Virus record (IMG/VR): IMGVR_UViG_3300030419_005314
Coordinates: 1 to 39,642 of that record
Reading direction: 5' to 3' (one strand)
Length of the DNA: 39,642 nt
Origin: a virus
Shown in pieces: positions 1 to 39,642 of the stretch (positions are counted from its first letter, which is position 1; every line of letters begins with the position of its first letter). Position numbers and translations under genes: made by a program. The notes below the pieces were generated by a model. It saw only the letters and a list, made by a program, of their open reading frames with translations, was not told the origin of the DNA and did no database searches.

Positions 1-26
1 AATACGCTACTATCACCTATTGGCAT
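1..26 (-). CDS. Start of a truncated gene (only the first residues are present)
   Basis: An ATG at 24-26 on the minus strand opens a frame reading MPIGDSSV before it runs off the window. It is preceded by a clear GGAGAT ribosome binding site about eight bases upstream, and it follows the stop of the structural gene at 69 with a gap of only about 40 bases. It is therefore probably the next virion gene of the same operon. Eight residues are too few to assign a function. Confidence 0.55.
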
Positions 27-68
27 TGTATTATCTCCTATTACTAAAATTTATTCTATTTGTAAACA

Positions 69-782
69 TTAAAGTACGTCCATATCCATAAGTGGATTAT
101 TACCTTGATCAGCATCACCTGCTGGATCTGACGCTTCTTCTACTGTTGCATTTATACTTATACTTGTCGTTGTTATATTGTTAGCTAATTGTGTAACAAT
201 ATCAAAATCTTTTGGTGAATCTTCTTCATCAACTTGTTTAGCACCTGCACCTAAAGCAATACCTCTACCAGTTGGTGATAAAGTTATATTTGAAACTCTT
301 ACATTTCCTTGAGGAGCTACCGATACTCTCAATGTCGCAGTAGATGCTTCACTAAGTTGTACACTTTTTGTTGAATTTTTAATATCTAAAAATCCTCTAC
401 CATCTCCAAAATTAATACTCATCATAACATATGGTTGAAATGCCGCTCTACCTTGAACACCACCTTGAAATCCTACATTTTTAATTTGAGGTAAGGTATT
501 CGGACTTGTACCCCCTGCAGCTTCACCATTTGAATCTACCGCATCCACATCTTTAGGTGCTGCTGGAAAATTAAGTCCACCACCAAGTCCAATTGTCGCA
601 CCATCTGGATTTCGTCCCCTTGTTCCCGCTTTAACGGTTACCTTCGTTCCAAAAGAAGCTCCACTATCTACTCCCTGTCCAGATAAAATTACAGTTTTAT
701 CTGGAAATACCCCGTTAGTAGTTCCAACATTTTGTTTAGTTACTAAAACAAATACTCTACCTGTTTTTTGTATTGATGCCAT
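69..782 (-). CDS. Putative phage virion/tail protein, 237 residues
   Basis: I do not recognise a named family. The open frame extends 21 codons further upstream, but that extension lies wholly inside the preceding gene. The better start is the ATG at 780-782, just after that gene's stop at 784 and with a weak GGA element before it, giving an N-terminus MASIQKTGR. The protein has no signal peptide or membrane segment. It is rich in Gly, Ser, Thr, Asn and Val and low in charge, typical of beta-rich tail or neck components, and it ends in an acidic tail. It sits downstream of the two paralogous structural genes in the baseplate operon. A structural role is inferred from position and composition only. 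Confidence 0.6.
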   Translation of the reverse strand: MASIQKTGRVFVLVTKQNVGTTNGVFPDKTVILSGQGVDSGASFGTKVTVKAGTRGRNPDGATIGLGGGLNFPAAPKDVDAVDSNGEAAGGTSPNTLPQIKNVGFQGGVQGRAAFQPYVMMSINFGDGRGFLDIKNSTKSVQLSEASTATLRVSVAPQGNVRVSNITLSPTGRGIALGAGAKQVDEEDSPKDFDIVTQLANNITTTSISINATVEEASDPAGDADQGNNPLMDMDVL

Positions 783-783
783 A

Positions 784-1263
784 TTATATATCCGATTCCA
801 AGTTAATTGTTTCACCTTCAACAAATAATTTAGCATATGTATCATCTGTCAAAGTCATTGTATAAGCAGAATCATTAGAATTTAATGTTGATGGTTGGAA
901 TACAATAACTTGATATCCACCAACAACTTCATTTGTCAAATTCACCCCTGTAATTTCTATATTAGTTCCTGCAGTATCAGCTAAGTTATCAATTAATGGA
1001 CTACGCATTACAGCATCTTTATTATCTTCAGTCACACCAACTGTTCTCGTCATCGCTTCAAGGACAGGCATATTTAAAATTGTCTTATCATATGAATCTG
1101 GGCCATCTGGATGTGTTACATCAAATAAACTATAATCAACACCATCATCAGCCAAAGCGAATTTAGTTATTTTAACATCTCCACTCTTGGCTAAAGCTTG
1201 TCGTCCCGCTTCAGTCAATACTGCGTCTATAAATATAGTTACACTCTTATCTAAAAAAGCCAT
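784..1263 (-). CDS. Phage structural protein, paralogue of the next gene upstream
   Basis: This 159-residue protein shares its first ~75 residues with the product of 1263..1970. Both have an MA(F/Y)L(D/N)K start, an L-T-x-x-G-R-(Q/E)-x-L-A core, FALADD-x-VDY, and H-P-x-G followed by a Tyr-containing stretch ending in LP(V/L)LE. The N-terminal half looks like a shared attachment or folding domain, and the C-terminal halves diverge. The genes overlap by one base (TAATG), which implies translational coupling. Proteins with this FALADD-type N-terminus occur among virion genes of marine myophages as far as I recall. The exact role (baseplate, fibre or neck) is unknown. Confidence 0.65.
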   Translation of the reverse strand: MAFLDKSVTIFIDAVLTEAGRQALAKSGDVKITKFALADDGVDYSLFDVTHPDGPDSYDKTILNMPVLEAMTRTVGVTEDNKDAVMRSPLIDNLADTAGTNIEITGVNLTNEVVGGYQVIVFQPSTLNSNDSAYTMTLTDDTYAKLFVEGETINLESDI

Positions 1264-1970
1264 TAATCTGCCGATTTATAATTTAGTTTTATAGTTAATG
1301 CTGCTGTTGCACCAGATTTTAATCCAGTAACTATACAAGTTGTCTTAGAACCATCTTGACTACTTGTAATTCTTTTAGCTTTAATTTTTATTGAATTATT
1401 TCCTGCTGGTACTATTAATGTTTGAGATGCCCTAAACTTCTTAGATACATCTGTTGGTTGATTGAATGTTCCTGCAGTGGTTACATCATCATCAATATAC
1501 ATAAAAGCTATATTGGTATTTAAAAGTGTATAAGAATATGCCTCAGGTGCAGCCGCTTGAGATAAATTTTTAGTATTACATTGTAGAGAAGCTTCTGTCG
1601 CTGTTGCACTGGTATTTCTCCAATCTAAGTTTAAAACACCATTATTAGTATTTACCTTACTATTAAATTCTCCATCAATACTTGCCAATTTAAATCCTTG
1701 TGATTTATCTAAATGATCTGTATTGAGTAACAATTTATATTTCATTACACTTGTTTCATTTGGCACTGGTTCTAATAACGGTAAATTCTCGATTACATTT
1801 CCGTAATAATCTGAACCTGAAGGATGTGCTGTATCCCATAGTGCGTAATCCACTTCGTCATCTGCCAATGCGAAATGTGATACATTAAAAGCACCTCTTG
1901 CCAATAACTCTCGACCTTTATTAGTCAATATGGCTTTAAGTACTTGTGTTGTTTTATTTAAATAGGCCAT
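1263..1970 (-). CDS. Phage structural protein, longer member of the paralogous pair
   Basis: A 235-residue protein whose N-terminal domain (about residues 1-75) is clearly homologous to the product of 784..1263. The C-terminal two thirds are unrelated to it and look like beta-sandwich sequence, with alternating hydrophobic residues and many Ser, Thr and Asn. No signal peptide or membrane segment is visible. The ribosome binding site is strong: GGAG lies 8 bases before the ATG, in the GGAGATAAATAA context that recurs at several starts here. The arrangement (conserved N-terminal docking domain, variable C-terminal body) fits tail-tip or fibre-attached proteins, but this is inference. Confidence 0.65.
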   Translation of the reverse strand: MAYLNKTTQVLKAILTNKGRELLARGAFNVSHFALADDEVDYALWDTAHPSGSDYYGNVIENLPLLEPVPNETSVMKYKLLLNTDHLDKSQGFKLASIDGEFNSKVNTNNGVLNLDWRNTSATATEASLQCNTKNLSQAAAPEAYSYTLLNTNIAFMYIDDDVTTAGTFNQPTDVSKKFRASQTLIVPAGNNSIKIKAKRITSSQDGSKTTCIVTGLKSGATAALTIKLNYKSAD

Positions 1971-2010
1971 TTATTTATCTCCAATACTACTTTAAATATA
2001 AATATAATTT

Positions 2011-5000
2011 TTATCCACTTTCATCTATATCAAATTCAGTTCTAATCTGTAGACTATCTCGTGCATCACCTGTAAGTCTTGTAGGACTTGTAAGTATAAA
2101 CGCTACTGGTTTGTAATCTTTTTCTCCATTTTCATCTAAACTATATGGAGCCGAATCTACATCATTCTTAGAACCTTCAAACATAATTCTTCTCAAAGCT
2201 GTTACATTCTCTGTAATTTTTTCAAAACTAGAAGTTACAAAACTTACACTTGAGGCCGTCCCTGCTATAAAATTCTCTTTCGTACTATAAATATAATGTC
2301 TATCTTGATTATAATCAGAAACTCTTTGATTATCTATTACATTTATAGATTCTGTAAAAACACTCGAAGGGCCTCCTATATAAATAGAAGAAGTTGTATA
2401 ATTTCGTCCAAACCATCCAAATTTATCTACTCTATTTAAATCTCTTATTGTTGGTTTATCACTATCTACATTAATAGTACTATCATAATATTGATTTTCA
2501 GATGTTAAATCATGAGTTGAGTCAGCATCTATTTCTTTATCTAAATGAGTAACACTTTGACTTACTTCAAAATATTCATTTTCTGCAGTTTGTTCTACAG
2601 TTTCTCCTTCTTCTGCGTTATATTGAATTGTAGATTCATAAACTGGATTTTCTTGAGTAGGATGGTTAATTGGTTGTTTATTTCTTTCCAATACATTATT
2701 TTCAACCAAAACACCTACTATTCCTTTAGCTCGAGCTGGTAATAAAGATTCTAATTGTCTAAATAAAGAATGGTCATAATATTCTAAAACTCTCAAATAA
2801 TCAAAAAAGTTATTTGCTCCAGTATACTTCTTAAAATATTCTTCTTTCATTTGGTCTAAGCCCCTATAACTATATTCCAAATCGTCTCTACTATCCCCAA
2901 GATAATTATCAAAATTAAAATCTGACATTTGATTCATTATATCTTGGTTAATTACATCTACAGGAGAAAAATAAACACCTACTCGATTTAAATCTAAAGG
3001 AGACCTATCAAATTCAGATTCTTCTATTCTTTCCGTTGGATTTAGATTTATCAAATTACCAACTCTACTTTTTATATATCTCGCATCCTCTAATCTTATC
3101 TTATTATTATTAACTCTTATTCCCCCTATCTGTGGTAAAGGAAATTTTGTTCTATCTACTACATCTGAATAATTATTTTCATTTGCAAAACCAGTAGCTA
3201 TACCATTAAGAGGTGATGATTGGTCTGTAGATGTATCTCGTACAGAACTATCGGATGAATGATTTTTATCTTCATTAAAAGAATATCTTAATGCAATATC
3301 TTCATAAGATGCACTAATTGAATTTCCTGCGAAAGATTGAGGATTCTCCACATGCTCATTAAATGGTTTCTCATCTAAAGAAGATTTCCATAATCTAAAT
3401 TCCATCATAGAACCACTAAATTGACCACCAAAATCTTTTGTAGTACCACCACCAATCCATAATGAACCAGTTTCATCAAATTTATTATTAAAAGAACTCG
3501 ATACTGAAGTTAAAAATTCGGTTGAAACATTATCTTGATACAACATGGTATCTCGTCCAGCATCCCATTGTTTAACTATCAAATCATATTTGTATCCCTC
3601 ATCAGTAGTATCATTTCCAAAGACTCGTCTAAGTGAACCATCATCTACATATACATTTGGATTTAATGTAACGTTATTTGGATCATTACTTCTTTTTTTC
3701 ACCGCCATTCGTAAACTTAAATGTTTTACATTTGGTTGTTTTAATGTAACTCGTAATCTCAATCTTTTCCAATTTGTATAAATACCGTCTTGGAAAGAAT
3801 GAATTCCATAATTATTAGGAATATTTTCAGTATGATAATTTCTGGTACCCCAATTCAGTACTTTACCTTTATCATCTAATTCAAGAACACTTATTTCCAT
3901 AGTTGCTGTATTAGTCTCAGTTCTCGCATATACAGAGAAATCAAATGTCTGTCCATATGAACCTGTAATGAATCTCGCATCCGCTCTATTATTTCCACCA
4001 TAGTCATAAATTTTACCATCACTATTTCTATATGGATATGTATATAAGTTTGTAGCTACTCTTGTAGTCTTATCATTTTCATCACCAACATCTACTGTTG
4101 CTTGGGTATGTGTCATTTTTAAAGAATAAGTTGAACCAGGTCTGGTATAAGCAGATGCACTATTAATTAATAATGTTCCATGTTCCGCAGCACTAAATGG
4201 TATATCATTATATTCACTTGGAGTATCTGGTGCAACTATATGACCAGCTGTAGTAGACCCAAAACTTCCTGTTTCAAATACATTACCAATCAACTCTTGA
4301 GAACTGGGACTCCTTCGTAATAAAACAGACCAGAAATCTCCATTATAGAATGGTAACGGTGCACTCGACATAGTAACATAAGTAGATACTGCTTCTGCAC
4401 CCCAACCTTCTGTAGATGGAACTTTTGTATCATTATTAGTTGAACCCGATAGACTAAATACTATTCTACCAATATTGTCCGTAGAACCATTATCTCTTAA
4501 ATGAAATCCCCAGTTATTACCATCTTCACCACCACCTTGTACTATTGTCATATTGGAACTTGATACAGCCTTAAATCTAAACTCCATACTATTTGGAACT
4601 TTTGTACCACCTAATCCAAGTGTCTTTGACCAAGATGAGGATACAAAACTTGCCGCTTTGAAATCTACAGCCTTTGTAAATCTTCTACTTGTTTCATATA
4701 TTGGATTCACATCTGTAACAGTTGGGCCTCCGAATTCTCTAACCCTCAATATAGTAGAAGAAATACCATAACAATTTATCAATCCTTTTAACGCATCAAC
4801 TGTACCTTTAGATTTTAAAAAGAAAGGCATGTTAGCAATAATTCTTTTCCAAATTTCTCTCGATACATCTTGTAATGAAGAACTTGCATATAAAGTTGTT
4901 TGATTATCACTATCTACTGATTTACCAAATAAAAATTTATCTAATTTTATAAGGTCATATCCATCTTGAAGTTCCCACCCAAAAGATTTAGCTACTGAAT

Positions 5001-7431
5001 ATATTAACTCTTTTGATAATCCTTTACTTAACGCTTCATCTGTTTCATATACTTGTCCAAATCTATCAATATAATTTTTTAAATTATCAAAATGCTGTCC
5101 CATCATATCTACAAATTTAATAAAATCTTGATTTTCTCTATCATCTCGTATATGGTCTGGTAAATGATATATTAATCTATCAAGATTTTCTGTATCATAT
5201 GTAGACGCACTTGTATGATTTAAATTATACCAATCAACAGCGGTACTATTAGTACTTCTCAATAAAGTATATGGTTTTGTAGATGTGGTTTTTGGCCAAG
5301 ATGCGTCATAAAATAATCCTGCACTTCCAGATGAATAAGATGAACTATCAAAATACAAATATCTTTCATATCCATCAAAAGTATTAATAACCTCATTAAC
5401 AGCTATCTCCCATCTTTCAGCTTCATCCTTACGTGCCGTTAAAGCAGTATTTGCATCTTGTCCTAAATATCCTGCAGAACTTAAAGTTCCAGCAATAGAA
5501 GAACTTTTATCAGTATATTCTTCTATCTTTTCTAATTTAGTTTTAAAATTTTCTAATCGTCTTCGAGCTGAACTAAATTTAATAAATTTATCATAGTTAG
5601 AATAATCAATATTCAAATCAACTGAATTAAATGAACCACTTACAATATCTCGTTCTATATCCTTTGCTACAGAACTACTTGCTTGAATTAAATCATCATA
5701 ACTCAGTGCCTCAGTAGACCGTTCTCTTATCTTTGAAGCATTACCAACACCACCTACTGGTAATCTTAAAACATTTGTAGGAGGCGGTGGTGCTTGATAA
5801 GTAACATAATTTATTGGATACGATTGTGGATTTAAAGCTATTTTTGTAAAGATAACATCTTTACCTACGTCTATAGTTCCTGGTAATGGTTTGTCTAACA
5901 TAACTAAAAGTTTGTTTTCAGCAAACATTTTATTCGTTACTACATATGGAACTTTATTACATAAAATAGCTATATCTGATTTTTCAACATCTCTTACTGT
6001 ATTTTTAAAATTAAGTTGTAGATTATCTTTATCATTTACACCAACTATATCAAATAAATCAATTCCATTACGTTCCGCGTATTCTTTAACTGAAACTTCT
6101 AATCCAAATTCTGTAATATTTTCTGCATTCGACCCATAACTCAATACTCTCGATTCATATGACCTATAAGTTATAATTTCCCTTGTGACTTCTTCTTCAA
6201 TTGTTTTTGTAAAAAATGGATCATTTTCATCTCTGTACATATGGTCTTTCATAAACTCAATGGCGCTATTATCACCAGAGTCTAAATCCGCTATATCATT
6301 TTGACTCAAATCACCAATTCTAAAAGTAGGGTCTGCTTTATAAACCCACATACCATTTTCTATATTATGGTCGTACCAATATAAAAACTGTTGGTTAAAA
6401 GTATAGTCTTCGTGACCATCATATGGATCTGTGAATGACTCAATGAAAAGAAAATTACCATCAAAATCTTTAGGCCATCCTGGTAATAACGGTTGTCCAT
6501 TATCAAAAAGAGTTGGATCTACTGCTTTATGTAAAGGATAACCATTTATCAACTTATCTTGTGGCCATATAGGAACATTATTTTCATCATAAGAAATACC
6601 CTTAACATTTTGTGCCCAACTTGTTTCAACTGGATCCCATACCCATTGACCAAATTCAGAAACATAATCATCTGCAGGGCCTGGTGCACCAGAAGGTTTA
6701 GGTTCTATATAATATTCAGTTCTTACTTCTGTTTCGGTTACTTCATCAACTGTATCAATAAAATAATTTGGTATTGTTAATTCTATAGTACTCTTATCAC
6801 CTAAATCCAATCCCGCAGTAAATACTTCCCATACATCTTTTTCGATATAACCACTATCTTTTGCAGGATTGGTTGAAAAAATATTAGTTTCTGTATTTTC
6901 AAAATAATAACCATCTGCTATTCTATTCAAAAAATCAGTATCAAATTTTAAATTACTAAACTGTATATTGTAAAGCTCATTTTTTAAATGATGTTTTTTA
7001 TCAATTACAAGTTCTTTTCTATTAGGTGAAATAAATTCTATAATATAACTTGGTGTATCACTAAATACTTCTGTAGCAGGATCTGGAGAAAATTGAATAT
7101 CATCTTCATTCGTGGATGTTGAACCCATTCCAGCTACTTTTTTATATAATTTTCCGTTCCAATCAATAAAACCTCGCGTCCATATATTACCATCCTGTTC
7201 AAATATAAAAGTTTTTAAGCTTCCACCAATTCGTTCTAAAAAATTATATTCTAATTCTGATATACCAACTGGTTGTCCCATAAGCTCTAAATCATTAGCC
7301 AAATATAATGTTGATACTATATCAGTTTGTGGAAGTAATTCTATTGATAAGATATTCTCAAGGTTATCGCGTGCCGTTATATGTAATATATCGGTTGAAC
7401 CAAAATCATCTATTTTATTACCGAATGCCAT
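2011..7431 (-). CDS. Very large baseplate/tail protein with gpI-like core and concanavalin-A/LamG-like domains
   Basis: An 1806-residue protein, the largest gene in the window. It lies where T4-like phages carry large baseplate wedge genes, downstream of gp25- and gp6-like genes. Three zones can be seen. Residues 1 to about 560 are baseplate-like and end in a PPPP linker. A helical section around residues 600-920 contains a Phe/Leu/Lys-rich stretch (PFFLKSKGTVDALKGLIN) resembling phage tail protein I-type domains. Residues about 930-1400 are Ser/Gly-rich with two LamG or concanavalin-like signatures, including MEFRLWKSSLDE, suggesting carbohydrate binding. A charged C-terminal section follows. 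It probably joins a baseplate structural part to a receptor-binding or decorating part. It abuts the next gene upstream, whose stop at 7432 is adjacent to this start. Confidence 0.75.
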   Translation of the reverse strand: MAFGNKIDDFGSTDILHITARDNLENILSIELLPQTDIVSTLYLANDLELMGQPVGISELEYNFLERIGGSLKTFIFEQDGNIWTRGFIDWNGKLYKKVAGMGSTSTNEDDIQFSPDPATEVFSDTPSYIIEFISPNRKELVIDKKHHLKNELYNIQFSNLKFDTDFLNRIADGYYFENTETNIFSTNPAKDSGYIEKDVWEVFTAGLDLGDKSTIELTIPNYFIDTVDEVTETEVRTEYYIEPKPSGAPGPADDYVSEFGQWVWDPVETSWAQNVKGISYDENNVPIWPQDKLINGYPLHKAVDPTLFDNGQPLLPGWPKDFDGNFLFIESFTDPYDGHEDYTFNQQFLYWYDHNIENGMWVYKADPTFRIGDLSQNDIADLDSGDNSAIEFMKDHMYRDENDPFFTKTIEEEVTREIITYRSYESRVLSYGSNAENITEFGLEVSVKEYAERNGIDLFDIVGVNDKDNLQLNFKNTVRDVEKSDIAILCNKVPYVVTNKMFAENKLLVMLDKPLPGTIDVGKDVIFTKIALNPQSYPINYVTYQAPPPPTNVLRLPVGGVGNASKIRERSTEALSYDDLIQASSSVAKDIERDIVSGSFNSVDLNIDYSNYDKFIKFSSARRRLENFKTKLEKIEEYTDKSSSIAGTLSSAGYLGQDANTALTARKDEAERWEIAVNEVINTFDGYERYLYFDSSSYSSGSAGLFYDASWPKTTSTKPYTLLRSTNSTAVDWYNLNHTSASTYDTENLDRLIYHLPDHIRDDRENQDFIKFVDMMGQHFDNLKNYIDRFGQVYETDEALSKGLSKELIYSVAKSFGWELQDGYDLIKLDKFLFGKSVDSDNQTTLYASSSLQDVSREIWKRIIANMPFFLKSKGTVDALKGLINCYGISSTILRVREFGGPTVTDVNPIYETSRRFTKAVDFKAASFVSSSWSKTLGLGGTKVPNSMEFRFKAVSSSNMTIVQGGGEDGNNWGFHLRDNGSTDNIGRIVFSLSGSTNNDTKVPSTEGWGAEAVSTYVTMSSAPLPFYNGDFWSVLLRRSPSSQELIGNVFETGSFGSTTAGHIVAPDTPSEYNDIPFSAAEHGTLLINSASAYTRPGSTYSLKMTHTQATVDVGDENDKTTRVATNLYTYPYRNSDGKIYDYGGNNRADARFITGSYGQTFDFSVYARTETNTATMEISVLELDDKGKVLNWGTRNYHTENIPNNYGIHSFQDGIYTNWKRLRLRVTLKQPNVKHLSLRMAVKKRSNDPNNVTLNPNVYVDDGSLRRVFGNDTTDEGYKYDLIVKQWDAGRDTMLYQDNVSTEFLTSVSSSFNNKFDETGSLWIGGGTTKDFGGQFSGSMMEFRLWKSSLDEKPFNEHVENPQSFAGNSISASYEDIALRYSFNEDKNHSSDSSVRDTSTDQSSPLNGIATGFANENNYSDVVDRTKFPLPQIGGIRVNNNKIRLEDARYIKSRVGNLINLNPTERIEESEFDRSPLDLNRVGVYFSPVDVINQDIMNQMSDFNFDNYLGDSRDDLEYSYRGLDQMKEEYFKKYTGANNFFDYLRVLEYYDHSLFRQLESLLPARAKGIVGVLVENNVLERNKQPINHPTQENPVYESTIQYNAEEGETVEQTAENEYFEVSQSVTHLDKEIDADSTHDLTSENQYYDSTINVDSDKPTIRDLNRVDKFGWFGRNYTTSSIYIGGPSSVFTESINVIDNQRVSDYNQDRHYIYSTKENFIAGTASSVSFVTSSFEKITENVTALRRIMFEGSKNDVDSAPYSLDENGEKDYKPVAFILTSPTRLTGDARDSLQIRTEFDIDESG

Positions 7432-7818
7432 TTATACCCAACTATCCTTTAAATCTGGAAGTTCTTTAAACGATTCCTTTAGTGTTGTCTCATCAGCCTC
7501 ATAACTCTCCAATGTAGGCTTATCTCTATAATGTACTGTTAATTTTTTTTGTTTTTCACCTACTTGAAAACCTTCTAATTCAATATTTTCTATAACATCA
7601 AAACTATCTGGGTCTTGAAAAAAAACTAACTTACCTTCATTGTCCGTAAAATTATTATCAATTTCAATATTATGGTCGTCTGCATCTGCAGCATCATCAG
7701 ATATTGTCATTCCTTGAAAAGCAAGTCTCCTTACTTCATTAAGATAATTTCTTTTATTTAGTTCTTTTATTCTTTTCCCGAAATCTAAACGTTCAAGTTC
7801 TTCTGGAGTGTACGGCAT
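7432..7818 (-). CDS. Small acidic baseplate-operon protein, 128 residues
   Basis: Not recognised. The N-terminal third is helical and basic (repeated Leu, Arg and Lys), and the rest is strongly acidic with many Asp and Glu. There is no membrane segment. The gene lies between the fibre-like gene (stop end at 7821) and the 1806-residue gene (start at 7431) with essentially no intergenic space, so it is cotranscribed with baseplate components. A small adaptor or connector in the baseplate is a reasonable guess, but only position supports it. Confidence 0.6.
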   Translation of the reverse strand: MPYTPEELERLDFGKRIKELNKRNYLNEVRRLAFQGMTISDDAADADDHNIEIDNNFTDNEGKLVFFQDPDSFDVIENIELEGFQVGEKQKKLTVHYRDKPTLESYEADETTLKESFKELPDLKDSWV

Positions 7819-7820
7819 TT

Positions 7821-8939
7821 TTATCTACTCACTTTGAATTTAAAATCTTCACCACCATAATAGTTTATTGTTTTACTGGCCCCACTACCACTTACAACCT
7901 TATATTCTATCTGATAATATCTTTCTGATTGTAATCCATTTAACCAGACATTAAAATAATTACCTGAACTATCACATGACAAATATGAACCAGAACCATA
8001 CGGTACAATAACATCTTCACTCAATGCATCTTTTATTTGATAATAAGAGGACGCACTTGGTAAATGATGTATAGTTACACCATCATTTACAGTTGTAGTA
8101 CTATATGTTTTTGCTGGATACCTTTCTCTTGCTACTACTCTAAATTTTACTTTAGATTTTTCTCTATACTCAGGTCTTAACCCTTTCATATAAAAAACTA
8201 TATCTTCTAATTGAGAACCACTTAATTGTGTAAGACTTCCAGATGACCATAATGAATCATTCCATTCCGCTTCCAATTTAGGTTGATATATAGTATTAGT
8301 CTCTCTACTAAAAAATGCGAAATGTCCATACTTTGTAGTATTACCTTCTTCTGCGTTTGAATTTGAATTACCAACACTACCACTTCTCTTTACCATAAAT
8401 CCTTGATTTGGTACAGTACCATCATACCATTTATTTACAATATCAGTAACATCCATTCTCATATCTGTAGTCTCGTAAGCAAATGATTGAGAAGCCTCAT
8501 ATCCACTTCCACTATACCAATTTCCCCCTGTATCATTACTACCACTTATCCATTGCGTACCATCTGTTTCTCCAATTCTATATCTCCAACTTACACCTTC
8601 AGTTGTTTTTGGATTATCATGAAATTTACCTTGTCCACCATCCCAACTTTGACTTACTGGATATGCATATAAAGATTGGGTAGTATTTAGTTCTGCGGAA
8701 TTCGCATCATATAAATTTAAATAATATTTTGCATTTGATGGTATTGTTCCATCTACAACCGATTCAGAAATTTCAGTTATATCAAATTTTATTAAGGCTC
8801 TGGAAACTTTAATTACAGAACCATTATCATTCATATCTTTACGAACTTCTAATATTTCATCAATACCTGTATTTTGAGATTGTGTTGCTTCACCCTCATA
8901 TAATGTTGCGTCTGTATCAGCGTATATAAAATAATGCAT
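7821..8939 (-). CDS. Tail fibre-like protein with DNRLRE-type N-terminal domain
   Basis: 372 residues. Residues 1 to about 230 resemble the DNRLRE domain of surface proteins: an early ATLYEG stretch, then SRALIKFDI, a Trp-containing central part, a D-(V/I)-T-x-(I/L)-V-x-x-W element and a late FFSRE strand. These are typical of beta-sandwich stalk modules. The C-terminal part, with YYQIEYKV and GGEDFKFKVS, looks like a further beta domain. It starts in a TAATG-type overlap with the gp6-like gene, so it is in the wedge operon. A fibre or baseplate-decoration role is inferred. The DNRLRE assignment is by motif memory and should be confirmed by a profile search. Confidence 0.65.
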   Translation of the reverse strand: MHYFIYADTDATLYEGEATQSQNTGIDEILEVRKDMNDNGSVIKVSRALIKFDITEISESVVDGTIPSNAKYYLNLYDANSAELNTTQSLYAYPVSQSWDGGQGKFHDNPKTTEGVSWRYRIGETDGTQWISGSNDTGGNWYSGSGYEASQSFAYETTDMRMDVTDIVNKWYDGTVPNQGFMVKRSGSVGNSNSNAEEGNTTKYGHFAFFSRETNTIYQPKLEAEWNDSLWSSGSLTQLSGSQLEDIVFYMKGLRPEYREKSKVKFRVVARERYPAKTYSTTTVNDGVTIHHLPSASSYYQIKDALSEDVIVPYGSGSYLSCDSSGNYFNVWLNGLQSERYYQIEYKVVSGSGASKTINYYGGEDFKFKVSR

Positions 8940-10849
8940 TATATATCTCCAACCACTTTACCTACAATATCTGTTTTAGGATATCTAACTTCAAATATTG
9001 AAGGGTCTTTTGCAGGATAAAGAATTCCATTCTTCATTACATTTGGATCACTCAAATCATATAAATTACCAGAATATCCTTTTGTAACATCATATCTGTT
9101 ACTAAAAGCTAATTGTGTTCCAAGTGGATTATTATCCACAGGTGTTTGTACCGCAGCCACTCCTTCAACACCCAAAAGTTCTTTAACTGCTTCGGCTATC
9201 ACTATTGGTTCATTAATTTGCCAACGGTCAATGTCAAAATATTCATGCATTTTTACCATTGCTCGTAATAAAACTTCATTTTTATTATATCCTTTTTCTG
9301 ATAAAATATCAAACCTTACACTTAAATTTATTATATAAGCGTCTTTTAAATTATAAGCATCCGTTAACATTCTAAACCTACCCATATAAGTCTTTAAATT
9401 ATTTTTAACAACATCATTAAGTTTAGTTAATCTTTTATTTTCATCAAAACCAAGTAAATAAATATTTAATCCAAATTGATTCATTATCTCATTATCAGTT
9501 CCATCTGGTTGAGTTGTTATTTGGTCATCTTGAACTACATAAGCTTTAGCAATGTTACCAAATCTTTCAGGTAAACTATATATTCGTGCTATAATATCAT
9601 CTTTAGTTACAGCTCTTCCTTGTGCTTGAAAATGTGCTAAAGCGTTTTCCTTAATTTCCTCTACGGATTCTCCATTCATTCCACCACTTGCAGGTTCGTC
9701 ATTTATAACTGATATAGAATTTTTTACTCGAGCTAATTTAGTTGCATCTAAATTACCTTGAAATTCTGATAATACTTTAGATGAAAAATCATTTATCTGT
9801 TTACTTCCTACATTATGGTCTGCTCCACCACCATATGTATAATTTATAGTAAGAGTTGTATTAGCAGGTGCTTCACCATAAGCTCTTGTTTTTGTAAAAT
9901 TGGCTGGGTCAAACGCAACTCCTAATTTAGATGGTGAACCTGGTAAAATACTTCCAATATTAGTTGGATTTGGAATTAATTCTTCATCAGCAGTTACTTC
10001 TGTACCCGCTCCGAATCTCAATTCCATTTTATTATCAGACCTTGCGTGTGTCTTAAATCTTTTAGAAGTTTTAGTTCTTCTCAACATATAAGGAACTGTT
10101 TCATTATATTGTGATAAAGAAGGGTCAACATCAGGTAACGCGTGTAATTCTTCAAAAACTAAATCTTGTGCTAAAAATGGAACTTCATACCAAGTATTAT
10201 TTGCACTATCCTTAACAGAAAGTATTTCGGTTACGTTATCTTTAGCTAATACAATCTTAGAATATTTCTCTGCTGTACCAAAAGTAAATTTTTCTTCTTT
10301 AACAAACCCACTTGTAGCAATAACTTTTTTTGTTAATCTATAATAGGTAGGTGTACCTGAACTATTAGTTTCTGAAACTTCTATTGTTCTCTGACCTGTC
10401 GAGGTAGCAAAATTACAATCATCTAATAATCTAAATTCAATTCCACTCGTAGTAGTCTTAACTCTAGTTTCAGCTTTTACATTAATAGCATATTCAAAAT
10501 CTGGTTTTGAAGAATCTCCAGTTTGTGCTGGAACTTCACTTGAAAATGTAAGAGTAACTAAAGCGGGTGAAGTCAATCTTGGTTGATATCCTAAAAATTG
10601 TGATATATTAAAAATTTGATTTTTTTCTTCTGCATATGGAAGTAAAGATTCCTTAAAAGCTACATCGGTATAATATCCCATAACATCACCAACATACGCA
10701 CCAGCTTCAAGGAATAACATTCCTGGTGAGGCTTCATTAAAATCCTTATATGCAGTAGGAAAATATGACTTTGCTAATTCAATTAAATTATCTCTTAAAT
10801 TACTAAAATCTCTACCTACATATTTTACTTCTTTGTTATAATTTGGCAT
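8939..10849 (-). CDS. Baseplate wedge protein, gp6 / baseplate J-like
   Basis: A 636-residue protein. Its N-terminal region (YVGRDFSNLRDNLIELAKSY, then EASPGMLFLEAGAYVGDVMGYY) is typical of T4 gp6 and baseplate J-family wedge subunits. The middle contains the long beta-rich J body, and the C-terminus has LGVEGVAAV with a DVTKGYSGN stretch. In T4, gp6 forms dimers that make the inner baseplate ring with gp7, gp25 and gp53. The immediately upstream gene encodes the gp25-like protein, which is the conserved order in contractile tails. The two overlap at a single base. T4 gp6 is of similar length (about 660 residues). Confidence 0.88.
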   Translation of the reverse strand: MPNYNKEVKYVGRDFSNLRDNLIELAKSYFPTAYKDFNEASPGMLFLEAGAYVGDVMGYYTDVAFKESLLPYAEEKNQIFNISQFLGYQPRLTSPALVTLTFSSEVPAQTGDSSKPDFEYAINVKAETRVKTTTSGIEFRLLDDCNFATSTGQRTIEVSETNSSGTPTYYRLTKKVIATSGFVKEEKFTFGTAEKYSKIVLAKDNVTEILSVKDSANNTWYEVPFLAQDLVFEELHALPDVDPSLSQYNETVPYMLRRTKTSKRFKTHARSDNKMELRFGAGTEVTADEELIPNPTNIGSILPGSPSKLGVAFDPANFTKTRAYGEAPANTTLTINYTYGGGADHNVGSKQINDFSSKVLSEFQGNLDATKLARVKNSISVINDEPASGGMNGESVEEIKENALAHFQAQGRAVTKDDIIARIYSLPERFGNIAKAYVVQDDQITTQPDGTDNEIMNQFGLNIYLLGFDENKRLTKLNDVVKNNLKTYMGRFRMLTDAYNLKDAYIINLSVRFDILSEKGYNKNEVLLRAMVKMHEYFDIDRWQINEPIVIAEAVKELLGVEGVAAVQTPVDNNPLGTQLAFSNRYDVTKGYSGNLYDLSDPNVMKNGILYPAKDPSIFEVRYPKTDIVGKVVGDI

Positions 10850-11265
10850 TAGATATTTCCACCATTATAAGTTATTATTGTTTTATTGAGTTGAGTCCTA
10901 TCATTTTTTAAACTATATGTTATTTTTACATTAAGTTTATTATTTGCATCATCTATAACAGGCTCTACGTCACTTATAGATAAATATGGTAACCAAGAAT
11001 TTACAGCTTCTCTTATAGATTCTTCTGCTCTGTCAATTATAGTTGAATCCATTTGTTCAAATACAAGATTTGCTAAAGCACAACCAAAAGTAGGGTGAGC
11101 TAATCTTTCACCAAACTTTGTAAGTAATAAATTCTTTAAATTAGATTCTGCTTGTTCAAGTGTAGTTTTACTTTTATCAAAAAATCCAAGCTCTCCATGT
11201 CTAATAGGTAATTTTACACCTATGTAAACATCTGGGTTATTATCATATTCTCTATTGGACGCCAT
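10849..11265 (-). CDS. Baseplate wedge protein, GPW/gp25 family
   Basis: 138 residues, the usual size for the family. The diagnostic core is visible: L-L-L-T-K-x-GERL-x-HP-x-FG (about residues 46-62) followed by LVFEQMD. This is the conserved GPW/gp25 element with the EPR-like contact loop of contractile baseplates. It precedes the gp6-like gene as in other contractile systems. The start overlaps the stop of the preceding gene by 14 bases. A TATAAATA matching the T4 late promoter -10 lies at 11278-11285 on this strand, close to the start, but in such AT-rich DNA it may be chance. Confidence 0.9.
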   Translation of the reverse strand: MASNREYDNNPDVYIGVKLPIRHGELGFFDKSKTTLEQAESNLKNLLLTKFGERLAHPTFGCALANLVFEQMDSTIIDRAEESIREAVNSWLPYLSISDVEPVIDDANNKLNVKITYSLKNDRTQLNKTIITYNGGNI

Positions 11266-11734
11266 TAGTATTCTTCTTATTTATAGCTTTCATTAAACCA
11301 CTATAATCTCTTGTTAATGCACTGATAGTTGATTCAGGAACATCATCTAACTTAACACCTGATTTTGCTATTGAATCTGCCGCCACCATATTACGTTTAT
11401 TCTCTGCAGGTTTATTTAAGGTAACTACATTGGCTGTATCATCTTGGGTAAAAACTTTATTATCCATAGATGGCCAATCTTCTTGTCCTGGTTGTACATT
11501 AGATGCACCTTCCATTATACCACCAACTGTTTCATTTAATACTTTATTAAGAACTGGATTATCTGTATAAACTTTTTGCTCTTTTTTAGTAGACTTTTTC
11601 GATACTGAAACTTCTGGTACTATATCTTGTAATTGGGAAGAAGTTTCCTCTTTAGTAAATATCTCATTAAGTTCTTTTTTAACTTCTTCTTTGACAACTT
11701 TTCTGATTATTCCTATAAGTTGTTTCTTGTTCAT
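11252..11734 (-). CDS. Virion-operon protein with charged helical N-terminus
   Basis: 160 residues, not recognised. Residues 1-40 form a Lys/Glu-rich amphipathic helix (MNKKQLIGIIRKVVKEEVKK). The rest is polar and probably flexible, with Pro, Asp and Asn and a basic C-terminus. N-termini of this shape occur in marine T4-like phage head and tail accessory proteins. The start has an AGGAG-type site. The gene sits between the coiled-coil protein upstream and gp25, which points to assembly or structure. No catalytic motif is visible. Confidence 0.6.
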   Translation of the reverse strand: MNKKQLIGIIRKVVKEEVKKELNEIFTKEETSSQLQDIVPEVSVSKKSTKKEQKVYTDNPVLNKVLNETVGGIMEGASNVQPGQEDWPSMDNKVFTQDDTANVVTLNKPAENKRNMVAADSIAKSGVKLDDVPESTISALTRDYSGLMKAINKKNTNGVQ

Positions 11735-11743
11735 TATTAACTC

Positions 11744-12418
11744 CTAATCTAAAACTATAGGGTACACTCCCCTAAGTCTTGCCTCTTGGTTTATTAAATT
11801 ATATTTTAATTTTGTAGGATGATTCAACACCCAATCTCTATGTGTCTGACTATGTTTCCAAAACTCAACCAACCTATTTTCTTTTCTAGCTTTAGTCCAG
11901 TTTTTTATTATCAAATCTTGTTGTGGAAGAGTCTCAGTACCTTCTTCTTGTTCTTGTAATAACCTCTCAATATTTTCTATATTTTTTGGTAAGGTATGAG
12001 CTATCCTACTTATATTATTAGCCGTATCCTCCAACCTATCTTTACTAACTTGTGCCAAATCAATTACAATTTCATTAGCATCGGTATATGCAGTAGCTAA
12101 CTTACCAGCTCCTGCAGGAATTGCTGTTTCCACAGCTTTTTTACCTGTTTTATATAATGTTTTAAATCTATTAACTATTGATTTTTGATTCCGTGCTGAC
12201 CGTTCTGCCTTCTTTGTTCTTTTCATTGCCTTTTTCAGTCTCTCCACTTTAGATTTTATTTTATCTAATTCTTCTCTATTAAGCGTATGTTGATTTTTAG
12301 TATTATGTCTTAAATCATATTCTAATTTTTCAGCTTCATCTGCTTTGTCTTGGATAGGTTTTAATATCTTATCCAAAGTACTTTCTAACATTCTACCTGC
12401 CCCTGTTCTCGCTGACAT
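11744..12418 (-). CDS. Basic coiled-coil protein of the tail operon
   Basis: 224 residues, not recognised. Residues about 8-75 are predicted coiled coil, with heptad-like Leu and Ile and very many Lys, Arg and Glu. A short Ala/Gly-rich segment lies around residues 95-112, then a further helical stretch ending in Glu-rich ERLLQEQEE. The C-terminal 50 residues contain several Trp, including a WKHSQTHRDWVLNHPTKL stretch. The protein lies between the gp5-like hub and gp25. This location and composition would suit a tail chaperone, tape-measure-associated or hub-assembly factor, but none of these can be chosen from sequence. Confidence 0.6.
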   Translation of the reverse strand: MSARTGAGRMLESTLDKILKPIQDKADEAEKLEYDLRHNTKNQHTLNREELDKIKSKVERLKKAMKRTKKAERSARNQKSIVNRFKTLYKTGKKAVETAIPAGAGKLATAYTDANEIVIDLAQVSKDRLEDTANNISRIAHTLPKNIENIERLLQEQEEGTETLPQQDLIIKNWTKARKENRLVEFWKHSQTHRDWVLNHPTKLKYNLINQEARLRGVYPIVLD

Positions 12419-12422
12419 ATCT

Positions 12423-13844
12423 TTATCCTAATATTGAATTTGTTGATTTAGGTGGTGGTGTTATATCTTCAACGCCACCTGGAAATTCTGTAGGGTCTTG
12501 TATCACAATTCTTTTACTCTCACCTAATCCATACTCACTACCATCAAGTTTCCACTTCCATACTACTTTAGCTTCAGATTCAGTTTCAATCAAATCACCT
12601 TCATTTAATTTTTGTTTAGGTTTAACCGTTTTTTCATTAACCATTACATCACCTTGTATTGAATAAATAGTTGCTACTTGATGAGTTATATTACCTGTTC
12701 CCAATTCTGGTTCATCTACATAAAGGTCTGCAGACCTTGACCTTTCTTCTAATGTTTTCTTTTTAAGTGGATGTTTACCATCAATAGCTAAGTAATCATT
12801 TTTTCGTTCTTTCAATTGCTTTAATTTATTTCCTACCCCACTCATTAATGCTGCAGCATTTGTTTTGGATAAAGCTTGATACATCGTTTCCATAATTTCC
12901 TGCATAGTTTCTAAATAGATTTGTAATTCTTCTCCCCTTACTGCCGCAGAATTATTTATATAAACATTTCTACCATTAATAATAAAATCATCAGAACTAT
13001 TCATAAATACTGAACCATCTTGGGTTTGTAATATTAACCTATCAGTATCTAATACTATAGTATCCTTATCAGAAGATAATGGATTAAATTTTGTATTCTT
13101 TAATGGTACTTGTTCAGCAAAATCTTCAGTAGAATCTCCACTTGTCATTAATATAGTAGAACCTTCCGCACCCAAAGATGGTATATAAAATAAAGGTGTT
13201 TGTTGACTTTGATTATTACTTATTCGTAAAGTAGGTTTTGTTTTACCAAGTTGAGATTCAAGTCTAGATCTATTGTTATCAAAAATAATTGATGAACCAA
13301 ATCTACTATTTATTTGTTTTGATCCTCTTCCACTTAAAGGTAGTTTTTTATTATTATTTTCTCCAGCACTTTTATATTGTATTATTTTTTTCTGTACTTC
13401 TATTTTATCTGTTTGTATAAGTCCAGCTAATTGTGGTGCATATGAAAAATTTCCACCATGTGATATTTTTCTATTCAAATAATAATAAGTATCTCCATAC
13501 ATAATAACTGGAACTGTTTCACCAGGTATCGGTAATTCAAAATTTCCTGTATCAAGTGGATAAGCCATTAAACCTTTACGAAGTTTACCACCTTCAGAAA
13601 TTAGGAATTTACCAGTTATAGCACCAAATTCTCCTTCATCTGGTTCTCCTGTACTTTTTTGTGGTAAATTAAAAATACTATCATTTACCACCGTAACTAC
13701 CATATAATCAATTTCAAATGACTCAGGTATTCCTGCCAAATGTGATTGTATTTGTGCTTGGGTATTTTGAGGTCGCAAAGATAAATTACTCGAATCCCCA
13801 CCCATTGCAGCCTGTTTATTCTTCTTAAAAAAGGTTTTGTCCAT
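12423..13844 (-). CDS. gp5-like baseplate hub/spike protein with FecR-like C-terminal domain
   Basis: 473 residues. Residues about 35-130 look like the OB-fold of T4 gp5/VgrG-type spikes: a strand-rich stretch with FEIDYMVVTVVND, then IPGETVPVIMYGDTYYYLN. Residues about 150-330 contain spike-type features, including a strand-dense SVFMNSSDDFIINGRNVYIN followed by NNSAA, as in beta-helical spike regions. Residues about 385-455 resemble a FecR domain: IYSIQGDVMVNEKTV, then KLNEGDLIETESEAKVVWKW and an LG-x-S segment. No lysozyme motif was noticed, unlike T4 gp5. It starts 4 bases after the stop of the gene upstream. Confidence is good for hub or spike and moderate for FecR-like. Confidence 0.72.
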   Translation of the reverse strand: MDKTFFKKNKQAAMGGDSSNLSLRPQNTQAQIQSHLAGIPESFEIDYMVVTVVNDSIFNLPQKSTGEPDEGEFGAITGKFLISEGGKLRKGLMAYPLDTGNFELPIPGETVPVIMYGDTYYYLNRKISHGGNFSYAPQLAGLIQTDKIEVQKKIIQYKSAGENNNKKLPLSGRGSKQINSRFGSSIIFDNNRSRLESQLGKTKPTLRISNNQSQQTPLFYIPSLGAEGSTILMTSGDSTEDFAEQVPLKNTKFNPLSSDKDTIVLDTDRLILQTQDGSVFMNSSDDFIINGRNVYINNSAAVRGEELQIYLETMQEIMETMYQALSKTNAAALMSGVGNKLKQLKERKNDYLAIDGKHPLKKKTLEERSRSADLYVDEPELGTGNITHQVATIYSIQGDVMVNEKTVKPKQKLNEGDLIETESEAKVVWKWKLDGSEYGLGESKRIVIQDPTEFPGGVEDITPPPKSTNSILG

Positions 13845-13848
13845 TTAT

Positions 13849-14244
13849 CTAAGATTCTGTTATTTTTGTAGCTTGTTTATTTTCAATCTCGTCTGTATAT
13901 TTTTGTAACTCTTTAGTAACTGGATCAAGTGTTTTCATCAATTCTTCTTTCTCTCTTTCACTTAATCCAAATTCTGATTCGGCTGTTCCTTTTTGTTCTC
14001 CGCTTATTAAGCGTTGTACAATACCAGCTAATTTAATTAATTGTTCATCATTTTTAACTTTTATTTCCAAATATTCCTTAATCGCTGGTATTAATTGAAC
14101 CGCAGTATCACCATCTTTTACAAATTGAACTACTTCTCTAATCAACACATCTAACTGTTTTTTGTTAGTATCAGCATTATCATAGATATCTTCGAAAATA
14201 TCAGATAATGATTTATCTTTAAATACTTTGTAATCTTGAGACAT
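13849..14244 (-). CDS. Helical tail-operon protein, first gene of the baseplate block
   Basis: 131 residues, all-alpha in appearance, with many Lys, Glu and Leu, an acidic first third and no membrane segment. Not recognised. It is the promoter-proximal gene of the minus-strand structural run and is separated from the plus-strand unit by about 160 AT-rich bases. Its size, charge and place next to the hub gene would suit a tail assembly chaperone or hub accessory factor, but that is inference. The start ATG at 14244 has no strong Shine-Dalgarno element. Confidence 0.6.
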   Translation of the reverse strand: MSQDYKVFKDKSLSDIFEDIYDNADTNKKQLDVLIREVVQFVKDGDTAVQLIPAIKEYLEIKVKNDEQLIKLAGIVQRLISGEQKGTAESEFGLSEREKEELMKTLDPVTKELQKYTDEIENKQATKITES

Positions 14245-14308
14245 TTTTAATTTAATCCGTTTTTAATAAATATCACGACAAATAAAACCTAATAAAACCG
14301 TCATTGTA

Positions 14309-14375
14309 TATAAATATATAAGAATTTTTTTTATTTATGCTATAATATAGTTATTATCGAAGGGTGAATACCTTC
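14309..14375 (+). promoter_or_regulatory. Promoter and leader of the isolated plus-strand gene
   Basis: Two promoter-like elements precede the 73-residue gene. TATAAATA at 14309-14316 equals the T4 late promoter consensus recognised by gp55. An extended -10, TGCTATAAT, has its hexamer at 14341-14346; no good -35 is seen. A small hairpin (GAAGG at 14359-14363 with CCTTC at 14371-14375, seven-base loop) lies in the leader, then a GGGAG ribosome binding site about 8 bases before the ATG. The gp55-like gene on the other side of the terminator supports late control, but which element is used cannot be told from sequence. Confidence 0.6.
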
Positions 14376-14403
14376 ATTTTCGCTAATAAACGGGAGAAAA
14401 CCA

Positions 14404-14625
14404 ATGCGGGAAATCATAACACTCGTCAAAGACTGGGTAGATGACTTAGCTCACTTACTTATGTCGTTTGTAGCCATTGGTGCAGTTGGAGAGGTCATCT
14501 TCGGTACTGGTATCTTTGGCGTAAATGTTATTGGTAACCTAACATCTATCATAAACACATTCGGCGAATCTGGTTTCGCTGGACTCGTCGCGTTGTTGGT
14601 GTTAGTGGGTTTATTTCGTAAGTAG
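14404..14625 (+). CDS. 73-residue hydrophobic (two-helix membrane) protein in its own transcription unit
   Basis: The only clearly well-supported plus-strand gene. The product has a short amphipathic N-terminus (MREIITLVKDWVDDLAHLL), a first hydrophobic helix about residues 17-38 rich in Gly, Ile and Val, a Gly/Asn/Ser turn, and a second hydrophobic helix about residues 57-70 ending in FRK. Start support is strong: GGGAG at optimal spacing, a dedicated promoter region and a rho-independent terminator right after it. Base composition is higher in GC than the neighbours, like highly expressed genes. I recall similar small two-helix proteins in marine phage metagenomes but no function. Virion-embedded peptide, holin-like or membrane-remodelling roles are all possible. 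Confidence 0.82.
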   Translation: MREIITLVKDWVDDLAHLLMSFVAIGAVGEVIFGTGIFGVNVIGNLTSIINTFGESGFAGLVALLVLVGLFRK

Positions 14626-14670
14626 GGAACGGAAGCGTATTTGATAGTACCTACACTATCGGATATTAAA

Positions 14671-14699
14671 AAAGGGCTGATTTTTCAGCCCTTTTTTTT
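14671..14699. terminator. Bidirectional rho-independent terminator
   Basis: GGGCTGA (14674-14680) and TCAGCCC (14685-14691) form a perfect seven-pair stem with a TTTT loop, followed by eight Ts. The opposite strand also ends in a run of six Us (A-tract 14668-14673). It can therefore stop the plus-strand 73-residue transcript and also the minus-strand gp55 transcript coming from 14773. A second weaker hairpin (GATAGT 14643-14648 with ACTATC 14655-14660) lies just before it in the 3' untranslated region of the plus-strand gene. Confidence 0.92.
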
Positions 14700-14772
14700 A
14701 GCTACATTCGGTTATAACCTAAATGATGATAGTGATAATGAGATTCAATCTCAAAACCATTTGCATATGAGT

Positions 14773-15513
14773 TTATGTTTGACCAAAGATTGAACCAGTA
14801 TCCCAGGTTTCTATCTGACCTTCATTCATATATTGTTCAAACATCATTTTATACTGTGATTTCATTTGATTTACAATACGAGTTATTAATTGAGTATTAG
14901 CTCCTGTCATTTCTCGTATCATAATGTAGAGAGCTTTCTTATTAAAGTTTTCTATAAATTGTCTTTTTCTAAACAATTCCAAAACAGCGAAAGCTATATC
15001 TAAATCTTTTTTACGTTTAAAATAATTGTGTAAATTATTTTCCCAAAACTTAAGCATTTGATCTACCAACTCACCAAACATTTCTTTATTTTCATGTTCT
15101 TCTGTTTCAGTTTTAAGATTTCTTCCATAATCTAAAACATCTACTGTAGTGTGAGATTTCATTTTTTTGTAATTATTGGTATTATGTAATATCAACCAAT
15201 TCTTAGCTACAATACTAAAATAAGAAAAAGCTTTCCCTTTATCTGGATTATACTTTGCTAATTGCATTACCATAAAAGCTACAACTTCATTTTTTACCTC
15301 ATCAAGAGGAACATCAAAATAATAAAATTTAAATGTATGAATTATATTTTCTGCCAATTTATTAAAAGGCTTATCAATATGTTCTTCATAAATTCTACTC
15401 TTGATGTGAGTATCATTAGTATTATTATATCTAATTATTGCATCTTGGCAAGGTTTACCAAAATACATTTTACTCTTTTTCTTTCTTGGTTTTTTAGCGG
15501 TGGGTGCTCCCAT
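14773..15513 (-). CDS. gp55-like sigma factor for late transcription
   Basis: 246 residues. The central region (about residues 60-115) resembles sigma-70 region 2 as kept in T4 gp55. It begins with a helical segment carrying EVVAFMVMQL, followed by the hallmark KAFSYFSIVAKNWLI, where aromatic residues of the -10 recognition and melting helix appear (YF, W). In T4, gp55 directs core polymerase to TATAAATA promoters together with gp33 and the gp45 clamp. The N-terminus is Lys-rich and the C-terminal helical tail ends in a short acidic/aromatic segment. It overlaps by one base with the gene upstream and ends at the bidirectional terminator. A TATAAATA sits upstream of the plus-strand gene at 14309, consistent with it having a target. 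Assigned by motif, not database. Confidence 0.75.
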   Translation of the reverse strand: MGAPTAKKPRKKKSKMYFGKPCQDAIIRYNNTNDTHIKSRIYEEHIDKPFNKLAENIIHTFKFYYFDVPLDEVKNEVVAFMVMQLAKYNPDKGKAFSYFSIVAKNWLILHNTNNYKKMKSHTTVDVLDYGRNLKTETEEHENKEMFGELVDQMLKFWENNLHNYFKRKKDLDIAFAVLELFRKRQFIENFNKKALYIMIREMTGANTQLITRIVNQMKSQYKMMFEQYMNEGQIETWDTGSIFGQT

Positions 15514-15794
15514 TATTTATCTTCCTTTTCATTTTCGTTTTCGATTGGCTCTATAAATTTAGATAATTCATCAGCTGAATTTTTTATCTCTGTCCATATT
15601 GTTCCAACTTCATCATCGGCTTCAAAATATCCTTTGTAGTCAATTGAAGTTATTTTTTCTTGAACTTTCTGAATAGTTTCTGAATATTCTTCAATCCAAG
15701 TTTCCAACATTTCTGTTTTTCTTGTAAGATTAAAAACTACATATCCTTCAACTAAGGCTATGATTGTAACAATTCCTAATATTATTTCTATCAT
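15513..15794 (-). CDS. Membrane-anchored coiled-coil small protein
   Basis: 93 residues. Residues 3-23 form one hydrophobic helix (IEIILGIVTIIALVEGYVVF) with no cleavage site, so it probably anchors the protein. The remainder is an acidic, helical, cytoplasmic or periplasmic domain rich in Glu, Lys and Ile that looks like a coiled coil. The gene overlaps the HD-hydrolase stop (15794) and the gp55 start (15513) at single bases, so it is tightly coupled to both. Not recognised. An inner-membrane accessory of phage development is one option. Confidence 0.6.
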   Translation of the reverse strand: MIEIILGIVTIIALVEGYVVFNLTRKTEMLETWIEEYSETIQKVQEKITSIDYKGYFEADDEVGTIWTEIKNSADELSKFIEPIENENEKEDK

Positions 15795-16624
15795 TATTTA
15801 TCTCCAAATAATTCATTAAACAAATCTTTAGCTGTTTGTGATGAAGATACCGTAGGTGTTTCCGTTTCTGTTGGAGCGCCAAATTCTTCCTTCACATTTT
15901 CAAGAAGCTCTTTTTCTTTTTGTTCCTTTTCTTCCTTTACTTCTGGAGTAAGAATTTCTTCATAAGGTATATTTGAACTACCACCAAACATATAAGATTC
16001 TTTTTCGATTCTTGTAGCCATCATATCAGCTTGATGTAGAATTAAAGGTAAGTTAGTTTTTAATTGATGATTTTCGGCATATGCTTTTAAATAACCAACA
16101 TTACCATCTTCATACATACCATCAGTTAATCTCAAAGCTAAATATTCTATCTGAGACATTTTAATACCATACTGACTTAATATCCAAACTGCTCTATCAG
16201 TTACAGTCATATAATGTAAATTCTGATTTTCCTTATACATCTTTCCTTGATTAATACGATGCCATTCTGAATCATTGGGTTGATAATAGTCTTGTGTTAA
16301 ATCTCCCAACTTTCCTAAATCGTGATGCATTGCACAAAAGATAACTTCTTCTTCTCCATAATCTTTAGTAAATGCTCCACTATCTTTCCAAATATTATAA
16401 AGTTTCAAAGAACAATCTATTATATTTAAAATATGACAAACATACCCACCAGGCCAAGCGTTATGAAAATAATCAGTACTACTTGCTGGTGCAAACATTC
16501 CCCTATCTTTGAAATCTGAATACATTTTTAGAAGTAACTCTTTTCGTTCTCCCTCAAATGTATCTTCTACTATTTGAATTAACTTATCCCAATTTTCTTG
16601 GATTTGTTCTGCTTTTAATTTCAT
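15794..16624 (-). CDS. HD-domain phosphohydrolase
   Basis: 276 residues from the ATG at 16622-16624, preferred over an upstream start because it forms an ATGA overlap with the preceding stop and has a GGGAGAAAC site. The HD metal motif is clear: His64 within YVCHIL, then MHHDLGKLGD at residues 99-108 (His100, His101, Asp102), and a later Asp in LHQADMMA around residue 200. Such proteins hydrolyse phosphate bonds of nucleotides or nucleic acids and are common in phages. The operon also encodes a phosphoribosyltransferase and GTP-consuming 7-deazaguanine genes, so a nucleotide-pool role is plausible. The substrate cannot be read from sequence. The C-terminal tail is acidic and Thr/Pro/Ser-rich. 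Confidence 0.8.
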   Translation of the reverse strand: MKLKAEQIQENWDKLIQIVEDTFEGERKELLLKMYSDFKDRGMFAPASSTDYFHNAWPGGYVCHILNIIDCSLKLYNIWKDSGAFTKDYGEEEVIFCAMHHDLGKLGDLTQDYYQPNDSEWHRINQGKMYKENQNLHYMTVTDRAVWILSQYGIKMSQIEYLALRLTDGMYEDGNVGYLKAYAENHQLKTNLPLILHQADMMATRIEKESYMFGGSSNIPYEEILTPEVKEEKEQKEKELLENVKEEFGAPTETETPTVSSSQTAKDLFNELFGDK

Positions 16625-16998
16625 TGTTTCTCCCAATATTCTTTTTCCCATGGATAAACTATCCACTTATCCTTTTTTTGAAGTACCCATTTATCAGGTA
16701 CAAATTGTGATTGTTCATGATAATGTATAGTAGCTATATACACATCATCTAATTTACTCAAACTATTTAATGTCTGTCCTGTATCTGCAATGTCATCAAC
16801 TACCAATAAAGGTCTTACTCTTGGTTCATCAAAAAGTTTCAATCCTAACTTATGTGATAAAATAACTGCGGGAACTAATCCACCTCGTGGACTTCCCCAT
16901 ATTCCTCTAAATTCTATACCAGAATCTATAACCCATTTAGCTATCTCATCACACGCGTCTACTACTTCAGCGTAATGTATTAATTCATATTTACTCAT
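16621..16998 (-). CDS. Purine phosphoribosyltransferase (xanthine-guanine PRT-like)
   Basis: 125 residues. The PRPP-binding loop is clear at about residues 65-77 (LLVVDDIADTGQT), and an upstream RGIWGSPRGGLVPAVIL stretch (31-47) matches the type I fold. Gpt-like enzymes use PRPP to turn guanine or xanthine into nucleotides. Residues around YPWE near the C-terminus are also Gpt-like. It overlaps QueC by 8 bases and the HD gene by 4. It probably serves purine salvage in the same module that consumes GTP for preQ0. The preQ0 operon context leaves open a role with deazapurine bases, which is speculation. Confidence 0.85.
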   Translation of the reverse strand: MSKYELIHYAEVVDACDEIAKWVIDSGIEFRGIWGSPRGGLVPAVILSHKLGLKLFDEPRVRPLLVVDDIADTGQTLNSLSKLDDVYIATIHYHEQSQFVPDKWVLQKKDKWIVYPWEKEYWEKQ

Positions 16999-17788
16999 TA
17001 ATATAACTCTCTAAAACTTTTTCCACATGATTACGAGCAACTTCCCATTCAACTTTACCTGAGTCATCTGCATATTGGACGGGATCTTTTCTTCCTAACT
17101 TAATGAAGGCTTCTATTCTCTCTACAGAAGAAGCTGACTTATAATCAGAATAACCTTCTTGTGTAGGTTTGTAGGAAGTATTAGTTCTCTTATAAACTTC
17201 ATCAAAATCTATACCTAAAGTTTCACAACATTCCTCACCGTCTTGTAATATTCCAAACTTATCCGTATCCAAATATGGTGTAGAAACTGAAACTCTTTCT
17301 GAATCCCAATTACCAATTTGGAAGGCTTCGAAATCAGCATTTCTAAACTCTGGACGACAATCAGGATATATCTCATGGTCACCTGCGTGAATACCCATAG
17401 CTATAGTTACATCTGTATCCTTTGTATTTGCTATTGAAAGTGCTACTGCTTGAATAACTGAATTCATCATTTTATTTCTATTCGGTACTACGGTGTCTTT
17501 CATATTTTCTTGTTCATAATGACCTTCAGGTACATCATCTCCACCTTGTACTAAATTAGAATTTAACAATCCTTGTAATCCATCAAATTTAATAACATGA
17601 TGTTTTACACTTTGTTCTTTATCGTGTAAGTAACTTACAAGTTCTGATGCTCGTTCTAATTCTACATTATGTTTTTGTCCATAATCAAAACTGACCGCTG
17701 TTACTTCATAATCATTGGCCAATAAATGAATTAGTACGGTTGAACTATCCATACCCCCACTTAAAGATAATACTGCTTGTTTTTTCAT
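16991..17788 (-). CDS. queC: 7-cyano-7-deazaguanine (preQ0) synthase QueC-like, zinc site lost
   Basis: 265 residues. QueC turns 7-carboxy-7-deazaguanine into preQ0 using ATP and ammonia. The ATP PP-loop SGGMDSST is at residues 10-17, the conserved SFDYGQKH at 33-40 and VPNRN at 101-105. In QueC a C-terminal zinc site has four Cys, in a pattern ...CY...C-x2-C-x2-C-VERIEAF. Here the surrounding sequence is well conserved (SYKP, SVERIEAFIKLGRKDP), but the four positions hold Ser205, Asp215, Ser218 and Ser221. The structural zinc should therefore be absent, or the fold is stabilised otherwise. Ribosome binding site AAGGAA before ATG. The gene is in the preQ0 operon, so it is probably functional. 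Strong family call; the function of the variant is inferred. Confidence 0.87.
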   Translation of the reverse strand: MKKQAVLSLSGGMDSSTVLIHLLANDYEVTAVSFDYGQKHNVELERASELVSYLHDKEQSVKHHVIKFDGLQGLLNSNLVQGGDDVPEGHYEQENMKDTVVPNRNKMMNSVIQAVALSIANTKDTDVTIAMGIHAGDHEIYPDCRPEFRNADFEAFQIGNWDSERVSVSTPYLDTDKFGILQDGEECCETLGIDFDEVYKRTNTSYKPTQEGYSDYKSASSVERIEAFIKLGRKDPVQYADDSGKVEWEVARNHVEKVLESYINE

Positions 17789-17802
17789 TTTTTATCTTTC
17801 CT

Positions 17803-18984
17803 TTAAAAAAATTTATTAATTACTTTTTTTTCTTCTTTATTTGGATTACTTAATTTCAAGTATAATGGTTGATATTTGTTATAAGTCTGTATTGGATTTT
17901 CAGATTTAACCAATTCATCTACAGACTTTAACAAGTTATTAATGTCTGGTGTTGTAATCTGTTCAATTAAATCACTATGACTATTTGCTATCTCTTTTAT
18001 TCTACGAATACAATCAAGTAATACGTACATATTATGTAATGACATTCCTGAAAAAGCACCTCTTGTCCATTCAAAAATATCTTTATATGTTAAAACTTTT
18101 TGTACATAATCATCAAATGGTGTTACATATGGAAGCGGTAAATCATTATTGAATATATCTTCACGTTTAGGTAAATTTATACTTTCAATACTCATTCGTC
18201 TTAAAGAAAATCCCATATAATATCCACCAAAAACAACCGCGTAATCTGGAGAAGAACTATCAGTAGTAACTTGTACATTACTACCAACTTCTTTTAATGA
18301 TTTTTGTAACTGTTCTAAAATCAAAAAATCAGATATCTTAGCTGTTCCTAATATGTGTAACCATTTATTATGTGGTTGTAAATGTTCTTTACCTTCCAAC
18401 AAAATAGCTATAGCATACATCATACTACTAATTTTACTTCCTTGAACACCACCTATTGACCAACCATCAAACTTAAATTCTTTTACAACATCATACCATT
18501 CTTGAGTTCTACTATCAAATCCCGCTTGTAAAACATTTAATATTTCTGTACCTTCTTTATCCCTATTTTCCACATAATATCTAAAATTTTCTGCACTTAA
18601 ATCTAAACACTCATCATAATCCTTAAAAACTTTTCCTCCAGGTGGTATATCAAGATTCATAAAAACATTAGTATTATTTTCAGACCATCGTAATATAGTT
18701 TCTCTCAATTCTGGTTTCCAAACTAAATTACCAGTTTTAATTTGAAACCCTCCTGAATCTCCAAGTACAATAACATCCTCTGGAATCCCAAATGATTTAC
18801 GTGACTCTTTATCTCTAAAATTAGCACCTGCTGATAATAAAAAATACTTATATCTAAATTGTTCTGGAAACTCCTTACCATAAAATCTGGTAGGAAGTTC
18901 ACCTTTAATCTTAAATCCTTTTTTTAATTCTTGTGCAATACCTGCAGAAGAAAAACTTGGATACCAAATAAAACCTTTATCCAT
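17803..18984 (-). CDS. dpdA: DpdA-type DNA guanine transglycosylase (TGT-like)
   Basis: 393 residues. The TGT-family signature DSGGFQ lies at residues 76-81, with LDIP (111-114) and TDSSSPDYAV (241-250) carrying an Asp that fits the nucleophile region. The motif WSIGGV (175-180) matches the TGT substrate loop. A family C-x-C-x2-C zinc motif was not found, as in several phage DpdA proteins. DpdA exchanges guanine in DNA for preQ0 or a related base. This is supported by adjacent queC, folE, queE and queD and by the lack of any tRNA-modification partner (QueA, QueF, QueG were not seen here). It overlaps the DUF6884 gene at one base. A tRNA-type TGT would be the alternative. Confidence in DNA-type is moderate to high. 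Confidence 0.82.
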   Translation of the reverse strand: MDKGFIWYPSFSSAGIAQELKKGFKIKGELPTRFYGKEFPEQFRYKYFLLSAGANFRDKESRKSFGIPEDVIVLGDSGGFQIKTGNLVWKPELRETILRWSENNTNVFMNLDIPPGGKVFKDYDECLDLSAENFRYYVENRDKEGTEILNVLQAGFDSRTQEWYDVVKEFKFDGWSIGGVQGSKISSMMYAIAILLEGKEHLQPHNKWLHILGTAKISDFLILEQLQKSLKEVGSNVQVTTDSSSPDYAVVFGGYYMGFSLRRMSIESINLPKREDIFNNDLPLPYVTPFDDYVQKVLTYKDIFEWTRGAFSGMSLHNMYVLLDCIRRIKEIANSHSDLIEQITTPDINNLLKSVDELVKSENPIQTYNKYQPLYLKLSNPNKEEKKVINKFF

Positions 18985-19409
18985 TAAAAAAACCCATGTT
19001 CAATTTTTGTATTCTCCTTAAAAAATTTTAACTGTTGTCCTATACCCAATCCTTCTAATGGAATGTGAAAAGTATTTTTCAATAAGGGTAATAGAAATTC
19101 TCTGTAATTTTGTCCAACATAAAAATATAAAGTATCACTTTCATCAATGCGTGGTCTTACTTGTTCATATACTTTATCTGACCATTCTATTCTTTGACTC
19201 TTACTAAAGTCATTTAAGGTCATATCATAATCTTCTATCATATCTTCCAAATCTAATAATCCATATTTAGCTGATAATATGTAAACTTTATCATGTGTAT
19301 TCAAACAATACTTTAAAGATTTCTTAAAGAAATCAGAAATATATAAATCTTTAGCTTTATATTTTCCTTTTCTTTTATCTTTAACACACGAAATAAAACT
19401 TACATTCAT
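18984..19409 (-). CDS. DUF6884-like protein of the deazaguanine operon
   Basis: 141 residues. The N-terminus carries SFISCVKDKRKG followed by AKDLYIS, then VYILSAKYGLLDLED and Y-D-M-T-L, the pattern of the DUF6884 family (related in appearance to YaaA-like proteins). The conserved Cys8 and the SAKYGL element are present. The gene overlaps folE by 4 bases (ATGA) and dpdA by one, so it is made with the transglycosylase. Its function is not established to my knowledge; a role in tailoring the inserted base or assisting DpdA is inference from position. No membrane segment or other motif is visible. Confidence 0.72.
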   Translation of the reverse strand: MNVSFISCVKDKRKGKYKAKDLYISDFFKKSLKYCLNTHDKVYILSAKYGLLDLEDMIEDYDMTLNDFSKSQRIEWSDKVYEQVRPRIDESDTLYFYVGQNYREFLLPLLKNTFHIPLEGLGIGQQLKFFKENTKIEHGFF

Positions 19410-20035
19410 AATGTTTTAATAAAATTATAAAATTCATGTCTTGCTTGATTTTTGTCATCTCTAAATACACCACTAAGTTTAGCAGTTTTCATAATAGAAT
19501 TATGTTTAACTCCTCGTATACAAGTACATAAATGTTCTGCCGATACAACCACTGCTACTCCCATACTATCTTCACAAGCTTCATCAATATGGTCGTGTAT
19601 TTGCATTGTTAAATTTTCTTGTACTTGTGGTCTATGTGCATAAAACTCTACTATACGATTTAACTTACTGAGTCCGATTACTTTACCATCTGGAGTTGGT
19701 ATGTACGCCACATGAGCTACTCCAGTAAAAGGTAAGTGGTGGTGTGAACATAATGAATGTAATGTAATATTACCTTCAAATACCATTCCATCATAACCAT
19801 CAACATTATCAAAAGCTGTAATCTTTGGTGGTTCACTATAGACACCTTTTGCCAAATCATTTACAAATGCTTTAGCTACTCTCATTGGTGTATCGGCTGA
19901 ATTTGGATCATTCAACCAATCAAAACCAAGAGCTGTCATATAACGACCATAATGGTCAGCCGCTTCTCTAATCATATTTAATTTTTCATGTTCAGTTAAA
20001 GGTTTGTTTCCATTAGCATATTTTAACTTACTCAT
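19406..20035 (-). CDS. folE: GTP cyclohydrolase I
   Basis: 209 residues, normal length. Zinc ligands are seen as Cys96 and His99 in SLCSHHHLPF, with a third in EHLCTCIRGVKH (about Cys170). The GTP-binding and catalytic core GLSKLNRIVEFYAHRPQVQE (121-140) is intact. The enzyme turns GTP into 7,8-dihydroneopterin triphosphate, the precursor for QueD. The gene follows queE with no gap and overlaps DUF6884 by 4 bases. A phage-encoded FolE is usually present to feed 7-deazaguanine synthesis when the host supply is limiting. Confidence 0.94.
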   Translation of the reverse strand: MSKLKYANGNKPLTEHEKLNMIREAADHYGRYMTALGFDWLNDPNSADTPMRVAKAFVNDLAKGVYSEPPKITAFDNVDGYDGMVFEGNITLHSLCSHHHLPFTGVAHVAYIPTPDGKVIGLSKLNRIVEFYAHRPQVQENLTMQIHDHIDEACEDSMGVAVVVSAEHLCTCIRGVKHNSIMKTAKLSGVFRDDKNQARHEFYNFIKTL

Positions 20036-20782
20036 TTATACTCCTCGTTTATCTCCATAGGCTATAATATGTAACCTATCTGTAAAATTGTAACCTTGTT
20101 CAGTACACAAATCCATTAACCATCTTCGTCTTTCATTTAATTCTTCTTCAACTAATCCTTCGGGCATCAACCATACTTTATGATTTGGTATACTTAATTC
20201 TTTTTGTAATTCTTTCACTTCTTCTAAATCTTTTTCACTTGATATAACTGGTTTTAATTGATAATCTGGATGTAAATCAAGTAACATTTTCATTGCCTCA
20301 TAGTTACAACGCCACTTCTCGTGTTTCTCTTTATCTTTTTCTGTAACTTCTCTATTAAGATACGGCATCCAAGTTCCAGGTCTTGGTGTTGAGTTTGATA
20401 ACTTTGGTGAAAGTGAAATCATATCAGCTTGAGTACTTACATACTCACTACCTTCTGTTTCTATCGTAACATAATGATGATGTATTTTAGCCAAATTACA
20501 CAAATCATTTAACAACTCTTTATGTAAAGTTGGGCCTCCCCCTGTAATCATAGTATATCTAATATGTGAATTATCTCTATAGAATTGGTCAATATCATCA
20601 TAAGTAAACTTACCTTTTTCTGGAGCCCATGAACTATATGGTGTATCACAAAAAGAATTACTAAATTGACATCTTAATTTACAACCTGTCATTCTTATTA
20701 AAATGTGAGGTACTCCCATAAGTTTACCTTCACCTTGTAAACAAGAATATATTTCATTTACAGGAATAATTCTATCGGACAT
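20036..20782 (-). CDS. queE: 7-carboxy-7-deazaguanine synthase, radical SAM, variant cluster motif
   Basis: 248 residues from the ATG at 20780-20782. An earlier in-frame start would add 26 residues that lie inside queD and do not match QueE. The enzyme converts 6-carboxytetrahydropterin to 7-carboxy-7-deazaguanine. The Fe-S cysteines are Cys34, Cys38 and Cys45 in GCKLRCQFSNSFCDT, a CX3CX6C spacing rather than the usual CX3CX2C. The SAM-binding element is TGGGP (80-84), where many enzymes have GGEP. The start NEIYSCLQGEGK (9-20) is typical QueE. Both changes may be normal in a phage subfamily. It overlaps queD by 11 bases and directly precedes folE. Confidence 0.88.
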   Translation of the reverse strand: MSDRIIPVNEIYSCLQGEGKLMGVPHILIRMTGCKLRCQFSNSFCDTPYSSWAPEKGKFTYDDIDQFYRDNSHIRYTMITGGGPTLHKELLNDLCNLAKIHHHYVTIETEGSEYVSTQADMISLSPKLSNSTPRPGTWMPYLNREVTEKDKEKHEKWRCNYEAMKMLLDLHPDYQLKPVISSEKDLEEVKELQKELSIPNHKVWLMPEGLVEEELNERRRWLMDLCTEQGYNFTDRLHIIAYGDKRGV

Positions 20783-21209
20783 ATTCCGCCATATTATCTT
20801 CGTGTTCCCAACATTGTACTTTAGAAATAGAAACTCTACCTTCTGTTTCTTTATCAACAATATCTTGTAAATACAAAGCGACTAATTCAGCGAACCTTTC
20901 ACAACCTACACCATTTTCCAAAACTCTTAAATCTATTATATTACGTTTATCTAATTCCTTAAACATTTCAAGTTCTGGATCGTCAGCTGCTATACAAGTT
21001 GTATGGTCAAACATATGTTTCAACCATTCTTTAACACCATTACGTTTGAAACATCCAAAATCAATTACCCAACCTTTATCATCAAGTTCACCTTCAAACC
21101 ACACTTTAAAACAAAGTGCATATCCATGAATCAAATTACAATGTGAATCAGCTTTCCATTGTCTAAAAGCTGTACTATATCCAATGAATCGTTTATAACT
21201 TCTGTGCAT
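20772..21209 (-). CDS. queD: 6-carboxy-5,6,7,8-tetrahydropterin synthase QueD-like
   Basis: 145 residues. The fold-typical stretches are visible: YSTAFRQW near the start, HCNLIHGY (23-30) with the catalytic Cys24, VIDFG, then DHTTC, GVGCERFAE and CWEHEDNMAEY at the C-terminus. In classic QueD the metal-binding motif is C-x3-HGH; here it is C-x3-HGY, so one His is replaced, and the first His (usually in FxAAH) is Trp. I recall a FRQW/HGYA subgroup in other bacteria, so this may be normal. It opens the deazaguanine operon, just downstream of the promoter at 21241-21269, and overlaps queE. The reaction is DHNTP to CPH4. Confidence 0.87.
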   Translation of the reverse strand: MHRSYKRFIGYSTAFRQWKADSHCNLIHGYALCFKVWFEGELDDKGWVIDFGCFKRNGVKEWLKHMFDHTTCIAADDPELEMFKELDKRNIIDLRVLENGVGCERFAELVALYLQDIVDKETEGRVSISKVQCWEHEDNMAEYVR

Positions 21210-21240
21210 ATTTAAAAACCTTTTATATTTTGTTGTACTT

Positions 21241-21269
21241 AATATACAACATTATTTAGCGTTTGTCAA
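21241..21269 (-). promoter_or_regulatory. Strong sigma70-type promoter for the queD operon
   Basis: On the minus strand TTGACA (plus 21264-21269) and TATATT (plus 21241-21246) are separated by exactly 17 bases. The queD ATG is about 30 bases downstream. It is the best match to a housekeeping sigma factor promoter in the window beside the one at 27324-27352. It lies at the end of the upstream cell-wall gene, whose stop is at 21266. It suggests the deazaguanine genes are early or middle and are driven by host sigma70-like polymerase. Confidence 0.85.
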
Positions 21270-21775
21270 CTATTATTTTCCATTAATATATCTGTTTTAA
21301 TTATTTTAGCTTTATTAAACTTGTAAGGTTTAACTCCAGGAGATTCTAAAATATCAATACGATTTACAAAACGTGAATTCATTGTGTCCTTTACCTGATA
21401 GATACCATCTTTATGATCAGTTCCTAACAATATAATAAAATCACCATAATCTAACCATCCACCCCAACGTTTCAAAAGATTTCTACTCACCGCTATAAAT
21501 TTATAATTAGACGCTTCTTCCGTCTTAATACGCGTTCCATCTGCGAGAATGTTCGGTGTAGAATCAGTTTGATAACGTACAGGTTGATACATAGTAACAG
21601 TAACATTTGTTTCCTTTGCTTTATAATCATTCAACTTATCTTGCAATCTTTTATTCTCATCAACTAAAGATTGTAGTTGAATGTTTTTATCATTTAAAAA
21701 TTTTGTTGATACTATACCATTAGCGTATGTAATTAATACTATACACAAAGTTATCACTTGTTTATTCTTATTCAT
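21266..21775 (-). CDS. Secreted or membrane-anchored 3D-domain-like cell-wall protein
   Basis: 169 residues. An N-terminal hydrophobic segment (residues 7-23) acts as signal anchor, followed by a Lys/Glu-rich coiled part to about residue 55. The C-terminal half has the 3D (Asp-Asp-Asp)/double-psi barrel look: MYQPVRYQTDSTPN, ADGTRI, LLKRWGGWLDYGD and VKDTMNSRFVNRIDIL. In lytic transglycosylases and RlpA-like proteins such domains act on peptidoglycan. The catalytic status cannot be judged by eye, but a T-x-ADG-T-x-I pair and a final DxR-x-IDI are seen. Possible role: cell-wall passage or lysis. It is the last gene before the queD promoter. Confidence 0.68.
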   Translation of the reverse strand: MNKNKQVITLCIVLITYANGIVSTKFLNDKNIQLQSLVDENKRLQDKLNDYKAKETNVTVTMYQPVRYQTDSTPNILADGTRIKTEEASNYKFIAVSRNLLKRWGGWLDYGDFIILLGTDHKDGIYQVKDTMNSRFVNRIDILESPGVKPYKFNKAKIIKTDILMENNS

Positions 21776-21830
21776 ATTTAGTTTACCCTTTAATATAAAT
21801 ATTTATTTACTTCTTAAAAATACATTTTTT

Positions 21831-22269
21831 TGTGGAGCTGGGGGGATTCGAACCCCCGTCCAGTCTGCATTCTTCAATGAGTCATTCACAACTTAGTCAG
21901 GTTTTATTATTATAGTAGTTCATTATTTACCTGCAAAACCACTAACAACTTTACTCAGAGTTATCAACTGGTAGTTTCTTTAATCTCTAACTTCTATCCT
22001 AACTAAAGAGAGTTCGTCTAACTTATTTTATGACCGAGTGTTAGACAACTCAGTAACTTATGCAGCGTATGCGTAAGTTGGTTGGGAATCAGAAACAGAT
22101 TCTTCAACATAGTTGTCGAATCCCATTTCAGCACCAGCTAAATGCCAGTCAATTACCAACCCGTCTAGCGAATTATCGCCATTTAGGTTTTGTTGAGTCT
22201 TATTTAAGAGTTTACTCATACTCTGTTGCACTCTATTGTCAAATAACACCTGTCGATTCCAGTCAGCCC
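21831..22269 (-). ncRNA. ssrA: tmRNA (ssrA), unusually long
   Basis: The 5' end GGGGCTGACTGGAATCGACA (from 22269) and the 3' end CAGCTCCACA (to 21831) pair as acceptor stem (GGGGCTG with CAGCTCC), identical to E. coli tmRNA. The T arm is GGGGG-TTCGAAT-CCCCC. No CCA is encoded (ACA follows). The tag frame ends QPTYAYAA-stop at about nucleotide 213, in the open frame that starts before the RNA. If the resume codon is GGC at about nucleotide 91, the tag is 40 residues, longer than the usual 8-35. Total length is about 439. The RNA starts 5 bases after the stop of a 45-residue gene, with no promoter of its own. A trans-translation RNA in a phage is known but uncommon. Confidence 0.92.
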
Positions 22270-22274
22270 CATAT

Positions 22275-22412
22275 TTACCAGTCTTCTTCATCGTATTGAT
22301 CAAAAGGATTGTCAATCTTTTCTCTTATTTCATCTGTTAGTTCTTGTACTAATTCCCAATCTTGTGATTCTAACGCTTCTTCTAACTTATGTAATACTGT
22401 TTCTAAATCCAT
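22275..22412 (-). CDS. 45-residue acidic protein immediately upstream of the tmRNA
   Basis: A short frame from ATG at 22412 to a TAA at 22275, translating to MDLETVLHKLEEALESQ, then a Glu/Asp-rich helical tail ending DNPFDQYDEEDW. It has a ribosome binding site GGAGAT about 6 bases before the ATG. It follows the 60-residue membrane gene by about 20 bases. Not recognised; the composition (LEEALESQDWELVQEL) is like small helical phage regulators. Its stop is 5 bases from the tmRNA 5' end, so the tmRNA may be processed from the same transcript. Confidence 0.6.
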   Translation of the reverse strand: MDLETVLHKLEEALESQDWELVQELTDEIREKIDNPFDQYDEEDW

Positions 22413-22430
22413 TATATAATCTCCATTAAT

Positions 22431-22613
22431 TTAAAATATTGTTCTTAGTGTACGATAACAAACCTTCAAACCTAAAATAATTTGTTCTAACGCCCAAGTA
22501 ATTGCTAAGAGAAACCATAGTCCTAATCCTACAACAAGTAATAACAAACATCCAAAAGTTATTATAAACGGACACATAATCCAAAATAGAAGTAATAAAA
22601 AAAAGTCTTTCAT
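22431..22613 (-). CDS. Small double-spanning membrane protein, possible holin
   Basis: 60 residues, two hydrophobic helices (about 3-22 and 24-45, separated by a short Gly-containing turn), Trp/Leu-rich, with a short basic C-terminus (KVCYRTLRTIF). Holins and other small phage membrane proteins look like this. Nearby are a lipoprotein (23427) and the 3D-domain gene, so lysis is possible. No other evidence. The start has a weak Shine-Dalgarno site, with the previous stop at 22616. Confidence 0.55.
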   Translation of the reverse strand: MKDFFLLLLFWIMCPFIITFGCLLLLVVGLGLWFLLAITWALEQIILGLKVCYRTLRTIF

Positions 22614-22615
22614 TC

Positions 22616-22774
22616 TTATTTCACTTCCTCACAATCACATTTATCTTCCCAACATAAACTATTTTTACCCCAACGTTTCTGATGTATTTCTTGCCAGTTA
22701 AGACCGAAGAATCTCATATTATACATATTTTCTTTATGAGTTTCAATCATTTTTTTTTGTTTTTTTGTTAACAT
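22616..22774 (-). CDS. 52-residue Lys-rich protein with C-terminal Cys motif
   Basis: The start is taken at ATG 22772-22774, which overlaps the stop of peptide deformylase (TAATG) and has GGAGG upstream in the deformylase end. An earlier possible start lies wholly within that gene. The N-terminal part is basic and helical (MLTKKQKKMIETHKEN). The C-terminus has CWEDKCDCEE, which could bind metal. Not recognised. Confidence 0.55.
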   Translation of the reverse strand: MLTKKQKKMIETHKENMYNMRFFGLNWQEIHQKRWGKNSLCWEDKCDCEEVK

Positions 22775-23427
22775 TATGTTATAGGTCCTCCTATATAAAT
22801 TTCCCATTTACCACTATCTATAAGTGGTTTTGCTTTCTTATATTTAATTTCTTTATAAGTTTCACCGTCTGTAATACCAACAATTTCATTTCTTCCCCAC
22901 TTCTTTTCAGTTCTTCTAATAGTAGTATCTACAACTTTATCAATACAACTAATACCATTTAAATGGTCTATCTCGTGTTGAATACATACAGTTTCAAGTA
23001 ATCTTAATTCTTGTTCTCGTTTATCTGATTGTTCTTTCTCCCAACTACCTTTACCATCACTTGGATTTTCTGTTCCACTAAAATACCAATCACATTCTTC
23101 TTGTTCAGTTTTGATAACTACATTTTTATATCGTTTAGTGTGAACACCTTTCTTTGGATAACTTAAACAACCTTCATAATAATCTATCTCATCCCATTGT
23201 TCTTTGATAACAGGGTTGATTAAAATAAGTGGTTCTCTAACATTAACCACAGCAACACTAGCATCAATCCCAACTTGGTTAGCCGCAAGACCAATTCCGT
23301 CCTTCCTCTCAGCGAGGATATTAAATAAGTCTTTCGCAATAGATAGTCCTTCATCTAATGACACCTTTCTCAGTTTTTTATTTATAACTGGATTTTTTTC
23401 TTTAAAACAATTAATAATTTTATTCAT
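22774..23427 (-). CDS. def: Peptide deformylase
   Basis: 217 residues. All three motifs are seen: GIGLAANQVG (44-53), EGCLSYP (85-91, metal-binding Cys87) and QHEIDH (150-155, His151, Glu152, His155). It removes the formyl group from the N-terminus of new proteins. Phage deformylases are typical of marine T4-like cyanophages, where they may process photosystem proteins. The present one is longer and carries a charged insert around residues 108-145 between motifs 2 and 3 and a C-terminal extension. It overlaps the lipoprotein stop at one base (TAATG). Confidence 0.94.
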   Translation of the reverse strand: MNKIINCFKEKNPVINKKLRKVSLDEGLSIAKDLFNILAERKDGIGLAANQVGIDASVAVVNVREPLILINPVIKEQWDEIDYYEGCLSYPKKGVHTKRYKNVVIKTEQEECDWYFSGTENPSDGKGSWEKEQSDKREQELRLLETVCIQHEIDHLNGISCIDKVVDTTIRRTEKKWGRNEIVGITDGETYKEIKYKKAKPLIDSGKWEIYIGGPIT

Positions 23428-23681
23428 TATGCAAAATTAGACATATCTATTTCGTCAATAAAATGTATAGGTAATATTAACCTATCTTCTAACTTATTTG
23501 GTACAACATACCAATCTGGAATATATTTTATATAAACAAAATTTGTTGTATCTTTCTCATCAATATAATCTGACGGAGGTGGTGGTACTGAAGTTGTACA
23601 ACCACTTAACCACAATGAAACAAATACTATTAATATTAAAACTATAACACTTTTTACTTTATCTTTTTGTAACGGTGTCAT
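23427..23681 (-). CDS. Small proline-containing lipoprotein
   Basis: 84 residues. A hydrophobic signal (residues 11-26, VIVLILIVFVSLW) ends in LSGC with Cys28, a lipobox for signal peptidase II. The mature part begins TTSVPPPPSDYI and is acidic, about 57 residues. Small proline-rich lipoproteins next to membrane proteins can be outer-membrane spanins (Rz1-like), but no inner-membrane spanin overlaps it. It overlaps the zinc-finger gene by 4 bases (ATGA). Lysis or outer-membrane function is inference. Confidence 0.66.
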   Translation of the reverse strand: MTPLQKDKVKSVIVLILIVFVSLWLSGCTTSVPPPPSDYIDEKDTTNFVYIKYIPDWYVVPNKLEDRLILPIHFIDEIDMSNFA

Positions 23682-23977
23682 ACTTCTGAATTACTTTGTT
23701 TAGTATCTAAAACAACTGTATAATCAATTAACGCTTGACATTTTTTACACCAATTAGGTTTTACAGATTTATGTTTAGAATATGTTCTTAAATGTTGTTC
23801 AATATGTTCTCTAACTGACACCATATCTCCTGTATTATATCTATATACTCCACCTAAAGGTCTACTCTTAGAATTTTGACCACATTCAATACAATCACCT
23901 TCTTTAGCTTTTTTAGTCTTATGTTTCAAAACATAAGCACCACTTCTTTTTTTAACTAAATCATCATTGTAACCCAT
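23678..23977 (-). CDS. Zinc-finger protein, 99 residues
   Basis: Two Cys pairs are spaced across the protein: CIECG around residues 29-33 and WCKKCQ around residues 76-81. Between them lie a Gly/Tyr/Arg-rich patch and His-containing REHIEQHLRTY. The CxxC...CxxC arrangement is a zinc ribbon-like module. The N-terminus is basic. Not recognised further. It is stacked between short genes that overlap by one or four bases. Confidence 0.6.
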   Translation of the reverse strand: MGYNDDLVKKRSGAYVLKHKTKKAKEGDCIECGQNSKSRPLGGVYRYNTGDMVSVREHIEQHLRTYSKHKSVKPNWCKKCQALIDYTVVLDTKQSNSEV

Positions 23978-24165
23978 TAATACTCAACTCCTTTTTCGTG
24001 AAAGTATTTTCCATCATCTCCTAAATCAGCATGACTACCACCAACTTTCTTGGCGTATAGTAAAGCATCTTCATTATCTCTTGCCCAAAATTTAACACCG
24101 TTAGGTAATCTAAATTCTCTCATATTATGTTTAATGTGAAACGGAACTTTTTTCTTTTTAGACAT
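23977..24165 (-). CDS. 62-residue basic small protein
   Basis: Starts MSKKKKVPFHIKHNMREF; a central FWARDNEDALLYAKKVGG is followed by Asp/Gly-rich C-terminal residues. No known motif. It overlaps the upstream 51-residue gene by 8 bases and the zinc-finger gene by one. The start has an AAGGATAAG site upstream. Unknown function. Confidence 0.58.
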   Translation of the reverse strand: MSKKKKVPFHIKHNMREFRLPNGVKFWARDNEDALLYAKKVGGSHADLGDDGKYFHEKGVEY

Positions 24166-24313
24166 TTATCTTATCCTTTATGTAACTTATTATATCACTA
24201 ATGTATGTAGCGACTATTGTAAAAAATCCAAAACCACTAACTAAAACACTTGGATGTGATTCTCCACACAATCCTAAAAAGTGTTTGATGAAATGTATTA
24301 CTGATTCAAACAT
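24158..24313 (-). CDS. 51-residue single-span membrane protein
   Basis: A short frame from ATG at 24313 to a TAA at 24158. It forms a TGATG overlap with the stop of the gene upstream, so it is translationally coupled. The N-terminus has His/Cys residues (HFIKHFLGLCGESH), then a hydrophobic stretch (VLVSGFGFFTIVATYI) and a charged tail (KDKINV). Not recognised. The single predicted helix suggests a small inner-membrane protein. Confidence 0.6.
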   Translation of the reverse strand: MFESVIHFIKHFLGLCGESHPSVLVSGFGFFTIVATYISDIISYIKDKINV

Positions 24314-24699
24314 CATTTACCAAATTGATGGTTTAAAAAATCTTTTTGTTTCTTTACAGCTTTCTTTAGAGCTGCCTTTTTCTCATTATGTCGGTCAATG
24401 AGTATCTGTTCTTTTGACCTACGTTTAGCTTTTTTCTTAGGTGGTTTCACTTTAGTAGGTGGTAAAGTACCTTTTAAATTAGGTTGTTCTTTACCCTTAT
24501 GAAACACATTACCATCTTTATCAACAAACTCATTCATAAAATGCCATCCTGCAGGACGACCTGTTGGTTTATATGCTGATCTAGGTTCTTCTGGTAATCC
24601 TACTAACATCATAGTACAATATGAACACGTAACAGTTTTAGTAGTTTCACCAACATTATCTACCCAACGACCACATTTTTTACATTCTAATGATCTCAT
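24313..24699 (-). CDS. Zinc-ribbon protein with Lys-rich C-terminus
   Basis: 128 residues. Cys6, Cys9, Cys25 and Cys28 (CKKCG...CSYC) form a typical zinc ribbon near the N-terminus. A middle part contains RPAGWHFM and FVDKDGNVF. The C-terminal half is strongly Lys/Arg-rich (KVKPPKKKAKRRSKE), nucleic-acid-binding in character. Similar small zinc-ribbon plus basic tail proteins are widespread in T4-like phages. It lies upstream of the 51-residue gene and just downstream of tRNA-Cys. Confidence 0.65.
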   Translation of the reverse strand: MRSLECKKCGRWVDNVGETTKTVTCSYCTMMLVGLPEEPRSAYKPTGRPAGWHFMNEFVDKDGNVFHKGKEQPNLKGTLPPTKVKPPKKKAKRRSKEQILIDRHNEKKAALKKAVKKQKDFLNHQFGK

Positions 24700-24724
24700 A
24701 ATATATTCCTTTATTTATTATTTG

Positions 24725-24798
24725 AGTGCTGGGTCGGATTCGAACCGACGAATAGTGGGTTTGCAATCCACCCCATTAGACCACTCTGGCACCAGCAC
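24725..24798 (-). tRNA. tRNA-Cys (anticodon GCA)
   Basis: A complete 74-base tRNA on the minus strand. The acceptor stem is GTGCTGG with CCAGCAC and the discriminator is U73, as expected for cysteine. The T arm is GTCGG-TTCGAAT-CCGAC. The anticodon loop is TTGCAAA, with anticodon GCA and flanking stem GTGGA/CCCAC (one mismatch at the loop closing pair). No CCA is encoded. It sits between the 128- and 37-residue genes, in an operon with small genes, and has no promoter of its own. Confidence 0.95.
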
Positions 24799-24829
24799 GG
24801 CCCCTATGCTCACCAAAATGATTTTTCAT

Positions 24830-24943
24830 TTAAAATACACTCACTTCACTATTAAGTATAAACATCATAATAATCAATACATATAATATTGCTACTAAAA
24901 TTAAACCCATTAAAAATTCTTTTGTTTTTTTTATTACTTTCAT
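24830..24943 (-). CDS. 37-residue single-span membrane peptide
   Basis: An ATG at 24941-24943, two bases after the stop of the 50-residue gene, opens a 37-codon frame: a basic start (MKVIKKTKEF) followed by a hydrophobic helix (LMGLILVAILYVLIIMMFIL) and a short tail. Too short for homology by eye. The coding is supported by position, ATG and a clean transmembrane pattern, but it may be a non-functional frame. Confidence 0.45.
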   Translation of the reverse strand: MKVIKKTKEFLMGLILVAILYVLIIMMFILNSEVSVF

Positions 24944-24944
24944 A

Positions 24945-25097
24945 TTAATACCTATTTGAATTATTTTCTTCAATTTCTAAATTTAGTTCTAAATTATGAA
25001 TCAACCAATTTAAATCTGATTTAGCATTTTCTATTTGGTTAGAATTTAATTGATTTTCAACATTAATTAATTCTTCAAGTAGTAGTTTTGTTGTCAT
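24945..25097 (-). CDS. 50-residue acidic helical peptide
   Basis: A frame from ATG 25097 overlapping the last 23 bases of the preceding gene (stop at 25075). The product is helical and acidic (LLEELINVENQLNSNQ, then KSDLNWLIHNLELNLEIEENN). No recognised function. Its TAA at 24945 is immediately followed by the ATG of the 37-residue membrane peptide. The tight spacing supports both as real. Moderate confidence. Confidence 0.5.
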   Translation of the reverse strand: MTTKLLLEELINVENQLNSNQIENAKSDLNWLIHNLELNLEIEENNSNRY

Positions 25098-25626
25098 TGT
25101 TCATAACCTTTTTTTTAAATCTTTTATACATTTTATTTAAAGCTAACTTTTGTTTTGGTGAAAGACTACCTCTATCACGAATTTGTTTCTCAATAGAATC
25201 TAAGAAGTCTTCAGAACGAGATTCATAATATGAATCATACTTACATTTATATAATTCTTCTCTAACTAAATTTAACTTAGATAAAAGTCTTTCAGTTTCT
25301 AAACGTCTTTTTTCAAGTTCTTCTGGAGAAGTTCTTTTCATTATATTATGAATAGCGTTTAACATCTTTGGTGTTATCTTACGACCAGTAATTATAGCCA
25401 CATACATATTAATTGTAAAGTCATCTGCTTTTTTTGTTTCAACAAGAAACTTTAATTCTTTGTATTCTTTATTATAAGTCTTTTTATTATACTCAGTTTG
25501 TTCTTGATTCTTTTTGACTTTATCTTGAACACTTTTTTTAGCTTTAGGATACAACTTATAATACTCCGATTGACTTAATCTTTTTCTGGTAGCTCCACTA
25601 TATGTTTTTGGATAACTTGGTTTCAT
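25075..25626 (-). CDS. Lys/Glu-rich helical protein, 183 residues
   Basis: Not recognised. The first 70 residues are basic and Tyr/Lys-rich (KRLSQSEYYKLYPKAKKS). The rest is helical, with repeated RRLE/ERLLSK and KQKLALNKMYKRF stretches. No Cys motif, membrane segment or catalytic motif. The composition is AT-rich, about 20-25% GC, among the lowest in the window. It overlaps the next gene upstream by 4 bases. Confidence 0.6.
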   Translation of the reverse strand: MKPSYPKTYSGATRKRLSQSEYYKLYPKAKKSVQDKVKKNQEQTEYNKKTYNKEYKELKFLVETKKADDFTINMYVAIITGRKITPKMLNAIHNIMKRTSPEELEKRRLETERLLSKLNLVREELYKCKYDSYYESRSEDFLDSIEKQIRDRGSLSPKQKLALNKMYKRFKKKVMNNDNKTTT

Positions 25627-25952
25627 ACTAAATAATTAGGACCTGTCCATTCAAACCAATTTGTATTATCTGAAAAGATAGAACCTCTCACGTGTTTAGC
25701 TGGTGAACTCCAATTAGCCGCTTTAAATACATCACCAAGTTTATAAGGTATTCCTTTTAAAACACCATCTTTCTTAGCAACAAATCCCCAAACTGAACTA
25801 TCTGATATAATCTTATCAAATTTCCTACCAATTATAACTGACAATACTAAATCTTTCTTATGCCAATTATCTTTTCTACCATACCAATTTTTATAATTTT
25901 CATTGATATTATATAGAAGTTTATCTATTGAATTATTATATTCACTATTCAT
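25623..25952 (-). CDS. Phage hypothetical protein with VWGFVAKKDG / GDVFKAA motif
   Basis: 109 residues. The central part is well formed: LVLSVIIGRKFDKII, VWGFVAKKDGVLKGIPYKLGDVFKAANW, then PAKHVRGSIF and a final Trp/Gly/Pro-rich YLV. I recall this kind of protein (GIPYKLGDVFKAA with PAKHVRGNI) in marine T4-like phages, with no known role. The N-terminal 45 residues are helical. Coupled to the neighbour by a 4-base overlap. Confidence 0.65.
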   Translation of the reverse strand: MNSEYNNSIDKLLYNINENYKNWYGRKDNWHKKDLVLSVIIGRKFDKIISDSSVWGFVAKKDGVLKGIPYKLGDVFKAANWSSPAKHVRGSIFSDNTNWFEWTGPNYLV

Positions 25953-25954
25953 AA

Positions 25955-26317
25955 TTACACAACCTCTTTAGTAATAGAACTAATATTACTTGTCAAGTTA
26001 TCAACAGCAACTGTCAGAGGTTTATTACTAAGATACTCATTTCTAGCGTTATACTTAATGTATCTTTTAACTAACTCAACATGAACTGGTCTTAAATCAG
26101 AATAACCTGCTTTAGTAAAACCCTTATTAATTTCAGAAAATGAACCTGTTTTACTATTCAAAGTAATATCATATAACTCAGACTTTTCTTCAATAGTCCA
26201 GTTCTTAACATCAGTTTTCTCAAAAGAAGTAGTCTTCGCTTTAAGTTTTCCTGAATAATCGTAGACTAATTTACCGTCTACTCTTACAAAATTTCTATAA
26301 TCTAGTGATGATTTCAT
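25955..26317 (-). CDS. Phage hypothetical protein, 120 residues, behind a repeat promoter
   Basis: Not recognised. Fully soluble, mixed alpha/beta, with a Tyr/Lys-rich middle (HVELVKRYIKYNARNEYL). Its start lies about 30 bases downstream of the promoter cassette at 26333-26396 and the ATG has an AAGGTT site. It starts the lower operon (25955 to about 24700). The same cassette precedes the MoxR and VWA genes, so joint regulation is likely. Confidence 0.58.
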   Translation of the reverse strand: MKSSLDYRNFVRVDGKLVYDYSGKLKAKTTSFEKTDVKNWTIEEKSELYDITLNSKTGSFSEINKGFTKAGYSDLRPVHVELVKRYIKYNARNEYLSNKPLTVAVDNLTSNISSITKEVV

Positions 26318-26332
26318 TTAATAACCTTTCTT

Positions 26333-26396
26333 ATTTATACTATAATATAACATAAAAAACGCATATGGCACAAGCTTTTTCTGCAATTATTTGCAA
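26333..26396 (-). promoter_or_regulatory. Repeated promoter cassette, copy 1
   Basis: On the minus strand the cassette reads AAAAAGCTTGTGCC-ATATGCG-T-tract. TTGTGC (plus 26368-26373) and TTATAT (plus 26345-26350) are separated by 17 bases, a sigma70-like arrangement. Further down lies TATAAATA (plus 26333-26340), equal to a T4 late -10. Upstream is TTTGCAAATAATTGCA, a partial palindrome. Copies 2 and 3 at 36382-36420 and 38749-38802 share the core with one or few changes. This copy overlaps the last 20 codons of denV. Confidence 0.75.
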
Positions 26397-26795
26397 ATAA
26401 TTTGTTTTCCTATACCAATGAGGTTTCATATCAATCTTCTCTTGAATTCGTTTTCTGATAATCTTATAGTCTTCTATTCGTGGTGTCCAATCATTCCATA
26501 ACTCATTAGGCCATTGTTCTCGTTTAAATACTCTTGTATCATCAGGATTCATTCCACGAGCCTTCATTTCTTTTCGTAAGTCATCATATCGTTTAGATAA
26601 GTACTTTCCTTTATCATAAAAAAACTTAACATGACCTTTATTTAAAGTGTATTGTTTTGGAATACTTTTAATATCCCAAGATTTAGATTTTAAACTTCTT
26701 TGTAAAGAAGAACCTACCATAAATATCTCACGATATTCCGCAATTAAATGTTGATCTGTTAATTCAGATGGATCAATTATATTAATTCTTGTCAA
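26340..26795 (-). CDS. denV: Pyrimidine dimer DNA glycosylase / endonuclease V
   Basis: 151 residues from a TTG start (26795-26793) with GGAG upstream. The N-terminus MTRIN...SELTDQHLIAEYRE aligns with T4 endonuclease V; catalytic residues Thr2 (N-terminal after Met removal) and Glu23 are at the same positions. The later GHVKFFYDKGKYL and KPHWYRK also match T4 (GHVTFFYDK, RPTWYK). The enzyme removes UV-induced cyclobutane dimers and nicks the strand. The T4 protein is 138 residues; here the last ~18 codons after Asn-Tyr are read from the repeat cassette at 26355-26396, giving an odd Cys/Val-rich tail. Confidence 0.93.
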   Translation of the reverse strand: MTRINIIDPSELTDQHLIAEYREIFMVGSSLQRSLKSKSWDIKSIPKQYTLNKGHVKFFYDKGKYLSKRYDDLRKEMKARGMNPDDTRVFKREQWPNELWNDWTPRIEDYKIIRKRIQEKIDMKPHWYRKTNYLQIIAEKACAICVFYVIL

Positions 26796-26796
26796 A

Positions 26797-27318
26797 TTAA
26801 AAATCTCCAGGTGCTACTTGAAAAGTATTTAACTCTAAATCTCTCCACATTTTAACAACTTTATCTCTATCATCTACAACCAGAAAAACATCATTGATAT
26901 CAACAAAAATATCTAACATTTTCTTTTTTAAAATTTCATCTGGCATAAATCTCATTTCAGGAGTGGCAGGATTACCATTGGCGATTGGCCACGATTTACT
27001 TTTAAACTTGTCAGGTCTCATTACCAAAAGGTCGTGAGGTACTTCGTGAATCTTCAACCAGTCAACGGTAGCTTGAAAGCTTCTATCGTTTCTACCACTA
27101 AAGATTACAATCTTAAAACCTTCTTTATGAAACATTTGAGCCATTTTAATTACTGGTTCATTTGGTTCATCTAAACTAATATTTTCAGGATCAAAGAATG
27201 TATTCCAGTTTATTTTGTTTGTAACTTTACCTTCAGCTGTTTTACCAGCTTTGATACGTCTTTTGTCGATGATAGCTAATGTACCATCTAAATCAAATAT
27301 AATTGTATTTTTATTCAT
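26797..27318 (-). CDS. Polynucleotide 3'-phosphatase (T4 Pnkp phosphatase-like, HAD)
   Basis: 173 residues from the ATG at 27316-27318. An upstream start would put the start of the protein inside the promoter. HAD motifs: DLDGTLA at the N-terminus, FSGRND around residue 75, and VDDRDKVVKMWRDL near the end. The last part matches T4 Pnkp (DDRTQVVEMWRR, then QVA-GDF) almost exactly, giving high confidence for removing 3'-phosphates from DNA or RNA ends. There is no kinase P-loop domain, so this is the phosphatase half only. It is followed by denV, forming a repair pair. The start lies about 6 bases from the -10 element, so the mRNA is probably leaderless. Confidence 0.9.
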   Translation of the reverse strand: MNKNTIIFDLDGTLAIIDKRRIKAGKTAEGKVTNKINWNTFFDPENISLDEPNEPVIKMAQMFHKEGFKIVIFSGRNDRSFQATVDWLKIHEVPHDLLVMRPDKFKSKSWPIANGNPATPEMRFMPDEILKKKMLDIFVDINDVFLVVDDRDKVVKMWRDLELNTFQVAPGDF

Positions 27319-27323
27319 AATTG

Positions 27324-27352
27324 AATATACGAAAAAAACCAATACGTGTCAA
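27324..27352 (-). promoter_or_regulatory. Consensus sigma70 promoter for the repair genes
   Basis: On the minus strand TTGACA (plus 27347-27352) and TATATT (plus 27324-27329) are spaced by 17 bases. Upstream of -35 is an A-tract, as in the repeat cassettes (AAAAGCTTG). The -10 ends 5 bases before the ATG of the 3'-phosphatase, so transcription should start at or next to the ATG. It is the second strongest promoter in the window. Confidence 0.85.
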
Positions 27353-27362
27353 GCTTTTTTTT

Positions 27363-27686
27363 TTAAATCGAAAAAGAAATTCCACAACCACAATCACGTG
27401 CAGCCTGTGGATTGTTAAATATAAAACCACCATTCAATAAGTCATCATTAAAATCTATCTCAGTACCAGTTACATATATATAAGAATTAAATGGTACGAT
27501 CAATTTAAATTCATCTAAATCAAATACTTTATCATCTGGAACTATTTCTCTATCTGTATATTTAAATGAATAACTTAATCCACTACAACCACCACCCAAT
27601 ACAGATAACTCAACATTAGGTTTATCTTCTGTTAATAAAGCTATTAATCTACTTTTAGCTTTTTCTGTTACTGTTACGTGTTCCAT
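27363..27686 (-). CDS. A-type Fe-S carrier (IscA/ErpA/HesB family)
   Basis: 107 residues. The three Cys are Cys34 (GGGCSGL), Cys99 and Cys101 (CGCG) at the C-terminus, as in the IscA/ErpA/HesB family. These proteins bind and deliver 2Fe-2S or 4Fe-4S clusters. Phage HesB-like genes are known cargo in cyanophages. It follows the TonB-dependent receptor gene after a hairpin (27702-27727). QueE also needs an Fe-S cluster, so helping its maturation is a possible but unproven reason. Confidence 0.93.
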   Translation of the reverse strand: MEHVTVTEKAKSRLIALLTEDKPNVELSVLGGGCSGLSYSFKYTDREIVPDDKVFDLDEFKLIVPFNSYIYVTGTEIDFNDDLLNGGFIFNNPQAARDCGCGISFSI

Positions 27687-27701
27687 TATATTATAAGTAA
27701 G

Positions 27702-27727
27702 TAGGGGGTTAGTTTCCCAACCCCCTA
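27702..27727. terminator. Strong GC hairpin after the TonB-dependent receptor gene
   Basis: TAGGGGGTT (27702-27710) and AACCCCCTA (27719-27727) form a nine-pair stem with an eight-base loop. It lies 14 bases downstream of the receptor stop and about 15 bases upstream of the Fe-S carrier ATG. No U-tract follows on either strand, so it may be a weak terminator or an mRNA-stabilising or processing hairpin rather than a classic intrinsic terminator. Shortly after it, TATAAT precedes the Fe-S carrier start. Confidence 0.7.
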
Positions 27728-27740
27728 ATGTCTATACTTT

Positions 27741-30560
27741 TTAGAAGTACACACTAATACCAGCGTTAAAGTATCTTGGGGTTCCAAGAAATACTTCTGC
27801 GTTGTGAGCTGCGTGAACTTTATCCCCGTAGCTATTGTATTGACTATGATCTACTGCATCTTGTACGAATACTGCATCTAATGCATTAAATACGTGAACA
27901 AAAGCTTGTACGTTGTATTCACCCATAGAAGGTAAATCATATGTAGCATGAAGATCCAAAGCAGAGTATCCTGGTGCCATCCACACTTGTTCTCTATCAG
28001 CATCTTCATCTGAACCATCATATTCACGAGCGTTTGGACTCCAATCAGAATAGTTCTTATCATACATCTTATACAAACCTGATAATTTAAGACCTTTTAT
28101 TGGTGTTAAAGTAGCACCTAAGATATAAGCTGTCTGTGGTTGATCACCTACAAATAATCCATCAAGTGCATAATCATAAGGTGTAGTTGTCTGACCAATT
28201 ACTTGACCTTCATCATTATACTCATCTTCTTGATAATTACCACTCGCATCACCTGCGAATTTCCAAGTTCCAAGACTTAATGTTGCATCTACTTTCAACA
28301 TTGGATGAATTTGAGACGACGCCTCAATTTCAAGTCCTTGGTGTTTCTGATCTATACCACTCAAGAATATTACATCAGTATCACCACTTGAACCTTGTCC
28401 ACTTGTTACAGATTTAGTAAGGTTTCTATCTTTCCAATCTGTGTTATAAACATTCGCTTTAACTGCGAAGTTTTCTGATTGAAAATTTACACCAGCTTCT
28501 GTACTAATGAATTTTTCATTAGCAGGATCTGATGCAACTGTACCATCATAGTAGATTACATTATCCATAATTGGTGGTTTCTCAACATATCCAACGTTAC
28601 CAAAAAGACTAACATTATCATCTATGTCATAGTATGCTCCACCTTTGAACTGAGAAGTAATAATCGCGTCAGATTTAATTACTTCGTTAGCTACTGTAAA
28701 ATGGTCTTGGTAAGAATATTTTATACTCGTTAATCCACCCATACCAAATAAGTTTAACTTATCTTTAGTGTAATTACCTTGTACAAATCCACCAATCCAA
28801 TCAACAGTTGTTGAGTTATGATAAGCAATTATATCACCTAATTCAACTCTTTTACCATCTGCATAATTGTCATCAGCATAATCCATATAATAATCACCAC
28901 CCATCAAATCACGAACTTCACGTGCGTGTTCGATTCCAGCAGTTCTCCAATCGATACCAAATTGTAATTCTAATTCATCACTAACGTCATAGTTAAGTTT
29001 TGAAATTACACCATAAGTATTTTGACGATTGATTGAATTACGTAGAATACCAACTGATTGATTATTACCTTCACCGTGTGTTCTTACTAGAGCTCTCTTA
29101 TCTACATATACTGTATCAGAGTCTCCTGAATTCATAGCAATAAGTGCGTTCCAATCACGTGTCCAAGGACTACGACCATAATAGAATTTATAGTCATCAT
29201 CACCTAAATTACCATCAGCATCTAATGTCGGTATCTTACCGTATGTTCCAGTTCCGCCACCTGAACCACCACTCCAATACGCGACTGTACTTAATCTCAT
29301 TTCTTCATTAATTTTCCAGAAATGATTTAAGTTTACTAATGGTTTATGAAAAAAGTTTTCACGTTCATTCAAAAAATTAGGATTGTATCTATCTACTGTT
29401 CTTGCACCATACATATACCAATATTGTTTACCAGTATATGATGGATCTACTGGTGACCAATTCTGATTAAAGAATCTACCAACATCTTTGAACTTACCAT
29501 CTTCACCTAGTGCAGTTTCATCATATCCTTCTATACTTGCTGCGAAATCAGCATCGTATGCACCAATGTTTTGTTTGTAGAGATTCTGTCCATGACGTTG
29601 TGGAGCTCCGATTGCATACAACTCAAAACGATGTTCATCGTTCATTTGAAAAGAACTACCAAAATAGTAAGCCCATGCATCTGTCCATGCTTTATCAATT
29701 ACACCGTCACCTGTTTTTCTTACAATAGTAGTACTAAATGCCATCTTGTCATTTATAAGACCAGTATTATAATTAACAGTAGATTTTAGAAAGTTACCTG
29801 CACCTACTTCTTGTTTAACCTTACCACCCTTTTCATAGGAAGCTGGGTCTGTTATGATATTCATAGTTCCACCAATGGAAGGGGCAGCTAAATTAACGGC
29901 TGATAGACCTCTTTGCATCTGAATTGATTGAGCTGCATCTGCAACTCCATCCCAATTAGACCAATAGACCCATCCGTTCTCCATATCATTTTGGGGAACA
30001 CCATTTATCATTACTGCCACATTTCGTTGATTAAACCCACGAACATTGATACGAGCGTCACCCGCACCACCACCTTGTTGTGTTGCGTAAACACTTGGTG
30101 TAGTATTCAAAGCCATTGGAATATCTTGTGAACCAAGACGAAATTCCATTTCTTCTTTTCCTACATTAGTGTAAGCAACGGGTGTTTTTTCATCAGCACG
30201 AGAAGCTAAAACTTCCAATGCAGATAACTCAACTGCGGAAACCGCTAAACTAAAGTCGAGTTTAACATCATCACTAACATCAACAGATTTAGTGGATGAT
30301 TGATATCCGATAACAGAAGCTGTAATTGTATAAGAACCCTTGTCAACTGTAATAGAATAAGCACCGACTTCCGAAGAAGAAGTACCTAACTCAGTTCCTT
30401 CTACAATTATATTAGCTCCAATTAAAGGATTACCTGACTCATCAGCGACTACACCACTTACAATCGCAGATAGTTTTTCTTCTGTTACAACTTCTTGTCC
30501 TAAAAGAAATATAGGCATAAGTATAGTTGCCACTAATGAGAATAGATTACGTTTATTCAT
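27741..30560 (-). CDS. TonB-dependent outer-membrane receptor with carboxypeptidase-regulatory-like domain
   Basis: 939 residues, full length. A signal peptide (residues 1-21) is followed by a CarboxypepD_reg-like domain (about 31-110: VSGVVADESGNPLIGANIIVEGT), a possible TonB box (LEVLASRADE), a plug domain (about 128-235: INVRGFNQRNVAVMINGVP, then SIGGTMNIIT) and a beta-barrel ending in a terminal Phe. No SusD or TonB partner is nearby. The base composition is 40% GC or more, against 20-33% in neighbours, with richer use of C- and G-ending codons, pointing to capture from a host. Leader GAGGAGACG gives a strong ribosome binding site. The substrate is unknown: iron chelates, B12 or other nutrients are possible. 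Confidence 0.95.
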   Translation of the reverse strand: MNKRNLFSLVATILMPIFLLGQEVVTEEKLSAIVSGVVADESGNPLIGANIIVEGTELGTSSSEVGAYSITVDKGSYTITASVIGYQSSTKSVDVSDDVKLDFSLAVSAVELSALEVLASRADEKTPVAYTNVGKEEMEFRLGSQDIPMALNTTPSVYATQQGGGAGDARINVRGFNQRNVAVMINGVPQNDMENGWVYWSNWDGVADAAQSIQMQRGLSAVNLAAPSIGGTMNIITDPASYEKGGKVKQEVGAGNFLKSTVNYNTGLINDKMAFSTTIVRKTGDGVIDKAWTDAWAYYFGSSFQMNDEHRFELYAIGAPQRHGQNLYKQNIGAYDADFAASIEGYDETALGEDGKFKDVGRFFNQNWSPVDPSYTGKQYWYMYGARTVDRYNPNFLNERENFFHKPLVNLNHFWKINEEMRLSTVAYWSGGSGGGTGTYGKIPTLDADGNLGDDDYKFYYGRSPWTRDWNALIAMNSGDSDTVYVDKRALVRTHGEGNNQSVGILRNSINRQNTYGVISKLNYDVSDELELQFGIDWRTAGIEHAREVRDLMGGDYYMDYADDNYADGKRVELGDIIAYHNSTTVDWIGGFVQGNYTKDKLNLFGMGGLTSIKYSYQDHFTVANEVIKSDAIITSQFKGGAYYDIDDNVSLFGNVGYVEKPPIMDNVIYYDGTVASDPANEKFISTEAGVNFQSENFAVKANVYNTDWKDRNLTKSVTSGQGSSGDTDVIFLSGIDQKHQGLEIEASSQIHPMLKVDATLSLGTWKFAGDASGNYQEDEYNDEGQVIGQTTTPYDYALDGLFVGDQPQTAYILGATLTPIKGLKLSGLYKMYDKNYSDWSPNAREYDGSDEDADREQVWMAPGYSALDLHATYDLPSMGEYNVQAFVHVFNALDAVFVQDAVDHSQYNSYGDKVHAAHNAEVFLGTPRYFNAGISVYF

Positions 30561-30591
30561 AAAACGTCTCCTCGTTTTTGTTTATTATTAA

Positions 30592-30617
30592 GACGCATTT
30601 TTCTACAGGTGCGTCAA
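30592..30617 (-). promoter_or_regulatory. Inverted repeat and possible promoter before the receptor gene
   Basis: GACGCA (30592-30597) and TGCGTC (30610-30615) form a six-pair inverted repeat with a 12-base gap. On the minus strand a TTGACG (plus 30612-30617) overlaps it, and a TTAATAAT-like stretch lies about 17-20 bases downstream, so a weak promoter may be present. No good -10 can be chosen. The leader then has AGGAG before the ATG. The palindrome could be an operator or mRNA hairpin. This element may have come with the gene. Confidence 0.4.
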
Positions 30618-30642
30618 CTGCCTGTCTTGGGTATGTGAATTC

Positions 30643-31509
30643 TTATTTACCAGGTCTTGCACCACGTGGTAACTCACCTGATATTTGATCTGAATCTTTT
30701 TTAATAGGTTCTTCAATTTTTTTTTCTTTTTCTTTTCTTGAAAAAACATTCCTCCTAATGTAAATATCTTTAGGTTTTTCCAAAACTACATTTTTTTTAC
30801 CATCCCTATTTTTTTCTTCAAGTATTTTATTATATGCTAAGACTAAACTTACAGCCATAGGGTCAAATACAAAGATAAGAATAAAGATAAAAAACTTAAC
30901 TACGGTATCTATATCTGTTCCAAATACTCTTGCAAGATAAATAGCAGGACCTACATCAACTCCAGTTTCAACAAGAGATGTTTTTAAATCACCTATATCT
31001 TGTTTAATATTTAAAATTTTATCATTTATTGCTAATACTTTTGGATTATATTCTTCACGAAGTTTTCTTTTTGCTGTAGGGTAATTGTCCGGTAAGGATG
31101 ATAGTGATTGTTCTAATTCATCTTTAAGATATACTTTATCTTCTTCTAATTGTTTTAATCTATCTTCTTTATAAAGTAATACTGTAGTTTGTTTTTCAAA
31201 TTCAATTGTTGCACCTTGATATGCATTAGATAAAAAACCGAATATACCAGCACTCGTTATAAATACAAGTGTAACAACACCAATAGTCATATAATATTTT
31301 AACCAACTATTTATCTTAGTCCAGTATCTATATAGGAAAGATGCTGATACAAGTTTTGCAAATTCTAAACTACCAGCCATTACAACTACAGCAAAAGTAG
31401 CTCCTGCAAATAATTTAGATAATCCAAATACTGAATAATATGCTGCACTTCCAGCAACTAGTAGAGCTGACAGTCCTACCGTATACTGAAAAATATTTTT
31501 TTGTTTCAT
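30643..31509 (-). CDS. Membrane protein with four predicted helices and central coiled coil
   Basis: 288 residues. Hydrophobic helices are seen near residues 9-26, 30-52, 72-93 and 205-225 (FFIFILIFVFDPMAVSLVLAY), with a Leu/Glu/Lys-rich coiled coil between about 105 and 180. The C-terminus is basic with many Lys/Glu and ends RGARPGK. I recall similar proteins in large marine phages, function unknown. No enzyme motif. It starts 6 bases after the next gene's stop and is upstream of the TonB-dependent receptor leader. Confidence 0.7.
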   Translation of the reverse strand: MKQKNIFQYTVGLSALLVAGSAAYYSVFGLSKLFAGATFAVVVMAGSLEFAKLVSASFLYRYWTKINSWLKYYMTIGVVTLVFITSAGIFGFLSNAYQGATIEFEKQTTVLLYKEDRLKQLEEDKVYLKDELEQSLSSLPDNYPTAKRKLREEYNPKVLAINDKILNIKQDIGDLKTSLVETGVDVGPAIYLARVFGTDIDTVVKFFIFILIFVFDPMAVSLVLAYNKILEEKNRDGKKNVVLEKPKDIYIRRNVFSRKEKEKKIEEPIKKDSDQISGELPRGARPGK

Positions 31510-31515
31510 AGTTAA

Positions 31516-31707
31516 TCAAGCCTGTGCTATTTTATCTTTATTCAAAAATATCAATAAACCTTCTAACTCTTCGGGGGTTGGGGGGATTTGAAAAACGGTT
31601 TCTGTTTCTATACCTTCTTCATTAATATATGTTACTCTATTACTACCAGACAAATGTTTCTGGACATCTCGTAGTATTTTATTATATATATTATCGTTAA
31701 ATTTCAT
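31516..31707 (-). CDS. 63-residue small phage protein
   Basis: Not recognised. An N-terminal helix (NDNIYNKILRDVQKHL) and a C-terminal helix rich in Glu/Leu (PPTPEELEGLLIFLNKDK) flank a short strand-rich part. No membrane segment. The start is preceded by GTGAGAATTC, a weak ribosome binding site. It lies directly before the membrane protein gene. Confidence 0.55.
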   Translation of the reverse strand: MKFNDNIYNKILRDVQKHLSGSNRVTYINEEGIETETVFQIPPTPEELEGLLIFLNKDKIAQA

Positions 31708-31756
31708 AATGAATTCTCACTATTATATTATCTGTCGTATATAAATATTATATATA

Positions 31757-31948
31757 CTATTTTATAATATCTTCAAACTCCGCATCTATTATTTTCATAC
31801 ATAAATAAAGTACATCACCGTTCCGTAGAACAGCATCAGTTAAACTATATCTGTTTTTAAGTTCATCAGTTGGAATGTTTGTAACCTTGTTAACCGATAC
31901 TGTTCCACGGACAACATACCTATCATCGTTTACATTGATGATTTGCAA
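31757..31948 (-). CDS. 63-residue small phage protein next to hsp20
   Basis: Not recognised with certainty. The middle part TDAVLRNGDVLYLCMKIIDAEFEDI resembles a small protein family in T4-like marine phages with (V/L)LRNGD-x-Y. The gene starts 4 bases after the hsp20 stop. It may be cotranscribed with hsp20. No motif gives a function. Confidence 0.58.
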   Translation of the reverse strand: MQIINVNDDRYVVRGTVSVNKVTNIPTDELKNRYSLTDAVLRNGDVLYLCMKIIDAEFEDIIK

Positions 31949-31951
31949 GAA

Positions 31952-32425
31952 TTAGCCGATCTTAACAGTATGTTTTTTCGGTTTTTCCGGTTCTATCTTT
32001 GGGATGTCGATAGAAAGAACTCCGTCTTTGAAATTAGCTGATATACTATCACCGTTTAATAATTCACCAAGTTCAAAAGAACGTTTGAACGAAGAAGACT
32101 TTAACTCTCTACGAAGTACTTTAGCACCACTCTCTTCAGTAATACCGTGTTTATCACCACTAATGGTCAATACACCTTCTTCTACTTCTACGTTAAGTTG
32201 TTTCTTATTCAAACCTGGAATCTCAGCCACGATACCTACTTTGTCATCGTATTCATATACGTTAACTTTTGGATATGCAGTTCCTTGCATTGGATTTACT
32301 CCAACAGATTTAGTTATATCTGGATAATGTGTCGCCACTATTTGGTCAAACATCTTGTCAAAGGGTGTTAAAAAATCGTCCCTATCGAAAAAAGGGACTC
32401 CTGTATGAAATGCAACTTTTGTCAT
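31952..32425 (-). CDS. hsp20: Small heat-shock protein, Hsp20 / alpha-crystallin family
   Basis: 157 residues. The alpha-crystallin domain spans about residues 50-145: PKVNVYEYDDKVGIVAEIPGL, then VEEGVLTISG, SFKRSFELG and the closing FKDGVLSIDIPK (A-x-x-x-GVL motif). Hsp20 proteins are ATP-independent chaperones that hold unfolded proteins. Phage hsp20 is frequent in marine T4-like cyanophages. A near-perfect 9-base inverted repeat sits about 37 bases upstream (32462-32490), which may be its operator. The AGGAG site before the ATG is good. Confidence 0.92.
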   Translation of the reverse strand: MTKVAFHTGVPFFDRDDFLTPFDKMFDQIVATHYPDITKSVGVNPMQGTAYPKVNVYEYDDKVGIVAEIPGLNKKQLNVEVEEGVLTISGDKHGITEESGAKVLRRELKSSSFKRSFELGELLNGDSISANFKDGVLSIDIPKIEPEKPKKHTVKIG

Positions 32426-32461
32426 TTTATTTCTCCTATTTTGTTTACTATTTAGTCAAAC

Positions 32462-32490
32462 ATTAATATCCTCATTTGAGCGATATTAAT
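32462..32490. promoter_or_regulatory. Inverted repeat between hsp20 and a divergent plus-strand gene
   Basis: ATTAATATC (32462-32470) and GATATTAAT (32482-32490) form perfect nine-base arms separated by an 11-base core (CTCATTTGAG C), itself containing CTCA/TGAG. The layout resembles CIRCE (nine-base arms, nine-base spacer), but the sequence differs. Position, between hsp20 and the start of the divergent plus-strand frame at 32574, suits an operator. A TATAAT for the plus strand lies at 32496-32501. An RNA hairpin in the hsp20 leader is the alternative. Confidence 0.55.
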
Positions 32491-32573
32491 AACTTCTATA
32501 ATAAGTATATAAAACTTTTTAAAAATACAATTTTATTTGCTATTAATATTTATAAGAACACATACATATTAAT

Positions 32574-32792
32574 ATGAATAACTCTAGTTTACAAAAACAA
32601 ATACAATACACACTACAACTATTAATGATTGTAATGATATCATTAGAAGTAGCTATACCACCAAATCCCTATGCTGAAAAAATATTATTCATAGGTTTTT
32701 TTATTATTGTGTTAAAACACGATTTAGTAGAAAAAATATCTAAATTACTAGATAAATTTTTTGATTATATCGGTAAAAACTCTATTTTATAA
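32574..32792 (+). CDS. Plus-strand 72-residue membrane protein candidate
   Basis: The second plausible plus-strand gene. The product has two hydrophobic segments (QLLMIVMISLEVAIP and KILFIGFFIIVLKHD) and a basic C-terminus. It is supported by divergent position to hsp20, a TATAAT at 32496-32501 with a TTTGAG-like -35 16 bases upstream, and a frame that is not simply antisense to a known gene except for the last 11 bases. Against it: no Shine-Dalgarno site, and AT-rich DNA gives such frames by chance. It overlaps the stop of the convergent gene at 32782. Confidence 0.5.
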   Translation: MNNSSLQKQIQYTLQLLMIVMISLEVAIPPNPYAEKILFIGFFIIVLKHDLVEKISKLLDKFFDYIGKNSIL

Positions 32793-33108
32793 TTTGGTAT
32801 ACTAGACTAGTAACTCCGAAAGATAACCCTGCACCATACGTAAAGTACAACCATTTATTTTCATACCAACTCGGTTTTACTAAATCAGTTTTCTTTTCAG
32901 AAAGTTTAACTTGTTCTTCTAACAAACTAATCTTTTGATTTAATAAATCTACCTCAATTGTCTTTAGTGAATCAATTGTACTAAGAGAATCTACTTGTAT
33001 CTGTAACTCTTTAATATTATTTGATATATTTACAGCTTCTTCTTCAGTTAAAGTTACTTGTGATAATCCTACTGAAAATAATAAACTTATTATTAATAAC
33101 TTTTTCAT
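32782..33108 (-). CDS. Signal-peptide plus coiled-coil plus C-terminal membrane protein
   Basis: 108 residues. An N-terminal signal (KKLLIISLLFSVGLSQ), a middle coiled coil (residues 20-78, with Leu/Glu/Lys/Ser heptads) and a C-terminal hydrophobic helix (LYFTYGAGLSFGVTSLVY). If the signal is cleaved, it is a periplasmic coiled coil anchored at its C-terminus; if not, both ends are in the membrane. Spanin-like or holin-associated function is possible but not supported by other evidence. Coupled to the Lys-rich gene upstream. Confidence 0.58.
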   Translation of the reverse strand: MKKLLIISLLFSVGLSQVTLTEEEAVNISNNIKELQIQVDSLSTIDSLKTIEVDLLNQKISLLEEQVKLSEKKTDLVKPSWYENKWLYFTYGAGLSFGVTSLVYQIIK

Positions 33109-33111
33109 AAT

Positions 33112-33372
33112 TTACTTTTTCTTTGCAAAATCTTTTAGAAACGCTTCAGCCTCTTTTGAAGTTTTGACTGGTTTTCTTTTTTTAGGTTTCCTAGCTTTTG
33201 CTTGTTGTTTCTTTACTTCTTTAAGTTTTTTATCAACTTGTTTTTCACTCTTTTTAACTTGTTTAATTTTTGTATCTACTTTCTTAACTTCAGTTTTTTT
33301 CTTACTTGAAGCCTTAGAGCTTAATCCTAATATTCCTAAAAGTAAACCAAATAATTTAAATAAACCTTTCAT
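33112..33372 (-). CDS. Small Lys-rich protein with N-terminal hydrophobic anchor
   Basis: 86 residues. Residues 1-17 are hydrophobic (GLFKLFGLLLGILGL), and the rest is almost all Lys, Val, Glu and Ser repeats (KKVDTKIKQVKKSEKQV) ending EAFLKDFAKKK. It may be a nucleoprotein or membrane-bound helical protein. The low-complexity content makes homology calls unreliable. Coding support: AGGAG-type site and coupled position. Confidence 0.5.
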   Translation of the reverse strand: MKGLFKLFGLLLGILGLSSKASSKKKTEVKKVDTKIKQVKKSEKQVDKKLKEVKKQQAKARKPKKRKPVKTSKEAEAFLKDFAKKK

Positions 33373-33424
33373 AAAACACTCCTTTATCTTTTATAAGTAT
33401 TAACAAATATAATAAATATATTTT

Positions 33425-33598
33425 TTATATTTTAGACAGATTATTTTTATCAATAAACCAAATCTTTCCCATAGAATCTTTTACGTGAAAATGACCATTT
33501 TCTTTTTGTTCAAATCGAACAATTTCATTTTCATATAACGTTCCACTTATTGTAGATACGGTTTTTATAACTTTAAGCTTTTCGCCTTTTTCTACCAC
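33425..33598 (-). CDS. 57-residue SH3-like protein candidate with GTG start
   Basis: Too short for simple detection. A GTG at 33596-33598 follows an AGAGG site at proper spacing and opens a 57-codon frame: VEKGEKLKVIKT, then SGTLYENEIVRFEQ and KIWFIDKNNLSKI. This is a beta-strand-rich, SH3-like pattern. The start lies inside the 3' end of the basic protein gene (stop 33573), so the two overlap by 26 bases in different frames. The overlap and start type support translational coupling. Function unknown. Confidence 0.5.
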   Translation of the reverse strand: MVEKGEKLKVIKTVSTISGTLYENEIVRFEQKENGHFHVKDSMGKIWFIDKNNLSKI

Positions 33599-33725
33599 CT
33601 TGACCTCTATACTTTTTTACGTAATGTTTTTTAGAACCTATATTTCCTGACTTGGTTCCTCTACCTGAACCTTGTCGTGTTCTCTTTACATTCTTTTTTA
33701 TTTGTGTTTGCAATGAAGATGCCAT
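33573..33725 (-). CDS. 50-residue highly basic protein
   Basis: ATG 33723-33725 to a TAA at 33573. The composition is extreme: KKNVKRTRQGSGRGTKSGN, then KKHYVKKYRGQGGRKRR, no acidic residue at all. It should bind nucleic acid or be a DNA- or ribosome-associated peptide. Short basic peptides of this kind exist in T4-like phages, but none is identified here. The start is preceded by AAGGTTATGATG. It overlaps the GTG-start gene downstream. Confidence 0.52.
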   Translation of the reverse strand: MASSLQTQIKKNVKRTRQGSGRGTKSGNIGSKKHYVKKYRGQGGRKRRKA

Positions 33726-33742
33726 ACATCATAACCTTTATT

Positions 33743-33889
33743 TTATATTTTATGTTTCTTTTTTCGTTTAGCTTGATTAGATACTATCCACGCCTGAATC
33801 CAATTTTGGTAAGGAACATTTGTTCCAGGAACTAGTCTTTGTTTTGTTTTAACTTCCGAAGACTTTTTTCTTTTCACCGTGATACTCAT
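33743..33889 (-). CDS. 48-residue basic peptide overlapping the nuclease gene
   Basis: ATG 33887-33889 lies inside the 3' end of the secreted-nuclease-like gene in another frame and reads to a TAA at 33743. Product: MSITVKRKKSSEV, then LVPGTNVPYQNWIQAWIVSNQ, then a basic tail. There is no good ribosome binding site, but overlapping small genes are common here. It may be chance. The stop is about 17 bases before the ATG of the basic 50-residue gene. Confidence 0.4.
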   Translation of the reverse strand: MSITVKRKKSSEVKTKQRLVPGTNVPYQNWIQAWIVSNQAKRKKKHKI

Positions 33890-34235
33890 ATGCGTGTCCG
33901 TTCTCTTTGAGTAATTCATTTACAGATTGTTCGTGTCCTTTAACAAACAACTCACCAAGAACTCTACCATACTTACCAGTTCCGTGAGAGATGATTGAAA
34001 ACTTACCTTCATCAGAATTTTCTAAAAGGTCTTTTACAAAAGCTTTCGCTTCCAAACCCTTTTTCTTTTCTTCTAAATCTCGTGTTCTACTTTCCCAAGT
34101 ATCAACACCATAAAATCTAATTCTACTTTTTATCCAAACGTTAAATCCTAAATCAATCATTGCGTCGCACGTATCTCCGTCTACGACTCTAACCAATTTA
34201 CAACTATACCCGTGTTTCTTAACCTCTAATCCCAT
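33849..34235 (-). CDS. Thermonuclease-like (SNase) nuclease
   Basis: 128 residues. The Staphylococcal nuclease pattern is clear: VRVVDGDTCDAMID (16-28) with Asp21, RIRFYGVDTWE (38-48) with Arg40, Asp45 and Glu48, and GTGKYGRVLGEL (86-96) with Arg91. These correspond to catalytic Asp21, Arg35, Asp40, Glu43 and Arg87 of S. aureus nuclease. The enzyme would cut single- or double-stranded nucleic acid with calcium. There is no signal peptide, so it is probably cytoplasmic. The ribosome binding site is AGGAGA before ATG. A role in host DNA degradation is plausible. Confidence 0.9.
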   Translation of the reverse strand: MGLEVKKHGYSCKLVRVVDGDTCDAMIDLGFNVWIKSRIRFYGVDTWESRTRDLEEKKKGLEAKAFVKDLLENSDEGKFSIISHGTGKYGRVLGELFVKGHEQSVNELLKENGHAYEYHGEKKKVFGS

Positions 34236-34251
34236 TTACTTTCTCCTATAT

Positions 34252-34545
34252 TTAAATACGAAGTGCTACTTGTGATGCAACTAAAAACATTTTCCTAGTA
34301 GTACTATTCCATTTACACAGACTAATATTTGTTAAAATATTTTTCGCATCTGTGCTTGTAATCTTTCTAGTATAAATATTACCATCATACGAATAAGTAT
34401 TTTTATCAGAATGTGCTATATTATTAATTATCTCTTTAATAACTTTAAAGTTTTGATAATACACGTAATCAGTTCTAAGTACAGTACGAGAATTATCTGA
34501 TAATACTAAGTACTTAGCATAGTCTGAGAATTCGTTCATTTCCAT
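34252..34545 (-). CDS. Phage hypothetical protein, 97 residues
   Basis: Not recognised. Mixed alpha/beta, Ser/Asn/Lys/Tyr-rich, no membrane segment. The start is preceded by AAGGAGAT at optimal spacing, about 25 bases below a hairpin at 34571-34604. The C-terminus ends with KMFLVASQVALRI. It lies directly upstream of the nuclease gene and is probably translated with it. Confidence 0.55.
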   Translation of the reverse strand: MEMNEFSDYAKYLVLSDNSRTVLRTDYVYYQNFKVIKEIINNIAHSDKNTYSYDGNIYTRKITSTDAKNILTNISLCKWNSTTRKMFLVASQVALRI

Positions 34546-34570
34546 TTTAATCTCCTTATATTAAATTATA

Positions 34571-34604
34571 CCGAGCTGGGAAGAAAGGAAAAAACCCAAC
34601 TCGG
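34571..34604. other. Ten-pair hairpin upstream of the 97-residue gene
   Basis: CCGAGCTGGG (34571-34580) pairs with CCCAACTCGG (34595-34604), with a 14-base purine-rich loop. On the minus strand the only imperfection becomes a G-U pair, so the fold suits minus-strand RNA. No U-tract follows, so it is not a classic terminator. The element separates two operons and is GC-rich in AT-rich surroundings. Possible roles: mRNA processing, stability, or a weak terminator. It is followed by TATAAT on the minus strand. Confidence 0.65.
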
Positions 34605-34622
34605 CCTCGTGTGAGAGAAATA

Positions 34623-34781
34623 TTATTTACTTCTATTTTTTGAAATAAGTTCGTTTAATCGTGTTGTCATTTTAGTTACATCTTTACCGGCTTTCAATCC
34701 ATTATTGATAGCTTTTTCATATGCGTCAAATATAACTCTATTTAACTTATTTGTTTTTCTAGCTTTAGTCTTTGATGACAT
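34623..34781 (-). CDS. 52-residue basic helical protein
   Basis: ATG 34779-34781 to TAA 34623; it overlaps the 3' end of the HNH gene by 17 bases. Sequence: MSSKTKARKTNKLNRVIF, DAYEKAINNGLKAGKDV and a C-terminal TTRLNELISKNRSK. Helix-forming and basic, probably soluble. Not recognised. Preceded by AGGAGTTATA, a good ribosome binding site that supports it being real. Confidence 0.6.
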   Translation of the reverse strand: MSSKTKARKTNKLNRVIFDAYEKAINNGLKAGKDVTKMTTRLNELISKNRSK

Positions 34782-35178
34782 TATAACTCCTATTTATTTG
34801 TTCATTCATAAATTTTAATTTTTTTGTATCATTAGTTCGATAGTATTTTGTTTTAATTGCGTGACAATCGGCACATAAGGTTTGTAAGTTTTTACGATTA
34901 TTATTATTATGATTTTCATCTACATGGTCAACTTGACATTGATATTTATAATCAATAATTGTAGTTGTACATTTAAAACCTAAACGACTATCAATATTTT
35001 CACAATAATCTTTCCTATATATTTTATAATCCCAACCATTTAAACCGTATTCAATACTATGATGCATATTACATTTCGCCCTACGAATTATAGAACCGTC
35101 TTTACGATAGTTACCGGTGTGTTGTCCCAGGTCATTACAACCTGAGACTTCACATATTCTTTCAGTAACTTTAGGCAT
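34765..35178 (-). CDS. HNH endonuclease
   Basis: 137 residues. Cys pairs C9/C14 and others early on, then the HNH core: QVDHVDENHNNN, then NLQTLCADCHAIKTK (DH...N...CxxCHxxK). Zinc-binding Cys in the core are present (C-x2-C). Free-standing HNH nucleases in T4-like phages are often homing endonucleases, mobile and inserted between genes. Here it lies between the MoxR gene and the hairpin-separated operon. It overlaps the MoxR end by 8 bases (stop at 35171), which argues for integration into the operon. DNA-packaging roles are also known for some HNH proteins. Confidence 0.88.
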   Translation of the reverse strand: MPKVTERICEVSGCNDLGQHTGNYRKDGSIIRRAKCNMHHSIEYGLNGWDYKIYRKDYCENIDSRLGFKCTTTIIDYKYQCQVDHVDENHNNNNRKNLQTLCADCHAIKTKYYRTNDTKKLKFMNEQINRSYNVIKD

Positions 35179-36334
35179 TTACGTTATTCGCCTCAATTTC
35201 TTCTTCATTAAACAAGTCATCAGAAGAACCATCACCTATATACTTCTGTACTAACTGTTTAATATAAGTTCTTTCACTATCTACACCACCGTCATCAGCG
35301 TACTGTGGATAAACAGTAACTTCTGCAGCCTCATCAAGTCCAAAACCGTCAAACAATAACCCAGCTAACTCTACAGAAGTTCTTGTTGAAATACCAGAAG
35401 AAATCTTACCAGCATCAGACTTAGATTCCATCCGAGTTAAATGAGATATTTCTGCAACAGATTTTAATAACTCACTATCTACGTGAGGAAACATATAAGT
35501 CAACAGACCGTGTTCCTCAGTATCAGTTAAAACATCCATCTCAACAACAATGAATCTGTCCATAAGAGCTTTATCCATAACTCTTGTAGAAGTATATTCA
35601 TTACCAATGTTAGCTGTGGCTACGAAAGTAACACCTTCAGCTACATTAACAGTTTCACTACTGTCAGCCTCATCTAACCTAAGATACCTTTGACCACTAT
35701 CTAAAACTGTCATAAGAATATTCCACGCATCTGGATGAGCTCTTGATAACTCATCTAACAAGATAACTGCGTTTGGAGTTCTGATCGCTTTTACAAAAAG
35801 TGATTCAGAAAAGTAAGTACCCTTTGATTTATCAAAATGAGTATTACCAATTAAAGTTGAACGAGGATCCTGAGTAGCTCCTAAATTAAAGTAGAAGTCA
35901 GGTCTATCTAACGCATTTACTAATGACTTAGCTGCCATTGTTTTACCACACCCAGCAGGACCAGTCATTAAAATATTTTTACCACGAACAGCAGAACGAA
36001 CTAGATACTTCCACTTCAATTCTTTCATAACTAAACCTTTAGGTTTCATACTATAAGAATTATGAATAAAATTCAAAACTTCAGTATGATCTGAAGGAAC
36101 ATCAATAGATACTTCATTATTTACAGGTATCCCTGTACTTTCAAAAACTTCCATCGGAACTTTCCACCAGTAAGTTCTCCCACTCTTACCAGTTCTAAGT
36201 TCTAAAGCCATACCTTTTTTATAGGCTTTCTTACGAGTACTAGTGCTTATTTTTGATGTATATTTATTACCATCAAAATCGAAAGCATTATATCGGTTTC
36301 CCGATTTTTTTATTTTTACAACAACATTATTCAT
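35171..36334 (-). CDS. MoxR/CobS-like AAA+ ATPase
   Basis: 387 residues. An N-terminal basic domain (1-110) with RTYWWKVP precedes the AAA+ core: Walker A GPAGCGKT (125-132), Walker B ILLDE (191-195) and a sensor ATANIG element around 245-250. A C-terminal helical part ends acidic. MoxR/CobS ATPases work with VWA-domain proteins, and the next gene upstream (36607-38727) encodes one. In marine cyanophages a CobS-like gene is well known. The pair probably remodels or inserts metal into, or activates, some complex during infection; the target is unknown. Preceded by a repeat promoter at 36382-36420 and a GGAAAAATAAC leader. Confidence 0.88.
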   Translation of the reverse strand: MNNVVVKIKKSGNRYNAFDFDGNKYTSKISTSTRKKAYKKGMALELRTGKSGRTYWWKVPMEVFESTGIPVNNEVSIDVPSDHTEVLNFIHNSYSMKPKGLVMKELKWKYLVRSAVRGKNILMTGPAGCGKTMAAKSLVNALDRPDFYFNLGATQDPRSTLIGNTHFDKSKGTYFSESLFVKAIRTPNAVILLDELSRAHPDAWNILMTVLDSGQRYLRLDEADSSETVNVAEGVTFVATANIGNEYTSTRVMDKALMDRFIVVEMDVLTDTEEHGLLTYMFPHVDSELLKSVAEISHLTRMESKSDAGKISSGISTRTSVELAGLLFDGFGLDEAAEVTVYPQYADDGGVDSERTYIKQLVQKYIGDGSSDDLFNEEEIEANNVNA

Positions 36335-36381
36335 TTGTTATTTTTCCTTTTTTATTAATATTTTTATTAAATCTCATATAC

Positions 36382-36420
36382 AAAGGTACGAATAAAAACG
36401 CATATGGCACAAGCTTTTTT
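36382..36420 (-). promoter_or_regulatory. Repeated promoter cassette, copy 2
   Basis: Same core as copy 1: A-tract, AGCTTGTGCC, ATATGCG, T-tract, then ATTCGTACCTTTG. TTGTGC (plus 36407-36412) could be the -35; 17-18 bases downstream lies GTACCT or TACCTT, a weak sigma70 -10. TGTG-N19-TACCTTTG also fits the Bacteroidetes -33/-7 pattern. The MoxR gene starts about 48 bases downstream. The copy lies just after the stop of the small Cys-rich gene. Confidence 0.72.
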
Positions 36421-36421
36421 T

Positions 36422-36565
36422 TCACTTTTTTGCAGATTTTTTAAACCAGTGTAAAGTACCATTATAACTCTCATATACCTCATAACCACATTTTTTAACC
36501 CAAATACATTCCCAACTAAACTCATCATCTCTAAGATAAGTTTGCCTCATTTTATATCCACACAT
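36422..36565 (-). CDS. Small Cys-rich (zinc-ribbon-like) protein, start uncertain
   Basis: A frame to a TGA at 36422 with ATG at 36563-36565 gives 47 residues: MCGYKMRQTYLRDDEF, then WECIWVKKCGYEVYES, a Trp and a Lys tail. An upstream Cys (PEC before MCG) completes a CxC...C...C pattern that could bind zinc. The frame continues upstream to a TC-ATA overlap with the VWA stop, with a GGAG site 5 bases before the ATA, so translation may begin at that ATA or a nearby codon (about 61 residues). This is a reading of the sequence; not recognised. Confidence 0.55.
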   Translation of the reverse strand: MCGYKMRQTYLRDDEFSWECIWVKKCGYEVYESYNGTLHWFKKSAKK

Positions 36566-36606
36566 ACATTCAGGATTATTTTTATACAATATGTTAATTA
36601 GAAATT

Positions 36607-38727
36607 TTATGATTTCTCCAAGAATTTTTTATTCATTGTTTTTGTAATTGACAGTACTGAAGTTACATCAACGAACTCTGAATCTTTCCCGTACATCCTT
36701 TTAAAATCTTTAATAGTAGATTCGTGATCCCAATCATTTTCACTACCAATATAATAACTAAGAACTTTGATACCTTTTTCTTTAATAGTATTTACCATCT
36801 TTTTAGTGTGATTAATTGCGTCATTATGATAATACTCTATATCTTTATTATGAAACATTGGCATCCCATCACTAAAGTTTAAAAAGTAAGAATCTTTATC
36901 TTCAGTAGTAGGAACAATTTCATTCATAATAGCTTCATAACATAATCCCTCAGGTGTAGTACCACTAACTTTAATGTGAGCAAATAAATTCTTTACTTTC
37001 AAAAACTTATCAACACGTGAATCATACGCAATTAAGATAAGAGGTTTATCACCAGAATTTCTACCATGACCTCCAGTATTATGAGTACTTCTGATTGAAA
37101 CTACTACATCAACATTCTGAATCATTGAGGTTGCTTTACAAATTGCAACAACTGAAGTCATTGTCTTATCCCATTTATCTCCACCCATCGAACCACTAGC
37201 GTCAATTGAAATATGTAAGAAAGCGTCTGAATAAGATTCTATAAAAGAAGTATTGAAAACTCTTTCATTACCAAAACCTAATTCACTAATTAATCTTTTA
37301 TCAATCTTTCCACTATCTAATCTTGTCCATTTAGTTTCACGAGACTCTCCTCTAACTTGAAGTTTTCTACCTAAGATAGTTCCAAGTCTAATACCTTCTT
37401 CTACAAAACCTGTTTGTTTATCACTATTATGATCATAATAATATCTTGAATATTTATAAGGTGATAAAATATTTAATCCTGTTTCATAATTTCCACTTGA
37501 CTCAATTAACTCTTTAGTAAGTTTTTTAACTACTAAACACTTAACACCTTTTTTATTATAACTAACATCTTTACCAACTTCTTCATAAGTCATACCTGAT
37601 GCTTCGATAGTTTTTAATTCTCTTGAATTACTCTTAGTTAATTTACCAGTTTTCTTTACATTACCATTAACAAAATCTTTCTGTTTTGTAATAGCTTTAT
37701 CAAGTTGTATCTTTTGATGAGGAGTTAACTCAACTGATTTACTATTACCAGTAACACCACTAGTTTCATCATTTTCTGTTGAATTTAGTAAATCGTTAAA
37801 TTCTTCATCAGTTAATTTATCAGAGTCATCAGAAGAATCACTACCATCACCTTTTTCATAAGTAACTTCACCTGTTTCATCATCAACTTTTTCAATACCA
37901 TCAGGAATGTTATTAAGTATTGTATCGTAAATTTGAAGAGCAATCCCAAACGCAGCACCTGTAGATTCCATACTTTTGACAGTACCAAAGATAAGTTTTC
38001 TAATTTCTCTCAAACCCGGAAGAACATCTAAATTAGTATTTTTATTAGTAAGATTAATTATTCTAAAGATATATGAATCCCAATCTTTAGAAGTATACTC
38101 TGTTGATTTAAGTGCCTTATCAATTACTTTAGAATGAAAATACTTATCATACATTGAATGATAATATCCCTTATAACCTGGTGAAGTAGTGAAAATAAAA
38201 TGATCAATACGTCTATCTTCAACATAGTTTAATAAATTTTTAATATGAGTTAAAATTTCACTTTTTGAAAATCCTTTGACTTCCGCTCTATTATAATATT
38301 CTTTAGGGATATTCATTTCAAGATTTTTTAGAAAATCAAAATCAGAAAGTTTAATATGAGATCCTTCGTGAAGAGCTAATCCAACAGAACTATCAAATAA
38401 CTTATCATCTAACTTAGCACCAATAGTAACAGTTTTACCATCAGTATAAGAATCATCTCTACTAGTAAAGTTAACTTTAATTGAAGAGTCACCTGTTACG
38501 ATACTAACGAAATTACTAACAGCTCTACGATATCCAGCTAGAGCTACTAAATCAACTTTAGGTTTTCTATTAACTTCTACTTCATCATCAAAGATAGAAC
38601 TAGTAGTATCCCAACCATCGTCTAACCAAAAAGAACTATAGTTATTTTTCTTATTGAGATTCTTAACACTATATTTCTCTCTAAGTGCCATTGGATTAAA
38701 ATGTTTAAAGTTTTTCAAATCTTTCAT
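36607..38727 (-). CDS. VWA-domain protein with HExxH metallopeptidase-like motif (MoxR partner)
   Basis: 706 residues. An N-terminal domain has GLALHEGSHIKLSDF (HExxH at 120-124) and Glu170/Asp171 in YVEDRRID as possible third metal ligand. An acidic, Asp/Ser-rich linker lies at about 285-330. The C-terminal VWA domain has the MIDAS DASGS (509-513), a Thr in SGTTPEG and Asp in FSDGMP. This composition equals metallopeptidase/VWA proteins paired with MoxR-type ATPases, or CobT-like proteins in cobalt chelatases. The MoxR gene is just downstream. In phages the pair occurs in marine T4-like phages; the target is unknown. Promoter cassette copy 3 precedes it. Confidence 0.82.
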   Translation of the reverse strand: MKDLKNFKHFNPMALREKYSVKNLNKKNNYSSFWLDDGWDTTSSIFDDEVEVNRKPKVDLVALAGYRRAVSNFVSIVTGDSSIKVNFTSRDDSYTDGKTVTIGAKLDDKLFDSSVGLALHEGSHIKLSDFDFLKNLEMNIPKEYYNRAEVKGFSKSEILTHIKNLLNYVEDRRIDHFIFTTSPGYKGYYHSMYDKYFHSKVIDKALKSTEYTSKDWDSYIFRIINLTNKNTNLDVLPGLREIRKLIFGTVKSMESTGAAFGIALQIYDTILNNIPDGIEKVDDETGEVTYEKGDGSDSSDDSDKLTDEEFNDLLNSTENDETSGVTGNSKSVELTPHQKIQLDKAITKQKDFVNGNVKKTGKLTKSNSRELKTIEASGMTYEEVGKDVSYNKKGVKCLVVKKLTKELIESSGNYETGLNILSPYKYSRYYYDHNSDKQTGFVEEGIRLGTILGRKLQVRGESRETKWTRLDSGKIDKRLISELGFGNERVFNTSFIESYSDAFLHISIDASGSMGGDKWDKTMTSVVAICKATSMIQNVDVVVSIRSTHNTGGHGRNSGDKPLILIAYDSRVDKFLKVKNLFAHIKVSGTTPEGLCYEAIMNEIVPTTEDKDSYFLNFSDGMPMFHNKDIEYYHNDAINHTKKMVNTIKEKGIKVLSYYIGSENDWDHESTIKDFKRMYGKDSEFVDVTSVLSITKTMNKKFLEKS

Positions 38728-38748
38728 TTATTACTCCTTTTCACATCT

Positions 38749-38802
38749 AAAGGTACGAATAAAAACGCATACGGCACAAGCTTTTTCTGCAATTAATTGC
38801 AA
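38749..38802 (-). promoter_or_regulatory. Repeated promoter cassette, copy 3
   Basis: The core AAAAAGCTTGTGCC-GTATGCG-T-tract-ATTCGTACCTTTA on the minus strand differs from copy 2 at few positions. Upstream (plus 38788-38801) lies TGCAATTAATTGCA, a perfect 14-base palindrome that could be an operator. The VWA gene ATG is about 22 bases downstream with an AGGAG ribosome binding site. Confidence 0.74.
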
Positions 38803-38873
38803 TATTTTTTTAGTTGTTTGATATTTATCTACGATTGATTGAGTAAGTAGAAAGGGAATAATATAAAGGGTAT

Positions 38874-39110
38874 TCAATTTAATTTAGGTTTTATGTCAAA
38901 TTCATCTAATATCTTAAAAGTAAGTATCCATTTCATATTATCATCTTCATCCCATTCTTCATAATCAGATAAATAACAAGTATCATTAACCATTTTATCC
39001 ATTACTGATTGAACTTGTTCTTCTTTGTTACATATAATATAAATGAAATTTCCACTTGTTCTTACCATAACTTCATTAGTCGGTCTATTATAAATTATAT
39101 TTTCTCTCAT
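38874..39110 (-). CDS. 78-residue acidic phage protein
   Basis: Not recognised. A short beta-rich N-terminus (MVRTSGNFIYIICNKEEQV) is followed by an acidic stretch (LSDYEEWDEDDNMKW) and a C-terminal strand and Lys tail. No membrane segment. It is the last gene before the VWA promoter cassette and follows the 104-residue membrane gene by one base. It may be an inhibitor-like or protein-binding small protein, which is speculation. Confidence 0.55.
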   Translation of the reverse strand: MRENIIYNRPTNEVMVRTSGNFIYIICNKEEQVQSVMDKMVNDTCYLSDYEEWDEDDNMKWILTFKILDEFDIKPKLN

Positions 39111-39111
39111 A

Positions 39112-39426
39112 CTAAGATATCCACGTTGTTAAAATATGTAGTGCACTAATAAAAAGTACTACTTGTAATATAAAGAAAGAAATTAAAAATAACTTTCTCC
39201 ATACCCACCACACTATATTTTCTAAGAGTACTAATAATTTATTCTTTCCAGTATACAAATCAGGTGTATAAATAACTACTCTTAATCTTAATATAGCCCA
39301 ATAGGCATCAAAGAATCCATTTACTGGTATTAAATTAGAATCATCATTACTCCACTTTTCTAAAGCTCTAGTATCCCAAAATCTTGGTTTGGTTTTCATA
39401 TTCATTTTAAAGAATCTAAATCTCAT
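39112..39426 (-). CDS. 104-residue protein with one C-terminal transmembrane helix
   Basis: Starts at ATG 39424-39426, forming an ATGA overlap with the stop of the previous gene (39423). N-terminal half basic and Trp-rich (KTKPRFWDTRALEKW), then VNGFFDAYWAILRLRVVIY; C-terminus with a Trp/Phe/Ile-rich helix (LFLISFFILQVVLFISALHIL). Probably an inner-membrane protein. Not recognised. Confidence 0.58.
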   Translation of the reverse strand: MRFRFFKMNMKTKPRFWDTRALEKWSNDDSNLIPVNGFFDAYWAILRLRVVIYTPDLYTGKNKLLVLLENIVWWVWRKLFLISFFILQVVLFISALHILTTWIS

Positions 39427-39642
39427 CCTCTCAGTTCCTTTATTTGTTTTTCTTTATACAATCCTCTCCACCAATTATTGAATCTGTCTTTTATATTTTT
39501 GATTGGTCTAAATACTCTTGATAAATAACTATCTACTTTAACTTCAGGTGTAAAACTATCTGTAGGATTTGGTATCATATCACCGAAACCCTTTTCTCTA
39601 AGTTTATCCAAATCCACTTCACCACCATACTCTTCGAAGAAC
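39423..39642 (-). CDS. Partial gene at the right edge
   Basis: The frame stays open to the end of the window, reading in codons from 39641 FFEEYGGEVDLDKLREKG and on to a stop at 39423. A GTG at 39615-39617 could be an internal start, but the upstream part is open and coding-like (FFEEYGGE), so the true start is probably beyond the window. The visible C-terminal 73 residues are amphipathic and basic toward the end, with Trp-containing NNWWRGLYKEKQIKELRG. Not recognised. Confidence 0.6.
   Translation of the reverse strand, partial: FFEEYGGEVDLDKLREKGFGDMIPNPTDSFTPEVKVDSYLSRVFRPIKNIKDRFNNWWRGLYKEKQIKELRG

Follow-up and report, generated by a model that had tools for sequence, protein, structure and literature searches.

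A TonB-dependent receptor gene, probably derived from Marinimicrobia, in the replication cluster of T4-like marine phages

Phage auxiliary metabolic genes encode mostly enzymes or periplasmic proteins; those for photosynthesis and phosphate uptake in cyanophages are host-derived and are kept under selection in T4-like phages. Phage products can also alter the outer membrane of the host, as does porin Lc of the temperate phage PA-2, a general porin that replaces OmpC. A SusC-type TonB-dependent receptor was reported in the marine megaphage Mar_Mega_1 and in LR745206, with the proposal that it increases the uptake of nutrients by infected cells (PMC9723777). The genome concerned is 635 kb in size, and neither lineage-wide conservation of the receptor nor a fixed gene neighbourhood was reported there. 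PMC9723777 was the only earlier report of phage TonB receptors found in the open-access literature, and no paper on a SAR406-phage receptor of this type was found in the same literature (subscription papers were outside the scope). The DNA analysed in this work, referred to as the window, is the 39,642-nucleotide stretch of virus record IMGVR_UViG_3300030419_005314. It resembles Mar_Mega_1 and LR745206 in being phage DNA that encodes a TonB-dependent receptor. An initial sequence-only reading of the window had stated that no established phage system of this type was known; this was nearly right, the receptor of Mar_Mega_1 being the exception.

The receptor gene is an intact open reading frame of 939 codons occupying exactly positions 27741..30560 on the minus strand, the strand on which the other features of the window given below with positions are also located. 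The protein starts with a signal-peptide-like sequence, read by inspection of the translation (aa 1-22, MNKRNLFSLVATILMPIFLLGQ; 30495..30560), which is followed by a CarboxypepD_reg-like domain (aa 34-113; 30222..30461; Pfam PF13715, CarbopepD_reg_2, E 1.4e-17), a putative TonB box LEVLASRA (aa 115-122; 30195..30218) and a plug domain (aa 124-232; 29865..30191; Pfam PF07715, E 8.5e-15, 55.6 bits against a cut-off of 23.9). The TonB box was assigned from its position and sequence, and its residues E116, A119, S120 and R121 are invariant in an alignment (A1) of 63 phage, host and outgroup sequences. The C-terminal part of about 700 residues (aa 245-939; 27744..29828) is predicted to form a large beta-barrel, and its last residue is Phe, a typical end of outer-membrane proteins. 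The Pfam barrel model did not match the receptor, although the plug and CarboxypepD_reg-like models did. An AF2 model of the protein (mean pLDDT 70) aligned over aa 112-939 with solved TonB-dependent transporters with Z scores up to 29; in this model the plug is poorly modelled, and the barrel is presumably 22-stranded. Taken together, the receptor is complete from its apparent signal peptide to the predicted barrel, as had been proposed from the sequence.

The start codon is preceded at a distance of 7 nt by a Shine-Dalgarno-like GAGGAG (30568..30573), and a strong terminator-like hairpin with an 11-bp stem lies directly 3' of the gene (27702..27727). The upstream neighbour encodes a 288-aa membrane protein belonging to no Pfam family (30643..31509), and on the other side lies a gene for an A-type Fe-S carrier (27363..27686; Pfam PF01521). 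The window also encodes a baseplate wedge protein. T4-type late promoter sequences (TATAAATA) were found in the window only slightly above chance.

Classification of the window receptor as a SusC/RagA glycan importer is not supported: it scored 58.9 bits with model TIGR04056, far under the cut-off of 368, and no SusD was found in the 19 phage records searched. Nor was a TonB domain, or the cassette in which some related phages carry one (see below), found in the window, and the sequence-only observation that SusD and TonB neighbours are lacking thus stands. The LR745206 copy matches the window receptor only over aa 107-286, the plug region, with 31% identity, and a PHROG without assigned function likewise has its match in the plug. 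Chromosomal receptors of Marinimicrobia are 65-75% identical to it over nearly the full length and have the same domain order.

Several other features of the window were recorded. A phage-borne tmRNA at 21830-22270 was recognized by Rfam model RF00023 (94 bits, full model length) and missed by ARAGORN; an open reading frame covering the same stretch has matches in several relatives. Positions 16991-21209 contain QueC (Pfam), a TGT-like gene (weak Pfam match) and folE-, queE- and queD-like reading frames named from their sequence, which probably represent a 7-deazaguanine DNA modification cassette. Short reading frames at 26340-26795, 36367-36528 and 38731-38877 terminate in peptides that resemble each other (..EKACAICVF.., ..EKACAVCVF..), which points to a probable intergenic element present in several copies. 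At 35171-38727 a MoxR/CobS-type AAA ATPase is followed by a VWA/CobT-type-looking partner of 706 aa, for which no Pfam match was obtained, an arrangement also seen in cyanophages.

Scanning IMG/VR with the receptor protein yielded 304 places, and the best 80 of the 304 (65-95% identity), which come from 69 metagenomes, were fetched. In 64 of these 80 loci the receptor is inside a T4-type replication cluster with the order gp32-like protein, UvsX, exonuclease, helicase, B12-dependent ribonucleotide reductase (RNR), receptor, DNA polymerase B, clamp and clamp loader. The gene directly upstream of the receptor encodes the adenosylcobalamin-dependent RNR in 63 of 81 viral loci (median gap 72 bases), and the 288-aa membrane protein in 11 of 81, which make up the family of the window. 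The two arrangements are linked by three loci (L036, L055 and L057), where the RNR and the receptor are followed by window-type genes. No RNR was seen in the contigs of the window's own family, which are fragments. Each of 19 receptor-bearing phage records has exactly one plug domain. Genes for gp23-type major capsid proteins were found in three records, one of them a 131.8-kb contig that also carries the RNR and the receptor. No match to the receptor was found in cultured distant relatives such as Microcystis phage Mel-JY01 (polymerase 46% identical) and the Flavobacterium Immutovirus phages. The baseplate gene of the window and the fact that its gene neighbours recur in further contigs of viruses show that the receptor gene, besides being intact, is truly viral, in agreement with its initial placement in a phage genome.

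A second scan, seeded with the RNR alone, gave 80 loci, eight of which end too early to be decided. The receptor adjoins the RNR in 62 of the 72 decidable loci, i.e. related phages do not consistently lack it; the remaining ten (about 14% of the close relatives) run from the RNR to the polymerase without a receptor. In three of these ten (L175, L177 and L178) the slot is filled by glutamine synthetase, and in some phages it contains both glutamine synthetase and the receptor. The interval between the RNR and the polymerase thus holds cargo genes, the receptor being the usual occupant. The phage glutamine synthetase (Pfam Gln-synt_N and Gln-synt_C; cluster 26) was seen in loci with or without the receptor (L010, L018, L043, L170 and L175). 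Two contigs (L095 and L130) that had been assigned to MAGs of Flavobacteriales and Euryarchaeota bear the phage replication cluster and are misbinned phage DNA.

The closest cellular relatives of the receptor all belong to Ca. Marinimicrobia / Neomarinimicrobiota (Fidelibacterota, SAR406), with identities up to 75%. In the phylogeny, from which the short contig L103 was left out, the viral receptors form one clade (SH-aLRT 100) nested among the receptors of Fidelibacterota, a topology consistent with a single old acquisition by phages. L103, which belongs to a Marinimicrobia MAG, is 4.3 kb long and contains a receptor followed by the beginning of another one. Its receptor is a firm member of the viral clade (trees that exclude it were rejected with p-AU 0.005), so that L103 either is viral itself or may reflect a return of the gene from phage to host. 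The host ortholog was found in 18 of 18 tested genomes, usually in single copy, and at a strict cut-off in 94 of 244 genomes of the phylum, again mostly single. It is located next to housekeeping genes (dnaG, cvpA, lon, SRAP or U32 peptidase genes), whereas the phage copy is in or beside the replication cluster. On account of the receptor phylogeny, that is, of this one gene, the hosts of the phages are likely to be Marinimicrobia. When the phage polymerase was compared with 245 genomes of the phylum, no close match was obtained, only three distant ones at 34-36%.

The base composition of the gene had been described as host-like, with 60-base samples of about 43% GC. This could not be maintained. 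The GC content of the receptor gene is 36.5%, compared to a mean of 31.2 ± 2.7% for the other genes of the window, but the excess is confined to codon positions 1 and 2 and thus reflects the amino acid make-up; at the third position the values are 19.7% for the receptor and 17.5 ± 3.9% for the phage, as expected of a gene long resident in phage. Only 17% of the 60-base stretches reach 43% GC (range 22-52%).

The dN/dS values among pairs of viral receptors (0.06-0.18) indicate that the receptor is under strong purifying selection, and the viral copies are reading frames of full length. The plug is the slowest-evolving region in phage and host copies alike (divergence 0.089 and 0.084, respectively), its divergence being 0.09 as compared to 0.28 overall, and the TonB-box-like segment LEVLASRA is nearly fixed. 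Relative to the mean of the whole protein, the extracellular loops, as assigned from the AF2 model (mean pLDDT 70), evolve 1.06 times as fast in phage copies and 1.22 times as fast in host copies. At a threshold of 85%, no alignment column separates phage from host receptors. Conservation of the plug, the TonB-box-like segment and the loops as in the hosts is what one would expect if the phage copy performed the same TonB-powered transport.

Taking into account that the gene is phage-borne, of cellular origin according to the tree, kept by selection according to dN/dS and recurrent, it has the properties of an auxiliary metabolic gene. We hold with moderate confidence that a lineage of T4-like marine phages, whose hosts are probably Marinimicrobia, has acquired and fixed it as an auxiliary gene of host origin, which would keep a TonB-powered importer running. 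The infected cell would make extra copies of the transporter from the phage gene; the protein would be exported, inserted into the outer membrane and powered by TonB/ExbBD of the host, and would import whatever the single-copy ortholog of the host imports. Import might in this way be kept up during phage DNA synthesis, when expression of host genes would be shut down and the demand for dNTPs and protein precursors would be high. Since these viruses carry a complete and conserved transporter beside their replication genes, they probably change what the infected cell imports, and the role in host nutrient uptake initially suggested for this phage-borne outer-membrane receptor is plausible. Host-derived phage metabolic genes are a known kind; as far as we found, what is new is an outer-membrane TonB-dependent transporter that occurs lineage-wide and is fixed in the replication cluster. 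It differs from the other auxiliary metabolic genes in encoding an integral outer-membrane, TonB-energised transporter and not an enzyme or a periplasmic protein. With porin Lc it has in common that a phage product would alter the outer membrane of the host, but the phages considered in this work are of the T4 type, and their receptor retains its plug and putative TonB box.

Some of the phages encode, in addition to the receptor, a small protein with a TonB C-terminal domain. The protein is 107-125 aa long, has a signal-peptide-like start and was detected in five of 19 receptor-bearing records, many of which are fragments, with scores of 37-46 bits for the domain (Pfam cut-off 24.6). A scan yielded 40 viral contigs of this kind. 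In the loci with such proteins (L239-L243, L244-L282) the gene is often preceded by two envelope-targeted reading frames, and in several contigs (L202, L204, L274, L275 and L279) it precedes gp32, with the same orientation, in the cluster that ends with the RNR and the receptor. It is a minority feature, present in two of 30 decidable gp32-upstream regions. The protein has neither the length nor the proline-rich linker of normal TonB, and by itself it would therefore not be able to span the periplasm. In E. coli periplasmic TonB fragments inhibit TonB-dependent transport, and a soluble TonB C-terminal domain could likewise inhibit rather than support TonB-dependent import. It is conceivable, though rather unlikely, that by means of their own receptor and, in several members, the anchorless TonB domain, the phages reprogramme the TonB-dependent transport of the host in such a manner that some imports are kept open and others, including the entry of rival phages, are blocked.

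TonB-dependent receptors such as FhuA and BtuB are classic phage receptors, and it had been suggested that the phage copy replaces or masks the receptor used by competing phages. A phage-made receptor, or a TonB-dependent system disturbed by it, could shield the cell from rivals that use TonB receptors. The structural matches of the receptor include FhuA-pb5 and FhuA-Llp, and the secreted TonB domain would fit such a role, but that domain was seen only in the minority of records mentioned above. Moreover, in a mask or altered receptor one would expect the loops to differ or the TonB box to have degenerated, whereas loop conservation is higher among the phage copies than among those of the hosts, no feature sets the two groups of receptors apart, and the putative TonB box and plug, needless for a decoy, have been kept. 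Finally, the location among replication genes makes expression in the early or middle phase more likely than in the late one and speaks against exclusion or manipulation of this kind. For these reasons masking is not favoured, and superinfection exclusion in general appears unlikely; a strict decoy function, or one of dosage, as a phage receptor would still be compatible with the sequences.

Because the adjacent RNR is adenosylcobalamin-dependent, cobalamin was considered as the substrate, the receptor being in this case a vitamin B12 importer that supplies the RNR. The direct upstream neighbour in most relatives is indeed an RTPR according to TIGR02505 (357 bits, cut-off 340) with the Pfam domain RNR-II_ins_dom, and as none of 120 genomes of the Marinimicrobia phylum contained an RTPR-type match above the cut-off, the phage brings its own RNR. 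BtuB ranks with the best of the solved structures that resemble the receptor model (Z 27.8), but Fiu and FyuA score as high, and with Fiu, FyuA, BtuB and PiuA all at Z 27-29 the comparison does not discriminate between substrates; the housekeeping neighbours of the host gene were equally uninformative. The slot next to the RNR also takes glutamine synthetase, so the adjacency is in part a cargo-slot effect. Cobalamin riboswitches, one each in 22 of 27 Marinimicrobia genomes, are located, where examined, in front of another TonB-dependent receptor gene; of the partial reading frames behind them, four match the phage receptor at 21-23% identity, and all five that were scanned with Pfam carry a plug. 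Riboswitch control or linkage to B12 genes, by which a BtuB would be recognized, was not seen for the host ortholog: no riboswitch was found near ten such genes. The riboswitch evidence weakens B12 import as the main reading, and we regard it as improbable. Supply of iron to the neighbouring Fe-S protein, also proposed from the sequence, was rejected because the linkage is not conserved: in the closest relatives (L001 and L002) the receptor is present, but the interval from there to the HAD gene contains no Fe-S gene.

The possibility that the locus is a chimeric assembly or host DNA miscalled viral is negligible: contigs such as L095 and L130 have been misfiled, but no misfiling was found for the window, its join recurs in 11 viral loci and the RNR-receptor-polymerase order in more than 60, so that a chimera is excluded by identical joins in numerous assemblies made independently of each other, the 131.8-kb contig combines capsid gene and receptor, and the receptors of viruses group in a clade of their own and resemble the phage in third-position GC.

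The preferred reading of the receptor as a host-derived auxiliary gene implies that a T4-like ocean virus lineage has kept an energised transporter of 939 aa by its replication genes since one apparent acquisition. It would link infection by these viruses with the uptake of nutrients in SAR406, a marine phylum that is abundant but uncultured, and the receptor gives these viruses a probable host and a marker gene. The TonB domain encoded by some members makes the idea that phages may rewire TonB-dependent transport directly testable.
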